Positions 1 to 64,000 of a stretch of 64,000 bases of DNA are shown here, piece by piece (position 1 is the first letter of the stretch; each line of letters begins with the position of its first letter). The DNA is from Cryobacterium sp. CG_9.6. Lineage in GTDB: Bacteria > Actinomycetota > Actinomycetes > Actinomycetales > Microbacteriaceae. The translations under genes were made by a program, and so were the position numbers. Where the stretch lies: assembly GCF_029893365.1 (NCBI RefSeq), contig NZ_JARXUZ010000001.1, positions 2,356,001 through 2,420,000 on the forward strand. Reading direction: 5' to 3'. The notes beneath the pieces were generated by a model that did no database searches, was not told the DNA's origin, and was given only the letters and a program-made list of their open reading frames with translations.

Positions 1-834
1 ACGGAGCGACTCCAGCGTGACGGCCAGTGCCATCGGTGATTTCGAGGTGACTCGATCGAGCGTCTCCTGCGCCGCGCCCCGCGGCACCGGTCGGGCCAGC
101 ACCGCGAGTCGCTCCAGGATCGCCGGCACACTGTCCCCGGCGAAGGCCGCATCGATCCAGTCCCGGTCCGCCATCAGCTCCGATTCGGGGGCGGGTTCAG
201 AAACGGCAGCAATGGCGTCGTCGGCCGAGAGCGTGGCGAGCAGCCCGAGCAGTTCGGGGATGCGCTCCGACCGAACGAAGGTGTCGGCCAGACCCAGCGC
301 GATGGCGTCTGACGCCCCCACCGTGACGGCGGTCAGTGCCAGGTAGGTGCCGAGCTCACCCGGGGCGTGTGCCAGCAGCCAGGTACCGCCCACGTCGGGG
401 ATGAAGCCGATCCCGGTCTCGGGCATACCGATCTTCGATCGCTCGGTCACGATTCGGTGCGATCCGTGCGCCGAGACGCCCACACCGCCGCCCAGCACAA
501 CGCCATCCATCAGGGCAACGTAGGGCTTGGGGTAACGCTTGATGCCGGCGTTCATCCGGTACTCATCGGCCCAGAAGTGGGCCGACGCCGTGCCGTCTCC
601 GGACTGGGCGTCGCGGTAGAGGGTCACAATGTCACCGCCGGCACACAGGCCACGGTCACCGCTGCCGGTGAGCACAATTGTCTGCACCGACTCGTCGTCG
701 ACCCAGGTGTCGAGAGCGGACTGCATCCGCTTCACCATCGGGTGCGTGAGCGCGTTGATGGCCCGCGGCCGATTGAGGGTGAGGTGCCCGGCGTGTCCCA
801 TGCGGGTGATCAGAATGTCGTCCTGCTCGCTCAT
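1..834 (-). CDS. 3-hydroxyisobutyryl-CoA hydrolase (crotonase fold), 3' end beyond window
   Basis: Reading leftward from the ATG at 834 the frame stays open to the window edge (278 codons; relatives are about 350). It begins MSEQDDILITRMGHAGHLTL. The crotonase oxyanion motif GLCAGGDIVTLY is present, and MPETGIGFIPDVGG carries the Glu and Asp that mark HIBYL-CoA hydrolases rather than enoyl-CoA hydratases. The enzyme releases 3-hydroxyisobutyrate from its CoA ester in valine breakdown. Its start overlaps the stop of the upstream acyl-CoA dehydrogenase by ATGA, so the two are translationally coupled in one operon with mmsA. The C-terminus cannot be judged here. Confidence 0.88.
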   Translation of the reverse strand, partial: MSEQDDILITRMGHAGHLTLNRPRAINALTHPMVKRMQSALDTWVDDESVQTIVLTGSGDRGLCAGGDIVTLYRDAQSGDGTASAHFWADEYRMNAGIKRYPKPYVALMDGVVLGGGVGVSAHGSHRIVTERSKIGMPETGIGFIPDVGGTWLLAHAPGELGTYLALTAVTVGASDAIALGLADTFVRSERIPELLGLLATLSADDAIAAVSEPAPESELMADRDWIDAAFAGDSVPAILERLAVLARPVPRGAAQETLDRVTSKSPMALAVTLESLR

Positions 835-1994
835 GACTGTCCCTTCGTGGGCGCACTGCCCTCGAGGAGGGCGCGACCCACGATCAGTCGCATGATCTCG
901 TTCGTCCCCTCCAAAATCTGGTGCACGCGGAGGTCACGCACCACCTTCTCAATGCCGTAGTCGGCCAGATATCCGTAACCGCCGTGGAGCTGTAGCGCCG
1001 AATTCGCGGCGGTGAAGGCGGCATCCGTTGCAAAGCGCTTGGCCATGGCGCAGAGGGTTGCGGCGTCGGGTTCATCGTTGTCGATGGCGAGCGCCGCCCG
1101 GTGCAGCAGCCCGCGAGCGGCCTGCAGCTCGGTTTCCATGTCGGCAATCGTGAACACGAGAGACTGTTGCTCGGCGAGCGCCTTGCCGAACGCCTTGCGC
1201 TCGGTGAGATAGCGCACGGTTTTGTCCAGCGCCCACTGGGCACCGCCGAGCGAGCAGGCGCCCATATTGACGCGACCACCGTTCAGTCCCTTCATGGCGA
1301 TCGTAAAACCGCCGCCCTCCCGGCCGAGCAGATTGGCCACCGGCACGCGCACGTTGTCAAAAATGACCTGCCGCGTGGGCTGGGCGTTCCACCCCATCTT
1401 CTTCTCGTTGGGGCCGAACGACAGGCCCGGGGCATCCGCCGGCACAATGATGGCGCTGATGCCTTTGGGTCCGGGGCCACCGGTACGGGCCATGACCACG
1501 TACACGGCGGAGGTGCCGGCACCGGAGATGAACTGCTTCACCCCGTTGAGCACGAACTCGTCGGCGTCTCTGACAGCGGATGTCGACAGCGCCGCGGCAT
1601 CGGAGCCCGCGTCAGGCTCGGTGAGGCAATAGCTGCCGAGGTGCTCCATGGTGGCGAGCTGGGGAACCCACTGGTGCCGCTGTTCGTCGGTACCGAAACT
1701 GTCGATCATCCACACCACCATGTTGTGAATGGAGATGTAGGCGGCAATGGTGGTGTCACCCTTGGCCAGCTCCTCAAAGATGAGCACGGCATCGCTGCGG
1801 CTAAGGCCAGACCCGCCCACGTCTTCCTGGGCATAGATGCCGCCGAGGCCGATTTCACCGGCCTGCAGCAGCACATCCACCGGGAAATGCTTGGTCTGGT
1901 CCCACTCGACCGCGTGCGGGGCCAGGGCGGACTGGGAGAAGTCGCGCACCGCTTCGACGATGGCCTGCTGCTCCTCGGTGAGCGCGGTCATCAT
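831..1994 (-). CDS. Acyl-CoA dehydrogenase, probably isobutyryl-CoA dehydrogenase
   Basis: This 387-residue flavoprotein has the usual ACAD length. Signature 1 is YCLTEPDAGSD near residue 130 (FAD/substrate contact). Signature 2 is HQILEGTNEIMR near the C-terminus, with the catalytic Glu in ILEGTNE. The start is one of two tandem ATGs; it overlaps the stop of mmsA, and its own stop overlaps the next start by ATGA. Sitting between methylmalonate-semialdehyde dehydrogenase and 3-hydroxyisobutyryl-CoA hydrolase genes, it most likely oxidises isobutyryl-CoA to methacrylyl-CoA. The exact chain specificity is inferred from context, not read from residues. Confidence 0.9.
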   Translation of the reverse strand: MMTALTEEQQAIVEAVRDFSQSALAPHAVEWDQTKHFPVDVLLQAGEIGLGGIYAQEDVGGSGLSRSDAVLIFEELAKGDTTIAAYISIHNMVVWMIDSFGTDEQRHQWVPQLATMEHLGSYCLTEPDAGSDAAALSTSAVRDADEFVLNGVKQFISGAGTSAVYVVMARTGGPGPKGISAIIVPADAPGLSFGPNEKKMGWNAQPTRQVIFDNVRVPVANLLGREGGGFTIAMKGLNGGRVNMGACSLGGAQWALDKTVRYLTERKAFGKALAEQQSLVFTIADMETELQAARGLLHRAALAIDNDEPDAATLCAMAKRFATDAAFTAANSALQLHGGYGYLADYGIEKVVRDLRVHQILEGTNEIMRLIVGRALLEGSAPTKGQS

Positions 1995-3493
1995 TCGAGC
2001 ATCAGCGGCATCACGAAGCTCGCCCCCTCTTTGATGCCGGACGGCCAGCGCGAGGTGACAGTCTTGGTCTTGGTGTAAAACCGGAAGGAGTCGGGGCCGT
2101 GCTGGTTCAGGTCACCGAATCCCGACTTCTTCCAGCCGCCGAAGGTGTGGTACGCGATCGGTACCGGGATGGGCACATTCACGCCCACCATTCCCACGTT
2201 GACGCGGGCGGCAAAATCGCGAGCCGTGTCACCGTCACGGGTGAAAATCGAGACTCCGTTGCCGTACTTGTGGTCCGAAGCCAGCGCCAGGGCATCTTCG
2301 TAGGTGTCGGCACGGGTGATGATCAGCACCGGCCCGAAGATCTCTTCCCGGTACAGCTCCATGTCGGTGCGCACATGGTCAAAGAGCGTCGGGCCGAGGA
2401 AGAAACCATTCTCGTAGCCGGCCACGGTGTGGCCGCGACCGTCGGCCAGAAGTGTGGCGCCCGCGTCGATGCCGGCCTGGATAGCCGCGGAGACACGGGT
2501 GACGGCGTCCCGGTTGATGAGCGGTCCGTAGTCGGCGGCATCATCGAGGGAGTGCCCCACGGTGAGGTGCGCCACGCGTTCGGCGAGCTTGGCGGCGAGC
2601 GCATCGCCCGTCTCGGCACCCACCGGGACCGCAACGGAGATGGCCATGCAGCGTTCCCCGGCGGAGCCGTAGCCGGCACCCATCAGGGCGTCCGCAACCT
2701 GGTCGAGGTCGGCGTCGGGCATCACAATCATGTGATTCTTGGCACCGCCGAAGCACTGCGCGCGCTTTCCGTGGGCGGCTGCGGTCTGGTAAATGTATTG
2801 GGCGATGGGCGTTGAACCCACGAAACCGATGGCCATGACCCGCTCGTCGGTGAGGAGGGCATCCACTGCCGCCTTGTCACCGTTGACAACGTTCAGAACA
2901 CCGGCGGGAAGCCCTGCCTCCAGAAATAACTCGGCGATGCGCAGGGGAACGGAGGGGTCACGTTCGGAGGGTTTCAGAATGAAGGAGTTGCCCGCAGCCA
3001 GGGCCGGGCCCATTTTCCAGAGTGGAATCATGGCCGGAAAGTTGAAGGGGGTGATGCCGGCGACAACGCCCAGCGGCTGGCGCATGGAATACACGTCGAT
3101 TCCGGTACCGGCGCCCACCGAGTATTCGCCTTTCAGCAGATGTGGGGCACCCACGGCGAACTCGATAACCTCGACGCCGCGTTGAATGTCCCCCCGCGCG
3201 TCGGCCACGGTCTTGCCATGCTCGGAGGAGAGCAGTCGGGCCAGGGAATCCATGTCTTTAGCGATGAGGTCCAGGAATTTCAGCAGGACGCGGGCGCGAC
3301 GTTGCGGGTTCCACGCACCCCACACGAGCTGGGCCTCTGCGGCATTGGCGATGGCCGCCTCAACCTCGGCGGTGCTCGCCAGTGGAACTCTGGCCTGAAC
3401 GAGGCCGGTATTCGGATCAAAGACATCACTGAAGCGTCCCGACGTGCCGGCCACATGTTGGCCACCGATGAAATGCGTCAATTCGCGAACCAT
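1991..3493 (-). CDS. mmsA: Methylmalonate-semialdehyde dehydrogenase (CoA-acylating)
   Basis: A 500-residue aldehyde dehydrogenase starting MVRELTHFIGGQ. Key motifs are FVGSTPIAQYIY (NAD binding), CFGGAKNH and GSAGERCMA, which holds the catalytic Cys. The GERCMA context is typical of the CoA-dependent MmsA group. It converts methylmalonate semialdehyde to propionyl-CoA, the last step of valine catabolism. I chose the ATG at 3493 because it follows a GAAGGGCAG-like ribosome site and matches family starts. An upstream in-frame start at 3541 would add 16 atypical residues. It is first of at least three leftward genes with overlapping ends. Confidence 0.93.
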   Translation of the reverse strand: MVRELTHFIGGQHVAGTSGRFSDVFDPNTGLVQARVPLASTAEVEAAIANAAEAQLVWGAWNPQRRARVLLKFLDLIAKDMDSLARLLSSEHGKTVADARGDIQRGVEVIEFAVGAPHLLKGEYSVGAGTGIDVYSMRQPLGVVAGITPFNFPAMIPLWKMGPALAAGNSFILKPSERDPSVPLRIAELFLEAGLPAGVLNVVNGDKAAVDALLTDERVMAIGFVGSTPIAQYIYQTAAAHGKRAQCFGGAKNHMIVMPDADLDQVADALMGAGYGSAGERCMAISVAVPVGAETGDALAAKLAERVAHLTVGHSLDDAADYGPLINRDAVTRVSAAIQAGIDAGATLLADGRGHTVAGYENGFFLGPTLFDHVRTDMELYREEIFGPVLIITRADTYEDALALASDHKYGNGVSIFTRDGDTARDFAARVNVGMVGVNVPIPVPIAYHTFGGWKKSGFGDLNQHGPDSFRFYTKTKTVTSRWPSGIKEGASFVMPLMLE

Positions 3494-3511
3494 TGAGTCA
3501 CTGCCCTTCGT

Positions 3512-3571
3512 GTCACCGCCGTGGTGACCGCCTGACGTCAATGTACTAGGAAGTGCAACTAATTACTAGGA
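3512..3571. promoter_or_regulatory. Candidate operator region upstream of mmsA
   Basis: The gap before mmsA contains a palindrome GTCACC-N5-GGTGAC (3512-3528). It also contains two direct copies of TACTAGGA (3544-3551 and 3564-3571) exactly 20 bp apart, i.e. on the same face of the helix. This looks like a binding site for a regulator of the valine operon. No regulator gene lies next to it in the window, so the function is inference. Confidence 0.35.
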
Positions 3572-3673
3572 CTTTCATGTTTCTTAGCTGGGTGTTCGCA
3601 CGTGATCTTCACGCTCGGCGCTCGGGCGCGGTAGCGTATTTGTAGGCCTTCTCGACAGAATGGACGTGCACCG

Positions 3674-3874
3674 ATGAATGACCGCGACGACGACCCGCCC
3701 GGCATGGAACGGCACATGCTCCCCGAGCTTCCGAACTGGCTGAAGAAGCTGTCCGGCAAGGTTGTTCCCCAGGTGAGCGGCGCCGGCAAGAAGGCCAAGT
3801 CGCGCATGCTGACCGGGATCGGGTTTCAACTCTTTGTCGGTATCGCCATCCACCTGCTGAATACTCGGCGGTAG
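3674..3874 (+). CDS. Small conserved-looking protein with C-terminal hydrophobic segment
   Basis: A 66-residue ORF opening MNDRDDDPPGMERHM. It has an acidic N-terminus, a basic amphipathic middle (NWLKKLSGKVV, GKKAKSR) and a hydrophobic end (FQLFVGIAIHLLN) followed by Arg-Arg. That suggests a short membrane-anchored or tail-anchored peptide. The ribosome site is weak (GGACG, nine bases upstream). It stands alone between the leftward mmsA operon and tRNA-Arg. I do not recognise a family; codon usage is GC-rich like its neighbours, which supports a real gene. Confidence 0.5.
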   Translation: MNDRDDDPPGMERHMLPELPNWLKKLSGKVVPQVSGAGKKAKSRMLTGIGFQLFVGIAIHLLNTRR

Positions 3875-3889
3875 CGCTGGTGTCTCGTG

Positions 3890-3962
3890 TGCCCCCGGTT
3901 GGAATCGAACCAACGACAAGCGGATTAGAAGGCCGCTGCTCTATCCACTGAGCTACGGGGGC
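3890..3962 (-). tRNA. tRNA-Arg (anticodon UCU)
   Basis: The minus strand folds as a full cloverleaf. The acceptor is GCCCCCG paired with CGGGGGC, the D arm GCTC/GAGC, the anticodon loop CTTCTAA (anticodon TCT), the T arm GTTGG/CCAAC with TTCGATT loop, and the discriminator A. The innermost anticodon-stem pair is a C-U mismatch. CCA is not encoded. Confidence 0.95.
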
Positions 3963-4019
3963 GAGAAAGCTGTACAAGGTTACCCCAGTAAGCGGGGGTG
4001 ATGGTTACGCGGGGTGTTA

Positions 4020-4280
4020 TTACAGTGCCTTGGCGGCCGCCACCAGCACCTGATCGAGGGTGGGGACACCGTGTGCACGGTAGACCTCCGTGCCGTCGTC
4101 CCTGGTGATGATCACCGTGGGGGTATTGCGAACAACATTCGCCTCGGCCTCCTCACCGTGCGCGGCGACATCGAGTTCCACGAAGGTTGCTCGCGGTATC
4201 AGGCGGTGTGCCTCGGCGAGCACGGCTCTGGTCTGAGCGCAGGGCTCACAAAACGCGGAGGTATACAGGGTGAAGTGCAT
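4020..4280 (-). CDS. Thioredoxin/glutaredoxin-like small redox protein
   Basis: An 86-residue thioredoxin-fold protein: beta strand MHFTLYTSAF, then the redox site CEPC, then the cis-Pro region NTPTVIITRDDG near residue 57. The start MHFTLYT at 4280 fits the fold; in-frame starts further upstream (4307, 4361) would run into the orn promoter. The CEPC pair suggests a thiol-disulfide exchange or reductase role, with partner unknown. It is divergent from orn, with about 100 bp between start codons that must hold both promoters. Confidence 0.75.
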   Translation of the reverse strand: MHFTLYTSAFCEPCAQTRAVLAEAHRLIPRATFVELDVAAHGEEAEANVVRNTPTVIITRDDGTEVYRAHGVPTLDQVLVAAAKAL

Positions 4281-4347
4281 CGAGTCTCTTTCGTGAGCGG
4301 TCGGCATCCGTTCCAGTTTAGTATTCGGGAGCGTGTCGACCGGGCTA

Positions 4348-4378
4348 TTGTCAGGCCCCAACCGGTCCCGGTTAGACT
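4348..4378 (+). promoter_or_regulatory. Promoter of orn (leaderless)
   Basis: A -35-like TTGTCA (4348-4353) is followed after 19 bp by a -10 TAGACT (4373-4378). Six bases then separate it from the ATG at 4385, so transcription should start at the start codon. There is no Shine-Dalgarno sequence. Confidence 0.55.
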
Positions 4379-4384
4379 TGGGCC

Positions 4385-5005
4385 ATGATAAAAAGCAAGG
4401 ACCGGCTCGTCTGGATCGACTGTGAAATGACCGGACTCGATCTGGATAGAGACGAACTCGTGGAGATTGCGGTGGTCATCACCGACTACGACCTCAACGT
4501 GATCGACCCGGGACTCGACATCATCATTAAGCCCGACCCCTCGGCGCTGGAAAACATGGGCGATTTTGTGCGCAACATGCACACCACCTCGGGGTTGATC
4601 GACGAGATCCCCAACGGTGTCAGTGCGGCCGAGGCCGAGTTCCAGGTGATTGAGTACATCCTCAAGTTCATCCCCGAGGACCAGAAGGCCCCTCTGGCCG
4701 GAAACTCCATCGGCACCGACCGTGCCTTTTTGACGCGCTACATGCCGCGGCTCGACAAACACCTGCACTACCGCAACGTGGACGTCTCCTCGATCAAGGA
4801 GCTCGCCCGTCGCTGGTATCCGCGGGTGTACTTCAATGCGCCCACGAAGGATGGTGGGCACCGCGCCCTGGCGGACATTCTCGAGTCGATTCGCGAGCTG
4901 GCGTACTACCGCCAGACCGTGTTTGTCACCGATCCTGGACCCTCGAGCGACGAGGCAAAGGCACAATCCGAGAATGTTGTGTCGAACTTCGGTCCGTCGG
5001 TGTAA
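4385..5005 (+). CDS. orn: Oligoribonuclease (DEDDh 3'-5' exoribonuclease)
   Basis: A 206-residue DEDDh exonuclease. ExoI is [20 protein letters not shown] (Asp, Glu), ExoII is [11 protein letters not shown] (Asp), and ExoIII is [12 protein letters not shown] (His, Asp). It degrades two- to five-nucleotide RNAs and pGpG at the end of mRNA turnover. The C-terminal tail after [13 protein letters not shown] is a little longer than in E. coli Orn, as is common in actinobacteria. The mRNA appears leaderless. The tRNA-His gene follows 45 bp after the stop. Confidence 0.96.
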
Positions 5006-5050
5006 TAGACTTCATGAGTTGCCTTTGCTCCTCGGAGTGGAAGACTCATG

Positions 5051-5123
5051 GTGGGTATAGCTCAGTTGGCAGAGCGCCTGGTTGTGGTCCAGGAGGTCGC
5101 GGGTTCAATCCCCGTTACTCACC
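5051..5123 (+). tRNA. tRNA-His (anticodon GUG)
   Basis: Full cloverleaf: acceptor GTGGGTA/TACTCAC, D arm GCTC/GAGC, anticodon arm CCTGG-TTGTGGT-CCAGG, T arm GCGGG/CCCGT, discriminator C at 5123. The base before it (5050) is G and can provide the G-1 that pairs with C73, the histidine identity element. Confidence 0.96.
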
Positions 5124-5168
5124 CCATGTAGTTCCGGTTCGCTCACGCGCTCACCGAACGTTGAACGG

Positions 5169-5519
5169 ATGCTGAGCCTCGACGAGTCCGAATTCGAGCG
5201 TCTTGTTGTGGACGAGCTCGATCTGCTGCCCGACGACATGGTTGACGGACTCGACAACATCATCTTTGTCGTGGAGACGCGACCCGAAGACGGCTCCCTT
5301 GATCTGCTGGGACTATACGACGGGGTCGCCCTCACCGAGCGCGGCCAGTACGGGTTTGGCGAGATGCCGGACCGGATCGTGCTCTACCGCGAACCGCTCC
5401 TCTCGATGTGCGCCGACCTCGACGAACTGCGCGACCAGATCCACATCACCCTCGTGCACGAGATCGCACACTTTTATGGCATTGACGACGACAGGCTGCA
5501 CGAGCTCGGCTGGGGTTAG
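5169..5519 (+). CDS. Small zincin-like metallopeptidase family protein
   Basis: A 116-residue protein starting MLSLDESEFERLVVDELDLL. It carries HEIAHFYGIDDDRLHELGWG at its C-terminus: an HExxH zinc motif with a further conserved H near the end, the pattern of the short minimal gluzincin-like family widespread in actinobacteria. The substrate is unknown. Upstream start codons would overlap tRNA-His, so the ATG at 5169 is preferred. It lies 25 bp ahead of the S11-type peptidase gene, which seems to have its own promoter. Confidence 0.82.
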   Translation: MLSLDESEFERLVVDELDLLPDDMVDGLDNIIFVVETRPEDGSLDLLGLYDGVALTERGQYGFGEMPDRIVLYREPLLSMCADLDELRDQIHITLVHEIAHFYGIDDDRLHELGWG

Positions 5520-5531
5520 CGGGCGCGGGGT

Positions 5532-5537
5532 TAGCCT
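5532..5537 (+). promoter_or_regulatory. -10 element, leaderless start of the S11 peptidase
   Basis: TAGCCT sits six bases before the ATG at 5544, with no ribosome site between. This is the same spacing as at orn and several other genes here. It is inferred from spacing only. Confidence 0.4.
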
Positions 5538-5543
5538 TGACGC

Positions 5544-6818
5544 ATGAGTAGATTCCGCCCCGGTCGATTCGTGGCCATGCTGGTGGGAACCGCAGCCATT
5601 CTTGCTGTTGGCGTCTACGGCCCCGCCACCCTCCTTGGCCCGCTTCCGGAGGCCGAGACGACACTTCTTTCGCCGCCCGCGGCGGACGCAAACGTGAGCC
5701 CTCCGGCGCTTCCTGCGGCCGGTACCAGTGCGGTGACCGCGCTGAGCGTAGACGAGACCGGTGCCATTACCCCTCTGGCCGTGCCTGCCACGCCCATTGC
5801 GGCAGCCGGCAGCACGACTCCGCTCCCCCTCGCCTCCATTGCCAAGGTCATCACGGCCCTGGTGGTTTTGGATGCCAAGCCGCTGGAGGCCGGTGAAGCC
5901 GGTCCCGGCGTCACCCTCACCACCGCGGACTATCAGAGCTATCTGGACTACACCGCCCGCGGGGCGCGGTCCGTCACCGTCTTTCAGGGCGAGGTCTGGA
6001 GCGAGCAGGAACTCCTCCAGGCCATGCTCCTGGGCTCCAGCAACAACCACGCCGACACCATTGCCCGGTGGGCATTTGGGTCTGTTGATGCCTACGTGGA
6101 GGCAGCCACGCTCTGGCTCGCCGCGCAGGGTTTTGACGACACGACCGTGGTCGACGCGACCGGCTTGCAGGAGCGCAGCGTGGGCACCGGCACAGACCTC
6201 GCGGGCTTGGCCGGCCTGGCCGCTGCCCACCCGGTGATCTCGTCGATTCTGGCCAGTCCGGCATCCGCTTTGGCCGACCGGCGCGGTATTGACAACACCA
6301 CGGCGTACCTGCCTGAGCTCGGAATCACCGGTATTTCGCGCAGCTACACCGATGCCGCCGGGGTGTGCTTTCTCTTTACCGCCCAGGTCGTGGACGGCGA
6401 CAAGACCTTTGCCTTCGCCGGTGCATTCGTGGGCGAACCCGACTACACCACCCTCGACGCCGATCTGGCGGCACTCATGACCAGCGCCACGAACGGTGTG
6501 TCCGAGCAGCCCATTCTGCACAAGGGTGATGCCTACGTGCGGTTTGACACGGCGTGGGGCGCGTCCTCCTCGGGAACGGTGGGGCTCTCCAAGACCACGT
6601 TCGCCTGGCAGGCCGCCGAACCCGTGCAACCCACCATCGAGGTGGAACCGGTGACCACGGCACGCGGTGGAACGGTCGTGGGCCGTATCACCGTGGACGG
6701 CACCGCCGGCGAGACCTCTTCCACGCTCAAGTTGGATCGCACCATTCCCGACCCGGGTCCGGGCTGGCGTCTGCTGCACCCCGTGCCGCTGATTACGGCG
6801 CTGCTCGAGTCGCGCTGA
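5544..6818 (+). CDS. D-alanyl-D-alanine carboxypeptidase (S11) homologue with altered third motif
   Basis: A 424-residue exported protein. There is an N-terminal basic/hydrophobic anchor (SRFRPGRFVAMLVGTAAILA) and an Ala/Pro-rich linker. The penicillin-binding fold follows, with SIAK (SxxK, nucleophile Ser) near residue 95 and SSNN (SxN) near 160. In S11 enzymes KTG falls in a GIKTG-x-AAGxC context; here that place reads GISRSYTDAAGVC, so the Lys-Thr-Gly is replaced. The family trims peptidoglycan stem peptides. This copy may be impaired, or may bind peptidoglycan without full hydrolysis. The C-terminal 120 residues look like the usual beta-rich domain. Confidence 0.82.
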   Translation: MSRFRPGRFVAMLVGTAAILAVGVYGPATLLGPLPEAETTLLSPPAADANVSPPALPAAGTSAVTALSVDETGAITPLAVPATPIAAAGSTTPLPLASIAKVITALVVLDAKPLEAGEAGPGVTLTTADYQSYLDYTARGARSVTVFQGEVWSEQELLQAMLLGSSNNHADTIARWAFGSVDAYVEAATLWLAAQGFDDTTVVDATGLQERSVGTGTDLAGLAGLAAAHPVISSILASPASALADRRGIDNTTAYLPELGITGISRSYTDAAGVCFLFTAQVVDGDKTFAFAGAFVGEPDYTTLDADLAALMTSATNGVSEQPILHKGDAYVRFDTAWGASSSGTVGLSKTTFAWQAAEPVQPTIEVEPVTTARGGTVVGRITVDGTAGETSSTLKLDRTIPDPGPGWRLLHPVPLITALLESR

Positions 6819-6833
6819 CTTTTTCGGTAGCGC

Positions 6834-7355
6834 CTAACGGGCGGCTAAGCGGATGCTCGCCGAGCGTTCCGGGGATTCCCGTGCGCAGTATGCCACCCAC
6901 TGCTGCTGCCACTGGTCCCAGTGCTCCCGAAACATCTCGCCGTCCCGGCTGAGCGCACGGGCCTTGCGCAGCGCGTCGTCGGCGCCGATCCACACCCGAA
7001 TGTCACTGAGGGGCACGTGCGCCGCCGCCAGGGTGCCACAGCCCTCCACGATCAGCGGACGGTCCGCAGCAACCGGCGTCCACTCAGCCTGCTGCCGGGT
7101 GGTCCAGTCGTAGCGTTGCCAGGTAGCCGGGTTTCCCTCGCGGCGTGGACGCAGAACGTACCGGCCGAGATGCCCACTCGCTGCGTCGAGACCACCCCAG
7201 CCGGGGTAGATATCGTCGAGGCGCACGACGGTCGGGACCGTGTCCGTCGGCCAGGCGCGCTGGAGGGCATCCGCTAACGTGCTCTTGCCCGCACCACTTG
7301 GTCCGTCGATCAGCACGACCGTCTGCGGCGGCGCGGTCTGCAGCGCCCTGAGCAC
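6834..7355 (-). CDS. P-loop nucleoside/uridine kinase-like protein
   Basis: A 173-residue P-loop protein with Walker A GPSGAGKST near the N-terminus. RLDDIYPGWGG (the lid/substrate Asp-Asp of uridine-kinase-like enzymes) and IVEGCGTLAA (Walker B region) follow. It probably phosphorylates a small metabolite. The start is uncertain: the frame is open to 7568 but would overlap the transporter gene by 185 bp. I chose GTG at 7355 (VLRALQTAPPQTVV), which starts just after the ecfT stop at 7384. It may be the last gene of the riboswitch-controlled operon, although no thiamine link is visible. Confidence 0.65.
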   Translation of the reverse strand: MLRALQTAPPQTVVLIDGPSGAGKSTLADALQRAWPTDTVPTVVRLDDIYPGWGGLDAASGHLGRYVLRPRREGNPATWQRYDWTTRQQAEWTPVAADRPLIVEGCGTLAAAHVPLSDIRVWIGADDALRKARALSRDGEMFREHWDQWQQQWVAYCARESPERSASIRLAAR

Positions 7356-7383
7356 CGGTGTGAGCAGGCATAGTGCCGCCGCT

Positions 7384-8178
7384 TCAGGCGAGGACAAAGC
7401 TCCACGTTCCTGCCCAGACGGCAACCCCGATGGCGATTCCGGCAATGGCACACCCGATACCCACAAGAATCGCGTCCCCCACGCCCACAACGGATTCCCG
7501 TGCCCAGGTTCGAGGGTCGTCGGAGCCGAAGCCGCGTGCCTCCATGGCGGTGGCGAGCTTGCTCCCACGCCGCACGGAGATCACGAGCAGGGCGAAGGCC
7601 GGCCCCAGAAAACGCTTCACGGCACCGGACACTCCCCCACCATCTCCCACACCGCGTGCGCGCCGGGCGAGGGCCAGGGATCGCCAGTCCTCAATGAACA
7701 TTCCCACGAGCCGCAACCCGGCTAGGCCACCCAAAACGAAGCGGGCCGGCAACCGCAGCACCTGGGCGAGGCCGTCGGCGAGGTCGGTGGGGTCCGTGGT
7801 GGCCAGCAAGACGATGCCCGGCAGTCCGATCGCCAGAACGCGGAGGCCGATTGCGAGTCCGAGCGCCACGGAACCCTCCGTTACCGTGACGAATCCCGCC
7901 TGCCACAGGGTGGTTCCGGAATCCTGACCGTACAGCACCGTGGTCAGGGCGGCGAGGGGTGCAGCGATCCAGACCGGTGCCGTGCGCAGCCAGAATTGCC
8001 GGGCGCTGAGGCCGCACCAGAGGAGAAGTACACCCTCAAGCAGCAGCGCTACGCCGGCGGAGACCCAGTCAATCGACAGTAGTAGGGCGCAGCTCACGAT
8101 CAGGGCCACCGCGAGTTTGGCCACCGGGTTCAGTCGAGCCACCGCGCTCGGGCGAATGGTGGGTGTCAGCAGGCTCAC
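7384..8178 (-). CDS. ECF transporter transmembrane subunit (EcfT/YkoC type)
   Basis: A 264-residue membrane protein of the CbiQ/EcfT family with several hydrophobic helices (for example KLAVALIVSCALLLSI and GIVLLATTDPTDLADGLA). The cytoplasmic coupling segments contain Ala-Arg-Gly motifs (ALARRARGVGD; ATAMEARGFGS), the elements that contact the ATPase subunits. It is overlapped by the upstream ATPase gene (8175-8178, ATGA), so stoichiometric translation is likely. It transports the ligand caught by the S subunit encoded at 9714-10364. Confidence 0.9.
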   Translation of the reverse strand: MSLLTPTIRPSAVARLNPVAKLAVALIVSCALLLSIDWVSAGVALLLEGVLLLWCGLSARQFWLRTAPVWIAAPLAALTTVLYGQDSGTTLWQAGFVTVTEGSVALGLAIGLRVLAIGLPGIVLLATTDPTDLADGLAQVLRLPARFVLGGLAGLRLVGMFIEDWRSLALARRARGVGDGGGVSGAVKRFLGPAFALLVISVRRGSKLATAMEARGFGSDDPRTWARESVVGVGDAILVGIGCAIAGIAIGVAVWAGTWSFVLA

Positions 8179-9710
8179 GGGGCGTCCACCAGCGAGTCGT
8201 TCGGCAGTGAATCGTTCGCCAGCCGGGCGGGCAACACACAGTTCACGTCGGCGAGGGTCCGCACGAACTGCTCATCGTGGGTGACAGCAACGAGTGCGGT
8301 TCCATCGTCGAGCAGCTCGGCGAGGAGCAGCACGAGCTCCTGCCAGGTGCGGGAATCCTGCCCAAAAGTGGGCTCGTCCAACACGAGCAGGCGAGGCCGG
8401 GTGGCCAACACCGTTGCCACGGAGAGTCGCCGCTTTTCCCCGCCCGAGAGGGTGAACGGGTTCGCCTCAGCCAGGTGGTCCAGCCGCAGCCGTTGCAGAA
8501 GCTCATCCACGCGAGTGGTCTGTTCGGCCACGCTCAGGTGCAGCGCGCGCGGTCCGATGGCCAGATCATCGCGCACCGTGGCGGCTAAAAACTGGTGTTC
8601 GGGGTCTTGAAAGACGGTGCCAATCCGGGTGAGCAGCTGCGTGGAGCGCCAGCGCACGGGGTGCGAACCGACACCGTTAGCCAGAGCTGACCCGGCCGCA
8701 AGCGTTCCCCCGGCTGGCGCGAGGAGCCCGGCGAGGGTGAGCGCGAGGGTCGACTTGCCCGCACCGTTGGGACCGGTCACGGCGGTGGCAAGCCCCGAGC
8801 GGATGTCGAGGGTAATGTCCCGAGCCACGACCTCGGCCCGCCGACGCGCGAACGGCACCCGGCCCACCATCAGCTCCTCCGCGTGGAGCAGGAGGTCTCC
8901 CGTCTCCGCCGGGCGGGCCCGTCGAACCGGCAATTGCAGTGCCACGTTGGGTACCCAGACACCGGCCCGTGACAGGCGTTCCCCCTCGTTGGCCAGCACC
9001 TGCGCGGTGGGGCCGTCGGCCATCACCCCACCGGCGGGGTCCAGCACAATCACCCGGTCCACCCCGTCTTGCCACACCGCTACGCGATGCTCAATGACAA
9101 TGAGCGTTGCGCCGGAGCGGTCGAGTCCCCGCACCACCGCATCCCGAACCTCAACCACACCGGCCGGGTCGAGGTTGGCGGTGGGCTCATCGAGCAGTAG
9201 AAGCCCCGGCGACATGGCGAGAACCCCGGCGAGGGCCAAACGCTGCTTCTGACCCCCGCTCAGCGCAGACGTGGGGTGGTCCAGGGGCAGGTCCAGCCCC
9301 ACGGCCGCCAGGGCGGCCCGCACTCGCGGCCAGATCTCGGCACGGGGAACCGCAAGGTTCTCACAGCCAAACGCCACGTCATCGCCGATTCGTGCCAGAA
9401 CCACCTGGGAATCGGGGTCTTGCAGAACCAACCCAACCCGGCCACGGGCATCCGCAGCGCGTCGACCGTCGACCAGCAGGTCGCCTGCGGAGTCACCGTC
9501 CTCGTCATCACCGAGCACGCCGGCAAGCGCGTGCATCAGAGTGCTCTTTCCGGCCCCGCTGGGCCCGAGAAGGAGCACGCGCTCCCCCGGTGCAATATCG
9601 AGGTCGAGGGCCGACACGGCCGGTCGGGAACGGCCGGCGTGCCGCCAGCCCCAGCCGCGGGCCGTGATGCGGGCGGGGGTGACCCGGGTATCGGAGATGA
9701 TCGTGGTCAT
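8175..9710 (-). CDS. ECF transporter ATPase, two fused ABC domains (YkoD type)
   Basis: A 511-residue protein with two complete nucleotide-binding domains in tandem. Domain 1 has Walker A GPSGAGKST near residue 55, signature LSGGQKQRLALA and Walker B LLLLDEP. Domain 2 has Walker A GPNGAGKST near 315, signature LSGGEKRRLSVA and Walker B LLVLDEP. Canonical ECF systems use two separate ATPases; the fusion is characteristic of YkoD of the thiamine-precursor importers. It lies three bases after the YkoE-like gene and overlaps ecfT. Confidence 0.94.
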   Translation of the reverse strand: MTTIISDTRVTPARITARGWGWRHAGRSRPAVSALDLDIAPGERVLLLGPSGAGKSTLMHALAGVLGDDEDGDSAGDLLVDGRRAADARGRVGLVLQDPDSQVVLARIGDDVAFGCENLAVPRAEIWPRVRAALAAVGLDLPLDHPTSALSGGQKQRLALAGVLAMSPGLLLLDEPTANLDPAGVVEVRDAVVRGLDRSGATLIVIEHRVAVWQDGVDRVIVLDPAGGVMADGPTAQVLANEGERLSRAGVWVPNVALQLPVRRARPAETGDLLLHAEELMVGRVPFARRRAEVVARDITLDIRSGLATAVTGPNGAGKSTLALTLAGLLAPAGGTLAAGSALANGVGSHPVRWRSTQLLTRIGTVFQDPEHQFLAATVRDDLAIGPRALHLSVAEQTTRVDELLQRLRLDHLAEANPFTLSGGEKRRLSVATVLATRPRLLVLDEPTFGQDSRTWQELVLLLAELLDDGTALVAVTHDEQFVRTLADVNCVLPARLANDSLPNDSLVDAP

Positions 9711-9713
9711 CCC

Positions 9714-10364
9714 CTACAGCGCGGTCGGCGCCGCGCCCACGGTGCGGGTGACCTCGCGTCCGCTGGCAAACCGGCTGAGCGCACCCGTTCGGGCCAGTCC
9801 TCGCACCGCAAGCCAGGACAGCAGCCCGGCGAACACCGTGCCCGAGATGATGGCCGTCACGAAGTACACGGTCTTGAAGCCCATGTCGAGCGCCGCGTAG
9901 CTGATGGTGGTGTCCAAGAGCGCAACAGCCAGCCCGGCGCCGGCGCCGGCGAGGAGGGCGACTCCCAGCCGATAGTTGGCGTAGAAGAACAGGGCGAAGA
10001 CCAGCTCGGCGCCGAGGCCCTGCAGCACACCCCAGATCAGAGTGGCAAAGCCCCACTGGGTGCCGATGAGCATGGATACGACGGCGGCAATGACCTCGGT
10101 ATAGAGGGCCGCGCCGGGCTTACGAATGATAAGTCCGCCGAGCACTCCGGCGAAGAGCCAGCCGCCGGCCAGCAGACCGCCGAGACCCGGCGTGAAGGCC
10201 AGGAGGCTGCTCAACGGCGTCCAGGCCAGGCCCCAGGCCCAGAAGATGACGCCGCTCGCGACGCCGATGACACTGGCGACCACGATGTCCACGACGCGCC
10301 AGCGATAGGTGCGGGTCTTGGTCGCCGTCGGATGTGTTGCGAGGGGGGTAGAGGTTGTGTTCAT
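9714..10364 (-). CDS. ECF transporter substrate-binding subunit for thiamine precursor (YkoE type)
   Basis: A 216-residue integral membrane protein whose segments VVDIVVASVIGVASGVIFWAWG and GVLQGLGAELVFALF fit the YkoE family. That family recognises hydroxymethylpyrimidine or thiamine. Ligand assignment is supported by the TPP riboswitch directly upstream. It is first of the three-gene transporter operon (S, fused A, T), start ATG at 10364, about 50 bases after the aptamer. Confidence 0.9.
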   Translation of the reverse strand: MNTTSTPLATHPTATKTRTYRWRVVDIVVASVIGVASGVIFWAWGLAWTPLSSLLAFTPGLGGLLAGGWLFAGVLGGLIIRKPGAALYTEVIAAVVSMLIGTQWGFATLIWGVLQGLGAELVFALFFYANYRLGVALLAGAGAGLAVALLDTTISYAALDMGFKTVYFVTAIISGTVFAGLLSWLAVRGLARTGALSRFASGREVTRTVGAAPTAL

Positions 10365-10414
10365 TGTCGTGCCCTTTCCGAAGATGGATCATCGGAAGAT
10401 GACCCAGATGGGGC

Positions 10415-10511
10415 ACGGGTACGAGAAGTCTCCCTGCGCCGGCATGATCCGGATCAGGTTCGACGGTCGAAGCTGCTAGCTTCCTCTCAGCCCGGTTAAC
10501 CGGACTCCCGT
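10415..10511 (-). promoter_or_regulatory. TPP (thi-box) riboswitch
   Basis: Read on the minus strand, the element starts ACGGGAGTCC and contains the conserved CTGAGAGG. The pyrophosphate-binding arm reads GAACCTGATCCGGATCATGC, then GCGCAGGGA. It ends CCCGT, which closes P1 with ACGGG. All hallmarks of the TPP aptamer are present. The aptamer ends about 50 bases before the YkoE-like start, so control is probably at translation initiation; no obvious intrinsic terminator follows. Confidence 0.95.
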
Positions 10512-10563
10512 GTTCAGCATCAGTCTAGCTGCCCGCTTAGACTCACGGAATGGGTTTGGGTAC

Positions 10564-10746
10564 ATGAGCATGCTGGTTGTGGTCGTCGCCGCGACGATCA
10601 TGCTGGTGCTGTTGCGGGCGTCGCTTCGTCGCCGGCGCCGCATTGCCAGGGGTTTGCCCGTGCACGACACCTGGCACTGGCCGCTCTGGCTGCGCCGTCT
10701 GCTGCGGCCGCGCTGGCCCCGCTCGCGTCGACGGCGCAACCCGTAG
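10564..10746 (+). CDS. Possible small membrane protein
   Basis: A 60-residue ORF starting MSMLVVVVAATIMLVLL: one N-terminal membrane helix, then a very basic, Trp/Arg-rich tail (LRRRRRIARG, WPRSRRRRNP). Small basic membrane peptides of this form are common in actinobacteria, but no family is recognised and the ribosome site is weak. It is divergent from the riboswitch operon. Confidence 0.4.
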   Translation: MSMLVVVVAATIMLVLLRASLRRRRRIARGLPVHDTWHWPLWLRRLLRPRWPRSRRRRNP

Positions 10747-10811
10747 TTTCTGCTCTCGGTGACCTACTTCTTCAGGGCGCGGATGATGCGGATCAGCACA
10801 CGGCCCGTCAC

Positions 10812-11084
10812 CTAGATGAAGGGGATGCCGACGGCCAGCAGTGAAATGACGTTCGGTTCAAACCGCACGGTGCCCGCCGACTTCACGTAGGCGCCGATCG
10901 GTATCGCAGCGCCACCTCCGCCGCCGCCCGAACCCTGGTCGCCGGAGTCTCCGCCGCCGAAACCGTAGTTCACGATCGCCACGGGCACCAGCGTGACCCC
11001 GTCGATCTGAATCGGATCACCGTAGGCGGACTTCACGCCGGCTGAACGGGACATTTCTGCGAGCTTTTCCGGAAGGCTAGTCAT
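10812..11084 (-). CDS. GerW/YtfJ-family protein
   Basis: A 90-residue protein with the family core GVKSAYGDPIQIDGVTLVPV. A Gly-rich flexible loop (FGGGDSGDQGSGGGGGG) and a hydrophobic C-terminus follow. GerW/YtfJ proteins are named from Bacillus spore germination but occur widely in non-sporulating actinobacteria, where their role is unknown. The start ATG at 11084 has a -10 hexamer six bases upstream and no ribosome site. It is downstream of dinB in the same direction. Confidence 0.85.
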   Translation of the reverse strand: MTSLPEKLAEMSRSAGVKSAYGDPIQIDGVTLVPVAIVNYGFGGGDSGDQGSGGGGGGAAIPIGAYVKSAGTVRFEPNVISLLAVGIPFI

Positions 11085-11090
11085 GACAAC

Positions 11091-11096
11091 AGGCTA
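11091..11096 (-). promoter_or_regulatory. -10 element, leaderless start of the GerW-like gene
   Basis: TAGCCT on the minus strand, six bases before the ATG at 11084. It overlaps the stop codon of dinB, so the downstream gene may be transcribed independently. Confidence 0.4.
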
Positions 11097-12362
11097 CCCC
11101 GGGTTGGGCTCGGCTCCCGGCGCGGTGTGAGAAGTGGGCGCGGTGCGTGAGGTGGGCGCAATGTGCGAGGCGGGGCGAACGGCTCCACGGCCGAACTTCG
11201 CCGTCACGGTGTCGACAGCGCGCTCGGCCTCGCGCCAGTCTTCGTCGGGATCCCACAGGGCCAGGCCCGCGCTGTCCTCCGGTGAGAGCTGTTCCATGCG
11301 CACGCCAATCAGGCGCACCCGAATTCCCGGTGCCGCGAGCAGCTCAAAAGCCGCACTCACCTCCTCGTAGATGCGGCGACCTACGTTGCTCGGATCCGCC
11401 AGAGTGCGGGAGCGCGTCACGGTGGTGAAGTCCGGGTAGCGCAGTTTCAGCACCACGCGCCTCCCCACCAGGCCCCCTCGTCGCAGACGCACGGCGACCG
11501 CATCGGAGAGCCGCAGCAGCTCGCTGCGCAGCGCCGCGGCATCCGTCATGTCGTACTCGAATGTAGTCTCGTGTCCCACGCTCTTCTCCTCGCGTACCAG
11601 CGTGACACCACGGCCATCCCTCCCCCATGACAGCTCGTGCAGCTTGTGTCCGGAGGCCTCCCCCACGGCCCGCTGCAGCGCGGGCAGGGGCAGGCGGGCA
11701 ATATCGCCGATGGTACGGAGCCCCAGCCGAACGAGGGCTTCCTCGGTTGTGGCCCCCACGCCCCACATGAATTTCACCGGAAGCGGATGCAGAAAGTTGA
11801 GCGTCTGCTCAGCCGGCACAACGAGCAGACCGTTGGGTTTGGCCAGCCCGGAGGCGAGCTTGGCGATAAATTTTGTGGATGCCGCGCCCACCGAACAGAC
11901 CAGGCCGGTCTCGGCGAAGACGCGGGCACGTATCAGCTCCGCAATCACAGCGGGAGAACCGTGCAGGCGGCGCGCGCCGGCCACGTCCAGAAATGCCTCG
12001 TCGATGCCGAGGCGTTCCACGAGCGGTGTCACGTCGTCGAAGATGCTCATGACCCGTTCGGAGTAGTGCTGGTACGCGGCCATGTGCGGCTCGAGCACCA
12101 CGGCCTGCGGGCATTTGCGCAGCGCCAGCAGCATGGGCATCGCGGAGTTCACGCCGAACCGCCGCGCAATGTAGTTTGCCGCCGTCACGACGGAACGACC
12201 ACCGCGGTGTCCCACGATCACCGGTTGGTGGGCAAACTCCGGGTGGTCAAGTAGCTCCACGGAAACAAAGAAAGCGTCGAGGTCAACATGCAAAATCGTG
12301 GCCGTGGAATCGTCGACGTCAGCGGTCGAGACCTGCCGTTCACTGCCGTCCTGCTTGCCCAT
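11094..12362 (-). CDS. dinB: DNA polymerase IV (Y-family translesion polymerase)
   Basis: A 422-residue Y-family polymerase. Palm motifs are HVDLDAFFVSVE (catalytic Asp) and GIDEAFLDVAG (Asp-Glu), with SVGAASTKFIAKLASGLAKP from the palm/fingers and a thumb HhH around LPALQRAVGEASGHKL. The little-finger domain runs to about residue 350. A low-complexity His/Thr/Pro tail (TSRTAPTSHTAPG) ends the protein. It bypasses DNA lesions. A -10 hexamer six bases upstream of the ATG overlaps the end of the dihydrofolate reductase gene. Confidence 0.95.
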   Translation of the reverse strand: MGKQDGSERQVSTADVDDSTATILHVDLDAFFVSVELLDHPEFAHQPVIVGHRGGRSVVTAANYIARRFGVNSAMPMLLALRKCPQAVVLEPHMAAYQHYSERVMSIFDDVTPLVERLGIDEAFLDVAGARRLHGSPAVIAELIRARVFAETGLVCSVGAASTKFIAKLASGLAKPNGLLVVPAEQTLNFLHPLPVKFMWGVGATTEEALVRLGLRTIGDIARLPLPALQRAVGEASGHKLHELSWGRDGRGVTLVREEKSVGHETTFEYDMTDAAALRSELLRLSDAVAVRLRRGGLVGRRVVLKLRYPDFTTVTRSRTLADPSNVGRRIYEEVSAAFELLAAPGIRVRLIGVRMEQLSPEDSAGLALWDPDEDWREAERAVDTVTAKFGRGAVRPASHIAPTSRTAPTSHTAPGAEPNPG

Positions 12363-12368
12363 GCAGAA

Positions 12369-12374
12369 ACTCTA
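12369..12374 (-). promoter_or_regulatory. -10 element, leaderless start of dinB
   Basis: TAGAGT on the minus strand lies exactly six bases before the dinB ATG (12362). It includes the TAG stop codon of the upstream dihydrofolate reductase gene. Confidence 0.4.
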
Positions 12375-12899
12375 ACTCTCGGTCGATGCCCGGGTGTAAC
12401 GCACAAAGCGATATTCGAGTCCGGTGCTCGACGTGTGCCATCCCGTGGCCGGATCTGCGCTCTCGGTGCTCCACATCGAGTCGAGTGGCGGCGCCTCGGT
12501 GTCTCCGGCAATGTCCGCATTGATCTCGGTCACCTCGAGCCGGGTGACCTGCGGTAGAACCAGGTTGAACACCTCGCGCCCACCAATTACCCAGAGCGTG
12601 TGGCCCGAGGCTAACTCCAGCGCCGCCTGCGCCGAGTGAGCAACGGATGCCCCCTCCGCGCGCCACCCGGCTGTGCGCGTGAGCACGATGTTGAGTCTGT
12701 CGGGCAGGGGACGAAATCGTGCCGGTAGAGAGTCCCAGGTTCGGCGTCCCATCAGAACAGCCCCGCCGCGCGTGAGAGCGGCAAAGTGCGCCAGGTCTTC
12801 GGGGAGGTGCCACGGCAACACCCCATCGCGCCCGATGATGCCGTTGCGGCTCTGTGCCCACACGAGCGTCAGCACGCCGTCACCACAGCGTCTCCGCAT
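12372..12899 (-). CDS. folA: Dihydrofolate reductase
   Basis: A 175-residue reductase. Motifs are WAQSRNGIIGRDGVLPWHLPEDLAHF (Trp-Asp/Glu region; the acidic residue protonates the pterin), MGRRTWDSLP, and VIGGREVFNLVL (NADPH site). It makes tetrahydrofolate from dihydrofolate. The ATG at 12899 gives an extra MRRRCGDG; a GTG at 12875 (VLTLVWAQS) would match family starts better. Thymidylate synthase, its usual neighbour, is absent here. Confidence 0.93.
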   Translation of the reverse strand: MRRRCGDGVLTLVWAQSRNGIIGRDGVLPWHLPEDLAHFAALTRGGAVLMGRRTWDSLPARFRPLPDRLNIVLTRTAGWRAEGASVAHSAQAALELASGHTLWVIGGREVFNLVLPQVTRLEVTEINADIAGDTEAPPLDSMWSTESADPATGWHTSSTGLEYRFVRYTRASTES

Positions 12900-12911
12900 C
12901 GGGGTGCATCG

Positions 12912-14006
12912 TTAGCCAACCGTGGTGCCGAAGGCCAAACCCAGCGCATACGTCACACCGGCCGCCGCGAGGCCGATGACCAGCTGACGCAGGGCACGGC
13001 GCAGGGGCGGTCCGCCCGACAGCAACCCCACGACGGCGCCCGTTCCGAGCAGGGCAATACCCACGAGCACGGTGGCCAGAACAATAGCCGACAGCCCGCT
13101 CATACCGAAGAGGTACGGCAGCACCGGGAGCAGCGCTCCGGAGGCAAAGAAACAGAAGCTGGACGACGCGGCACCCCAGCCGGTTCCCACTGCCTCGTGC
13201 TCATCGACGGTGGGCATCACCGCGCGCGTATCGATGGCTTCGAAGGGATTCGTTGCCACGTCGGCGGTGCGCAGCACCTGGCGCGCGTGCAACTCGGCCT
13301 TCTCGGGAGACATCCCCCTGGCCCGGTACACCAGGGTCAGTTCATTGGCCGCGGCGTCGAGGTGGGTGAGCACAGTTTTAGACGTGAGCGCCGGACTTGA
13401 TGCTTCGAGCAGCTCACGCTGGGAACGCACCGACACGTACTCGCCCGCGCCCATTGACAGGGCGCCGGCGAGCAGCCCGGCCAGCCCGGTAAAGAGAATC
13501 GTCGCGGCCGGCACTCCCGTGGCGCCAATGCCGAGAACCAGAGCGAGGTTGCTCACCAGTCCGTCGTTAATGCCGAAGACTGCGGCGCGGAAGCTGCCGG
13601 ACAGACGCTTGCGGCCGCGCGCGGCCAGTGCGCGCACAACCTCCTCGTGAATGCGCTCATCCGCGGCCATGGCACTGGTGGCATCGTGGTCGGTGTCATA
13701 CGGGGAACGTGATTCAGCCCGCTGCGCGAGTGCCAGCACGAAGACCGACCCGAACCGTCGGGCGAGGAAGCCCAACAGTCGTGTGCGCAGGGCACCGCGT
13801 TTGGTGGCTCCAACCTGGTCCCCCAGCAGCCCACGCCAATGCTCTTCGTGCCGGCCCTCTGCCTCGGCGAGGCTCAGCAGGATGGCACGCTCCTCGCCGC
13901 TTCGGCGTGCGGCAAGATCCCGGTAGACCGCAGCTTCGGCCAGCTCGTCGGCCAGATACTGACGCCAACGACGGATGTCTGCCGGTTTCGGTGCGGTACC
14001 ACTCAT
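12912..14006 (-). CDS. VIT1/CCC1-family metal transporter with N-terminal ferritin-like domain
   Basis: A 364-residue fusion. Residues 1-150 form a ferritin-like helical domain with repeated Glu/His positions (DELAEAAVYRDLA; LAEAEGRHEEHW). The C-terminal half is a VIT1 membrane domain (FGINDGLVSNLALVLGIG; SMGAGEYVSVRSQRELLE; three more helices at the end). Such proteins move Fe2+ or Mn2+ across the membrane, and the ferritin-like part probably binds the metal on the cytoplasmic side. Its start overlaps the stop of the preceding 96-residue ORF by ATGA. Confidence 0.88.
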   Translation of the reverse strand: MSGTAPKPADIRRWRQYLADELAEAAVYRDLAARRSGEERAILLSLAEAEGRHEEHWRGLLGDQVGATKRGALRTRLLGFLARRFGSVFVLALAQRAESRSPYDTDHDATSAMAADERIHEEVVRALAARGRKRLSGSFRAAVFGINDGLVSNLALVLGIGATGVPAATILFTGLAGLLAGALSMGAGEYVSVRSQRELLEASSPALTSKTVLTHLDAAANELTLVYRARGMSPEKAELHARQVLRTADVATNPFEAIDTRAVMPTVDEHEAVGTGWGAASSSFCFFASGALLPVLPYLFGMSGLSAIVLATVLVGIALLGTGAVVGLLSGGPPLRRALRQLVIGLAAAGVTYALGLAFGTTVG

Positions 14007-14293
14007 GCTTCGGGTGCCGCTTCCAGATGGCTCTCCGGGACCTTGGCCGACGCGTGTGGTCCGGAACCGTCGAGTCCAGCGAACGGTTCGTCGAACTGTA
14101 CCTCCCAGACCGCTTCGCGCACGGTTGTCGGCACATAGAACGACGACCCGGTCAGCTCCCCCGGTGCCACGATCACGCCAATCGGGTCATCGATGAGGGA
14201 GTACGGAAAGCGGGCGCGATCCAGCCGCACAATGACCTGCACTCCCACTCCGAAGACGCTGCTCTTGGCTGCTGAATCGCGCTTTTTCCACAT
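14003..14293 (-). CDS. Hypothetical 96-residue protein coupled to the VIT1 gene
   Basis: It starts MWKKRDSAAKSSVFGVGVQV at an ATG preceded by a GTAGGA ribosome site, 20 bp after the gatB stop. The sequence is beta-rich (VIVRLDRARFPYSLIDDPIGVIVAPG) and ends in an acidic/Ala tail. No family is recognised. The four-base overlap with the metal-transporter gene suggests co-translation, so a role in metal handling is possible but unproven. Longer upstream frames to 14380 would overlap gatB. Confidence 0.6.
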   Translation of the reverse strand: MWKKRDSAAKSSVFGVGVQVIVRLDRARFPYSLIDDPIGVIVAPGELTGSSFYVPTTVREAVWEVQFDEPFAGLDGSGPHASAKVPESHLEAAPEA

Positions 14294-14312
14294 GGTGTGT
14301 CCTACTGCCCCG

Positions 14313-15821
14313 TTACGCTTCCACCGTCGTGGCGCGCTCGAGCACCAGCTCGCGCACTCGAGCCGCATCGGCCTGACCACGCATCATTTTCATGACGGCG
14401 CCAATCACGGCCCCGGCAGCCTGAACCTTGCCATCGCGAATCTTCGCGAGCACGTCCGGCTGGCTCAGCAGCGCCGAGTCAATGGCCGCAATGAGCGCAC
14501 CATCATCGGAGACAACGGCCAGTCCGCGGGAAGCCACGACCTCTTCGGGCGTACCTTCCCCGGCAATCATGCCTTCAAGAACCTGGCGGGCGAGACGATC
14601 GGTAAGCGTTCCCGCCTCAACGAGAGCGATCAGCGCCGCCAGGGACGCGGGCTGCACGAGCGATTCGGCGGCTACACCGGCAACGTTTGCGAGTCGCGCC
14701 ACCTCACCGGTCCACCACTTGCGGGCGGCCTGAGCGGATGCGCCGGCGGCCACGGTCGACTCGACGGCGTCGAGCAGGTCGGAGTTGACGACATCCTGAA
14801 ATTCGAGGTTCGCAAAGCCCCAGTCGGCCTGCAAACGCTTGCGTCGGGCTGCGGGGGGCTCGGGCAGCGTCAGTCGCAGCTCTTCGACCCATTCCCGGGA
14901 CGGTGCCATCGGCACCAGATCTGGTTCCGGAAAGTAGCGGTAGTCGTCGGCGTCACTCTTGGGGCGACCGGCCGAGGTGACACCGGTGTCTTCGTGCCAG
15001 TGGCGGGTCTCCTGCGTGATGCTTCCACCGCCGTTCAGCACGGCGGCATGGCGCTGAATTTCGTAGCGCACCGCGCGCTCGACTGAACGCAGGGAGTTCA
15101 CGTTCTTGGTCTCCGTGCGGGTGCCGAGTATTCCGGAGCCGCGCAGGCGCAGGGACACGTTCGCGTCACAGCGCACGTTGCCCTCCTCCATGCGTGCGTT
15201 GGACACGCCGAGGGCCTTGACGATCTCGCGAATGGCGGCAACGTAGGTCTTGCCGATCTCGGGGGCGTCGTGTTCGGCACCCTCGATCATCTGCGTCACG
15301 ATCTCCACCAGGGGTACGCCACCGCGGTTGTAGTCCACGAGGGAATAGTCGGCGCCCTGAATGCGACCGGTCGAGCCACCCACGTGGGTGAGCTTTCCGG
15401 CGTCATCCTCCATGTGAGCGCGCTCGATCTGCACCGTGACCTGGCGACCGCTTTCGAGCTCAATCGTGATTGCACCGTCGTGGCAGATCGGGTCGTCATA
15501 CTGGCTGGTCTGAAAGTTCTTTGCGGTGTCGGGGTAGAAATAGTTCTTGCGGGCAAACCGCGAGTGCTCGGCAATCTCGCAACCCAGGGCAAGACCCAGG
15601 CGGATGCTGGACTCGATCGCCTTCTGGTTCACCTGCGGCAAGCCGCCCGGCAGGCCGAGGCAGGTGGGGCAGGTGTTCGTGTTGGCGCCCGAGCCGAATT
15701 CGTTGGCGCAGCCGCAGAACATCTTGGTCTTGGTGTTGAGCTCCACGTGTACTTCGAAGCCGAGTACCGGCTCGTACAGTTCGAGGGCCTTGTCGTAGTC
15801 CATCAGTTCGGCTTTCGCCAT
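14313..15821 (-). CDS. gatB: Aspartyl/glutamyl-tRNA(Asn/Gln) amidotransferase subunit B
   Basis: A 502-residue GatB. It opens [30 protein letters not shown] and has the paired cysteines CGC and CPTC of the zinc site ([18 protein letters not shown]) and the kinase-like core GVPLVEIVT. The C-terminal YqeY-like helical domain binds tRNA. It activates misacylated Glu-tRNA(Gln) or Asp-tRNA(Asn) before amide transfer. The gene starts one base into the gatA stop, giving a gatC-gatA-gatB operon. Confidence 0.97.
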
Positions 15822-17359
15822 TAGAGAGCTCCCTTGGTGCTGGTGGCGAGAGTGAGCGCCGGTGCCTGATCGAGCATGGTGTGACCCCAGCGGGCTTCGA
15901 GCAGCTGTTCGATGGCTGCTCCCACCGTGTAGAGGCGAGCATCCGCCTTGGCGGGAGCCATGATCTGCAGGCCAACGGGCAAACCGTCTTCCGGTGCGAG
16001 ACCGATGGGCAGGCTCATGCCGGGCACGCCCGCGAGGTTCGCCGGGATGGTGGTGATGTCGTTGAGGTACATGGCCATGGGGTCTTCGAGCTTCTCGCCA
16101 AATTTGAACGCCGTGGTGGGAGCGCTCGGGGACACGAGCACGTCAACCTGGGCGAAGGCAGCGTCAAAGTCACGCTGAATCAGGGTGCGCACCTTCTGGG
16201 CACTCCCGTAGTAAGCGTCGTAGTAGCCGGTGCTGAGCGCGTAGGTGCCGAGAATGATGCGGCGCTTGACCTCGGGGCCGAAGCCGGCCTCACGCGTGGC
16301 GGCCATGACCTTTTCGCTGGTGAGCGATCCCTCGTTCGGGTTCACGCGGATGCCGAAACGCACGGAGTCAAACCGTGCCAGGTTGCTCGACGCCTCGGCC
16401 GGCAGAATCAGATAGTAGGCGGCGACGGCGTACTCGAAGTTCGGAGCAGACACCTCCACGATCTCGGCGCCGGCTGCGGCCAGCAGCGCGAGCGTCTCGG
16501 TGAAGCGTTGCGTGACGCCGGCCTGGAAACCGGAGCCGGACAGCTGCGTGATCACTCCGACGCGGAGTCCTTTGAGGGCACCGTCGGCGAGTCCCGCGCG
16601 GGCGGCATCCGCCATCGAAGGCCACGCATCGGTGAGTGATGTGGAGTCGAGCGGGTCGTGCCCGCCGATCACATCGTGCAGCAGTGCCGCGTCGTAGACG
16701 GTGCGTGAGACCGGGCCAACCTGGTCCAGGGAGGAGGCAAGCGCAATGGCACCGTAACGGGACACTCCACCGTAGGTGGGCTTGACGCCCACCGACCCGG
16801 TGACGGCTGCAGGCTGACGAATCGACCCACCGGTGTCGCTTCCGAGAGCGAGCGGCGCTTCGAACGCGCTCACCGCAGCGGCAGAGCCACCGCCGGATCC
16901 ACCGGGAATGCGATCGCGGTCCCACGGGTTGCGCGTGGGACCATACGCGGAGTGCTCGGTGGAGGAACCCATGGCGAATTCATCCATGTTGGTCTTACCG
17001 AGCGGCACGAGGCCGGCGGCGCGCAGACGCGCCACGACGGTGGCATCGTAGGGCGGAACCCAGCCCTCGAGAATTCTGGACCCGGCCGTTGTGGGCATGT
17101 CGTGGGTGGCGAGCACGTCCTTGATGGCAATGGGCACCCCGGCTAGCGGGCCCAGCTCCTCGCCCGCTGCACGCTGTGCATCAATGCGGGCAGCGGTGGC
17201 AAGTGCCGCCGGCCCGGACACGTGCAGGAAGGCGTGCAGGTCGGTGTCCACCTCGCTGATCCGGTCAAGGTGTGCCTGGGTGGCTTCGACGGCGCTGACG
17301 GAACCGTCAGTGAGCAGTGTGCTGAGGTCAGCGGCCGAGAGCCTGATGAGATCTGTCAC
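15821..17359 (-). CDS. gatA: Aspartyl/glutamyl-tRNA(Asn/Gln) amidotransferase subunit A
   Basis: A 512-residue amidase-signature enzyme. The catalytic Lys is in VPIAIKDV (near 80). The Gly/Ser-rich signature around [12 protein letters not shown] through [11 protein letters not shown] carries the cis-Ser and nucleophile Ser. It releases ammonia from glutamine for the GatB reaction. The start is two bases after the gatC stop. Confidence 0.97.
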
Positions 17360-17361
17360 GT

Positions 17362-17658
17362 TTACTCTCCGTCCAAAATTGCGGGCACGCGGAATTTGTC
17401 GCCGGCACGGTCGGGGGCGCCGGACAGCGCCTGCTCAACCGTGAGCGAGGGAACGACAACGTCTGCGCGAAAGACGTTAGTCAGTGGCAGGGGGTGGCTC
17501 GTGGCGGGGATATCAGCCGTAGCAACCTGTGACACCTTGGCAACCGAGTCAACGATCTGGCCCAGGTCATGGGTGAGACTCGTGATCTCCTCGGGGCTGA
17601 GGTCGATCCGGGCAAGGCTTGCCAAGTGGGCAACCTGCTCGGCCGTGATTTCAGACAT
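17362..17658 (-). CDS. gatC: Aspartyl/glutamyl-tRNA(Asn/Gln) amidotransferase subunit C
   Basis: A 98-residue GatC, starting [20 protein letters not shown], the usual length. It wraps around the GatA-GatB interface and stabilises the complex. It is the first gene of the operon, with a ribosome site (GGAG) just before the ATG at 17658. Confidence 0.95.
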
Positions 17659-17694
17659 GGAACTCCGATTTTTTATAGACGTGGATGTCTAATT

Positions 17695-19026
17695 CTATTC
17701 GGAGGCGCCGGTGACGAGCGCCGCTTGGTCCGTTCCGATCAGCGCCATGTTGCGCAGCGATTCACTTCCGGGAGTGAAATAGTCGTTATGGCCCCACGAT
17801 TTGCTGAGTGATCGCCCGGTCACTGGATCACTCTCGCCATCCACGCCGAGTGTGTGTGCTCCATAGGAGTCAGCTCCGGGATCGCTTCCGAAGAAGCCGC
17901 TGTTGACCGCTGGGTCCCAGTCGGCTTCCCCCACGTAGACGTTCCCGTCGGCCACGTCGAGTCGATCGATCGATTGGATGGCGCTCCCCGGCGAACCCAC
18001 CATCACGAGTGCGTCAACCTGCACGGAATTTCGCCCCAGTGCCTCGAGCGCCACGAGCGAGCCGTAGGAATGCGCGAATACCGACAGGAACGGCTGCCGG
18101 TCGGTTCGGGTGGAGCGGATGCCATCCCACGAGTCCACCAGAAAATCGGCGCCAGCATCGGCTCGGGTGAGCCCGCCCACGGTGAAGAGGCTCGGCGTCT
18201 CGTAGCCAATCCAGGCGATCGTCGCCACGCTCGGTACCGAGGACCGGGTGACCTCGGCCCGGTCGCGCAGTACCTGCACCTGTTCGGCGTAGAGGTCATC
18301 GGCCGTCGTCGACCAGTTGACGAGCTGCTCCCGCACACCGTAATTCATGCCCGGAACGAGGTAGCTCACAAAATCGGCCGTGTCCGGGTCCCCGAGAGCA
18401 ATGGCGGCTCGTCCCCCGTCGGCCAGGTCCAGCAGCACGAGGCTGCGAGGCGGAGAGGTACACGCGGACAGCAACGCCTTCGTGATCTCGGACATGACCG
18501 ACAATTGGCGGGTCGCACTCTGGCGCTCGGACCGCTCGGGATGCGCGGTGAGCCGCTCGGCTGCAGTGGACATTGCCTCGCCAAGATAGCGGGCATTGGC
18601 GGCACTGCGGGCAAGCAGCGGAACACCGTCCAAATTACCCACGAGCTGGGGAACATCGGTCTCCAGAACCGTGCGTTCGGCCGTATCCAGCGCCAGCCAC
18701 CAACCGGTGACGGCGCTGGCGGCCGGTGGGGTGGCAAGAATGCTGCCAATGCCGGCGGGGTTAGTGGTGGCGAAGGTGGCCAGTTCGGTGGGGCTGAGCT
18801 GAGTGAGCGCCTCCAGTGCCGCGATGCCGGTGGAGCTGCGCCCCGCACGCTCGGCGCCATCGGCATCCACCGACGAGCTGACCGAGATCCTGGCCCCCAG
18901 CGAATCCAAAACCGGACTGGGGGCGAGCCCAATGGCGGAGTGCACCACGCTGACCCGATTGGATTCCGGCATCGAGAATGACTCGTTGGGGCCCCCCAGA
19001 GCCAGTGATACCAAGACTGCCACCAT
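17695..19026 (-). CDS. Alpha/beta hydrolase of the DUF1023 type
   Basis: A 443-residue protein with the start taken at ATG 19026 (MVAVLVSLALGGPNESFS). The frame is open to 19107, and a shorter start at MPESNRVSVV is possible. The N-terminal helical part holds WWLALDTAERTVL and PQLVGNLDGVPLLAR, the DUF1023 hallmark. The hydrolase core has FAHSYGSLVALEAL (nucleophile Ser in HSYGS), DALVMVGSPG and a C-terminal WGHNDYF with the likely catalytic His. The substrate is unknown; secreted lipase- or esterase-like activity is usual speculation for the family. Monocistronic, downstream of ligA. Confidence 0.78.
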   Translation of the reverse strand: MVAVLVSLALGGPNESFSMPESNRVSVVHSAIGLAPSPVLDSLGARISVSSSVDADGAERAGRSSTGIAALEALTQLSPTELATFATTNPAGIGSILATPPAASAVTGWWLALDTAERTVLETDVPQLVGNLDGVPLLARSAANARYLGEAMSTAAERLTAHPERSERQSATRQLSVMSEITKALLSACTSPPRSLVLLDLADGGRAAIALGDPDTADFVSYLVPGMNYGVREQLVNWSTTADDLYAEQVQVLRDRAEVTRSSVPSVATIAWIGYETPSLFTVGGLTRADAGADFLVDSWDGIRSTRTDRQPFLSVFAHSYGSLVALEALGRNSVQVDALVMVGSPGSAIQSIDRLDVADGNVYVGEADWDPAVNSGFFGSDPGADSYGAHTLGVDGESDPVTGRSLSKSWGHNDYFTPGSESLRNMALIGTDQAALVTGASE

Positions 19027-19180
19027 GTCGAACAGCGTTACATCCCCTCGCGCATACCGCTGCGTGTGGTACGCCCACCCGGCGCACATATATGTCGATA
19101 TCAGCATATGGCGACACGGGCAAAAAAAGAAGTCCAGATCCTACTTCGACGAAGAGTCTGCCCTTAGTATGCGAGGAAAT

Positions 19181-21472
<2,292 letters not shown>

Positions 21473-22648
21473 TCACGCGCCGCTGGTGGCGGAAACCGGA
21501 ACAGCACCGACCGGGACAGCACTGATTGGGACAGCACCGATCGGAACAGCACTGACCGTGCGGTCAATGGTGCACTGGCCAAGCACCCGGGTTCCCAGGT
21601 AGACGACGGCGGTCTGACCCGGAGACACACCGGTGAGCGGCTCGTTCGGGAGGATTTTCAGCTCCACACGGTCGGCATTGCGTACAACCTGCGCAACAGC
21701 GGGCACCGGGTCGGCGTGAGCACGAATCTGCACGTGACACTCAAACGCGATCTCCGGTGTGGCGGGGGCGAGGCCGGCCCAGGTGAAGAAATCACCGGCG
21801 ATCTCCTTGACGGCGAGCGCCTCCTTGGGCCCCACGACGACGGTATTGGAAATCGGGCGCACCTCAAGCACAAACCGCGGCTTGCCGTCGGAGGCCGGGG
21901 TGCCGATTGACAGGCCCTTACGTTGACCCACCGTGAAGGCCACCGCACCCGCATGTTCGCCGAGTTTGTTACCCTCGCGGTCCAGAATGTCGCCCGTGGC
22001 CGGAGCAACCCGTTCGCCGAGCCACCCACGGGTGTCTCCGTCGGGGATGAAGCAGATGTCGTAGGAGTCGGGCTTGTTCGCCACCGAGAAACCACGGGCT
22101 GCGGCTTCGGCGCGGACTTCGGCCTTGGACGGCGTGGCACCGAGCGGAAACATGGAGTGGTTGAGCTGATCGGCGGTGAGCACTCCGAGCACATAGGACT
22201 GGTCCTTGGCCCAGGCGGCGGCGCGGTGCAACTCATTGTTACCGTCGGCATCCGTCACAATGCTCGCGTAGTGGCCGGTCACGACGGCATCAAAGCCCAG
22301 GTCAATCGCCTTCTCGAGCAGAGCGGCGAACTTGATCTTTTCGTTGCAGCGCATGCAGGGGTTCGGGGTTCGCCCGGCGGCATACTCGGCAATGAAGTCG
22401 TCAACGACATCGAGCTTGAAACGCTCGGAGAAGTCCCACACGTAGTAGGGAATCCCGATGATGTTGGCGGCTCGCTGGGCATCCATCGAGTCCTCAACCG
22501 TGCAGCACCCACGACTGCCGGTGCGCAGTGTTCCCGGCATCCTGCTGAGCGCAAGATGCACGCCCACCACCTCGTGTCCTGCCTCGACCGCTCGTGCTGC
22601 GGCCACGGCGGAATCTACACCGCCACTCATTGCTGCTAAAACCTTCAC
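21473..22648 (-). CDS. mnmA: tRNA-specific 2-thiouridylase
   Basis: A 391-residue enzyme with the PP-loop [26 protein letters not shown] (first catalytic Cys) and [10 protein letters not shown] (second Cys). The C-terminal beta-barrel ends in [18 protein letters not shown]. It thiolates U34 of tRNA for Lys, Glu and Gln, using sulfur from the desulfurase encoded just upstream. The protein ends with a repetitive Ala-Val-Pro tail encoded by a 15-bp tandem repeat. The start is GTG at 22648, with a -10 hexamer six bases before it. Confidence 0.96.
21498..21557. repeat. Four tandem 15-bp repeats in the 3' end of mnmA
   Basis: Units related to GGAACAGCACCGACC occur four times back to back (21498, 21513, 21528, 21543) with one to three differences each. 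On the coding strand they give the five-residue repeat (G/S)AVP(I/V). They encode a flexible tail outside the catalytic fold. Confidence 0.85.
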
Positions 22649-22654
22649 CGGGCA

Positions 22655-22660
22655 AGTGTA
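22655..22660 (-). promoter_or_regulatory. -10 element, leaderless start of mnmA
   Basis: TACACT on the minus strand sits six bases before the GTG at 22648, in the short gap after the desulfurase stop. mnmA may therefore have its own promoter. Confidence 0.35.
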
Positions 22661-22683
22661 ATCGCTGCGGCGGCTCCGAGGAA

Positions 22684-23871
22684 CTAGGCCCTCGGTACCC
22701 GATCAGCCATTCCGGCCCGCTCGGCCTGAGCGTGGGCAGCGGGCAATGCCCTCAGCAGGGCCGCCACGTCGTCCTCGGTCGTCGTGCGCCCCAGGGTAAT
22801 TCGCAACGCGCCCCGAGATTCAACGGCGGTGCGTCCCATGGCCCGGAGCACATGGGAGGGTTCGGGAATGCCGGCCTGGCAGGCCGACCCAGTTGACACC
22901 GACACGCCGGCTACGTCGAGCAGAAAGAGCAGCGAATCCCCCTCGCAGCCCGGAAAGCTGAAGTGGGCATTCCCTGGCAGGCGCCCGGCAGAGTCCGGGT
23001 CACCGTTGAGGATCGCGGCCGGGGCAATGCGCCGAACCCCGGCAATCACCAGGTCCCGGAGCCCCTCCAGCCGGGCATGCTCCGCACGCTGACCCGCCCC
23101 GAAAGCGGATGCCGCCACGGCGAAAGACACGGCCGCCGCAACGTCCTGGGTACCGCTGCGCACCTGGCGCTGTTGCCCGCCACCGTGCAGCAGCGGCACC
23201 ACCGCGGTACGTCGACCCAGAATGAGCGCCCCAATTCCTACCGGGCCACCAATCTTGTGGGCCGACAGGCTCACCGCGCTCACCCCGGCGGCGCTCAGCA
23301 CAGCGAAGTCGATGGGCAGGTGCCCGTAGGCCGCCACGGCATCCACGTGCACGGGAATGTCGTGGGCGGCGGCGAGCGCGGCGATCTCGGCGAGAGGCTG
23401 GATCGTGCCGACCTCGTTGTTGGCCGCGATCACGGTGATCAGGGCAATGTCGTCGGGGTGTGCGGTGATGGCGGCGGCAAGGGCCGTGAGGTTGATGCGC
23501 CCGAGGCGATCGAGAGGAATCCATTCCAGCAGAGCGTCGTCATGGGCGGCGAGCCAGTCCACGCTGTCCAGCGTGGCGTGGTGCTCACCTTCGGCCACAA
23601 GAATGCGTCGGCGCGGAGCGCGAGCCCAGAACAGTCCCTTGATGGCGAGGTTGATGGCTTCGGTGCCACTGCCGGTGAAGACCACTTCGATGGGGTCGCT
23701 GTTCACACTGGCAGCCACGTGTTCTCGGGCCTCTTCGAGCATGCGTTTGGCATTTTGGCCCTGGCTGTGCACGGAGGCGGGGTTTCCGACCACGGTCATC
23801 GCCTCGGCGTAGGCGGTGATCGCCGCGGGAAGCAGGGGTGTGGTGGCCGCGTGATCGAGGTAGACAACCAT
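22684..23871 (-). CDS. Cysteine desulfurase (NifS/IscS family)
   Basis: A 395-residue PLP enzyme. [13 protein letters not shown] is at the N-terminus, [14 protein letters not shown] carries the PLP Lys (near 202), and the sulfur-carrying Cys loop is [18 protein letters not shown]. It takes sulfur from cysteine as an enzyme persulfide. Being immediately upstream of mnmA, it probably feeds tRNA thiolation and possibly Fe-S assembly. The ribosome site AAGAAGGA is ideal for the ATG at 23871. Confidence 0.95.
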
Positions 23872-23950
23872 CTGGTCCTTCTTTTCTCCAAGTAATTCAA
23901 GCGTTTCAACTCTAGTTCCGGCCGTGGTCGGAACGTTCCCTCACACTGAT

Positions 23951-23956
23951 TACTCT
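23951..23956 (+). promoter_or_regulatory. -10 element, leaderless start of glgX
   Basis: TACTCT lies six bases before the ATG at 23963, and no ribosome site precedes the ATG. This supports MTHADPLRN as the true N-terminus. Confidence 0.45.
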
Positions 23957-23962
23957 TATTTC

Positions 23963-26065
23963 ATGACCCACGCCGATCCCCTGCGCAACCTCGGCGTACG
24001 AATTACCTCCAGTGGTGGCGAGTTGCGCGTGTGGTCCGCTGGAGCGGATGCCATCGAGCTGTGCATCTTCGACGAGACCGACCCCAACTGGATCATCAAG
24101 ACCATTCCGATGACCCGGGACGAGAACAACGTGTGGTCGGCGCAGTCACGCACTCTCTCGCCCGGACGGCGCTACGGCATCCGCGTGTCGGGTCCAGCCG
24201 GGCCCCGCAATTCCTTCCACCCCGAAACGACTCTGCTCGAGCCCTACTCCCGAGGCCTGGTTCGGGTGGGAGCCGACCGCTGGCAATCCTCGGTCATTGA
24301 CGACCGGTTCGACTGGAACAACGTGGCAAAGCCTGCCATTCCGCTCGACCACACGGTGGTGTACGAGGCGCATGTGCGCGGCATCAGCCGCCTCAACAAG
24401 AAGATTCCCCCGGCGCTCCGGGGCACCTATGCGGGCCTCGGTCACGCGTCAACCATCGACTACCTCACCAATCTCGGTGTCACCTCGGTGGAGCTTCTTC
24501 CCGTGCAGGCTTTTGTGTCTGAGCAGCGACTCATCAAGCAGGGCCTCATCAACTACTGGGGCTACAACACCCTTAACTTCTTCTCACCGCACGCCGACTA
24601 CGCCACCCAGGCCGCGCAATCCGACGGACCGGATGCCGTCTTGCGGGAGTTCAAGGGCATGGTCAAGGTGTTGCATGAGGCCGGCCTCGAAGTCATCATG
24701 GACGTCGTGTACAACCACACGGCCGAAGAAGGACCCAACGGTCCGGTAACGAGCCTGCGCGGCATCGACAATGCCGAGTATTACCGCCAGACCGAGGCCG
24801 GCCAGTACATCGATGTGACCGGATGCGGCAACACCGTCAACTTTGCTCGCGAGGTTCCGCGGCGCCTCGTCATGGACTCCCTGCGGTACTGGGCCAATGA
24901 GGTGCAGGTGGACGGCTTTCGGTTCGACCTGGCGGCCACCCTCGGGCGTGACGACGGCGTGGTCTATGATCCGGAGCATCCGCTTCTCACCGGCATTCGC
25001 GACGACCCGGCGCTCGCCGGCGTCAAGCTCATTGCCGAACCGTGGGATGTGGGGCAGGGCGGCTGGCAGACGGGAAACTTCGCGCCCGGCTGGACGGAGT
25101 GGAACGACCGCTACCGTGACCGGATGCGTGACTTCTGGCTCAGCGATATGCGCAGCATGCGCTACTCGGGGAGTGCCGGAAGTGGAATCGGTCGATTCGC
25201 TACCCGGGTGGCCGGGTCAAGCAACACCTTTTCGACCGATCGCGGACCACTGGCCTCGCTCAACTTCATCACCGCGCACGACGGATTCACCCTCGCTGAC
25301 CTCACTGCCTACGACACGAAGCACAACCTAGGCAACGGCGAGTCCAATCGAGATGGCACCGGGAATAACAACTCGTTCAACCACGGTGTGGAGGGACCCA
25401 CCCGGGACGTGACGATTCTGGCCACCCGGCGCAAGGCCATGCGAAACCTGCTCGGCACTCTGCTGCTCTCTGCTGGGATACCGATGATCACGGCCGGGGA
25501 TGAGTTTGGTCGCAGTCAGCGGGGTAACAACAACGCGTACTGCCAAGACAGCGAACTCACCTGGCTGAACTGGGACTTTGACGACTGGCAGCAGGATCTG
25601 CACCGCGTAAGTCGTCGCCTGCTTCAGCTGCGACGGGAAAACCCGGCCCTGCGGCCGGTGCGGTTCGGTCGTTTCGGGGAGACCACGCCGAGCGCGAGCC
25701 AATTGGATTGGTACAACATGGCTGGCCAGTCGATGTCACACGACGACTGGAACGCCCCGGAGGCACGCACCCTGCAGTACATGGCAGCGAGCACGCCCGA
25801 ACACGAGGAGTTCAACCGCATTCTGCTCGTTGTGCATGCGCGTGAGCAGAATGCCACGGTCATACTCCCCCAGCATCCGGGGGTGACGTCGTACACCCTG
25901 CTCTGGGATTCGAGCCACGATGACCTGCACGATGCGGTGATCGAGCACAAACCCGGCGCGACACTGCTAATGACCGGCGCGTCCATGCAGCTCCTCCGAG
26001 CCCACGGCGCGGTGCCCCGGGCCGTGGGAAAAAAGAAGAGCAAAAAGAAGTCCGCCTCCGCGTAG
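23963..26065 (+). CDS. glgX: Glycogen debranching enzyme (isoamylase type)
   Basis: A 700-residue GH13 enzyme. An N-terminal CBM48 domain (VRITSSGGELRVWSAGADAIELCIFDE) precedes the barrel, with VDGFRFDLAATLGRD (nucleophile Asp), LIAEPWDVG (acid Glu) and FITAHDGFTLADL (His-Asp). The order and spacing match GlgX, which removes alpha-1,6 branches from phosphorylase-trimmed glycogen. It ends in a Lys-rich tail (GKKKSKKKSASA). It converges on glgP with 20 bp between stops. Confidence 0.96.
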   Translation: MTHADPLRNLGVRITSSGGELRVWSAGADAIELCIFDETDPNWIIKTIPMTRDENNVWSAQSRTLSPGRRYGIRVSGPAGPRNSFHPETTLLEPYSRGLVRVGADRWQSSVIDDRFDWNNVAKPAIPLDHTVVYEAHVRGISRLNKKIPPALRGTYAGLGHASTIDYLTNLGVTSVELLPVQAFVSEQRLIKQGLINYWGYNTLNFFSPHADYATQAAQSDGPDAVLREFKGMVKVLHEAGLEVIMDVVYNHTAEEGPNGPVTSLRGIDNAEYYRQTEAGQYIDVTGCGNTVNFAREVPRRLVMDSLRYWANEVQVDGFRFDLAATLGRDDGVVYDPEHPLLTGIRDDPALAGVKLIAEPWDVGQGGWQTGNFAPGWTEWNDRYRDRMRDFWLSDMRSMRYSGSAGSGIGRFATRVAGSSNTFSTDRGPLASLNFITAHDGFTLADLTAYDTKHNLGNGESNRDGTGNNNSFNHGVEGPTRDVTILATRRKAMRNLLGTLLLSAGIPMITAGDEFGRSQRGNNNAYCQDSELTWLNWDFDDWQQDLHRVSRRLLQLRRENPALRPVRFGRFGETTPSASQLDWYNMAGQSMSHDDWNAPEARTLQYMAASTPEHEEFNRILLVVHAREQNATVILPQHPGVTSYTLLWDSSHDDLHDAVIEHKPGATLLMTGASMQLLRAHGAVPRAVGKKKSKKKSASA

Positions 26066-26067
26066 TG

Positions 26068-26080
26068 CCGGAGGCTCCGG
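26068..26080. terminator. Short hairpin between convergent glgX and glgP
   Basis: CCGGAG-G-CTCCGG forms a six-pair hairpin in the 20-bp gap. No U tract follows, so termination strength is doubtful. Confidence 0.3.
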
Positions 26081-26085
26081 TCACG

Positions 26086-28668
26086 CTAGTTCGCCACCGC
26101 TACGAGACCCATTTCCGCGGGGCCGAGGAGCAGGGCGTTGCGCGGCACCACGCGAACGGTGTACCCGAAGGCGCCGGCGCGGTCTAGCTCGACCGTTCCG
26201 GTGAAAAGGGTGGCGACACCGTATGACGCCGTGTCGTCGTCGCTCTCGCGTTTCGCGGAGGCCACGAGCGCCTGACTGGCGGTGTCCTTCAGGTCATCAG
26301 TTCCGGAACTCCGGCCGTAGACCACCTCGACCGTGACGTCCGAGGGAAGCAGCCCGTTCAGCTGCACGTGAGCCCGAAGGTGCAGGTCGTCTCCGACCTG
26401 CGGCACGGCGCTGACTCCACCGGATTCCACGTGGGTGACCGCCACAGCCGGCCACTGCGAAACGATCTTGCTCTTCCAAGCGGCGAGCTCACGGGCGGCG
26501 CGGTAGTTGTTCGAGGAGAGGAGTCGCTCGTAGTGGCCCGCCGGACGGTACAGCCGTTCCACATACTGACGCACCATGCGGTCCGCGCTCAGTTCGGGAG
26601 AGAGCGTGGCCAGTGTGTGACGAATGTTGCTGACCCAGCGTTCGGGAACATCGTCGCTGCTTCGTTCGTAAAACATGGGGGCAACCTGGTGCTCCATCAG
26701 GTCGTAGAGTGCTTCCGCTTCGATCCGGTCCCGCTCGGCCGAATCGCCCGCGGCATCCGCTGAGGGAATGGCCCAGCCGTTCTTTCCGTCGTAGTACTCG
26801 GGCCACCAGCCGTCGAGGATCGACAGGTTGAGTGCCCCATTGAGTGCCGCTTTCATGCCCGATGTGCCACAGGCTTCGAGCGGTCGCAACGGGTTATTCA
26901 GCCACACATCGGTTCCCGGGTACATCAGCTGGGCCATGGCAATGTTGTAGTCCGGCAGAAAGGCGATGCGGGTGCGCAGCTCCGGGTCGGCTGCAAACTG
27001 CACGATCTTCTGAATCAACCTCTTGCCCTCTTCATCGGCCGGGTGAGACTTGCCGGCGATGACAATTTGGATCGGTCGTTCCGGGTTGAGCAGCAGCGCC
27101 CGGAGGCGCGCCGGGTCGTGCAGCATGAGGGTGAGACGCTTATACGTGGGAACTCGGCGAGCAAACCCGATCGTGAGCACGTTGGGGTCGAAGACTCGGC
27201 CAATCCAGGCCGGCGGAATACCTCCCGGATTCTGGTCCCGCCAGGCGTTCGTCAACCGGCGTCGAGCGTCCTCCACGAAGTGCAGACGCATCTGACCACG
27301 GGCAGACCAGAGGTCTTGATCGGTGACCTCGGGTGAAGCCCAGTCGGCCGTGGTGGTGTCACTGGTCCCGAGCCGATTTTCGGCCAGGGCAAGCAGGGTG
27401 GGGTCGGTCCAGCTGGGTGCGTGCACGCCATTGGTGATCGATCCGATCGGTACTTCCGCAGCATCAAAACCCGGCCACAGACCGTTGAACATGCGCCGGC
27501 TCACTCCGCCGTGCAGGGTCGAGACTCCGTTGGCATGCTGACCCAGGCGAAGGCCCATGATGGCCATATTGAAAACGTCGGGCGATCCGCCGTCATAACT
27601 TTCGGCCCCGAGGCTCAGCAGGTCATCGACCGCCACTCCGGGAAGAAGATCGGTTTCGAAGTACCGACGCACGAGCTGCCGCTCGAATCGATCGATTCCG
27701 GCAGCCACCGGCGTGTGCGTGGTGAACACCGTTCCGGCTCGCGCCACCTGCAGCGCCTCCTGAAAGCTCAGCCCCTCACCAATGAGGCTGGAAATACGCT
27801 CCAGGCCGAGGAAGCCGGCGTGCCCCTCATTCGTGTGAAAGACCTCGGGCTCCGGGAGGCCGCTCAGCGTGCTCCAGAGCTTGACGGCACGTGCCCCACC
27901 GATGCCGAGCAGCAGCTCCTGCAACAGGCGATGCTCTCCCCCGCCGCCATAGAGGCGGTCGGTCACCAAGCGCAGATCGTCCGGGTTCGGCGGTATGTCG
28001 GTGTCCAGCAGCAGCAAGCGGATGCGTCCCACCTGGGCCTGCCAGACCCGCGCGTGCAGGGTGCGATCGTCGGGCAGGGCAAGGGACACCTGAACGGCCG
28101 AGCCGTCGGCCCGGCGCAGCACGGAGAGCGGAAGCCCGTCGGGGTCAAGGAGCGGGTAGCTTTCCATCTGCCACCCGTCGGCTGAGATGGCCTGGCTGAA
28201 GTAACCCGCCCGGTAGAACAGTCCCACTCCCACTAGGGGAACACCCAGATCGGATGCGCTCTTGAGGTGGTCGCCGGCGAGGATTCCGAGCCCACCGGAA
28301 TACTGCGGAAGGGCAGCGGCAATACCGAACTCCGGGGAGAAGTAGGCGATGGCCGCCGGCTTCTCGCCTTTCAGGCCCTGATACCAGCGCGGCTTCTCGA
28401 GATAGTCGCGCAGGTCGCTGCATAGCGCCGAGACCCGGGCCACATACTCGGGGGTATCGGCGAGTTCTGCCAGCCGGCGCGGGTCCACAGCCCCCAGGAG
28501 AGCCACGGGATCGGTGCCGATCTCGCGCCACAGTTCCGGAGCAATGTGTTCGAATAGTTGACGGGTGGGCTCATGCCACGACCACCGCAGATTGCTGGCC
28601 AACTCTTCCAGAGCAACCAACGCCTCGGGCAGCACGGCACGGACGGTAAATTTACGTATCGCCTTCAC
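26086..28668 (-). CDS. glgP: Alpha-glucan (maltodextrin/glycogen) phosphorylase
   Basis: An 860-residue GT35 enzyme of the type with an N-terminal helical DUF3417 domain (LEELASNLRWSWHEPTRQLF). The phosphorylase core shows VFHTNEGHAGFLGLERI, PLEACGTSGMKAALNGALNL (PLP-site region) and ILDGWWPEYYDGKNGW. It releases glucose-1-phosphate from alpha-1,4 chains. The start is GTG at 28668, divergent from glgE with 81 bp between starts. A TAGGGT hexamer seven bases upstream suggests a leaderless mRNA. Confidence 0.95.
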   Translation of the reverse strand: MKAIRKFTVRAVLPEALVALEELASNLRWSWHEPTRQLFEHIAPELWREIGTDPVALLGAVDPRRLAELADTPEYVARVSALCSDLRDYLEKPRWYQGLKGEKPAAIAYFSPEFGIAAALPQYSGGLGILAGDHLKSASDLGVPLVGVGLFYRAGYFSQAISADGWQMESYPLLDPDGLPLSVLRRADGSAVQVSLALPDDRTLHARVWQAQVGRIRLLLLDTDIPPNPDDLRLVTDRLYGGGGEHRLLQELLLGIGGARAVKLWSTLSGLPEPEVFHTNEGHAGFLGLERISSLIGEGLSFQEALQVARAGTVFTTHTPVAAGIDRFERQLVRRYFETDLLPGVAVDDLLSLGAESYDGGSPDVFNMAIMGLRLGQHANGVSTLHGGVSRRMFNGLWPGFDAAEVPIGSITNGVHAPSWTDPTLLALAENRLGTSDTTTADWASPEVTDQDLWSARGQMRLHFVEDARRRLTNAWRDQNPGGIPPAWIGRVFDPNVLTIGFARRVPTYKRLTLMLHDPARLRALLLNPERPIQIVIAGKSHPADEEGKRLIQKIVQFAADPELRTRIAFLPDYNIAMAQLMYPGTDVWLNNPLRPLEACGTSGMKAALNGALNLSILDGWWPEYYDGKNGWAIPSADAAGDSAERDRIEAEALYDLMEHQVAPMFYERSSDDVPERWVSNIRHTLATLSPELSADRMVRQYVERLYRPAGHYERLLSSNNYRAARELAAWKSKIVSQWPAVAVTHVESGGVSAVPQVGDDLHLRAHVQLNGLLPSDVTVEVVYGRSSGTDDLKDTASQALVASAKRESDDDTASYGVATLFTGTVELDRAGAFGYTVRVVPRNALLLGPAEMGLVAVAN

Positions 28669-28675
28669 GAGTTAC

Positions 28676-28681
28676 ACCCTA
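28676..28681 (-). promoter_or_regulatory. -10 element upstream of glgP
   Basis: TAGGGT on the minus strand is seven bases before the GTG at 28668, compatible with a leaderless transcript within the 81-bp divergent glgP/glgE region. Confidence 0.35.
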
Positions 28682-28737
28682 GGTGCGCAGTGTGTCGGTT
28701 GTGTAACCGATGGAGCACATCGAGCATTTTTTCACGC

Positions 28738-28743
28738 TACGGT
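28738..28743 (+). promoter_or_regulatory. -10 element, leaderless start of glgE
   Basis: TACGGT is six bases before the GTG at 28750. The spacing supports that GTG as the start rather than the longer upstream frame, which would run inside glgP. Confidence 0.45.
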
Positions 28744-28749
28744 CGTGAT

Positions 28750-30819
28750 GTGGCTAAGACAGCAGGACGCAAAGACCTTCCGCAGACGACACCGGGTGCG
28801 CACAGCACTCCAACCGTCATCGGCCGAATTCCCGTGCTCGATCTGGCACCGCAGCTCGCCGACAACCTGTGGCCGGCGCGGGCCTTCGCGGGTGAGATTG
28901 TTCCCTTCGGGGCCACGGCCTTCCGGGAAGGGCACGACAGCATTGGAGTCTCTCTTCTCCTGACCGATCCCGCGGGCACCGTGACGGTGCACGCGATGAG
29001 CATGACGACAGCCGGCACCGACCGCTTTGCCGTGCGTGTTGCCCTGCCCACTGCGGGCACCTGGACCTATCGGGTTCGGGCGTACGCCGACGATTTCGCC
29101 ACCTGGCAGCACAACGCCGGCATCAAGATTCCCGCCGGAATCGACGTGGAACTCATGTTCACGATCGGTGCCCAGCTGATGGGTGCAGCCGGAACCGACA
29201 CCACCAGAACCGGCGCGGAACGCCGGGCGTTCCGGGCCGCGGCAGAAACTCTGTCCGATCAAACGCAGCCTCTCGCCCTTCGCCTAGCCGCCGTCGACAC
29301 CCCCCAGCTGGCCGCATTCCTGCACGCTCACCCTCTCTCCAGCCTGGAGTCGCACTCCGCCGAGCGCACCATCATCGTGGAACGCCGACGGGCCGGAGTT
29401 GGTTCCTGGTACGAATTCTTCCCCCGCTCCGAGGGTGCCATTCAGTCCGCCACCGGCTCCTGGACGAGCGGAACATTCCGGACGGCGGCGAAGCGCCTTC
29501 CGGCAGTGGCCGCCATGGGGTTCGATGTGCTCTACCTCCCGCCGATCCACCCCATCGGCACCGCGTTTCGCAAGGGACCTAACAACTCGCTCACCGTGGG
29601 TCCACACGACCCCGGTTCACCGTGGGCAATTGGTTCGGCCGACGGCGGACACGATGCGATCCACCCCGATCTGGGTACGGCCCAGGACTTCACCTACTTT
29701 CTGGGGCGGGCACGCAAGGCCGGACTCGAGGTGGCTCTCGACTTTGCTCTGCAGGCATCTCCCGATCACCCCTGGGTCACCGAGCACCCCGAGTGGTTCA
29801 CCACCCTTCCCGACGGCACCATTGCCTATGCGGAGAACCCACCCAAGAAGTATCAGGACATCTACCCGATCAACTTCGACAACGACCCCGACGGCATCCG
29901 CTTCGAAGCACTGAGAATTCTGCGGCACTGGATCGATCTGGGGGTGAAGATCTTTCGAGTGGATAATCCCCACACGAAACCCCTCGACTTCTGGGAGTGG
30001 CTCATTCGCGAGGTCAACGCCGAGCACCCGGATGTCGTGTTTCTGGCGGAGGCTTTCACCCGCCCGGCGCTCATGCAGGCGCTCGGCAAGGTGGGCTTTC
30101 AGCAGTCCTATACCTACTTCACCTGGCGGAACACCAAGACTGAGCTCGCGGAATTCTTCCACGGCCTCGCCACCGAGACGCCAGATTTTCTCCGCCCCAA
30201 CCTCTTCGTAAACACCCCCGACATTCTCACGGAATACCTGCAATTCGGCGGTCCCGCAGCGTTCAAGATTCGTGCTGCCCTGGCCGCCATGGCGGCTCCC
30301 ACCTGGGGCGTTTATGCCGGCTTTGAGCTCTTCGAGAATGTAGCCCGAATGGGCGCCGAGGAGAGCATCGACAGCGAAAAGTACGAGTACCGGCCGAGGG
30401 ACTGGGCGAAGGCGGAGCGGGACGGCGTGTCCCTGGCTCCGTACATCACCCAGCTCAACCGCATCCGCTCACAGCACCCGGCGTTGGCTCAGCTACGCAA
30501 CCTCGACATTCACGCCAGTGACGATGACTCGATTCTCGTCTTCAGCAAGTATCTGGCCGCTGCGGAAACGGGTACGGGACACGACGACGCCATCATCGTG
30601 GTGGCGAACGTGGATCCGCACTCGGTGCGGCAAACCACCGTCCACCTCGACGTCACCCGTTTTGGCCTGGACGCGGGGGCGACCTTCGATGTGTGCGACC
30701 TCATCACCGGAGCGATTTACACCTGGTCGGCTGATAATTTTGTTCGACTCGACGCATTCACTGAGCCCGTGCACATTCTGCGGGTGCAAGAACAGAAGTC
30801 AGGAAAGGCCAGCGCATGA
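28750..30819 (+). CDS. glgE: Alpha-1,4-glucan:maltose-1-phosphate maltosyltransferase
   Basis: A 689-residue GH13_3 enzyme. An N-terminal domain ([13 protein letters not shown]...[13 protein letters not shown]) is followed by the barrel with the nucleophile Asp in [19 protein letters not shown] and acid Glu in [14 protein letters not shown]. It extends alpha-glucan with maltose-1-phosphate. The frame is open upstream to 28558 but that part is antisense to glgP; the GTG at 28750 ([12 protein letters not shown]) matches family starts. It overlaps glgB by ATGA. Confidence 0.95.
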
Positions 30820-33089
30820 CCGAGCACTCCACGAAGAAGACCCCGAAGGCCGCCACGACCGTGCCGTCCGTGAAGAAGGGCAAGAAGGCCGCCACGAAGG
30901 TGGACCCCACCGTCGTGGCACCGCACGTGCTCGAAGCGATCGCGGCCGGAACGTACTACAACCCGCACGAGGTGCTCGGACAGCATTCCGTGGGGCAGCC
31001 CGGCGTCACCGACCCACTCGTGGTCATTCGCGCGCTTCGCCCCCTCGCCACGGAGGTCATCGCGATTCTGTCCACGGGAGCCCACGTCGAGCTCGGCCAC
31101 ATCGGCTTCGGTATCTGGCAGGGCATCAGCACCGTCGGGTTTCAGGACTACACGCTGGAAGCACGCTACGAGTCGGCGGCACCGTGGGTGACCGAAGACC
31201 CGTACCGCTTTCTGCCGACCATTGGCGAGCTGGACCTCCATCTGATCGGTGAAGGGCGCCACGAGCGCCTCTGGGACGTGCTGGGGGCACACCAGCGTGA
31301 ACTGCGGGGCGTGACCGAGGTGGTGCCGGGAACCGCATTCGCTGTCTGGGCGCCCAACGCCCGCGCCGCTCGGGTGATTGGCGACTTCAACGGTTGGGGC
31401 GGCGCAACGTACACGATGCGCAACATGGGCAGCACCGGCGTCTGGGAACTCTTCATTCCCGGGCTGAGTGTGGGCACCACCTACAAGTTCGAGTTGCTCA
31501 CCCACTCCGGCGACTGGGTGCAGAAAGCCGACCCGATGGCGCGCCGGGCGCAGGTTCCCCCGATGACGGCATCGGTCATCACCCAATCCAGCTATGACTG
31601 GACCGACGCCGCATGGATGACCGCGCGCGCGGCCACCGATCCTCATGATCGCCCCATGAGCATCTACGAGATGCATGTGGGATCCTGGCGACCGGGCCTT
31701 AGCTATCGAGACCTGGCCGACGAACTTGTCGCGTACCTGAATGAACTCGCCTACACGCACGTTGAGTTCATGCCCCTCGCGGAGCATCCGTTTGGTGGGT
31801 CGTGGGGTTATCAGGTCACCGGTTATTACGCGCCCACGAGTCGTTACGGCACGCCCGACGACCTGCGTTACCTGATCGACCGACTGCACCAGGCCGACAT
31901 CGGCGTGATTATGGACTGGGTTCCCGGACATTTTCCCAAGGACGACTTTGCACTCGGGCGTTTCGACGGAGAGGCCCTCTACGAGCACGCGGACCCGCGG
32001 CGCGGGGAGCAGATGGACTGGGGCACGTACGTCTTCGACTTCGGGCGTCCCCAGGTTCGTAACTTTCTCGTGGCCAACGCCCTCTACTGGCTGGAGGAAT
32101 TTCACATTGACGCGCTGCGTGTCGATGCCGTGGCCTCCATGCTCTACCTCGACTATTCACGTGAAGAGGGTGGGTGGGAGCCGAACAAGTTCGGTGGCAA
32201 CGAAAATCTCGAAGCGATCGGCATGCTGCAGGAAATCACGGCGACGGCCTACAAGCGCAATCCCGGTGCCATCGTCATTGCCGAGGAGTCGACGAACTGG
32301 GGCGGGGTGACGGCACCAACCTCGGCGGGCGGGCTCGGTTTCGGTTTCAAGTGGAACATGGGCTGGATGCACGACTCGCTCGAGTACATGAGCATTGACC
32401 CGATGTACCGTTCGCACCACCACAGCGACATCACGTTCTCATTCGTGTACGCGTTTAGTGAGAACTTTCTGCTGCCGATCAGTCACGATGAGGTCGTGCA
32501 CGGCAAGGGCTCGCTGATCAGCCGTATGCCGGGTGACCCGTGGCAGCAACTCGCGAACGTTCGGGTGTATCTGTCGTTCATGTGGGCCCACCCGGGCAAG
32601 CAGCTTTTGTTCATGGGCCAGGAGTTTGGCCAGCGTTCCGAGTGGAGCGAAGAGCGCGGTCTCGACTGGTGGATGCTCGACCAGCCGGCTCACCGCGGCC
32701 TGTTCAACCTTGTTGGTTCCCTCAACCGGGTGTATCGCAACAATGCGAGCCTGTGGGCCCGTGACAACGAGCCAGGTGGGTTCGAGGTGATCGACGCTGG
32801 TGCCGCCGAGCAGAACGTGGTCACGTTCCTGCGCTGGGACAACGACGGAGCGCCCATTGCGTGCCTGTTCAACTTTGCCGGCCAGCCGCACACGAACTAC
32901 CGCGTTGGTCTGCCCATGGCCGGGCAGTGGGACGAAATCCTCAACACGGATGCCTCCGACTTCGGTGGGTCCGGAGTGGGTAACTTTGGCGGAGTCGAGG
33001 CGACCATGCAGCCGTGGGGCGGCCGACCGGCATCCGCTGTCGTCACCCTGCCCCCGCTCGCCGGACTCTGGCTCAAGCTTCGCCGGTAG
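30816..33089 (+). CDS. glgB: 1,4-alpha-glucan branching enzyme
   Basis: A 757-residue GH13_9 enzyme. A Lys/Ala-rich N-terminal tail (about 30 residues) leads into two CBM48-like domains. The barrel has [19 protein letters not shown] (nucleophile), [11 protein letters not shown] (acid Glu) and [13 protein letters not shown]. It inserts alpha-1,6 branches into the chains built by GlgE, with which it is translationally coupled. A strong hairpin terminator follows 10 bp after the stop. Confidence 0.97.
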
Positions 33090-33099
33090 TCCCACAAAA

Positions 33100-33143
33100 A
33101 CAACGAACCGGCCGTCACCCTGAGGTGACGGCCGGTTCGTTGT
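33100..33143. terminator. Bidirectional hairpin terminator between glgB and the thioredoxin/TPR gene
   Basis: A perfect 20-bp inverted repeat (33100-33119 with 33124-33143) has a CTGA loop; the inner stem is GGCCGTCACC/GGTGACGGCC. A run CCCACAAAAA before it gives a U-rich tract on the minus-strand transcript. It sits in the gap between two convergent genes. Confidence 0.85.
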
Positions 33144-33149
33144 AGGAAA

Positions 33150-34118
33150 TCAGTAGAGCAGGGCGGTGAGGCGCTTGCGGGTCGGAGCGACTCGGGGGTC
33201 TTCCGTTCCAATGACCTCGAACAGCTCGAGGAGACGTTCGCGGATCGCATTGCGTCCGGCCGGTTCCTGAGCCGGAAAGAGGGTCAGCAGACGGTCAAAG
33301 GCGTCCTCCACGTGCCCGCCCGACAGATCGAGGTCGGCAACGAGCAGCTGAGCCTCAAGGTCCTGCGGGGCGGCCGCCGCTCCACCACGAATCTGGTCGA
33401 GAGTCTTTCCCTGCAGGCGAAAGAGCAGGCTCGCCTGGGCGAGACCGGCAACGGCCATGGTGTCGTTCGGGTTCTGGGCGAGTGCCATGCGGTACTCGGC
33501 GCGGGCTGTCTCGAAGTCGCCGCTTTCAATCGCGTCGTAGGCCTCTTGGTGGTGCGGGGGCAGGGGTACTTCTACGGCCTCCGCCGCAACCGGTGCACCG
33601 GTGTTGGCCTGTGCGGTGCCGGTGACGCCCTGCTGCGTCGCGAGTTCGAGCACCCGCTCCAGCACCTCGCGAATCTGCGCCTCCGGCAACGCGCCGTTGA
33701 ACAGCTGAACGGGCTGACCGTTGATCACGGCGGCGACGGTCGGAATCGACTGGGCCTGGAAGGCCTGCGACAGCTGCGGGTTCGAGTCGACGTCAACCTT
33801 GGCGAGAACGAAGCGACCGGCGTACTCCAAGACGAGCTTCTCGATCACGGGGGTGAGCTGCTTGCAGGGCTCGCACCACTCGGCCCAGAGGTCCACGAGC
33901 ACGGGAACCGTGTTGGACAGTTCAAGAATCTCACCAAAGTTGGCATCGGTACCGTCAAGTACCAAGCTTGGAACCGCGATGGTGGCAGCAGATGTCGGCG
34001 CTCCGGCACTCGCACCGGCACCCGCGGGCTGCGGGGCGGCAGCTGCCGGCCGGTTCACGAGCGACGACAGGTCGACGGCGCCACGAAGGTTGGATCCGGT
34101 GGGGGGCATGTTGGTCAT
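33150..34118 (-). CDS. Thioredoxin-domain/TPR protein (YbbN/CnoX-like)
   Basis: A 322-residue protein: an Ala/Pro-rich N-terminus, then a thioredoxin domain with VDLWAEWCEPCKQLTPVIE (active site CEPC rather than CGPC) and cis-Pro SIPTVAAV. Helical TPR-like repeats follow (YDAIESGDFETARAEYRMALAQNPNDTMAV). The architecture matches YbbN/CnoX chaperone-holdases that protect proteins from oxidation. Its start overlaps the stop of the upstream membrane-protein gene by ATGA. Confidence 0.88.
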   Translation of the reverse strand: MTNMPPTGSNLRGAVDLSSLVNRPAAAAPQPAGAGASAGAPTSAATIAVPSLVLDGTDANFGEILELSNTVPVLVDLWAEWCEPCKQLTPVIEKLVLEYAGRFVLAKVDVDSNPQLSQAFQAQSIPTVAAVINGQPVQLFNGALPEAQIREVLERVLELATQQGVTGTAQANTGAPVAAEAVEVPLPPHHQEAYDAIESGDFETARAEYRMALAQNPNDTMAVAGLAQASLLFRLQGKTLDQIRGGAAAAPQDLEAQLLVADLDLSGGHVEDAFDRLLTLFPAQEPAGRNAIRERLLELFEVIGTEDPRVAPTRKRLTALLY

Positions 34119-35944
34119 GGGAGCTCCGACGCTTCGATAAGTGCCTGGGTGCTCCCCAGGAGAGTGATTTTGTCGGTTGACCCGACAGCGGGTACATAGA
34201 ACAGCAGCTGGTCACTGAGAACACGCTGGATTCCCTTGGCCGAGGACGATACGCCCGACAGCGCCTTGCTCACGGCACCATCGAATTCAACCGTCGCCTG
34301 ACCGTCCACAATCGTGGCCGTTTCGCTCTCGTTCACATTGACGGCCACGATCGCCCCGGAATCATTCGTGGCCAGCGCCACGGTTCGACCGTTGCCCACA
34401 GCGGTGCCAAACGCCAGAGTTGCGGTCACGGCCAACTTTTCTCGGCTGGCCGCGTGGCCCTGCACGAAGTTGGCCAGGAACTCGTCCCCTTCGGTCTGGA
34501 AGAGAGCCCACGACGGGCTGGCCTCACCCTGAAGCAGCACGTCGGCGTATGCCGCGGCCACCTGATCTGGTGGCAACAGCAGCAGTTTGTTGTCCGGAGC
34601 AATAGCCGGGGCACCAATGGTGGCCGGTGCCACAGGCGGCACCTGTGCAGTGGCCTCAAGACTGATCGCGTACTCCACGAGGTAGTTCGATCGCGGTGTT
34701 TCCTGCCGCAGAATGAGTGTCGTCGGGGGGATGGTCTTGTCCTCCTGCTGAACAACGGTCATCACCACTCGAGGCCAGGACTCGGACTGCTGGGGAAGAG
34801 TCACGGACAGCGGCGGAGTGGCGATGGCGGCCGGTGCCGGGATCGCGGGGTCAACCGCGCGGATCTTGTAGTTGATCTGGCGCAGCTGCAAAGCCGTGCC
34901 CGTGAACCGAGTGGCAAGTGCCTCCGAGTTCAACGTGGCATCCGCATCCGCAGCCAACGCCGCGATTTTCGTCACGATGCGCTCAATCTGAGACACGGTT
35001 GCGACCGCTTCCGGTACCTCGGTCGCCGTCTCGGCGGCGTCTGTGGACCCGGGGGTCGGTGTCGGTGTGGGCGTCTCACTCGCCTCACCTGTTGCGGCCG
35101 GAGCGGGCTGCGGCCAGAACTCGGCGGAGCATCCGCTGAGGACCAGCCCAGAGACGAGCAGCATGGGGATGACCGCGATCATCGATCGCGTGTTCGGGCG
35201 CCCTGAACCGGTGATGTCGCCCGCTTTCAGAGCCTTAGGAAGCGGAACGCGGGGAAGGCGCGGCATCCGTGGCCCGCGCGGCAGGTTGCGTCGGGGGCGA
35301 CGCGAACGACGCAGGTGCAGCAAAGCAAGGACGTAGAGGATGAGTCCAAGACCCAGCATGACCGCGCCACCCACGAGCAGCGGTCCGGCCCACGGTGTGG
35401 AATTATCGGCCACCCACGACAGCGTGATGTCGGATGGTGCGGGGGCGGTGCCGTCGGAGGCCACGATCACCGAAATGCCGGCTGGCAGGTTGAGATTCTG
35501 TCTCAACGATGAGGCACCCGTGAATTCCTCGAGCCAGAGATCTGAACCGGTGGGGTTCGTGACAGCGGTCGCCTCGGTTTCGCCACCCTCGGCGGCCCCG
35601 GCCCCACTCTCGGGAGCAACAGCATCGACCTGAGACACTCGCAGTTCCCCGGTCGTGTCATCGAGGCTCACCATGTTGTGCGCATCACCGCCGACCCACG
35701 CCACAACATCCGCTGTGCGGCCGTAGGCGAGGAAGGTGGTGTCGGAACCCGTGATTCGGAAAGATTGGTTACCCGGGAGCGCCGACAGCGCCGACGGATC
35801 GATGACCGTGTATGCGGCTGTGCCCGAAACGCTCGCGTTCAACGATGTGGTTGCGGGTTCAAGAAAAATTGTTCGCTGTGCGATACCGAAAACGATTAAA
35901 ACGGCTGCAAGAACGAAGGCCACGATGGCAAGAACAAAACGCAC
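34115..35944 (-). CDS. Large membrane/lipoprotein-like protein of unknown function
   Basis: A 609-residue protein starting at GTG 35944 with a good GAAGG ribosome site. The N-terminal helix MRFVLAIVAFVLAAVLIVFGI precedes an extracytoplasmic domain. A second helix follows (GPLLVGGAVMLGLGLILYVLALL, near 205-227), then a basic cytoplasmic linker (RRSRRPRRNLPRGPRMPRLP). A third hydrophobic stretch ends in a perfect lipobox, SGLVLSGCSAE, near residue 280, followed by a Thr/Pro-rich linker and a 300-residue globular domain. The second half alone looks like a normal lipoprotein, so this may be a fusion. No family is recognised. It is coupled to the thioredoxin/TPR gene. Confidence 0.75.
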   Translation of the reverse strand: MRFVLAIVAFVLAAVLIVFGIAQRTIFLEPATTSLNASVSGTAAYTVIDPSALSALPGNQSFRITGSDTTFLAYGRTADVVAWVGGDAHNMVSLDDTTGELRVSQVDAVAPESGAGAAEGGETEATAVTNPTGSDLWLEEFTGASSLRQNLNLPAGISVIVASDGTAPAPSDITLSWVADNSTPWAGPLLVGGAVMLGLGLILYVLALLHLRRSRRPRRNLPRGPRMPRLPRVPLPKALKAGDITGSGRPNTRSMIAVIPMLLVSGLVLSGCSAEFWPQPAPAATGEASETPTPTPTPGSTDAAETATEVPEAVATVSQIERIVTKIAALAADADATLNSEALATRFTGTALQLRQINYKIRAVDPAIPAPAAIATPPLSVTLPQQSESWPRVVMTVVQQEDKTIPPTTLILRQETPRSNYLVEYAISLEATAQVPPVAPATIGAPAIAPDNKLLLLPPDQVAAAYADVLLQGEASPSWALFQTEGDEFLANFVQGHAASREKLAVTATLAFGTAVGNGRTVALATNDSGAIVAVNVNESETATIVDGQATVEFDGAVSKALSGVSSSAKGIQRVLSDQLLFYVPAVGSTDKITLLGSTQALIEASELP

Positions 35945-36192
35945 GTATCACCCTTCTTCTGTTGCCGAACGGTCAGTGCCGGCTCTGCCCACACCTATTT
36001 CGAGTCCGACGACAATAGACACGGCTTTCTACGATACTTGGTTCTCCTGAGCGCTGCCTAATGATGTTTTTACCGCGCCGACACGGAACGTGCAGCCGAC
36101 ACCCGGTACGGGCAGACTAAAGTTGCATCGGTTTCGTGGACTCCCGTCGCGCCCGACTTGAGTCACGTCGAAACATAATTTTGAGGAGAACC

Positions 36193-37608
36193 GTGCCCAA
36201 CGACGAATCTGACTTCACCCAGGTCTTCCGTGGCTACGACAAGGACGAGGTCGCGAAAGCCATTCAGGGGCTCCGCCGGGACCTGATCAAGGCCAACACG
36301 CACAGCGCGGAGTCGAGCAAAGAGGTACGCCGTTTGTCGGCGCAGATCGACGAGCTCAACGCCGTGATCGAAGAAGTGGGTAGCCCCACATTCTCCGGTC
36401 TGGGAGCAAAACTGGAGAACACGCTGCGCGTCGCGGAGGAACAGTCCACGCGTGTGATCGCTCAGGCAGACAATGATGCCGCGCGCCTTCGCACCGCAAC
36501 CGCCATCGAAATTGATGCGATGAAGAACAGCGCGGCCGAACAGGTGGCACGTACCCTCTCCGACGCCGACGTGCGGGCCCGCCGGGTGCTTGACGATGTG
36601 CGTGTCCGAGCGGATGACATCATCGTGCGAGCGCAGGACGAGTCGGCTCAGCTGACCGAGGAAGCGTCCAGCCACGCGGCGCTGCTTCGTGGCGATGCGG
36701 CTACGGAGGGTGCCGAGGCCCGATCCACTCTCAAGCGTGAAGTGGCAGCTCTCCGTGCCGACGCGGAACGTGAGGCGGCTGAGCTTCGTGCCACAACCCA
36801 GCGTGAGACCAGCGCGGCGCAGGAAATCGCTGCCGGACTGACGAGGGAGAGCGACACGGCCCGTTCCGCTGTGGCGAACGAGATTGCCGAGCAGCGGGCA
36901 ACGGTGGCTCGGGAAACCGAACAGGCTCGCATCGACCTCGCCGATGAAACGGAACGCGCCCGCATCAACCTTGCCGAAGAAAGCAGCCAGGCTCGCGCCG
37001 CGTTGACCACCGAGATCGACCAGTTGACGGCGGATTTCACCAGGCAGGAGGCTGAGGATCGCACCGCCCTCGACAGCGAAATTGCGGAAGCTCGACGACT
37101 TCTCGAGAGTGAACTTGCCCTCACCCGGCAAACCGGGGTCGCCGAGTCGGTCCAGCTTGCCCGCGAGATCGCGCAGGCGCGCGCCGACCTTCAGGTTGAA
37201 CTGACGCAGGCGCGCGATGAAGCCGAACAACAGCTCCTCGCCAGGCACGAGGCTGCCGTGGCACAGGCGGATACCTTCCAGGGCGCTGCTGAAAGCCAAC
37301 TGGCCGAGGTCACCGCACGAGTGGCCGAGTTGCGTGCGCTGAACGACGAACTCGACACCGGTGCTCGTGCGACGGCACGGCTGCTGCACACCGAATCCGA
37401 AGACGCGGCGGCCCTCATCATCCGAACCGCCACGGATAAGGCAACCGCTATCCGTGCCGAGGCCGATGCGCGCGCGAAACGTCTTTTGTCCGATGCAGAA
37501 GACCGACTCGCCCAGATCAGAATTGAGCGAGACTCCGTTGCAGGATACTTTGAGAGTCTGCGTAGCGTGCTGAGCGAGGCCGAACGTGTGACCACAGACG
37601 ACAAGTAG
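36193..37608 (+). CDS. DivIVA-domain coiled-coil protein
   Basis: A 471-residue protein from GTG 36193, chosen for its GAGGAG ribosome site. The N-terminus PNDESDFTQVFRGYDKDEVAKAI is the DivIVA/Wag31 membrane-curvature motif. The remainder is almost unbroken Ala/Glu/Arg coiled coil with 11-residue periodicity (ARETEQARIDLADETERARINLAEESSQAR). Such proteins act at cell poles or septa to organise growth. It is too long and too repetitive to be the essential Wag31, so probably an accessory scaffold. The AI-2E family gene follows 60 bp downstream. Confidence 0.82.
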   Translation: MPNDESDFTQVFRGYDKDEVAKAIQGLRRDLIKANTHSAESSKEVRRLSAQIDELNAVIEEVGSPTFSGLGAKLENTLRVAEEQSTRVIAQADNDAARLRTATAIEIDAMKNSAAEQVARTLSDADVRARRVLDDVRVRADDIIVRAQDESAQLTEEASSHAALLRGDAATEGAEARSTLKREVAALRADAEREAAELRATTQRETSAAQEIAAGLTRESDTARSAVANEIAEQRATVARETEQARIDLADETERARINLAEESSQARAALTTEIDQLTADFTRQEAEDRTALDSEIAEARRLLESELALTRQTGVAESVQLAREIAQARADLQVELTQARDEAEQQLLARHEAAVAQADTFQGAAESQLAEVTARVAELRALNDELDTGARATARLLHTESEDAAALIIRTATDKATAIRAEADARAKRLLSDAEDRLAQIRIERDSVAGYFESLRSVLSEAERVTTDDK

Positions 37609-37667
37609 GTCGAATCTTTACGTCGTGATCACGACCTGACCATCAAGAACCGTGCGGGAGCCCCAGC

Positions 37668-38717
37668 GTGAAGATTCAGAATGCATTTCGCTTTGGGCTG
37701 GTCGGAACGCTGGGGGTAGGCCTGGGCCTGCTGATTATCACGTCGGTGATCACCCTGCAAACGATCTTCACGTATATCGGAGCAGCCCTGTTTCTCTCTC
37801 TGGGCCTCGATCCCGCCGTGTCGTGGCTGGAAAAGAAGCGGTTCCCGCGCTGGGCCGCCATTTTGACCGTGATGGTGGGAGTGGTCGGCGTCATCACTGC
37901 CGTTGTGTTCGCCATCGTTCCCATCATCGTGGACCAGGTGGCCAAACTCTCGAAGATCATTCCCGACCTCGTCAGCGCCGTGAACTCCTCGTCGTTCATC
38001 GACGATGTGCAAAAAAACTATCCCACGCTCGATGTCCCAGTGATTGTGACGTCGATCACGGATTTTCTCAGCAGCAATTTACGAGAGATCACGAACACGA
38101 TCGTGCAGTCCGGGTTGGCCCTGGTGAGTGGTCTGTTCGGTGGCTTGATCATCCTGATTCTCACGCTGTACTTCACGGCGTCGCTCAACAGCATCAAGCG
38201 GGCCATGTATCAACTGGTTCCGGCCTCAAAGCGTGACCGCTTCACTGATCTGGGCGAGCAAATCTCGCAATCGGTCGGTAAGTACGTTGTCGGCCAGGCC
38301 GGTCTCGCGGCCTGCAACGGTGTTCTCAGCTTCATCTTTCTGTCCATCATTGGAGCACCGTTTCCGGCTCTGCTCGCTTTTATCGCATTTCTGTTCTCAC
38401 TCGTACCCCTGGTGGGAACCCTCACCGGATCCATCATCATTGTGGCCACGTGTCTGATTCCCGGTATCGGCAGCTCACCGCTGACCGCCTTGGTGGCGGC
38501 GATCTACTACCTCGTGTACATGCAGGTGGAGGCGTATGTCCTGAGTCCGAACATCATGAACCGTGCGGTGTCTGTGCCGGGTGCCGTGGTGGTGATTGCC
38601 GCGCTTGCCGGCGGAAACCTGCTCGGCATCCTCGGGGCCCTGATCGCCATTCCCGTGGCCGCAGCCGCCATCCTGATCGTGAAGCAGGTCGTGGTTCCGC
38701 GTCAGAACGAGCTGTAG
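37668..38717 (+). CDS. AI-2E family transporter (PerM-like)
   Basis: A 349-residue polytopic protein with about eight membrane helices. Landmarks are LFLSLGLDPAVSWLEKKRFPRWAAI near the start, LTLYFTASLNSIKRAMYQLVP and VVIAALAGGNLLGILGALIAIPVAAA at the end. Family members include peptide/quorum-signal exporters and Na+/H+ antiporters, so the substrate is open. The start is GTG at 37668 with GGGAG seven bases upstream. It converges on the hydrolase gene with a 5-bp gap. Confidence 0.88.
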   Translation: MKIQNAFRFGLVGTLGVGLGLLIITSVITLQTIFTYIGAALFLSLGLDPAVSWLEKKRFPRWAAILTVMVGVVGVITAVVFAIVPIIVDQVAKLSKIIPDLVSAVNSSSFIDDVQKNYPTLDVPVIVTSITDFLSSNLREITNTIVQSGLALVSGLFGGLIILILTLYFTASLNSIKRAMYQLVPASKRDRFTDLGEQISQSVGKYVVGQAGLAACNGVLSFIFLSIIGAPFPALLAFIAFLFSLVPLVGTLTGSIIIVATCLIPGIGSSPLTALVAAIYYLVYMQVEAYVLSPNIMNRAVSVPGAVVVIAALAGGNLLGILGALIAIPVAAAAILIVKQVVVPRQNEL

Positions 38718-38722
38718 CGACG

Positions 38723-39478
38723 CTAGCTCTCGGTCGTCTCTTCTGGCGGCCACACGGTGGGAAGCGGGAGGGCTGCCGGGTTCACCGTGGCCACGATCTC
38801 CTCCAACACGCGGCGGGTCAGGTTCTCCCCTACCCACAGGTGTTTGCCTCCGTCAACACCAATGACACGGGCCCTGGGCACGGCGGCGAACCGCTCTCGT
38901 GCCTCCGTCGGCCGCAGGTAATCGTCAAACTCCGGAATCAGGGCGACCAGTGCGCGGTTTTGGTCCGTCCAGGCCGCGAGGTCGTTCGGCGTGGCGCGAT
39001 GAAGGGGAGGCGAGAGCAATATCGCACCCTCAATCGGGTGCTCAAGGCCATATTTCAGGGCCAGCTCGGTGCCGAAGGACCATCCCACGAGCCACGGGCG
39101 CGGAAGCCCTCGTGCGGTCACGAAATCCATGGCTGCCGCCACGTCGGCGCGTTCTCCGATGCCCTCATCAAAAGTGCCGTCGCTGGTGCCGCGCGGCGAG
39201 GTCGTTCCGCGGGTGTTGAAGCGCAGCACGGCAAGGTCCGCGAGGGCGGGCAGCCTACCCGCCGCCTTGCGCAGAATATGTGAGTCCATAAAGCCGCCTG
39301 CCGTCGGAAGCGGATGCAGCGTCACCAGGGTTGCGACGGGTGGTCGACTCAGCGGTGTTGCGAGTTCCCCAACGAGGGTGAGGCCGTCACGAGTGGTGAG
39401 CTCGATCGGTTCACGCCGAGCGGGCAGTTCGACGCCACCACGCACGTCAATCGTGGTCGTACTCGGGGACGAATTCAT
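38723..39478 (-). CDS. Alpha/beta hydrolase
   Basis: A 251-residue serine hydrolase of the dienelactone-hydrolase/acyl-peptidase-like type. The oxyanion region is TLHPLPTAGGFMDSH, the nucleophile elbow is LVGWSFGTELALKYG (Ser near 146), the acid lies in the LIPEFDDYL region, and the catalytic His is in DGGKHLWVGE. The substrate is unknown. It follows the 99-residue metal-site protein gene by 27 bp in the same direction. Confidence 0.82.
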   Translation of the reverse strand: MNSSPSTTTIDVRGGVELPARREPIELTTRDGLTLVGELATPLSRPPVATLVTLHPLPTAGGFMDSHILRKAAGRLPALADLAVLRFNTRGTTSPRGTSDGTFDEGIGERADVAAAMDFVTARGLPRPWLVGWSFGTELALKYGLEHPIEGAILLSPPLHRATPNDLAAWTDQNRALVALIPEFDDYLRPTEARERFAAVPRARVIGVDGGKHLWVGENLTRRVLEEIVATVNPAALPLPTVWPPEETTES

Positions 39479-39505
39479 CTGCGTGGCTCCTCTGCCGGTG
39501 ATGGC

Positions 39506-39805
39506 CTATGTGATCTTCCAGCAGTGGGAATGCCAGTGCCGTCGGTTGGAGATGTCTGCGGCATCACCGAGCACCCCGTCGGCGCGCCACGCCACGATGT
39601 GAGCGACGCCAGGTTCAACGGAGAGCGAGCAACCAGGACACACGTAGGCCTTGACCGCCTGCTTGCCCTTGATCGGCTGCACGTGCCACAGGCCGTCCCG
39701 GCGCACCTCGCTGCGGCGCCAACCGTCCAGCAAATGCCCCAGACCGTTCTCGTCGTCATCCCGTGAGGCCGGTTTGCGGCCACGAGGTCGGTTACTACGC
39801 GCCAT
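39506..39805 (-). CDS. Small protein with Cys/His putative metal site
   Basis: A 99-residue protein from ATG 39805 (MARSNRPRGRKPASRDDDENG). A basic/acidic disordered N-terminus precedes a compact domain with YVCPGCSLSVEPGVAHIV and RRHWHSHCWKI. The C-x2-C and H-x-H-x-C groups look like a zinc-binding, treble-clef-like site. Homologues in actinobacteria are often labelled ATP/GTP-binding, but no nucleotide motif is visible. Function unknown. Confidence 0.65.
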   Translation of the reverse strand: MARSNRPRGRKPASRDDDENGLGHLLDGWRRSEVRRDGLWHVQPIKGKQAVKAYVCPGCSLSVEPGVAHIVAWRADGVLGDAADISNRRHWHSHCWKIT

Positions 39806-39851
39806 AATGTCAGTCGATTGCGCGGCCGTATTCTTCAGGCCGGTTGCAGTC

Positions 39852-40517
39852 TTAGTACCAGCCGGACGCCTGAGACTTCGCCCAGGCACCGCACGGGCTC
39901 CCGTACCGGGCCACGATATAGCCGAGGCCCCACTCGATCTGGGTCCCTGCATTGGTCTCCCAATCGGCGCCGGCGGAACCCATTTTGGATCCGGGAAGAG
40001 ACTGGGGAATACCGTAGGCTCCGCTGGACGAGTTCATGGCGTTCACTCGCCAGCCTGATTCTTTTTGCCACAGCGAAACGAGGCAGCTGTACTGGTCTTC
40101 TCCCCATCCCCGTGCGGCAACGGCGTCGTAGGCGTAGGCCTTCGCCGTTCCCGGATCGGGCACGGCAGCGGCCGGCGCTGTGAATCGCTTCGTTGCGGTA
40201 ACGGCGACCGGTTCGGGGATCGGCTCAGGCTTGACGATCTCTTCCACGGTGTAGCCGTCGCGAGCGACGGTGTTGGTGTACGTGCCGGTTGCGCGCAGCG
40301 TCTGCGTGGCGGCGCCCTCGTAACGGTCCCCCACGACCTGAAAGTACGGCGATGCGGTGGCACCCGAGTATGGGTCTACGACACTCACCAAAAGAAAGGC
40401 GAAAGCCGCAACGAATCCGAACAGGAAATGGGAGGGTTTCACTCGCTTGCGAGGTCTGCGGACGGGGGCCCCAGTCGTAACTGTGACGCGTTCGATAACT
40501 CTCAGATGCCTACCCAT
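39852..40517 (-). CDS. Exported lytic transglycosylase-like protein
   Basis: A 221-residue protein from ATG 40517 (MGRHLRVIERVTV). It has a basic N-terminus, one membrane/signal helix (HFLFGFVAAFAFLLVSVV) and a linker. The C-terminal lysozyme-like domain has LVSLWQKESGWRVNAMNSSSGAYGIPQSLPGSKM, where the Glu in KESGW is the catalytic acid, and ends YGSPCGAWAKSQASGWY. This is the transglycosylase/Rpf-like fold used to cleave peptidoglycan during growth. Confidence 0.85.
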   Translation of the reverse strand: MGRHLRVIERVTVTTGAPVRRPRKRVKPSHFLFGFVAAFAFLLVSVVDPYSGATASPYFQVVGDRYEGAATQTLRATGTYTNTVARDGYTVEEIVKPEPIPEPVAVTATKRFTAPAAAVPDPGTAKAYAYDAVAARGWGEDQYSCLVSLWQKESGWRVNAMNSSSGAYGIPQSLPGSKMGSAGADWETNAGTQIEWGLGYIVARYGSPCGAWAKSQASGWY

Positions 40518-40582
40518 ATGTTTTCGACCATAGCCCACGAAGCCGGGAGAGACCTAACCGAGCCAGTTCTGCCGGGTTGGCA

Positions 40583-41131
40583 TCATCGAACGAAGAGCAT
40601 CACGTCGACGACACCATCGAGAACAATATCTACCTGGGCTTCGCGATATCCCCCACGTTCGGGCCGGAATACCGCGGTCCGAACCTCATCGGCCGAGAGG
40701 GCACGGCCATCCCGCAGGTACTTCACGATTTTGTTGGCAAACCGGTCCACATCGGAACGTTTGTACCCCACGCTGAGCACACTCGTGCGGGAGAAACGAT
40801 GTCCCGGCGAACGACTAAGCCGGTTCAGGACCGCAGACGAGAGCTCACGAGCTTCCTCGCTCCGAGTTCGCTCGTCGTCGCTTCCGGTCAGGCGCTCGCG
40901 CTCCCGGGAAGCGAAGGCGTCCTCCAGTCTCTCCAGGGCCGCATCCACATGGTGCGGGGAGTAGCCGCCCTTTTGCATGGCAAAGGCGGTGTGACGAATT
41001 GCCTCCGCCGTGAGCAGGGCATCACCATCGTTGACGTCATACGCTGCTCGGGCAGAGGCCAGAAAGTCGTCAACCTGCACAAGACTGTAGCCCAGGGTCT
41101 TCTTGGCTGATCGCGGAAAAATTGTGCTCAC
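40583..41131 (-). CDS. Protein with two DivIVA-type domains
   Basis: A 182-residue protein that carries two DivIVA-like modules: KKTLGYSLVQVDDFLASARAAY (about 10-31) and LSVGYKRSDVDRFANKIVKYL (about 119-139). Each is followed by a second helix motif (GYSPHHVDAALERLED; GGYREAQVDIVLDGVVD). No long coiled coil is present, unlike Wag31. The start is GTG at 41131. It probably binds membrane or division proteins; the function is unproven. Confidence 0.78.
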   Translation of the reverse strand: MSTIFPRSAKKTLGYSLVQVDDFLASARAAYDVNDGDALLTAEAIRHTAFAMQKGGYSPHHVDAALERLEDAFASRERERLTGSDDERTRSEEARELSSAVLNRLSRSPGHRFSRTSVLSVGYKRSDVDRFANKIVKYLRDGRALSADEVRTAVFRPERGGYREAQVDIVLDGVVDVMLFVR

Positions 41132-41176
41132 GACGTCATTCTGCCTTACTCAAGGGGTAGGCCGACAATCTGTCCC

Positions 41177-42190
41177 TCATGCAAATATCAGGTATAGGGC
41201 GTAGGCCGCGCCAGCGGAGGGCAGGATCGAATCAAGGCGATCCAAAAATCCTCCGTGTCCGGGGAGCCAGGAACTCATGTCCTTGATGCCCAGGTCTCGC
41301 TTCACCAGCGACTCGGCCAGATCGCCAAAGGTTGCAGTCACAACGATGACGATGCCGAAGATGAGACCGAACCACCAGGGCTGATCCAGCATGAACAGGC
41401 CGAGCAGCACGCCCGCGATGATGCAGGACAGCGCAGCGCCGATGAACCCTTCCCACGTCTTTTTGGGGCTGATACTCGGGGCCATGGGGTGCTTACCGAA
41501 GTTGAGACCACTCACATACGCGCCCGTATCAGCGGTGATCACGAGGAGCAGGAAGGCGACGGTCCACCACTGCCCACCCGGCTGTGCGGCCAGGAGCACG
41601 GCAAAGGATGCGAGGAAGACAACGTAGATCTGGATGAGGACCGCGGCCCCCATGTCACCGAGCACAGCTCGGGTGGGGGCTCGGTGATCGGGCAGTATGG
41701 CCAGGGCCACGCGCCACAAGGCGATGAACACAATGCCTGCGAGCGTGGCCAGCCACTGCCCCGCCGAACCCAGGAAGAAGGCGGCGGGAACAACCCCAAC
41801 GGCAGCAATCACCACAGGAATACGAGGAACATTCCGCCCCGCACGTCGCAGGGCCTGTGCCAGCTCAAACGAGGTGAACCCAATGATGACGCTGGCAAAG
41901 ATCATGAAGAGTTCTTTGATGAAGATCAGGCTCACCACCATCGCTCCACCGAGCACCAGACCGATGAGGATGGCCAGTATGAGGTTACGTCCCGTGCGCG
42001 CCTCAATGCGTTCCGATGTCGCATCCAAGTGCGCGCGGGTCGCCTGAACTTGCCGTTCAAAGTCGGCTCGGGTGACCTGCACCTGTCGTTCAAAGTCGGT
42101 TCGGGTTGCCCGGACCTGTGCTTTGAACTCGGCGCGGCTCACACCGTGCCCGCGCTTGGGCGGCCTCGGGCCCTGCGGCTGATCCGTCAT
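41177..42190 (-). CDS. cdsA: Phosphatidate cytidylyltransferase with repeat-bearing N-terminal extension
   Basis: A 337-residue enzyme from ATG 42190 (MTDQPQGPRPPKRG), preceded by TAGGAAGAG. The C-terminal signature KRDLGIKDMSSWLPGHGGFLDRLDS is the CDP-diglyceride synthase motif; about eight membrane helices precede it. It makes CDP-diacylglycerol for phospholipid synthesis. Residues 20-52 form three 11-residue repeats of Ala-Thr-Arg / Phe-Glu-Arg-Gln-Val type ahead of the first helix. It follows frr by 13 bp in the pyrH-frr-cdsA operon. Confidence 0.94.
   Translation of the reverse strand: MTDQPQGPRPPKRGHGVSRAEFKAQVRATRTDFERQVQVTRADFERQVQATRAHLDATSERIEARTGRNLILAILIGLVLGGAMVVSLIFIKELFMIFASVIIGFTSFELAQALRRAGRNVPRIPVVIAAVGVVPAAFFLGSAGQWLATLAGIVFIALWRVALAILPDHRAPTRAVLGDMGAAVLIQIYVVFLASFAVLLAAQPGGQWWTVAFLLLVITADTGAYVSGLNFGKHPMAPSISPKKTWEGFIGAALSCIIAGVLLGLFMLDQPWWFGLIFGIVIVVTATFGDLAESLVKRDLGIKDMSSWLPGHGGFLDRLDSILPSAGAAYALYLIFA
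42035..42133. repeat. Three 33-bp repeats in the 5' part of cdsA
   Basis: Three adjacent 33-bp units encode AEFKAQVRATR, TDFERQVQVTR and ADFERQVQATR. The second and third differ at only a few bases. The 11-residue period predicts a hendecad amphipathic helix or short coiled coil. Confidence 0.85.
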
Positions 42191-42203
42191 CTGAGAACTC
42201 TTC

Positions 42204-42758
42204 CTAGATCTCGAGCAGTTCGGCTTCCTTGCGCTTGAAGGCATCGTCGATGCTATCAACGTGATTCTTGGTGATCAACTCCAGCTCTTTCTCGGCTCGA
42301 CCCACCTCGTCTTCTCCCACGTCGCTCTTGAGCGCATCCAGCTCGTCCTTCGCCTTGCGCCGAATATTGCGCACCGAGATCCGAGCGTCCTCCGCCTTGG
42401 CCTTGACGATTTTGACGAACTCTTTGCGGCGCTCGGTGGTGAGCTCGGGCAGGGTGGCGCGGATGGTGACACCATCATTGCCCACATTGGCTCCCAGGTT
42501 CGGGGTGTCGCGAATGGCAATTTCAATGTCGCGCAAAGCGCTCTTGTCGTACGGCCCGATGAGAAGAGTGCGTGCCTCCTGGTTTTGCAGGGAGGCAAGT
42601 TGCTCGAGCGGGGTGGCCGTGCCGTAATAGTTCACCAGAATTTTGGCAAACATTTGCGGGTTCGCGCGCCCGGTACGCACGGTCCCAAAGTCATCTCTGG
42701 CGGCTTCAAGCGCCTTCTGCATGCGTGCAGTGGCATCGGACAGAACATCCGCGATCAC
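42204..42758 (-). CDS. frr: Ribosome-recycling factor
   Basis: A 184-residue RRF of normal length. [20 protein letters not shown] near 30 and the tail [26 protein letters not shown] are characteristic. It splits post-termination ribosomes with EF-G. The start is GTG at 42758, with a strong AAAGGAGT ribosome site. It lies 31 bp after pyrH. Confidence 0.97.
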
Positions 42759-42789
42759 GGTGACTCCTTTTTCGGTGGGTATGAGAATT

Positions 42790-43506
42790 CTAGTTGGAGA
42801 CGCGGGTGCCGAGATCGGCGCCGAGGATGGCGGCCGTCACATTGCCCTCCGGCGCCATACCGAAGACCTGCATGGGCATGTTGTTGTCCATGCACAGACT
42901 GAAAGCCGTTGAGTCAACAACCTTGAGGCCGCGCTGCAACGCCTCCTGGTAGGTGATCTGGTCGATCTTGCGTGCGTCGGGATTGGTGCGTGGGTCATCG
43001 GAATACACCCCGTCGACGCCATTCTTGGCGACGAGCACGAGATCAGCGGTGATCTCCAGGGCGCGCTGGGCAGCAACGGTGTCGGTCGAGAAGTACGGCA
43101 GTCCGGCACCCGCACCGAAGATGACAACACGGCCCTTTTGCAGGTGGCGCTCGGCACGGCGCGGAATGTACGGTTCAGCGACCTGGGTCATCGCGATCGC
43201 GGACTGAACGCGAGTTTCGGCTCCGGCCTGCTCGAGGAAGTCCTGCAGGGCGAGCGCATTCATGACGGTACCGAGCATGCCCATGTAATCGGCACGTTCC
43301 CGGTCCATTCCGCGCTGGGACAGCTCCGCACCTCGGAAGAAGTTGCCGCCTCCGACAACGATCGCAACTTCAACCTGCTTCGCGCCCTCGGCGATTTCCC
43401 GGGCAAGTGAGCTCACGACATCGGGGTTGACACCGACGGCGCCTCCACCGAAGGCCTCGCCGGAAAGTTTCAAAAGAACTCTGCGCTTCTTGCCCGTATC
43501 AATCAT
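42790..43506 (-). CDS. pyrH: Uridylate (UMP) kinase
   Basis: A 238-residue amino-acid-kinase-fold enzyme from ATG 43506 ([21 protein letters not shown]). [25 protein letters not shown] and [18 protein letters not shown] are family motifs. It phosphorylates UMP to UDP. A hairpin terminator separates it from tsf, so it may start a separate transcript with frr and cdsA. An upstream in-frame start at 43566 would run into that hairpin region. Confidence 0.96.
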
Positions 43507-43570
43507 GTGCTGGAGGACCTTTCGTACGATGTGGGTCAAAACTACCGGGTGCCTTGGGGCACACACACAA

Positions 43571-43606
43571 ATGGAGATCGGATCGCTTATGCAATCCGAT
43601 CTCCAT
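43571..43606 (-). terminator. Intrinsic terminator after tsf
   Basis: A perfect 13-bp stem (43571-43583 with 43594-43606; arm ATGGAGATCGGAT) encloses a 10-base loop. On the minus strand it follows the tsf stop directly and is trailed by TTGTGTGTGTG. It should end the rpsB-tsf transcript. Confidence 0.8.
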
Positions 43607-43615
43607 CAGTTGTTG

Positions 43616-44443
43616 TTACGCGCCGACCTTGAACCGGGCGAAGCCGGCTACGGTCAGTCCGGCATCGGTGAGAACCTTACTCACCGACACCTTGTTGTCC
43701 TTTGCGTAGTCCTGCTCGAGCAGGGCGACCTGCTTGAGGTAGGCCTTGACGCGTCCTTCGACGATCTTGGGCAGAGCCGCTTCGGGCTTGCCCTCGTTCT
43801 TCGAGATCTCGGTGACGATCTTGCGCTCGGCCTCGACGGCATCCGCGGGGACGTCCTCGCTCGCGAGGTACTCGGGGTTGGCGAACGAGATGTGCTGCGC
43901 AATGCTGCGAGCGGTCTCGGCGTCGGCTCCGGAGTAGCCCAGGACCACGCCGACCTGCGGGGGCAGGTCCTTGCTGGTCTTGTGCAGGTAAATCGAGAAC
44001 AGTTCACCGGTGACGGCGGCAACGCGGCGAAGCTCGAACTTCTCGCCGATGATTGCTGCCTCACCGTCGATCAGGTCTGCAACGGTCTGCGTGCCACTCG
44101 TCGCGGCGAGTCCGGCTTCGACCGTGGTCGCTCCGGCTGCTGCGATGGCGTCGAGGACCTTGTCGGCGAGGGCGACGAACTTGCCACCCTTGGCGACGAA
44201 GTCGGTCTCGCAGGCGAGCTCGATCATGTACGCGGTGGTGCCGAGTTCCTTGGCCGCAACGAGGCCTTCAGAGGTGGAACGGTCAGCGCGCTTGGCGTTG
44301 CCCTTGGCACCCTTGAGACGCAGGATCTCGATTGCCTTGTCCATGTCGCCGTCAGCTTCAACGAGCGCGTTCTTGGTGTCGACCATGCCGGTGCCAAGGT
44401 TCTCGCGGAGAGCCTTGACGTCTTCGAGTGTGAAGTTTGCCAT
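43616..44443 (-). CDS. tsf: Elongation factor Ts
   Basis: A 275-residue EF-Ts from ATG 44443 (MANFTLEDVKALRENLGTGM). The TDxVAR-like region CETDFVAKGGKF near 80 is the EF-Tu contact. It regenerates EF-Tu-GTP. It lies 10 bp after rpsB and is closed by a strong terminator. Confidence 0.97.
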   Translation of the reverse strand: MANFTLEDVKALRENLGTGMVDTKNALVEADGDMDKAIEILRLKGAKGNAKRADRSTSEGLVAAKELGTTAYMIELACETDFVAKGGKFVALADKVLDAIAAAGATTVEAGLAATSGTQTVADLIDGEAAIIGEKFELRRVAAVTGELFSIYLHKTSKDLPPQVGVVLGYSGADAETARSIAQHISFANPEYLASEDVPADAVEAERKIVTEISKNEGKPEAALPKIVEGRVKAYLKQVALLEQDYAKDNKVSVSKVLTDAGLTVAGFARFKVGA

Positions 44444-44453
44444 ACGGGGTTCC

Positions 44454-45377
44454 CTACTTGGTTTCTTCTGCGGCCGGGGCGTCAACGGCAACTGCAACAG
44501 CAGCGGCAACGTCGGCGTCGCCAACAACATCAGCGATCGTGACGGCGGGCTCAGCTACAACGGTCTCAGCTACGACAGGCTCAGCTACAACGGTCTCAGC
44601 AACAGGCTCTGCAGCCGCGTCGTCGGAACCCTTGAGGAGTTCAGCTTCCCAAGCGGCGAGGGGCTCAACTTCGGCCTCCGGCTTGGCGTGGCGCTGAATG
44701 AGGCCCTCGGCTGCGGCATCCGCAATGATGCGGGTGAGCAGGCCGACGGAGCGGATGGCGTCGTCGTTGCCCGGGATCGGGTACTGCACGTCATCGGGGT
44801 CGCAGTTGGTGTCGAGGATTGCGATGACGGGGATGCCGAGCTTGCGCGCCTCGTCAATGGCAAGGTGCTCCTTGTTGGTGTCAACAACCCACAGCGCGGA
44901 CGGCGTCTTGGTGAGGTTGCGGATTCCGCCGAGGCTCTTGTGCAGCTTGACGAGCTCGCGCTTCTTGATGAGCATTTCCTTCTTCGTGAAACCGCTCTTG
45001 GCGGTGTCTTCGAAGTCGAGCTCTTCGAGCTCTTTCATGCGAGCAAGACGCTTGGAAACCGTCTGGAAGTTGGTGAGAAGTCCACCGAGCCAGCGCTGGT
45101 TCACGTAGGGCTGGCCTACGCGGGTTGCCTGCTCAGAGATGGATTCCTGTGCCTGCTTCTTCGTTCCGACGAAGAGGATGGTGCCACCGTGGGCAACCGT
45201 CTCCTTGACGAAGTCGTAGGCCTTGTCAACGAACCCGAGCGACTGCTGCAGGTCGATGATGTAGATGCCGGAACGCTCGGTGAAGATGAATCGCTTCATC
45301 TTCGGGTTCCAACGGCGGGTCTGGTGCCCGAAGTGCACGCCGCTGTCGAGCAGCTGGCGAATGGTTACGACGGCCAT
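44454..45377 (-). CDS. rpsB: 30S ribosomal protein S2 with long repetitive C-terminal tail
   Basis: A 307-residue S2 from ATG 45377 ([21 protein letters not shown]), with an excellent AAGGAGAACGG ribosome site. The conserved domain runs to about residue 240 ([36 protein letters not shown]). It is followed by an acidic tail with repeats of Val-Val-Ala-Glu-(Thr/Pro). S2 is typically 230-260 residues, so the tail is the unusual part. tsf follows 10 bp downstream. Confidence 0.97.
44553..44612. repeat. 15-bp tandem repeats in the 3' end of rpsB
   Basis: Imperfect units related to GGCTCAGCTACAACGGTCTCA occur about four times. They encode alternating VVAET and VVAEP blocks in the S2 tail. Boundaries are approximate. 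Confidence 0.7.
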
Positions 45378-45718
45378 GAGCCGTTCTCCTTGTCCGGCGT
45401 GTGTGCGCGAAGGCACGGTACGCCAATCGGTTTGTGCGAGGATCGGATGATCTTCACTCCTGGTGCCCGGCACACGTCCGCCCCTGTTTCTCGAAGATGG
45501 TGATTTCGAGAGGACGGGGACCGATAGACATGGCGGCCTGATGGGCACGCGTAGTCAGCGCACGAGGCGCTGCTTGGAGTAGCTTATCACTCGGTTGCGA
45601 GGCTGTGCACGCTTTTCTCCTGACGCTCACCTGTCCTCCCCCGCCCACGTGTTCGCTGCCACCACACGGATTGCGCCGGCACCCCGTCTCGGGAGAACAG
45701 CGGGGCCAGAGTGGAGGG
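45378..45718 (-). other. Intergenic region: rpsB promoter and about 200-nt leader; upstream of M23 gene
   Basis: No gene is visible in these 341 bases. On the minus strand a -10-like TAAGCT (45581-45586) would give a leader of about 195 nt before rpsB. The leader holds a hairpin TCTCGAA-N9-TTCGAGA (45489-45511). Long leaders at rpsB often carry S2 autoregulation, which is possible here. The rightward promoter of the M23 gene is not clear. Confidence 0.4.
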
Positions 45719-46213
45719 ATGCTCACTCTGATGTCGACTCGTCGCAGCCTGCGGTTGGTTGTCTTCGCGCCCCTGCTTGCTCTCGTCGTCTCCTCGAGCC
45801 CAGCGGATGCCTGGGGCTGGCCACTCCAGCCGCCGCACCAGGTTCTGGCTGGTTTCGTCGCGCCGCTCACACCGTATTCGGCAGGTCACCGTGGGATCGA
45901 CCTTGCAGCCGCGCCGTCTGATCCCGTGTTCGCTCCGAGTGACGGTCAGGTGTCTTTCGTGGGATTTGTTGTTGATCGCCCGGTGGTGTCCATCGTCCAC
46001 GCCCACGACATCGTTTCCACCGTAGAACCGGTCGACCCGCTCGTGGCTGTGGGTGACCGTGTCGTTGCGGGACAACGCGTGGGCACGGTGGCCGTGGGAG
46101 GCCACTGTGGTCAGCGGTGTCTCCACTTCGGCGTTCGCGAACATGGCCGCTACGTGTCACCGCTGCGATTTCTGGGTGGGGTGCCGCGGGCGGTCCTGTT
46201 GCCACTCGGGTGA
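45719..46213 (+). CDS. Exported M23-family peptidase
   Basis: A 164-residue protein: a signal peptide (STRRSLRLVVFAPLLALVVSSSPADAWG) and a compact LytM/M23 domain. The zinc ligands are HRGIDLA (His, Asp) and the final His in CLHFGVR. The preceding position is Cys rather than His, as in other actinobacterial members with a CLHWG-type motif. It cleaves or binds peptidoglycan cross-bridges. Starts at 45719 (MLTLMS) or 45731 (MSTRRS) are both possible. It is divergent from rpsB. Confidence 0.85.
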   Translation: MLTLMSTRRSLRLVVFAPLLALVVSSSPADAWGWPLQPPHQVLAGFVAPLTPYSAGHRGIDLAAAPSDPVFAPSDGQVSFVGFVVDRPVVSIVHAHDIVSTVEPVDPLVAVGDRVVAGQRVGTVAVGGHCGQRCLHFGVREHGRYVSPLRFLGGVPRAVLLPLG

Positions 46214-46231
46214 ACCGCGGGCAGGCGCAGG

Positions 46232-47203
46232 CTAGGCGCGCGGGTGAGCCAGCCGGTAGCTCTGCTTGAGGCGCTCGGCGGAGACGTGCGTGTAGATCTG
46301 GGTGGTGCCCAGACTGACATGTCCGAGCAGTTCCTGCACTGCACGCAGGTCCGCGCCACCGTCGAGGAGGTGCGTTGCCGCCGTGTGCCGGAGTGCGTGC
46401 GGTCCTGCCGGTCCGTTTCCGGGAATGTCGCCCAGCAGTGCGGCGACGAGGCGATAGACGCCGCGCACGCCCAGACGTTGGCCTCGGGTACCCAGCAGCA
46501 GCGCATCCGCTCCAGGGTATTCCGGTACCGTCATGACGTTGTGGGGTGACACGGGCACGCCTGCCACCAGATGCGGACGACCGTCTCGGAGGTAGCTCAC
46601 AATTGCCCGGTGAGCCGGCACGCCGAAGGGCACCACGCGTTCCTTCGCCCCCTTACCGGTGACACGCACGGTGAGGCGATCAAGATCCACCGCGGACACA
46701 TTAAGGCCCACGAGTTCAGACACGCGGAGGCCGGAGGCATAAAGAATCTCCACGATCGCCAGGTCTCGGAGGGCAATGGCGTTCCCGTCTGCCGCACGCG
46801 CTTCGAGTGCGGCGAGCAGTTCCTGCATCTGGCCGCGATTGATGACGCGGGGCAGAGTGCGTGCGGGTTTGGGTGACCGGAGCCTCGCTCCCTCATCGGC
46901 GGTGTCGGTGACGGTTCGGGAGAGCCAGGCCGTGAAGCTGCGGGCGGATGCCGACCGGCGCGCCACCGTTGCGCGTGCCAGTCCAGCCTGGGTCGCCACC
47001 CACAGCCACTCCCGCAGCAGTTCGAGGGTGATGTCGACCGTGCCGTCGCTCTGGCGGGCCGTTGCAAAGGCGGCGAGCTGGGTGAGGTCGGTGCGGTACG
47101 CCCGCACGGTGTGCGCGGAATACCCCCGCTCCGCCGTGAGGACGAAGAGAAAGTCATCGACGGCCGCGGTGAGGCCCGCCGGTGTGAAGTGTGCCGTGCT
47201 CAC
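46232..47203 (-). CDS. xerC: Tyrosine recombinase XerC
   Basis: A 323-residue recombinase with all catalytic residues: Arg in ASGLRVSELVGL, Lys in GKGAKERVVP, His-x-x-Arg in HALRHTAATHLL, His in LLGHVSLGTTQIYTHV, and the Tyr nucleophile in QIYTHV. It resolves chromosome dimers at dif. The start is GTG at 47203, directly abutting the phosphoesterase stop. Position near dprA and rpsB is the standard actinobacterial order, which argues against a phage integrase. Confidence 0.94.
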   Translation of the reverse strand: MSTAHFTPAGLTAAVDDFLFVLTAERGYSAHTVRAYRTDLTQLAAFATARQSDGTVDITLELLREWLWVATQAGLARATVARRSASARSFTAWLSRTVTDTADEGARLRSPKPARTLPRVINRGQMQELLAALEARAADGNAIALRDLAIVEILYASGLRVSELVGLNVSAVDLDRLTVRVTGKGAKERVVPFGVPAHRAIVSYLRDGRPHLVAGVPVSPHNVMTVPEYPGADALLLGTRGQRLGVRGVYRLVAALLGDIPGNGPAGPHALRHTAATHLLDGGADLRAVQELLGHVSLGTTQIYTHVSAERLKQSYRLAHPRA

Positions 47204-48103
47204 TCAGACCTGCCGTGAAAAAGATTCGGTGCGCTCCGTGGGAGTGAGCGCCTCGATGGTGTCGAGATAGGAGCTGGGAAAATGCGTGACCGTGTCGAAG
47301 GTGCCTACCGGCAGGATCGAGTGCACAATCTGATCGTCGTAAACGTGCACGAGGCCCAGTGACTGGCCGCCGTTCACACCGAGGAGTTCACGCTGGGGGG
47401 CGCTCAGATCCATGGTGTAACAGAGTGCTGCGGCCACTGACACGGGAATTCCGGCGAATATTCCGTGCGTGGAGTAGTGCAGGTGTCCGCCCAGAATTGC
47501 TCGCACGTCGGTGCCGCGGATCACGTGGGCGAGCTTCGACTGCTCGCGAAGCTCGAGCACGGTCATGAGCGCCAGCGGTGTGGGGATAGGCGGATGATGC
47601 AGGGCGAGCAGGGTGCCGTGGGGTGCCTCTTCGCTCAGTTCGGCGGCCAGCCAATCCAACTGCGCAGTAGAGAGTTCGCCGTGATGGTAGCCGGGCACGC
47701 TGGTATCGAGGGAGATGATGCGCAGGCCGTTCACGAAGGCAACACGGTCTATCGGGCCGTCACCGGCCTCTTCGCGCAGCAGCTCGGTTCGAAACGTCTC
47801 GCGCTTATCGTGGTTCCCCATTACCCACAGCACCTCGGCGCCCCACCGGGTAGCAGCCTGCTCGACGACGCCGCGCACGCGTCGGTAGGCACCCGCTTCG
47901 CCGCGGTCGGCGACGTCGCCGGTGATGACGATAGCGTCGGGGTGCCGCCCGGAGCGGTCGAGCTGAGCGAGGGCGCGATGCAGCGCACTGTCGGTGTTGA
48001 CGGCACCGTAAAGCAGAGCCTCATCGTCGAGAAAATGGGTGTCGCTGAGGTGAACAATCAGGTGGCTCGCTGCCGGATATTGCCCCAGTTGGATGTCTGC
48101 CAT
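47204..48103 (-). CDS. Metallophosphoesterase (CpdA-like)
   Basis: A 299-residue calcineurin-like phosphoesterase with the full metal set: LSDTHF, VITGDVADRG, VMGNHDKRE, ALHHPPIPTP and GGHLHYSTHG. The closest functional group is the class III cyclic-nucleotide phosphodiesterases, but substrate cannot be read from the sequence. It ends exactly where xerC starts, so the two are probably co-transcribed. Confidence 0.87.
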   Translation of the reverse strand: MADIQLGQYPAASHLIVHLSDTHFLDDEALLYGAVNTDSALHRALAQLDRSGRHPDAIVITGDVADRGEAGAYRRVRGVVEQAATRWGAEVLWVMGNHDKRETFRTELLREEAGDGPIDRVAFVNGLRIISLDTSVPGYHHGELSTAQLDWLAAELSEEAPHGTLLALHHPPIPTPLALMTVLELREQSKLAHVIRGTDVRAILGGHLHYSTHGIFAGIPVSVAAALCYTMDLSAPQRELLGVNGGQSLGLVHVYDDQIVHSILPVGTFDTVTHFPSSYLDTIEALTPTERTESFSRQV

Positions 48104-48187
48104 GCGCCGCCTCTCGTCGATGCCCCCAGACTACGGCCTGCCACCGACAGCCGGTTTACAGCGCGCGGGAGCAATTCAATGCGGTGG

Positions 48188-49450
48188 CTAGTGCAGTCGC
48201 ACCCAGCCGGCCCCGCGCTCACCGACGACACCATCCACGTCGAGTGCTCCTAACGCGGCGCGCACTGCCGATGTCGACAGGCCGGCCCGGCGCGCGATGT
48301 CCGGCAACGGCCGCGGCAGTCGGCCGCTCAGGGCGTCGAATACCCGAACCTGGTCGCTGGTTCGTGCTTCTGGGTCACTGGTGGAGCCATCCGCTTCGGC
48401 ATAATCCAGTGGAACCTGAACCGAGCGCTCCCCCACGAGCTCGGCCATTTCGGCGGCCGTGGTGACGCAGACGGCATCGAATTCTCGAATAAGTCGGTGG
48501 CAGCCGGCCGAGGTTGGCGAGGTTACGGGCCCCGGAACCGCTCCCAGCGGACGGCCGAGTGTGGCGGCGTGGCTGGCCGTGTTGAGCGACCCTGATCGCC
48601 AGCCCGCTTCAAGCACCACCGTGGCGAGGCTCGCCGCCGCGATCAACCGATTGCGTTGCAAAAATCTCCACTTCGTTGGTGCTGAGCCACAGGCCAGTTC
48701 AGACAGCACAGCGCCGTCGGTGGCGATTTTAGCGAGAAGGCCGTCATGTCCGGCGGGATAGAAGCGGTCGACTCCCCCGGCGAGAAAAGCCACGGTGCTT
48801 CCGTGGCTGGCGAGGGCGGTGCGATGCGCTGTGCCGTCGATCCCGTAGGCCGCACCGGACACAATGGTGAAGCCGCGGTCAACCAGCCCCGCGGCCGCTT
48901 CCATGGCCACGTGCTCGCCGTAGCCGGTAGCGGCGCGGGCACCCACCAGGGCGATCGACTGCGGGATGCTCGCCAGCGCCGCTTCGGTACCCCGCCACCA
49001 GAGGGCCAGCGGCGTGTGGGCCAGCAGATCGTTGAGCGACCGGGGCCAGAGGGCATCGGTGGGCAACAAAAGTCGGGCGCCGACGCGTGCGGCCTGTGCC
49101 AGTGAGCGCTCCACCTCCACCGAATTGAGTCGTGGCCGCCAGCGGAGCAGCCCCTGGTCCAGTCTGGTGCCGAGCTCATCCTCGGAGTCGTCGTAACCAG
49201 CGTCGATCAGTACCGCTGCGACCCGCGCCGGTGCCCACCCCTCAAGAACCGCCGTCAGGCCCGTGGTGGCGCCGAGACTGTTGACCACGAGTCCGGCCAG
49301 GCCATCTCCGGGTTCGGCGATGCCGGTCCAGGCCGCACGGGCGAAGATCTCGGCCCACGGGGCCGGCACACCGGCATCCGTCGTCTCGTCGCTGCGCACC
49401 GGCGTGGCGAGCGCCCGCACCTGCTGGTCGGGTAGTCCAAAGATGCTCAC
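48188..49450 (-). CDS. dprA: DNA-processing protein DprA
   Basis: A 420-residue protein. The Rossmann-like core is VGARAATGYGEHVAMEAAAGL, then SGAAYGIDGTAHRTAL and AGGVDRFYPAGHDGLL. A C-terminal winged-helix (LPDIARRAGLSTSAVRAALGALDVDG) follows, and the N-terminal 110 residues are less conserved. It loads RecA on incoming single-stranded DNA. It overlaps the comM stop by four bases; dprA, comM and yraN form one operon. Confidence 0.94.
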   Translation of the reverse strand: MSIFGLPDQQVRALATPVRSDETTDAGVPAPWAEIFARAAWTGIAEPGDGLAGLVVNSLGATTGLTAVLEGWAPARVAAVLIDAGYDDSEDELGTRLDQGLLRWRPRLNSVEVERSLAQAARVGARLLLPTDALWPRSLNDLLAHTPLALWWRGTEAALASIPQSIALVGARAATGYGEHVAMEAAAGLVDRGFTIVSGAAYGIDGTAHRTALASHGSTVAFLAGGVDRFYPAGHDGLLAKIATDGAVLSELACGSAPTKWRFLQRNRLIAAASLATVVLEAGWRSGSLNTASHAATLGRPLGAVPGPVTSPTSAGCHRLIREFDAVCVTTAAEMAELVGERSVQVPLDYAEADGSTSDPEARTSDQVRVFDALSGRLPRPLPDIARRAGLSTSAVRAALGALDVDGVVGERGAGWVRLH

Positions 49451-50982
49451 GGTGTCATTCCCTTTCGTAGGTAGAGTGCGAGTCCCACGTGTTCGGCACC
49501 GGGTCGGTCGGCGCCCTCCAAATCTGCAACCGACCAGGCAACACGAAGCACCCGGTCATATCCCCGCATGGTGATACCACCGCGTTCGAGCGCACGATCA
49601 AGCGGGGCCGTGGTCTTAAGGTCCAGTCGGGCGTCGGCGCCGCGCAGCCAGGGACCCGGTACCTGTGAGTTGAACTCCCACGGGGTGTGGCGGAGGCGTT
49701 CCGCTGCTGCCGCGCGGGCGTCCACCACCCGGCTACGCGCCTGGGCACTGTCAATGCGCACGCTGTCGGTGGAGAGCCGCAACTGGGCCGCGGTGATGCG
49801 CTGCACACCGAGCTGAATATCAATGCGGTCAAGGAGCGGTCCCGACAGTCGAGCCAAATAGCGTCGCCTCGAGTTGGGTGGGCAGGCGCATTCCAGATCA
49901 CCGGCGCCATACTGGCCACACGGGCAGGGGTTGGCGGCCAGAACGAGTTGGAATCGGGCCGGGAAGTGCGCGATCGCGTTGGCACGGTGGATGCTGATGG
50001 TGCCCGATTCGAGCGGCTGACGCAGGGCATCGAGCACGGCACTCGCGAACTCGGGAGCTTCATCCAGAAACAACACCCCGTGGGAGGCCCGCGAGGCGGC
50101 TCCGGGTCGAATCTGCCCCGTTCCACCGCCCACCATCGCCGCCGCCGTGATCGTGTGGTGCGGCGCTTCGAACGGTGGCCGGGTGATCAGCGCAGAACCC
50201 AGGCCCCGTTCGCCGAGGGAGCGGAGCGAGCTCACCTCCAGCGATGCGACCGCACCCAGGTCAGGGAGAAGGCCGGGGAGCCGGGCGGCAAGCATCGTCT
50301 TGCCCGCGCCGGGCGGGCCGAGCAGAAAGACATGGTGTCGGCCGGCGGCCGCCACCTGCAGGGCCAGGATGGCGTCGTCGTTGCCGATCACGTCGACAAG
50401 GTCGAGTTCAGGGCCGAGGGCCGACGGGTCGTTCGGCTGCTGAATCGCCTCCACCGGACGCGTCGGCAGTGTTGCCCCGTGCCAGATGGCTGCGTCTCGC
50501 AGCGAGGCGACACCCACCACGTTCACCCCGGGGACCAGCGCCGCCTCGTCGGCGTTTCCGGCGGGAACCATGACGGTTGTGTTCCCCAAGCGCGCAGCGG
50601 CCACGACGCCCGGCAAAATACCCGGAGTGGGACGCAGCCGGCCATCGAGGGCAAGTTCGCCAAAGTGCACGACCGATCCCACCGACTCGGCGGACACCAC
50701 CCGGTCGGCGGCGAGGCAGGCGAGCGCAATGGCGAGGTCGAAGCCGGCGCCGTGCTTGGGCAGCGCGGCCGGGGAGAGAGCCACCGTGAGGCGGTGGGTG
50801 GTGAGCGGGCACCCGGAGTTGGCTGCCGCCGCGCGCACGCGCTGCGTGGCCTGCGACAGCGCGGCATCGGGAAGCCCAATGATGATCATGGCCGGAAGCT
50901 GGGCGGAGATGTCGGCCTCAACCTCCACCAGCGCACCGGACAGACCGAGCAGGGCCACGGCGTGGGTTCGCGCCAGCGGCAT
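49447..50982 (-). CDS. comM: YifB/ComM-family Mg-chelatase-like AAA ATPase
   Basis: A 511-residue protein. An N-terminal Lon-protease-like fold (MPLARTHAVALLGLSGALVEVEADIS) is followed by the AAA module with Walker A LLGPPGAGKTMLAARLPG and FLDEAPEF (Walker B). The cysteine-rich insert is NPCPCGQYGAGDLECACPP. ComM is a branch-migration helicase aiding integration of transformed DNA. It shares one base with yraN and overlaps dprA. Confidence 0.94.
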   Translation of the reverse strand: MPLARTHAVALLGLSGALVEVEADISAQLPAMIIIGLPDAALSQATQRVRAAAANSGCPLTTHRLTVALSPAALPKHGAGFDLAIALACLAADRVVSAESVGSVVHFGELALDGRLRPTPGILPGVVAAARLGNTTVMVPAGNADEAALVPGVNVVGVASLRDAAIWHGATLPTRPVEAIQQPNDPSALGPELDLVDVIGNDDAILALQVAAAGRHHVFLLGPPGAGKTMLAARLPGLLPDLGAVASLEVSSLRSLGERGLGSALITRPPFEAPHHTITAAAMVGGGTGQIRPGAASRASHGVLFLDEAPEFASAVLDALRQPLESGTISIHRANAIAHFPARFQLVLAANPCPCGQYGAGDLECACPPNSRRRYLARLSGPLLDRIDIQLGVQRITAAQLRLSTDSVRIDSAQARSRVVDARAAAAERLRHTPWEFNSQVPGPWLRGADARLDLKTTAPLDRALERGGITMRGYDRVLRVAWSVADLEGADRPGAEHVGLALYLRKGMTP

Positions 50983-51338
50983 CAGAACACGCCCTGCAGA
51001 TGTTCAATGACGGGTTCTCGTCCCCGTGCGGCGATCACCGCGATCGCATCCACCCGAATGTGTGCCGGCCACACCTGCGCCTGGGAGCACCAGAGGCCCG
51101 CCAGGCGACGCATTCGGGCGAGCTTTTCCGCGGTGATCGCCTCAAACGGATGCCCAAAGCTCACGCTGCTGCGCGTTTTCACCTCAACGAATACCACCTC
51201 TGCACCGCGCTCCACGATGAGGTCAACCTCGCCGTCGGGGCACCGCCAGTTGCGGTCGATCACCGAATATCCCTCAGCAACGAGGTAGGCGGCAGCGCAG
51301 TCTTCTCCGTACCTGCCGAGTTGGTCTTTGCGTGCCAC
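50982..51338 (-). CDS. yraN: YraN/UPF0102-family endonuclease-like protein
   Basis: A 118-residue protein from GTG 51338, chosen for the GGAGG ribosome site and the family-like start (VARKDQLGRYGEDCAAAYL). The restriction-endonuclease-like core is DGEVDLIVERGAEVVFVEVKTRS (PD-(D/E)xK with E-V-K). Role unknown; it is usually linked to comM and dprA. A longer frame starts at 51398. Confidence 0.88.
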   Translation of the reverse strand: MARKDQLGRYGEDCAAAYLVAEGYSVIDRNWRCPDGEVDLIVERGAEVVFVEVKTRSSVSFGHPFEAITAEKLARMRRLAGLWCSQAQVWPAHIRVDAIAVIAARGREPVIEHLQGVF

Positions 51339-51461
51339 GAGTACCTCCGGCCACCACAGTGGCCGAACCGCAAGACGCCCGTGCACGCGGGACGCCATCC
51401 GTGCACACGTCTGTGGATAGGCCGGCTGTGGAGGACCGATGCGGTTCCGGCCCGGGTGGTG

Positions 51462-52595
51462 CTACTCCATGGTGAACAGACGCCGCACGACGCGCCCCTC
51501 GGCCAGAGCGTCGAGGCTCTCATTGAGGTCGGTCAGGGGACGGGTGTCGGTATGCAACAGTTCCACCGGCAGGGTTCCCGCCCGCCAGAGGTCCAGGTAC
51601 AGCGGAATATCGCGGCTGGGAACCGAGTCACCCATGTAGCAGCCCAGAAGACGTCGCCCCGTGCCGGCAAACTGCAGGGCAGAGGTCGTGATGGTCTGAT
51701 CGGGGTGGGGCAGGCCCACCGACACGAGAGCACCGCCACGGGTGAGCAGTCCGAGGCAGGCCTCCGTGACTCGGGAGTTTCCGACCGCCTCAATAGCAAG
51801 GTCCACGCCGTCCCCGGCATGCTCGGCGACCAGACTCACCGCGTGCTCCGGAGCTCCGGCCCAGGTGGCGCCGCACCGAAGCGCCAGCGCCTGCTTCTCG
51901 GGCAGCGGGTCGATGGCAATCACGGTGGTGCCGGCTACCTGAGCCGCGGCCATGACGGCCATCAGACCAACAGCACCGAGGCCAAAGACGATCACCGACT
52001 GCCCTTCCGTGAGCGCGCCGGTGTTGAGAACCGCGCCAATGCCGGTGAGCGCCGCGCACCCGAACATGGCCGCCACGTCGAACGGCACATCGGCGGCAAT
52101 CACGACCGCCGATTCCCGCGCGACCACTGCGTACTGCGAAAAAGCGGAGACGCCCAGGTGGTGGCTCACTCTGTCCCCCGAACCGGAGCGCAGCACCGCG
52201 TCACCGTGCAGCAGGTCACCGGTGCCGTTGACCAGAGCGCCACGATGACAGAGTGCAGGGCGTCCCGCGCGGCAGGAACGACAGTCGCCGCAGCTCGGAA
52301 CAAACACGAGCACAACGTGGTCGCCCACCGCAACGTCCGTGACTCCGGCGCCAATGCCGGTCACAATCCCGGCCGCCTCATGCCCAAGAGCCATCGGCAA
52401 CGGGCGGATGCGAGACCCATCGATGACCGAGAGGTCGGAATGGCAGAGACTCGCGCGTTCAATCTTCACGAGTAGTTCCCCGGCCCGGGGCGCGGGGACC
52501 GGTATCTGTTCGAAGGTAAGCGGAGCGCTCTGGGCGTACGGCCTGGTCGAACCGGCGTCACGAAGGATGGTGCTGAGCATCGTTGCTGTCGTCAT
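51462..52595 (-). CDS. Zinc-dependent alcohol dehydrogenase (MDR family)
   Basis: A 377-residue medium-chain dehydrogenase. Catalytic-zinc residues are in ASLCHSDLSV and GHEAAG. The structural zinc loop is PSCGDCRSCRAGRPALC and the NAD(P) fold is VFGLGAVGLMAVMAA. The long insert near 110-140 resembles class III-like enzymes, so formaldehyde or aryl/alkyl alcohol oxidation is possible. The ATG at 52595 has GGAGG only one base away; the in-frame ATG at 52580 lies 16 bases after it, so the start is uncertain. It stands divergent from the first sensor kinase gene. Confidence 0.87.
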   Translation of the reverse strand: MTTATMLSTILRDAGSTRPYAQSAPLTFEQIPVPAPRAGELLVKIERASLCHSDLSVIDGSRIRPLPMALGHEAAGIVTGIGAGVTDVAVGDHVVLVFVPSCGDCRSCRAGRPALCHRGALVNGTGDLLHGDAVLRSGSGDRVSHHLGVSAFSQYAVVARESAVVIAADVPFDVAAMFGCAALTGIGAVLNTGALTEGQSVIVFGLGAVGLMAVMAAAQVAGTTVIAIDPLPEKQALALRCGATWAGAPEHAVSLVAEHAGDGVDLAIEAVGNSRVTEACLGLLTRGGALVSVGLPHPDQTITTSALQFAGTGRRLLGCYMGDSVPSRDIPLYLDLWRAGTLPVELLHTDTRPLTDLNESLDALAEGRVVRRLFTME

Positions 52596-52753
52596 ACCTC
52601 CAACGTACAGGCGTGGCAACCAGGGTCGCGCCTGAGCTGGCGGAGACCTTGAAGGGGCAGAGATTCCGTGCCATGCTGGGCGCAGTTTGCGACTGATACC
52701 TGACTCACCGCAACGAATCCGGGGCACCATTCATTGTTTTTTGAGGTAATCCA

Positions 52754-54553
52754 GTGAACTCAGCCAGCGATCACGAGCCCCAGCCACCGACGCCACCCAC
52801 GCCACCCACGCTTGTGAAGTTTGACTCACGTGTCGTTCAGCTCTTCCTCAATCAGGAACAGAACACAAATTACGCTAATTCCGTCGCTTCCCTCGAGCAC
52901 CACGAGAATCTCGACAAGGTCCTCAGCCGAATGGTCTCGTTTGCCTGTCGCCTCGCCAAAGCGAAATATGGCGCGCTGGCCGTCGCTGACAGCGACGGAT
53001 CCCTCATTCGCTTCATCTCCGTTGGGATGGATGCTGAAACGGAGGAAGCGATCGGTGTGCGTCCCCACGGGCGAGGAGTAATCGGCATGCTCGTGCGGAA
53101 TCCACAAACACGACGCATCAACAATGTTGCCGCATCCCCCGAATTTGAAGGGTTTCCGCCTCACCACCCACCTATCTCAACGCTGATGAGCTTTCCCGTC
53201 GCCATTCGAGACGTGCCCTTCGGAACTCTGTTCGTGGCGGAGAAGCTCGGTGGAGACGATTTCAGCGCCGAGGACGAGGACCTCGTGGGCGCTCTGGCGA
53301 GAGAAACAGGAGTGTCAGTCGAAAACGCCCTCCTGTTTGATGACGCCCAGCGTCGAACGCACTGGTTGAGAGCCTGTGCGGAGTTGGCGCGAGATCTGCT
53401 CGAGCCCTCCTCCAGCGGGGCCGGTGGCGGTGTCGCTTTGCAGGCTGTGGCCGAACGAGCCCGACGGGAGTCAGGGGCCGACTTTGCGTCGATCGGCTTA
53501 CCGACGCCTGACCTCAGCCACGTCTACTTTGCCGCAGCATCGGGTGCGGGTGCGGACACCATGCTGCGACAGCTCGTCGAGCTCCACCCCCAGGTTCTCG
53601 CCCATCTTCGGTCCTCTGGTGAGCATCTGGCCCTGCCCTCACTGACCGACGTGCTGGTGCCGTCCACAATGGTCGATTCAACCCAACTGTCGATTTTCGG
53701 AACGACCCTGATTACGCCGCTCGGACCCCCGGCAGACGCACGAGGTCTCCTCATCCTCTCCCGCACCGCGGGACGCGGCGCTTTCAACCCGACCGACATG
53801 GAAATGGTGGACGTCTTCGGCTCGTATGTGACGCTTGCTCTCGAACTTGCCGGAATTCATCGTCTGCGTCAGCGTCGGGCAGTGCTGGGCGACCGAGACA
53901 GAATCGCCATGAACCTGCACGACCGGATCATGCAACGGATCTTCGCCACCGGCCTGAGCCTTCAGAGTCTCAGACGGTTCACCGAAAATCCGGCTGCTCT
54001 CGAGCTCATCTCCGCGATCACGAAGGAACTCGATGCAACCCTCCACGAACTTCGAGACACGATTTACGAACTACAAAACCTGTCCGCCGAACAGTCAAGC
54101 GTCCACAGCCGAATCTTGGCCGCGATTCGGAAGTCCACAAACGCAATTCCCATCACGTCCAGCATCCACTTGGTTGGTCTCACCGATGAGTCCATCGACG
54201 AGGCACTCTTGGATGACATTCTGGCGGTTATTTCCGAAGGTGTGAGCAACGTGGCGCGTCATTCGGGCGCCACATCAGTAGAGGCCTCGGTTAAGATCGA
54301 ACGCGGTCGAATTACGGTGCTCATCGCAGATAATGGTCATGGAATCACCGACACCGTGCGACACAGCGGGCTGGACAACCTGCGAAAACGGGCCCAGAAC
54401 TATCACGGACGATTCAGCGTAACGAGCAAACCAGATCGTGGGACGCGTTTGCTTTGGTCGGCTCCGATTACGTCGCCGGTCACGTCGCCGGTCTCCTCGC
54501 CGGTCTCGGTGCCTTCCCCGGGGATTCCGGATCAGGATATGCCTGCGACGTAA
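52754..54553 (+). CDS. DosS/DosT-like sensor histidine kinase (first paralogue)
   Basis: A 599-residue kinase from GTG 52754 (GAGG eight bases upstream). A Pro/Thr-rich N-terminus leads into GAF-A (about 50-195), which contains GFPPHHPP at 133-140, the region that in mycobacterial DosS/DosT holds the heme-ligand His. GAF-B spans about 225-370. The HisKA_3 phospho-acceptor is His389 (MNLHDRIMQRIF). The HATPase has EGVSNVARHSGATSV (N box), DNGHGI (G1) and GLDNLRKRA. There is no membrane helix. The last residues are a Ser/Pro repeat encoded over the 3' end of the response-regulator gene. It probably senses O2, NO or redox and phosphorylates the adjacent DosR-like regulator. Confidence 0.9.
   Translation: MNSASDHEPQPPTPPTPPTLVKFDSRVVQLFLNQEQNTNYANSVASLEHHENLDKVLSRMVSFACRLAKAKYGALAVADSDGSLIRFISVGMDAETEEAIGVRPHGRGVIGMLVRNPQTRRINNVAASPEFEGFPPHHPPISTLMSFPVAIRDVPFGTLFVAEKLGGDDFSAEDEDLVGALARETGVSVENALLFDDAQRRTHWLRACAELARDLLEPSSSGAGGGVALQAVAERARRESGADFASIGLPTPDLSHVYFAAASGAGADTMLRQLVELHPQVLAHLRSSGEHLALPSLTDVLVPSTMVDSTQLSIFGTTLITPLGPPADARGLLILSRTAGRGAFNPTDMEMVDVFGSYVTLALELAGIHRLRQRRAVLGDRDRIAMNLHDRIMQRIFATGLSLQSLRRFTENPAALELISAITKELDATLHELRDTIYELQNLSAEQSSVHSRILAAIRKSTNAIPITSSIHLVGLTDESIDEALLDDILAVISEGVSNVARHSGATSVEASVKIERGRITVLIADNGHGITDTVRHSGLDNLRKRAQNYHGRFSVTSKPDRGTRLLWSAPITSPVTSPVSSPVSVPSPGIPDQDMPAT
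54470..54505. repeat. Three 12-bp tandem repeats in the HK/RR overlap
   Basis: Units ACGTCGCCGGTC, ACGTCGCCGGTC and TCCTCGCCGGTC are followed by a degenerate fourth copy. They encode Thr/Ser-Ser-Pro-Val repeats of the kinase tail and, on the other strand, reach the end of the regulator gene. Confidence 0.85.
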
Positions 54554-55190
54554 CGAAGACGGCGGCTTGAGTGCGACGCTGGAAGCCCAGCTTGCCCAGG
54601 AGGGACGACACGTAGTTCTTCACCGTTTTCTCGGACAGGAACATGGCCTCGGCGATCTGCCGATTCGAATACCCCTCTCCGATCAGGGCAAGACACCGCT
54701 CTTCCTGACCCGTCAACGGCACCATTCGGTTGTCTCGGGCGACAGGATCCACGAGGCCCTCAAGAATCTTCGACCGATCGCGGTCGGAAAAAAGCGACTC
54801 CCCCGCGGCCGCTCGGCGTATGTCTTCGAGCAGATCGGTGCTGCCGATTTCTTTCAGCAGGTACCCCGCTGCTCCGGCCAGGACGGCGCCACGGACTGCT
54901 TTTTCGTCGTCGTAGCTTGTCAGGATGAGGCACTGAAGCGTGGGATCGATGCTGCGCACATCGCGGCACACCTCGATGCCCGTCCCGTCGGGAAGGCGGC
55001 CGTCGAGAATCGACACATCGGGATGAAGGTCAATGATGCGGCTCGTGGCTTCCACGGCGGAACCGCTCGCACCGACGACCTCAAATCCCTCACGTTCCAG
55101 GAGATCCCGGAGGCCCCGTCTCACCAGCTCGTGGTCATCCAGAATAAAGACACGGGTATGTGGGGTCAGTGACTCGTCGGGAGTGTTCAT
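54480..55190 (-). CDS. DosR/DevR-like response regulator (NarL/LuxR family)
   Basis: A 236-residue regulator from ATG 55190 (MNTPDESLTPHTRV). Receiver: ILDDHELVRRG (acidic pocket), phospho-Asp63 in SILDGRLPDGTG, LILTSYDDEKAV and GYLLKEI (Lys). C-terminal LuxR helix-turn-helix: GYSNRQIAEAMFLSEKTVKNYVSSLLGKLGFQRRTQAAVF. As far as I recall, the recognition helix EKTVKNYVS is the same as in M. tuberculosis DosR. It should therefore bind the same GGGACT-type box. The C-terminus is extended by a Pro-rich tail that overlaps the kinase gene by 74 bp, tail to tail. Upstream lies the IS-interrupted DosR-like box. Confidence 0.92.
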   Translation of the reverse strand: MNTPDESLTPHTRVFILDDHELVRRGLRDLLEREGFEVVGASGSAVEATSRIIDLHPDVSILDGRLPDGTGIEVCRDVRSIDPTLQCLILTSYDDEKAVRGAVLAGAAGYLLKEIGSTDLLEDIRRAAAGESLFSDRDRSKILEGLVDPVARDNRMVPLTGQEERCLALIGEGYSNRQIAEAMFLSEKTVKNYVSSLLGKLGFQRRTQAAVFVTSQAYPDPESPGKAPRPARRPAT

Positions 55191-55363
55191 CGCGTTCTCC
55201 AGCTCATAGCTCCGAAAGGTGAGTAGGCCCTCAGCGCCTCGCCGACACGGCGCCAATTCTCTGTTGCGTCCTATTTTGTCTCCAGGTAGCCGGCCACGCT
55301 AGGGCTCGGCGGCAGGAGTTTCGTAGATTCCGCCGCTACCGCCGCGCATAGTCCTGCATGGCC

Positions 55364-55377
55364 GAGACCAAAGGCCT
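55364..55377. promoter_or_regulatory. Weak upstream DosR-box-like site
   Basis: GAGACCAAAGGCCT matches 10 of 14 positions of the DosR core GGGACTWWAGTCCC. It begins 23 bp before the stronger interrupted box, a spacing close to the 22 bp seen between the two proximal boxes at the second promoter. Confidence 0.4.
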
Positions 55378-55386
55378 TCCGAGTAG

Positions 55387-55396
55387 GGGAACTAAG
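55387..55396. promoter_or_regulatory. Left part of a DosR-like box split by the IS element
   Basis: GGGAACTAAG here is joined, after removing the element and one target duplicate, to TCCC at 57051-57054. The restored site GGGAACTAAGTCCC matches 12 of 14 positions of GGGACTWWAGTCCC. Its centre would lie about 42 bases before the predicted transcription start, the usual DosR activator position. Confidence 0.6.
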
Positions 55397-55412
55397 CCTC
55401 GATCCACCGGTC
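55397..55412. repeat. Left terminal inverted repeat of the IS
   Basis: CCTCGATCCACCGGTC, the exact reverse complement of 57030-57045. Confidence 0.93.
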
Positions 55413-55516
55413 GAGTTAGGGTCGTAGCGGCGCGTTAAACAGAGAATGCCACTCGGATCAGGAAAAATAGAACTTACTTAGGGTTCATTTCAACCGATTC
55501 GAGAGGCATCTCGTAG

Positions 55517-56911
55517 ATGCAACTTTTCCACAGTTCCAGCCGCTTGTCAGCCACCTTCGATGACACGAATCTCGTGTCGGCCGCGGGGCTTGTCCCCGCG
55601 ATGGCGTTGGCGGTGAAAACCGGGCTCAGCGACCTCGCCGATGCATGGCTGACCTTGCCGGGGTACTTCGGCGCGAACTCGGGGTTGAAAGTCACCGCGT
55701 TGGTCGCGGGGATGCTCGCTGGTGCCGATTCGATCGATGACATGGCGTTGCTGCGGCACGGCGGTATGAAGAAACTCTTCGTCGGGACGTATGCCCCGTC
55801 GACGTTGGGGTCGTTCCTGCGGTCGTTCACGTTTGGTCACGTCCGGCAGCTGGACGCCGTCGCCTGGCGGTGGCTGGTCAACGTCGCCGCACACACCCCG
55901 ATCGTGGCGGGCATCGACGACTATGCCCTTGTGGACATCGACGACACGATCAAGGAAGTCCACGGATATCAGAAGCAAGGCTCCGGTTACGGCTACTCCG
56001 GAGTGCGCGGCTTGAACGCTCTGATCGGCATCGTCTCCACACCCCAGGCGGCACCGATCATCGTCGGCTCCCGGCTGCGGAAAGGCGCGGCAGGTTCCCC
56101 GCGCGGCGCGGGAAAGTTCGTCGGGGATGTCCTCGCCACCGTGAAACGCCTCCGCAGCCAGACGGCCACCGGCCTCGTGCTGCTGCGCGCGGACAGCGCG
56201 TTCTATGGGCACGCGGTCGTCGCCGCCGCGCACCGGGCTGGCGCAAAAGTGTCCATCACGGCACGCATGGACCCGGCCGTTAAGCGCGCCATCGGCACGA
56301 TCACCGATGACCAATGGACGACCATCAACTACACCGATGCGATCCGGGACGAGGCCACCGGCGCGTGGATATCGTCCGCCGAGGTCGCGGAAGTCGTGTT
56401 CACCGCGTTCAGCTCGCGCAAGAAGGCCGAACGCATCGTGGGGCGCCTGGTCGTGCGCCGGATCCCGGAACTGAATCAGAAGGCGACCGAAGGGCAGCCG
56501 ACCCTGTTTGACACGCATCGGTTTCATGCGTTCTTCACCACCAGCGACCTGGACACTGTCACCGCGGACCAGACCCACCGGCAGCACGCCATCATCGAGC
56601 AGATTAACGCCGACCTTAAGGACAGCGCGCTGGCGCACCTGCCATCAGGTGTGTTCACGGCCAACGCGGCCTGGCTCGTGCTGGCCACGATCGCCTTCAA
56701 CCTTTCGCGCGCCGTTGGTTCGCTGGCCGGCAGCGATCTCGGCAAGGCACGCAGCGGCACCATTCGTCGCAAACTCATCAGCATCCCCGCCCGCATCTCC
56801 ACCTCGGCACGCAGGATCACCCTGCACCTCCCCGCCAACTGGCCATGGAAACCCGGATGGACGACCGCGTTCGCGGCGGCCTGCGGCCCGCCGCAAACCG
56901 CCACCACCTAA
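55517..56911 (+). CDS. IS1380-family transposase
   Basis: A 464-residue DDE transposase. The catalytic triad is visible as VDIDDTIKEVHGY (first Asp), LLRADSAFYGHAVV (second Asp) and AIIEQINADLKDSALAHLPSG (Glu, with the IS1380-type spacing). FAANAAWL-like and ATIAFNLSRAVG segments complete the C-terminal RNase H part. Length and frame are intact, so the element could be active. Its codon use is slightly GC-richer than the flanking sensor genes, in keeping with recent acquisition. Confidence 0.94.
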   Translation: MQLFHSSSRLSATFDDTNLVSAAGLVPAMALAVKTGLSDLADAWLTLPGYFGANSGLKVTALVAGMLAGADSIDDMALLRHGGMKKLFVGTYAPSTLGSFLRSFTFGHVRQLDAVAWRWLVNVAAHTPIVAGIDDYALVDIDDTIKEVHGYQKQGSGYGYSGVRGLNALIGIVSTPQAAPIIVGSRLRKGAAGSPRGAGKFVGDVLATVKRLRSQTATGLVLLRADSAFYGHAVVAAAHRAGAKVSITARMDPAVKRAIGTITDDQWTTINYTDAIRDEATGAWISSAEVAEVVFTAFSSRKKAERIVGRLVVRRIPELNQKATEGQPTLFDTHRFHAFFTTSDLDTVTADQTHRQHAIIEQINADLKDSALAHLPSGVFTANAAWLVLATIAFNLSRAVGSLAGSDLGKARSGTIRRKLISIPARISTSARRITLHLPANWPWKPGWTTAFAAACGPPQTATT

Positions 56912-57029
56912 CCACCAGCCACCCGGCGAACGAAGACTTGGAACACCACCGGCAGCAAGGTCGGCAGCCTCGCCCTGCCCGCCACCAAAAACCACGATCT
57001 GAATTCAGTGACGCCGATCAGTCAAGGCA

Positions 57030-57045
57030 GACCGGTGGATCGAGG
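57030..57045. repeat. Right terminal inverted repeat of the IS
   Basis: GACCGGTGGATCGAGG, the exact reverse complement of the left end, followed by the target duplicate CTAAG. Confidence 0.93.
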
Positions 57046-57050
57046 CTAAG

Positions 57051-57092
57051 TCCCTAGTGCCCTCGGGTTGCCCCGCCTACTTTTAATACATG
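57051..57092 (+). promoter_or_regulatory. Promoter copy 1: right part of DosR-like box plus shared core
   Basis: TCCC (57051-57054) is the remaining part of the split box. Four bases later comes GCCCTCGGGTT (57059-57069), then after four bases CGCCTACTTTTAATA (57074-57088). The same blocks with the same gaps recur at 59671-59721. TACTTT is six bases before an ATG at 57090. The core promoter is intact, but the activator site now abuts the IS. Confidence 0.6.
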
Positions 57093-57122
57093 AGCTCGGA
57101 GGCCCGAAACCACACCGAGTGA
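57090..57122 (+). CDS. Possible 10-codon leader peptide
   Basis: ATG at 57090 begins MSSEARNHTE followed by TGA. It starts exactly at the predicted transcription start of promoter copy 1 (leaderless spacing). It could be a leader peptide or a remnant of a longer gene; the next 113 bases to 57235 hold no ORF I can support. Confidence 0.25.
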   Translation: MSSEARNHTE

Positions 57123-57223
57123 CGCAGTACCTCGACGTCTGACCACGCGCCCTACAGTGGGGTCAGTCGCCGAGGTACCGTATCACTCGGTGGCGGGGTC
57201 GAACAATCTCCGCACTACTCCCG

Positions 57224-57229
57224 TACGAT
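57224..57229 (+). promoter_or_regulatory. -10 element, leaderless start of the nitroreductase-like gene
   Basis: TACGAT sits six bases before the ATG at 57236, and no ribosome site precedes it. The gene therefore can be transcribed independently of the IS-disturbed promoter upstream. Confidence 0.45.
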
Positions 57230-57235
57230 CGGTGC

Positions 57236-57676
57236 ATGACGATTCGCACGGAGCTCACAGACCTCGGTATGCGCGCGATGAACGGCATCCACCGCAGCAT
57301 TCTGCGGCTGTCCGGTGGGCGTCTGGGCTGGACCATTGGGACGATGCCTGCTGTGGAGCTACACACCACGGGCCGCACAAGCGGCGAGCGCCGTTCGACG
57401 ATGCTGACCGCTCCCGTTCACGGAGAGGGCCGGTACGTGCTCGTGGCGTCCAAGGGCGGGGACGACCGGCAGCCCAACTGGTACCTCAACCTCGTGGCAG
57501 AGCCCAACGTTGAGCTCACCATCAAGGACGACACGCTTCTGATGCGGGCACGCACGGCCACCCCGCAAGAGAAGGCCGAATTGTGGCCACGAATCACGGC
57601 CGCTTACCCGGGCTATCGCGCATATCAGCAGAAGACGAGCCGGGATATTCCGGTTGTCATCTGCGAGCCGCGCTGA
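57236..57676 (+). CDS. Deazaflavin (F420)-dependent nitroreductase-family protein
   Basis: A 146-residue split beta-barrel protein of the Ddn/DUF385 type. Motifs are LRLSGGRLGWTIG, PAVELHTTGRTSGERRSTMLTAP, YVLVASKGGDDRQPNWYLNLVAEPNVEL, and a C-terminal YPGYRAYQQKTSRDIPVVICEPR. Family members use F420H2 or FMN to reduce quinones and nitro compounds. In mycobacteria nitroreductase-like genes are common DosR targets, which fits the setting. It is followed 188 bp later by the second sensor kinase. Confidence 0.88.
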   Translation: MTIRTELTDLGMRAMNGIHRSILRLSGGRLGWTIGTMPAVELHTTGRTSGERRSTMLTAPVHGEGRYVLVASKGGDDRQPNWYLNLVAEPNVELTIKDDTLLMRARTATPQEKAELWPRITAAYPGYRAYQQKTSRDIPVVICEPR

Positions 57677-57864
57677 CCGCTCCCGGCCCGCTCGCGGCCG
57701 TCAGCGTCTGGCTTCGTGGGAGCAGGCACCGTGCGTTTCACGCCTTGTCGGGCCACGGTATCCGTGGCATGCTAGCTGCAGCCACCGATGTGTCGAGCGT
57801 AAACGACGCAAAAGAGGTGAACGACGCACATGAGGAGCTCCCCCAGCCACGTGGAGGTTGTTCG

Positions 57865-59568
57865 ATGAGTAGCGACCCCGAATCCGGAGCCCTCGCGCCC
57901 CCCTCCGTGGCTGGTCACCACGGCCAGACACCCTACGGTCAGTGGCGGTCCAACGCTCAGCTTGAATCCTTGGTGACCCGAGCGCAACACGAGAGTCTCG
58001 ATGCTGTCCTGAGACGAATAATCGCGTTTGCATGTCGCATGACGAACGCCAGGTATGGCGCGATCGGGGTCGTCGACGATAAGAATTCTCTGATTCAGTT
58101 CGTCCAAGTTGGAGTGGATGCCGAGACCGAGCGCGAGATAGGGTCTCCGCCCTCGGGTATCGGGATCCTGGGCATGCTCAACCGGCATGCCGCAGCACTT
58201 CGCCTGCATGACTGTAAGGATTCGCCAGAATTTACGGGATTCCCTCCCCACCACCCCGTTATGACAACGCTAATGAGCGTTCCCATTTTGGTGGACAACG
58301 TGCACTTCGGCAACCTGTATCTGACCAATAAAGAGGGCGGTGCAGACTTCACTCAGGCGGACGAGGAGCTCGTCGTTGGATTCTCGAGGGACATTGGAAT
58401 CACCGTGGAGAACGCCCTCGTGTCCGAGGATTCTCACCGACGCGCGCGCTGGCTCATTGCGTGCGCAGACCTGGCTCAGGACCTTATCAAACCCTCCACG
58501 GAGGGAGGAGGGGACTCCCTCCACACCGTGGCTGAACGGGCGATGCGGGAGTCGGGGGCGGATCTTGTGGCAATCGGCTTACCGACACCGGAGTCCGGGA
58601 TGGTGTACTGCGCGGCCGCGTCGGGTGACGGTGCCGGAGCCATCCTGCTGCGGAAGATCGCAATCCAGCCCGAGCTGATCGAGACCTTCAGCGATAACCG
58701 CCAGGCCATACTGCTGGGTTCTCTGAATGATGTCTTCCTGACACCAGAACCCAGGAATGCGTTGCGCCGAGCGCTGTACGGCACCACCTTGGTGGCACCT
58801 CTACAATCCGCTGCAGAAAACCGGGGCATGCTGGTTTTGGCCCGTAAGGCCGAAAATGGCACCTTTAACTCGACCGACGTGGAAATGGTGGAGGTCTACG
58901 CAACGTATGTTGCATTCGCCCTCGAGCTTGCGGGCATTCACCGGAAGCGGCAGCGCGAGGCTGTGCTGGGCGATCGCGAACGGATAGCACTGAACCTTCA
59001 CGACCTGATCATCCAGAGAATCTTCGCCATGGGAATCAGCGTTCAGAGCCTCCGACGATTCACGATGGAAGCGCCGGCGCTGGAGCTAATTTCATCGGTG
59101 ACCCACGAACTGGATGCCACCATCCACGAGCTACGCGACACCGTCTACCAACTCGAAAGCCTGTCGGCCGGGTCCGAGAGCGTCAACGGCCGCCTGCTGA
59201 GCGCAATCCAACAGGCGACCGATCCACTCGATATGGCCTCGAGCATCCGTCTCACCGGCCTGGTCGACCGATGCATCAAAGAAAACCTTGTGGTCCATGT
59301 CCTCGCGGTTCTGTCCGAAGGACTCAGCAATGTGGCACGCCATTCCGGCGCCACCTCGGTCGAGGTGTCTGTCAAGGTCGCCCGCGGTCGCATCATTGTG
59401 GTCATCGCCGACGATGGGCACGGATTCGACAATGTTGTACGGCACAGCGGTTTGGACAACCTCAGACAACGAGCCCGCAGTTGTCACGGCCGATTCACTG
59501 TCACGAGCTCACCGGGTCGCGGTACTCGCTTGGTGTGGTCGGCTCCGACTGCACTGACAGCTCCGTGA
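57865..59568 (+). CDS. DosS/DosT-like sensor histidine kinase (second paralogue)
   Basis: A 567-residue kinase from ATG 57865, with GGAGG before it; the frame is open upstream to 57583. The layout is the same as the first paralogue: GAF-A (about 35-185) with GFPPHHPV (125-132), GAF-B (about 215-360), His379 in LNLHDLIIQRIF, and HATPase with EGLSNVARHSGATSV, DDGHGF, GLDNLRQRA and GRGTRL. The two kinases are clearly similar over the full length, with long identical blocks in the catalytic part. There is no adjacent second regulator, so both probably act on the regulator at 54480-55190. Confidence 0.9.
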   Translation: MSSDPESGALAPPSVAGHHGQTPYGQWRSNAQLESLVTRAQHESLDAVLRRIIAFACRMTNARYGAIGVVDDKNSLIQFVQVGVDAETEREIGSPPSGIGILGMLNRHAAALRLHDCKDSPEFTGFPPHHPVMTTLMSVPILVDNVHFGNLYLTNKEGGADFTQADEELVVGFSRDIGITVENALVSEDSHRRARWLIACADLAQDLIKPSTEGGGDSLHTVAERAMRESGADLVAIGLPTPESGMVYCAAASGDGAGAILLRKIAIQPELIETFSDNRQAILLGSLNDVFLTPEPRNALRRALYGTTLVAPLQSAAENRGMLVLARKAENGTFNSTDVEMVEVYATYVAFALELAGIHRKRQREAVLGDRERIALNLHDLIIQRIFAMGISVQSLRRFTMEAPALELISSVTHELDATIHELRDTVYQLESLSAGSESVNGRLLSAIQQATDPLDMASSIRLTGLVDRCIKENLVVHVLAVLSEGLSNVARHSGATSVEVSVKVARGRIIVVIADDGHGFDNVVRHSGLDNLRQRARSCHGRFTVTSSPGRGTRLVWSAPTALTAP

Positions 59569-59616
59569 GGCGTGCACCTCTGCACGCCTCTTCGTTCGCG
59601 CCGAACAGTGTCATAA

Positions 59617-59630
59617 GGGACCAAAGTCAC
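59617..59630. promoter_or_regulatory. DosR-box-like site (distal, strong)
   Basis: GGGACCAAAGTCAC matches 12 of 14 positions of GGGACTWWAGTCCC. It is the best intact copy in the window, about 96 bases upstream of the predicted start of the zinc-ribbon/sigma operon. Confidence 0.6.
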
Positions 59631-59648
59631 AGTTTCTCGTGCCCAGAC

Positions 59649-59662
59649 GGGACCAAATCGCC
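59649..59662. promoter_or_regulatory. DosR-box-like site (middle)
   Basis: GGGACCAAATCGCC shares the left half with the distal box but its right half is degenerate (about 9-10 of 14). It starts 32 bp after the distal box, close to three helical turns. Confidence 0.45.
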
Positions 59663-59670
59663 GTCAGGAG

Positions 59671-59721
59671 GGTTAGAACGTCACTGTCGCCCTAGGGTTC
59701 TCACGCCTACTTTTAAATATG
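59671..59721 (+). promoter_or_regulatory. Promoter copy 2 of the zinc-ribbon/sigma operon
   Basis: A degenerate box GGTTAGAACGTCAC (8 of 14) is followed after four bases by GCCCTAGGGTT (59689-59699). After four more comes CGCCTACTTTTAAATA (59704-59719). Order and gaps equal promoter copy 1, which makes chance resemblance unlikely. A TACTTT -10 puts the start at about 59719-59720. Confidence 0.6.
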
Positions 59722-59754
59722 AGGTTATTTCAGCCTCGAAGGAGGAACTGCATC

Positions 59755-59937
59755 GTGATCATCACCTGCCCTTACTGCCACGCGCGGGCCAGGCTGGCCC
59801 CCAATCCGGCTCATACTCAATTCGATGCTCGGCCGATTTATGTGTTGTCCTGCACGGGTTGCCCCCGGACGAGCGTCCGATCTGAGCCCCGGTACCCAGC
59901 GCCCGGAAATCAGCAGCCAGTCTGGACCCACCAATGA
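59755..59937 (+). CDS. Small zinc-ribbon protein
   Basis: A 60-residue protein from GTG 59755, chosen for its AAGGAGG ribosome site nine bases upstream. An in-frame ATG at 59719 would add 12 residues and could be used from a leaderless transcript. CPYC (5-8) and CTGC (33-36) form a C-x2-C pair set typical of a zinc ribbon; the remainder is Pro/Arg-rich and probably disordered. Its stop overlaps the next ORF by ATGA. Likely a nucleic-acid- or RNA-polymerase-binding accessory, but no known family is recognised. Confidence 0.68.
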   Translation: MIITCPYCHARARLAPNPAHTQFDARPIYVLSCTGCPRTSVRSEPRYPAPGNQQPVWTHQ

Positions 59938-60107
59938 CCAGCCACCATCGCATTCCCGTCGCTGCCCATGCGCAGGCCTCCGACATCACGATCATGAACC
60001 TCGACGCTTTCCTCGACGCGCTTGGTCCGACTGACCGGACGGTTCTTGAATCTCGGTTTGGGCTGGACGGACGGGCGCCTCGGGCGCTCGCGCTGGTGTA
60101 CTCATGA
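59934..60107 (+). CDS. 57-residue micro-ORF resembling sigma factor region 4.1
   Basis: ATG at 59934 to TGA at 60105-60107. It overlaps the zinc-ribbon stop (ATGA) and the sigma-factor start (ATGA), so it is placed for coupled translation. The C-terminal half, FLDALGPTDRTVLESRFGLD, aligns without gaps to YLDALPSQERSVLVAHFGLE of the sigma factor in the next gene, i.e. the first helix of region 4. The DNA-binding helix-turn-helix that should follow is missing. It may be a decoy or chaperone for RNA polymerase beta-flap contacts, or the relic of a lost sigma gene. Confidence 0.6.
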   Translation: MTSHHRIPVAAHAQASDITIMNLDAFLDALGPTDRTVLESRFGLDGRAPRALALVYS

Positions 60108-61042
60108 CACTCACCGAATCCGCCACTCCCCACCTACGCATCTCCAGCGGACGATGCACAGTCGACGGTTTCGGCGACTACCTGCGCAAGATTGGCAGGA
60201 CACCGCTCCTCACAGCCGCGGAGGAGGTTGAGCTGGCCCAGCGGATTGAGGTTGGCCTTTGTGCCGCCGACAAACTCACACAGGTGAGCACCGACCAGGT
60301 GCTGACACGCGAATTGGAATGGCTGCACCAGGACGGGGTGCAAGCAAAAAACGAGTTCATTGAGGCCAACCTTCGTCTCGTGGTCAGCGTCGCCAAGCAT
60401 TATCACAGCTTTGGACTCTCGATTATGGACCTGGTTCAGGATGGCAACATAGGCCTCGTTCGTGCGGTTGAAAAGTTTGATTTCGCCACCGGGTTTAAGT
60501 TCTCCACCTACGCGGTCTGGTGGATTCGTCAAGCCGTACACCGCGGAATATGCGATCGGTCGCGAATGATCCGCGTTCCAACGCATACCGCGGAACAAAT
60601 CACGACTCTCATCCGCGTCGCCAGGGACCTTGAGACCGAACTCCAGCGACAAGCCACCCTTGAGGAACTCGCGGACGCGATGCTCATGAAGAAACGTGAT
60701 GTGGCCCGCCTGTTCAACTATGACCGTGAGCCGCTATCCCTTGCAACGCCGATTGGCGACGGGGAGATTTCAGAGATGATTATCGACGAGGACCGACTAG
60801 AACCGGACGACTACGCCAACGCAAAACGACAGAAGACGGACATCACCTTTTATCTCGACGCACTGCCGTCCCAAGAGCGGTCGGTACTCGTTGCTCATTT
60901 CGGTCTGGAAGGCCAGGAATCCGCCACTCTTGAACAGATTTCTCACGTCGAAGGCGTGACCAAGGCAAGAATCCGCCAACTCGAAAAGAGAGCCCTTGCT
61001 GGCATGCATGTGCCGTGCCTGAAACAGTATCTCGAGGACTGA
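60104..61042 (+). CDS. Group-2 RNA polymerase sigma-70 factor
   Basis: A 312-residue sigma factor. Region 1.2 is DYLRKIGRTPLLTAAEEVELAQRIE. Region 2 is NEFIEANLRLVVSVAKHYHSFGLSIMDLVQDGNIGLVRAVEKFDF, with 2.3/2.4 KFSTYAVWWIRQAVHRGI. Region 3 is TLEELADAMLMKKRDVARLF and region 4 is LPSQERSVLVAHFGLEGQ through TKARIRQLEKRAL. The regions are close to HrdB/SigB-type factors, but there is no long region 1.1, so it is an alternative vegetative-like factor. It is the last gene of a three-gene coupled operon behind DosR-like boxes, which suggests it relays a hypoxia/redox signal. Confidence 0.92.
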   Translation: MTLTESATPHLRISSGRCTVDGFGDYLRKIGRTPLLTAAEEVELAQRIEVGLCAADKLTQVSTDQVLTRELEWLHQDGVQAKNEFIEANLRLVVSVAKHYHSFGLSIMDLVQDGNIGLVRAVEKFDFATGFKFSTYAVWWIRQAVHRGICDRSRMIRVPTHTAEQITTLIRVARDLETELQRQATLEELADAMLMKKRDVARLFNYDREPLSLATPIGDGEISEMIIDEDRLEPDDYANAKRQKTDITFYLDALPSQERSVLVAHFGLEGQESATLEQISHVEGVTKARIRQLEKRALAGMHVPCLKQYLED

Positions 61043-61066
61043 CCGTGAGCAGCACTCCCGCGATGA

Positions 61067-62539
61067 TCAGAGAACGGCTTCGAGTTCCTCTACGGACGCG
61101 CTCGGATAGGACGGCGCGTTCACACCCGCCATCTCCTCGAGAACGCGAATGACCTGACAGCTGTAGCCGAACTCGTTGTCGTACCAGACATACAGAATGA
61201 CCTTGGTGCCGTTGGCAATCGTGGCCAGACCATCGACGATGCCAGCCCGGCGTGAACCGAGAAAGTCGCTCGACACAACCTCTGGTGAGTCAATGTAATC
61301 AATCTGGCGATGCAGGTTGGAATGCAACGACATGGTGCGCAGATAGGTGTTGACCTCCTCCTTGCTGGTGCCGTTCTCCAGCGTGAGGTTGAGGATGGCC
61401 ATTGACACATCGGGCGTGGGCACACGGATAGCGTTACCGGTGAGTTTTCCTGCCAACTCCGGCAGAGCCTTCGCTACGGCCTTTGCCGCGCCGGTCTCCG
61501 TGATCACCATGTTGAGGGCGGCGGAGCGTCCACGACGATCTCCGGAATGGAAATTGTCGATCAGGTTCTGATCGTTGGTGAAGGAGTGCACGGTTTCCAC
61601 GTGACCGTCGATGATGCCGAAACGATCGTTGATTGCTTTGAGCACCGGCGTGATGGCGTTCGTGGTGCAGGATGCCGCGGTGACGATCGTGTCATCGGCA
61701 GTGATCGTCTGGTGGTTGATACCGTGCACGATATTTTTCAGCGCACCTTTACCGGGGGCGGTGAGCAGAACACGGGATACTCCGGAGCACTTCAGGTGCT
61801 GTGAGAGGCCCTCGGCGTCGCGCCAGCGCCCGGTGTTGTCCACCACGACGGCGTTGTGAATGTCGTAGGACTCGTAGTCCACTGTGGACGGGTCACTCGA
61901 GTAGATCACCTGAATAAGTGTTCCGTTAGCGAGGATGGTGTTGTTCTCTTCGTCGACCGTGATCGTGCCCTCGAACGGACCGTGCACGGAGTCACGGCGC
62001 AGCAGACTTGCACGCTTGACGATGTCGTTGGCCGAGCCCTTGCGCACCACGATGGCGCGCAGGCGCAGTCCCTGACCGCCACCCGCGTGCTCGATGAGGA
62101 TGCGAGCAAGGAGGCGTCCGATCCGGCCAAAACCGTAGAGCACAACATCGGTACTCGTGCGCTCATCCAGCCCATGCTGATCCACAATGTCGGCCAGCTG
62201 AGCTCTCAGGAATTCCTCAAGGGAGCGCTCGTCCGCGTCCTGCCGATAGGCGATTGCGAGGCGGGCAAGGTCGATCGAGGCAGCTCCGAGATTGAGCCGC
62301 CGCAGTGTCTGCAAAATGGGCAGGGTCTCTTCAAGGGGTAGTTCGACATCCGCTATGTGGCGGGCGAAGCGGTGCGCCTTGAGCAAACCGATGACCGATT
62401 TGTTGTTCAGGCCACGACCAAAGACGCTCGTCACAACGTTGTTGTCGCGGTAAAGACTGCCGATAAGGGGAATCATCGCCTCGGCGAGAGCCTCCCGATC
62501 GATCCACATGTGACGTGCGCGATCTGTTGGCTGATTCAC
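61067..62539 (-). CDS. Glyceraldehyde-3-phosphate dehydrogenase, long actinobacterial form
   Basis: A 490-residue protein, about 150 longer than standard GAPDH because of an N-terminal domain (MNQPTDRARHMWIDREALAEAM through DQHGLDERTSTD). The catalytic domain then has VVLYGFGRIGRLLARILIEH (NAD binding), AASCTTNAITPVLKAI (active-site Cys) and WYDNEFGYSCQVIRVLEEM. The long form is known from Corynebacterium (GapB type) and may favour gluconeogenic flux or NADP. It converges on the sigma gene with 24 bp between them. Confidence 0.92.
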   Translation of the reverse strand: MNQPTDRARHMWIDREALAEAMIPLIGSLYRDNNVVTSVFGRGLNNKSVIGLLKAHRFARHIADVELPLEETLPILQTLRRLNLGAASIDLARLAIAYRQDADERSLEEFLRAQLADIVDQHGLDERTSTDVVLYGFGRIGRLLARILIEHAGGGQGLRLRAIVVRKGSANDIVKRASLLRRDSVHGPFEGTITVDEENNTILANGTLIQVIYSSDPSTVDYESYDIHNAVVVDNTGRWRDAEGLSQHLKCSGVSRVLLTAPGKGALKNIVHGINHQTITADDTIVTAASCTTNAITPVLKAINDRFGIIDGHVETVHSFTNDQNLIDNFHSGDRRGRSAALNMVITETGAAKAVAKALPELAGKLTGNAIRVPTPDVSMAILNLTLENGTSKEEVNTYLRTMSLHSNLHRQIDYIDSPEVVSSDFLGSRRAGIVDGLATIANGTKVILYVWYDNEFGYSCQVIRVLEEMAGVNAPSYPSASVEELEAVL

Positions 62540-62603
62540 AGGCTGCTTTCCTAAACCATCGTTGGTTTCGCCGCGGGTCGCCGCGACGGATTTGAGTACG
62601 GTG

Positions 62604-62927
62604 TTATTCGTCGAGCGCCAGTTCCTTCGGCAGCTCGAACTCCTTCGACGCGAGTTCTTCCACGTTGACGTCTTTAAAGGTGAGCACTCGAACGGATTTC
62701 ACAAAGCGATCGGAGCGGTAGACGTCCCACACCCACACATCCTTCATGTTCAGCTCGAAGTAGAAATCGTGCTCCGTGTCTTTACGGACCAGATCAACCT
62801 CGTTCGCCAGGTAGAAACGCCGTTCGGTCTCGACAACGTACTGGAACTGGCCCACCACGTCTCGATATTCACGGTACAGGGCCAGCTCGACCTCGCGGTC
62901 GTAGTCCTCAAATTCGTCTTCTTCCAT
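62604..62927 (-). CDS. DUF2469 family protein
   Basis: A 107-residue acidic protein, MEEDEFEDYDREVELALYRE through FVKSVRVLTFKDVNVEEL, clearly the actinobacterial DUF2469 family. It almost always sits after rnhB and lepB, as here. The function is unknown. Confidence 0.93.
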   Translation of the reverse strand: MEEDEFEDYDREVELALYREYRDVVGQFQYVVETERRFYLANEVDLVRKDTEHDFYFELNMKDVWVWDVYRSDRFVKSVRVLTFKDVNVEELASKEFELPKELALDE

Positions 62928-62939
62928 GGTGAGCCAATC

Positions 62940-63584
62940 CTACGCCGAGATCTTCAACCACGATTTGCGGTGCAGCTCCGTGGCGCCGAGCAGCCCGATG
63001 GCGCGCATGTGCTCCGCGCTGCCATAGCCCTTGTTGCCCGACCAGCCGTATCCGGGAGAAATGGCATCCGCTTCGATCATCAGTCGGTCCCGGTGCACCT
63101 TGGCAATCACGGATGCCGCGGCCACCGACCCACAGTCTCGGTCGGCCTTGATGCGGGTCACCACCGTCAGCGGGGTCTTGAGCGCCTTGTTGAGCCAGTC
63201 ATCGCTGCCATCGAGCAGCACGACGCTGCCGGTGATGTCCACGCCGGCAGCGTGCAGTTGAGCCAGCGCACGTTTACCGGCTAGGCCCAGACAGGCAATG
63301 ATGCCGAGCTCGTCGATTTCTTGAGCTGATGCGAGGCCCACCGCGTGGTGCGTCGCCCACGCTGCGGCGAGGGGCGCGAGCAGCTCACGTTTGGGCTCAC
63401 TGAGCATTTTGGAGTCCCGCAGGCCGGCCGGAATGGGGGTGCCACTCGCGTCGATGGCCACGAAGCCGACACCTACCGGGCCGGCCAAAGCGCCCCGGCC
63501 CACTTCGTCACAGCCAATGACGAATCGGGCTCCATCGGCCAAGAGCGCCCGTTCCACCGTGAGATCGGGATCGGAAACCGCCAC
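62940..63584 (-). CDS. rnhB: Ribonuclease HII
   Basis: A 214-residue enzyme. VIGCDEVGRGALAGPVGVG holds the first Asp-Glu pair, VLLDGSDDWL the third Asp, and the C-terminus has VAAASVIAKVHRDRLM. It removes ribonucleotides from DNA. The start is GTG at 63584, directly after the lepB stop codon. Confidence 0.95.
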   Translation of the reverse strand: MAVSDPDLTVERALLADGARFVIGCDEVGRGALAGPVGVGFVAIDASGTPIPAGLRDSKMLSEPKRELLAPLAAAWATHHAVGLASAQEIDELGIIACLGLAGKRALAQLHAAGVDITGSVVLLDGSDDWLNKALKTPLTVVTRIKADRDCGSVAAASVIAKVHRDRLMIEADAISPGYGWSGNKGYGSAEHMRAIGLLGATELHRKSWLKISA

Positions 63585-64000
63585 CTACCGGGCCGCGTCT
63601 TCCACGCCGCGGAACACCTCGGGGTAGTCGTCGAGCCAGGACCAGCGGGCGAGCGGCCAGCTGATCACGATGGCGCGACCCACCACGTTGTCGACGGGGA
63701 CGAACCCTTGTCCGGGTGTCTCACCGTTGTAGCGGGAGTCCTTGGAGTTGTAGCGGTTGTCCCCCATCATCCAGAGCGAATCTGCCGGGATGACCACGTC
63801 AAAGGAGTCTTTGGATACCGCGGTCTCCCCCTCAGGAAGCAGAACGTAGGGCTCGGCGAGGGGCACATCGTTGACGCTCATCTGGCCCAGGGCATTGCAG
63901 CAGACAACGTGGTCTCCGGGCAGGCCGATGACGCGCTTGATCAGGTGGTCATTGCTGTCAGAAGCGGACAGTCCCACGATCGACATGACCCAGTCAATGC
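63585..64000 (-). CDS. lepB: Signal peptidase I, N-terminal part beyond window
   Basis: The visible 138 codons hold the catalytic Lys box HLIKRVIGLPGDHVVC, box E LWMMGDNRYNSKDSR and a C-terminal VVGRAIVISWPLARWSWL. The serine box and membrane anchor lie beyond the right edge. The frame is open through the window end (IDWVMSIVG), so the ATG at 63986 is internal. It cleaves signal peptides of exported proteins, and is followed without a gap by rnhB. Confidence 0.94.
   Translation of the reverse strand, partial: IDWVMSIVGLSASDSNDHLIKRVIGLPGDHVVCCNALGQMSVNDVPLAEPYVLLPEGETAVSKDSFDVVIPADSLWMMGDNRYNSKDSRYNGETPGQGFVPVDNVVGRAIVISWPLARWSWLDDYPEVFRGVEDAAR

Follow-up and report, generated by a model that had tools for sequence, protein, structure and literature searches.

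A putative accessory DosR-DosS two-component system with a linked group-2 sigma factor in Cryobacterium sp. CG_9.6

The genes described here lie in a 64,000-nucleotide stretch of DNA from Cryobacterium sp. CG_9.6, which was analysed as a whole and is referred to as the window. The locus starts with dosS1 (52754-54553, + strand), which by profile and structure matches encodes a GAF-GAF-HisKA_3-HATPase kinase. It is convergent with dosR (54480-55190, - strand), the gene of a DevR/DosR-type response regulator, and the two overlap by 74 bp when dosR is read from its ATG start; a longer frame of dosR with a TTG start extends to 55256. Further on, on the + strand, are ddn (57236-57676), for a predicted Ddn-type F420H2-dependent quinone/nitro-reductase, dosS2 (57865-59568), for a second kinase that is a local duplicate of the first, and, after two small open reading frames, the gene of a group-2 sigma-70 factor of 312 amino acids (60104-61042). 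Between dosR and ddn lies an IS1380-family insertion (about 55388-57054, + strand) that was overlooked in the preliminary description. It has 25-nt terminal inverted repeats (55388-55412 and 57030-57054) and a transposase gene at 55517-56911; no clear target duplication was seen in the flanks inspected, and comparison of the element with plasmids gave 0 matches. Two hairpins had likewise been overlooked: a long inverted repeat in the ddn leader (57113-57192, + strand; 32-nt arms, 84 % complementary) and a terminator-like hairpin where dosS2 ends (59567-59590, + strand; stem of 10 bp). The latter is absent from the sites returned by a simple terminator scan; its terminator-like form makes it probable that the sigma operon is a separate unit.

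The regulator had been called DosR-like from the motifs LDGRLPDGTG and LILTSY and from the helix EKTVKNYVS, and this assignment was borne out. All three motifs are present, EKTVKNYVS being the recognition helix in an alignment to 3c3w, and the protein combines a receiver with a LuxR-type helix-turn-helix. M. tuberculosis DevR (3c3w) is its best solved relative, with 203.6 bits. The window DosR groups with the DosR proteins of two relatives, G172 and G201 (support 98/92), albeit on a long branch, the placement of which is flagged as unsure by the tree program. The host genome has a second dosR paralogue.

The two kinases were also recognised correctly: each contains GAF, HisKA_3, and HATPase domains, pieces of DevS and DosT are the best solved relatives of both, and dosS2 is 54 % identical to dosS1. 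Roles were assigned to the heme-pocket residues from the accessible part of a study on DosS (PMC4082495). Both kinases retain the His of GAF-A that corresponds to H149, the putative heme ligand. The distal Tyr (Tyr171 of DosS, Tyr169 of DosT) is kept in DosS2, in which, as in DosT, Glu87 is replaced by Gly; DosS1 has a Phe at the Tyr171 position and an Ala at that of Glu87. According to the same part of that study, gas discrimination is lost in DosS upon the substitution Y171F (PMC4082495). The conserved pocket residues point to O2, NO, or CO as the probable signal. A search of the contigs of other genomes with dosS2 gave three loci, of which only one, in Sinomonas (35 %), matched over most of the length; this relative lacks the heme His.

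The Ddn-type protein matches PF04075 (1.7e-36) and has Ddn (3r5l) as its best PDB match, in agreement with the initial assignment. Genes for CofD (187.6 bits) and CofC (27.9 bits, cut-off 22) adjoin each other elsewhere in the genome. Membership in PF04075 closest to Ddn, together with these genes for F420 biosynthesis, argues for a Ddn-type reductase.

The sigma factor contains regions 1.2, 2, 3, and 4, and HrdB/SigA are its closest solved relatives and best PDB matches, followed by SigB. Group-2 sigma factors, such as SigB of mycobacteria and HrdA, HrdC, and HrdD of Streptomyces, likewise have regions 1.2 to 4 and occur in addition to a longer sigma factor in the same genome. Here, the longer protein is encoded at C1:1935335 and is presumably the housekeeping sigma factor; the window sigma, with primary-like regions and additional to this copy, thus belongs to group 2, as had been proposed. 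It differs from the other sigma factors compared in its region 4.2 helix, which carries K and A in place of their R and E (G in one of them). These two substitutions in the recognition helix are absent from the 53 other sigma factors compared. The protein is on a long branch and is one of several paralogues in the genus; group-2 sigma genes are present in 56 of the 57 genomes of the genus.

Of the two small frames, the micro-ORF (59934-60107, + strand; 57 amino acids) is the better founded. It has an ATGA overlap at each end and a codon score of +0.06 per codon, versus -0.37 and -0.47 for the two other frames. It is weakly similar to sigma region 4.1 (TIGR02997, E = 0.003; 43-52 % over 27-30 amino acids) and has no helix-turn-helix. 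The frame in front of it (59755-59937, + strand; 60 amino acids, GTG start) had been described as a zinc ribbon. Two CxxC motifs and a ribosome-binding site are indeed present, but its coding character is doubtful, with a codon score of -0.26 and other frames that score no worse. No homologue was found for either frame in a search dependent on shared words of five residues. The coupled three-gene operon proposed earlier consequently holds for the micro-ORF and the sigma gene, while the first frame may be no gene. An ATGA at a possible sigma start, which would couple the gene to an upstream frame, occurs in 37 of 47 loci; this is weak evidence, because many of the upstream frames comprise only 0-26 codons.

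Several DosR-box-like palindromes had been reported in the window. None of them is within the range of the boxes of the genus: the best intergenic site scores 5.4 with a matrix trained on the genus, the training minimum being 11.8, and a genus-type box is absent in front of the window sigma operon. One palindrome, GGGACCAAAGTCAC (GGGAC-N4-GTCAC; 59617-59630, not assigned to a strand), is a candidate with weak support. It scores 5.4 with the genus matrix and matches at nine of the ten half-site positions. When its intergenic region of 186 bp was shuffled 2000 times, 18 of the results did as well, and so did 4 of 687 overlapping tiles of the window. Counts over the full window tell against it: GGGACNNNNGTCCC with one mismatch is present twice, versus 5.7 times by chance in shuffles, and GKGACNNNNGTCMC once, versus 0.63 times, so that its place, not its rarity, favours the palindrome. 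A second GGGACC half-site, read from the sequence at 59649-59654 (+ strand), lies 32 bp from the first and is without a partner half.

The mycobacterial palindrome consensus GGGACYWWWRGTCNC, with one mismatch allowed, gave 0 matches in the window. Genome-wide, neither a loose GGGACC pattern (129 matches versus 191 in a backwards control) nor GGGACYANNGNYC (33 versus 34) was enriched. Eight of the 33 matches to GGGACYANNGNYC form four pairs, each 468 bases apart. Because these patterns failed, the genus-trained matrix was used. It was seeded in 37 dosR/USP/adh loci, with a consensus read off a few loci. The mycobacterial DosR box consists of two GGGAC-like halves four bases apart, and the genus box, GGGACYTTNGGCCCTA, has the same layout.

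For the sigma loci, 450 bp upstream plus 20 were scanned, so that sites more than 450 bp upstream, including that of the window itself, fall outside the scan. Starts were taken from a simple caller, and some upstream regions are cut at contig ends (L056 has none). Among the 59 loci with a called sigma, out of 60 entered, a single site reached at least 12: a box at C1:276658-276673 that scores 19.1 and precedes the sigma gene at C1:275698; the next scores were 11.5, 9.9, and 9.4. The relatives of this gene in G174 and G181, which are in the same tree group (100/99), have boxes of 20.1 and 22.1. The box is thus present in all three members of the group, whose loci (L166-L168) are outside the training set, and it stands out from the surrounding upstream DNA, which differs between G000 and G174/G181. 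In a comparison of 13 sigma loci, the other ten have no site of at least 12 before the sigma gene (L173 has one of 11.8, 317 bp away). With up to two mismatches, the box consensus occurs five times in the whole genome versus 31 times in the backwards control, and the sole site with one mismatch is the one directly before the sigma gene at C1:275698. Two other consensus sites, one upstream of a USP gene and one upstream of the second dosR, score 21.9 and 20.5 with the matrix, above the 19.1 of the sigma box.

Linkage and a shared element connect the window sigma itself to the DosR system. In G172 and G201, the gene order is sigma(-), dosR(+), dosS(-), with the group-2 sigma gene adjacent to and divergent from dosR; these are the only such adjacencies in 55 other DosR loci examined. 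The sigma-dosR intergenic region of G172 scores 15.5, a value that is partly circular because this region is one of the 37 training loci (L098). Orthology between the window sigma and the dosR-linked sigma factors of these two relatives was neither rejected nor established (AU p 0.285). Within the locus, a promoter-like element of 28 nt lies 5' of ddn-dosS2 (57059-57086, + strand) and 5' of the sigma operon (59689-59716, + strand). The two copies are identical at 24 of 28 positions, and the exact 13-nt core that they share is found nowhere else in the genome. No generic sigma-70 promoter was found at the element, the -35/-10 layout of which is not clear.

The earlier proposal that a DosR-type signal raises an alternative sigma factor is partly supported, mainly by the boxed sigma gene at C1:275698 and the dosR-sigma adjacency in two relatives; a genus-strength box is lacking at the window locus. 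There, the case for DosR control of the sigma operon consists of gene linkage, one imperfect palindrome, and the element shared with ddn-dosS2. From the gene identities, the conserved heme ligands, the linkage seen repeatedly, the box retained at C1:275698, and the shared element, we consider it somewhat more probable than its opposite that the locus encodes an accessory two-component system of the DosR-DosS type, with a group-2 sigma factor under its command. DosS1 and DosS2, as heme-GAF kinases, would most likely sense the loss of O2 and phosphorylate DosR, with DosS2 also distinguishing CO and NO from O2. DosR would bind at the locus and activate the ddn-dosS2 and micro-ORF-sigma units. The sigma factor, if active, would bring RNA polymerase to a further tier of genes, so that the DosR regulon, in itself short, would become a cascade. 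Low oxygen may in this way re-aim the gene-reading machinery of the cell. Within the genus, connections between DosR-type regulators and group-2 sigma factors would have arisen repeatedly, either by a DosR box directly before the sigma gene (C1:275698) or by dosR-sigma linkage (the window and two relatives). The predicted DosR-to-group-2-sigma cascade would be a variant of the known DosR systems.

A self-contained switch from gas to sigma, in which every part has a specific role, is unlikely when all parts are taken together. DosS1, with a pocket like that of a Y171F/E87A mutant, would be shut off by any gas and DosS2, being DosT-like, by O2, both feeding one DosR. DosR would drive a sigma factor with altered -35 specificity that reads a private promoter element present at both its own operon and ddn-dosS2, and the coupled region 4.1-like micro-protein would tune this factor at RNA polymerase. 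Through the window sigma and the boxed sigma at C1:275698, the DosR of the genus would then command a sigma cascade and not a fixed regulon.

The shared element also lends itself to a reading without DosR, in which the window sigma recognises the copies at 57059 and 59689 and drives its own operon as well as ddn-dosS2, thereby feeding sensor kinase back to the system. The confinement of the exact core to these two places is consistent with this, and a sigma factor with two changes in its region 4.2 helix that the others compared lack would be suited to an unusual -35 sequence. As the obscure -35/-10 layout and the missing generic promoter speak against it, and what the two promoters have in common might just as well be DosR, we regard such self-control as rather unlikely. 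The long branches of dosR, both kinases, and sigma and the IS1380 insertion count against a cascade, since a drifting locus would fit them too. The genes would then be a decaying accessory set, assembled from duplicated kinases, an orphan sigma factor, and gene remnants (the micro-ORF being a sigma leftover), that drifts after the insertion. Codon scores of 0.155-0.198 per codon, below those of most of the 57 called genes of the window, the two small frames without homologues, and a truncated sigma fragment found in one relative agree with decay. However, all five large genes are open throughout, and the heme His residues, the DosR motifs, and both copies of the 28-nt element have been retained, which makes decay decidedly unlikely. 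That the locus is an ordinary DosR locus with a sigma gene as a chance neighbour is, in our estimate, very unlikely: the rarity of the adjacency and the abundance of group-2 sigma genes in the genus would allow it, but the only other adjacencies found are in the DosR group nearest to the window DosR, and a separate sigma gene carries a conserved DosR box.

The accessory system favoured here resembles DosS-DosT/DosR (DevS/DevR) of M. tuberculosis in its best solved relatives, the heme His in GAF-A, the two kinases per regulator, and the Ddn-type reductase. It differs in the linked group-2 sigma gene and in the DosR box before another such gene elsewhere in the genome. DosR governs the initial response of M. 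tuberculosis to hypoxia, and for the later Enduring Hypoxic Response an induction of SigE and SigH is described in the part of the source available (PMC2198943); SigB/SigE are placed under MprAB in the title of a reference cited in PMC11203133. With a DosR box placed directly at a group-2 sigma gene, the initial and later tiers would be joined, and a DosR-to-sigma cascade would become testable outside the tubercle bacilli. No report of a group-2 sigma factor in a DosR regulon was found in a literature search by titles and the starts of abstracts. The OsdK/OsdR system of Streptomyces coelicolor is similar in having a DosR orthologue together with USP genes, and the boxes predicted there include CGGGACCTTCGGCCCT; a site was also predicted in silico at -130 of SCO0038, a sigma factor gene; a linked group-2 sigma gene is not described in the accessible part of that paper (PMC5069765). 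DosS1 and DosS2, finally, form a natural pair of paralogues with differences at the two heme-pocket positions that have been mutated in studies of DosS.

The window occupies positions 2356001-2420000 of contig 1 (C1) in a 3.54-Mb, two-contig genome; the comparison set consisted of 57 genomes of the genus and a sample of the family. Family and structure-database searches bore out most components listed in the preliminary description: the dosR product matched DevR (3c3w, 203.6 bits), the two kinases are of the DosS/DosT type, the ddn product is a Ddn-type reductase, and the sigma factor is primary-like. We rate the locus as a variant of the DosR kind with a predicted connection between DosR and a sigma factor. 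The dosS1 gene (52754-54553, + strand) is convergent with dosR (54480-55190, - strand), the two overlapping by 74 bp. Such tail-to-tail overlaps (4 or 101 bp) were also found in loci L154, L155, L159, L161-L163, and L165, unlike in L164. An IS1380 element (about 55388-57054; transposase, 345 bits in the family search) separates dosR from ddn (57236-57676, + strand). A second copy of this element, 97.7% identical over 1656 bp, is present at 14316-15971 of L166 (C1, about 282.3-284.0 kb). The end of dosS2 (57865-59568, + strand) meets a terminator-like hairpin (59567-59590, z -4.2) that is absent from the list of a simple terminator scan. Downstream lie three ATGA-chained ORFs: a CxxC ORF of 60 aa, a micro-ORF of 57 aa, and the sigma gene (60104-61042).

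Across the genus, the sequence GGGACYTTNGGCCCTA recurs ahead of dosR, USP, and adh genes (Usp and ADH domains were verified for four of them); this box resembles CGGGACCTTCGGCCCT, a predicted OsdR site (PMC5069765). A 17-nt matrix was made from 33 distinct sites (training scores of at least 11.8, median 21.9), from which all loci of the sigma gene at C1:275698 were excluded. When the 450 bp ahead of the sigma gene, plus 20 bp, were scanned with it in 59 of 60 loci (L046 has no called sigma gene), only one site reached 12: GGGTCCTTAGGCCCTAG, with a score of 19.1, located 33-49 bp ahead of the ATG of a different group-2 sigma gene of the same genome, C1:275698-276585. The runners-up scored 11.5, 9.9, and 9.4, and the base composition of the window predicts 1.9e-4 sites of at least 19.1 in each 450-bp region. 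In the tree, this sigma factor groups with two relatives, in genomes G174 and G181 (support 100/99), which carry the boxes GGGACGTTAGACCCTAC (20.1) and GGGACGTTAGGCCCTAT (22.1). These align with the C1:275698 box; the starts called for the two genes are located further downstream. The three-way alignment showed that the box and the stretch to the aligned ATG are conserved and that the C1:275698 upstream region is divergent elsewhere; the mutual resemblance of the other two extends beyond the box. Genome-wide, five sites matched the box consensus with at most two mismatches, versus 31 for the backwards control, and the only one with a single mismatch was that ahead of C1:275698. Two others, in a USP-USP intergenic region and at a second dosR gene, had higher matrix scores (21.9 and 20.5); one of the remaining two adjoins an IclR-type regulator gene.

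The several DosR-box-like palindromes reported for the window were not recovered within the score range of the genus box: the highest site, which is intragenic, scored 11.7 against the training minimum of 11.8, while the reversed window, used as control, had three sites scoring at least 12. Between genes, the top site (59614-59630, score 5.4) lies ahead of the sigma operon and, taken as a palindrome, reads GGGAC-CAAA-GTCAC, with 9 of 10 half-site positions matched; GTGAC half-sites also occur in good boxes of relatives. This level was reached by 18 of 2000 dinucleotide shuffles of the 186-bp region and by 4 of 687 overlapping window tiles. Over the whole window, two palindromes of such quality were seen versus 5.7 expected by chance, and one of the degenerate form versus 0.63. 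The candidate DosR palindrome is suggestive, not strong.

Linkage of the two kinds of gene was seen in relatives. In genomes G172 and G201 the order is sigma(-)|dosR(+)|dosS(-), with a sigma-dosR gap of about 500-560 bp depending on the start. The G172 gap has two box-like sites, 13.7 on the sigma side and 15.5 on the dosR side (the latter belonged to the training set); that of G201 has one (11.1). Their DosR proteins and the window DosR form one group (98/92, starred), separate from the remaining 26 sequences of that major branch. The window DosR has a long row (0.96), and the tree program warns that the placement of long rows is unsure. The window sigma, which is on a very long branch (1.9), may be orthologous to the linked sigma factors of G172 and G201 (AU p 0.285). 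Flanks of up to 1.5 kb were checked in 55 other DosR loci, of which 29 (out of 53 other matches) belong to the genus and 26 to the wider family; only these two had a sigma neighbor. Of 27 sigma loci from family members of other genera, the 26 evaluated (all but L046) have no dosR, dosS, or ddn within flanks of the same maximum length. The proposal that DosR raises a sigma factor probably holds for this genome, where the strongest predicted site stands at another sigma gene, about 2.1 Mb away; for the sigma gene of the window, to which it had been applied, we infer possible control by DosR from gene linkage.

The genome has only two exact copies of the motif CGCCTACTTTTAA, at window positions 57074 and 59704. 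Allowing two mismatches it is not enriched (18 versus 28 in the control). Its 28-nt extension is identical at 24 of 28 positions between the two copies; of the 18 near matches, the one with the next best surroundings agrees at 18 of 24 fixed positions. As this element is common to both operons, a single factor, either DosR or the window sigma itself, probably acts on ddn-dosS2 and on the sigma operon. The region 4.2 helix of the window sigma differs at two neighboring residues from 53 other sigma factors: K instead of R in all 53, and A instead of E in 52 (G in one). These positions correspond to R584/E585 in E. coli sigma-70, which makes altered -35 reading plausible. A long hairpin in the ddn leader (57113-57192, 32-nt arms, z -4.5), downstream of the shared element and ahead of the start codon, is proposed to be an attenuator or a mobile-element remnant.

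The dosS1 and dosS2 genes are a local duplication (tree support 100/100). Of 33 aligned DosS-like rows, in which some genes are entered twice, 32 retain the heme-ligand His (H149 position); the exception is from Sinomonas. Like DosT, DosS2 has Tyr at position Y171 and Gly at position E87. DosS1 has Phe at the former, unique among the 33 rows, and Ala at the latter, versus Gly in the 18 other rows reaching there (14 end short). In DosS, Y171F abolishes the gas-specific response and makes O2 and CO binding tighter, and stable O2 binding was reported for E87A/E87G (PMC4082495). The genome has two DosR-type regulators (E <= 1e-40) and three DosS-type kinases (E <= 1e-12). The second dosR (C1:507187) adjoins two USP genes and a metal-sensitive repressor gene, with no kinase gene called alongside; the third kinase gene (C1:2262247; L182 8200-10071) has no dosR called alongside. 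At the corresponding place, G174 and G181 (L162, L163) have both dosR and dosS.

Since the genome encodes CofD (187.6 bits) and an adjoining CofC-like protein (27.9 bits, cut-off 22), F420 is probably made and the Ddn-type enzyme could be functional; a further neighbor looks, by its sequence, like FbiB/CofE.

The micro-ORF frame is coding-like (+0.06 per codon versus -0.37 and -0.47 in the other frames), and its product is similar to the beginning of sigma region 4 (LDALGPTDRTVLESRFGLDG), ending ahead of the DNA-binding helix. A search requiring shared 5-residue words found only itself among 5.8 billion proteins, so it is either what is left of a sigma factor or a protein of recent origin. For the CxxC ORF, a search of the same kind found no homologue, and the codon score is negative.

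The group-2 sigma factors of the genus are a set of paralogues, with up to three per genome above the search cut-off and some on very long branches. A small ORF with ..SPTEWRV.. (L157 8511-8792, L169 78-401, L185 8623-8868) shares 4 bp with the start of a widespread genus group-2 sigma gene. The copy in L185 matched nothing in Pfam, and the product is possibly a partner of that sigma factor. A short ORF in L155 (2343-2636) matches two separate group-2 sigma pieces, as a broken copy, and a box-like site (16.4) lies nearby at 2768. A strong predicted DosR box, GGGACCTTTGGCCCTGT (22.5), occurs at L154 2387 and L155 4111, with no same-strand gene called close downstream. Pairs of GGGACT sites 468 bases apart recur at C1 73216, 798969, 1545561, and 3252982, and therefore probably belong to a repeated element.
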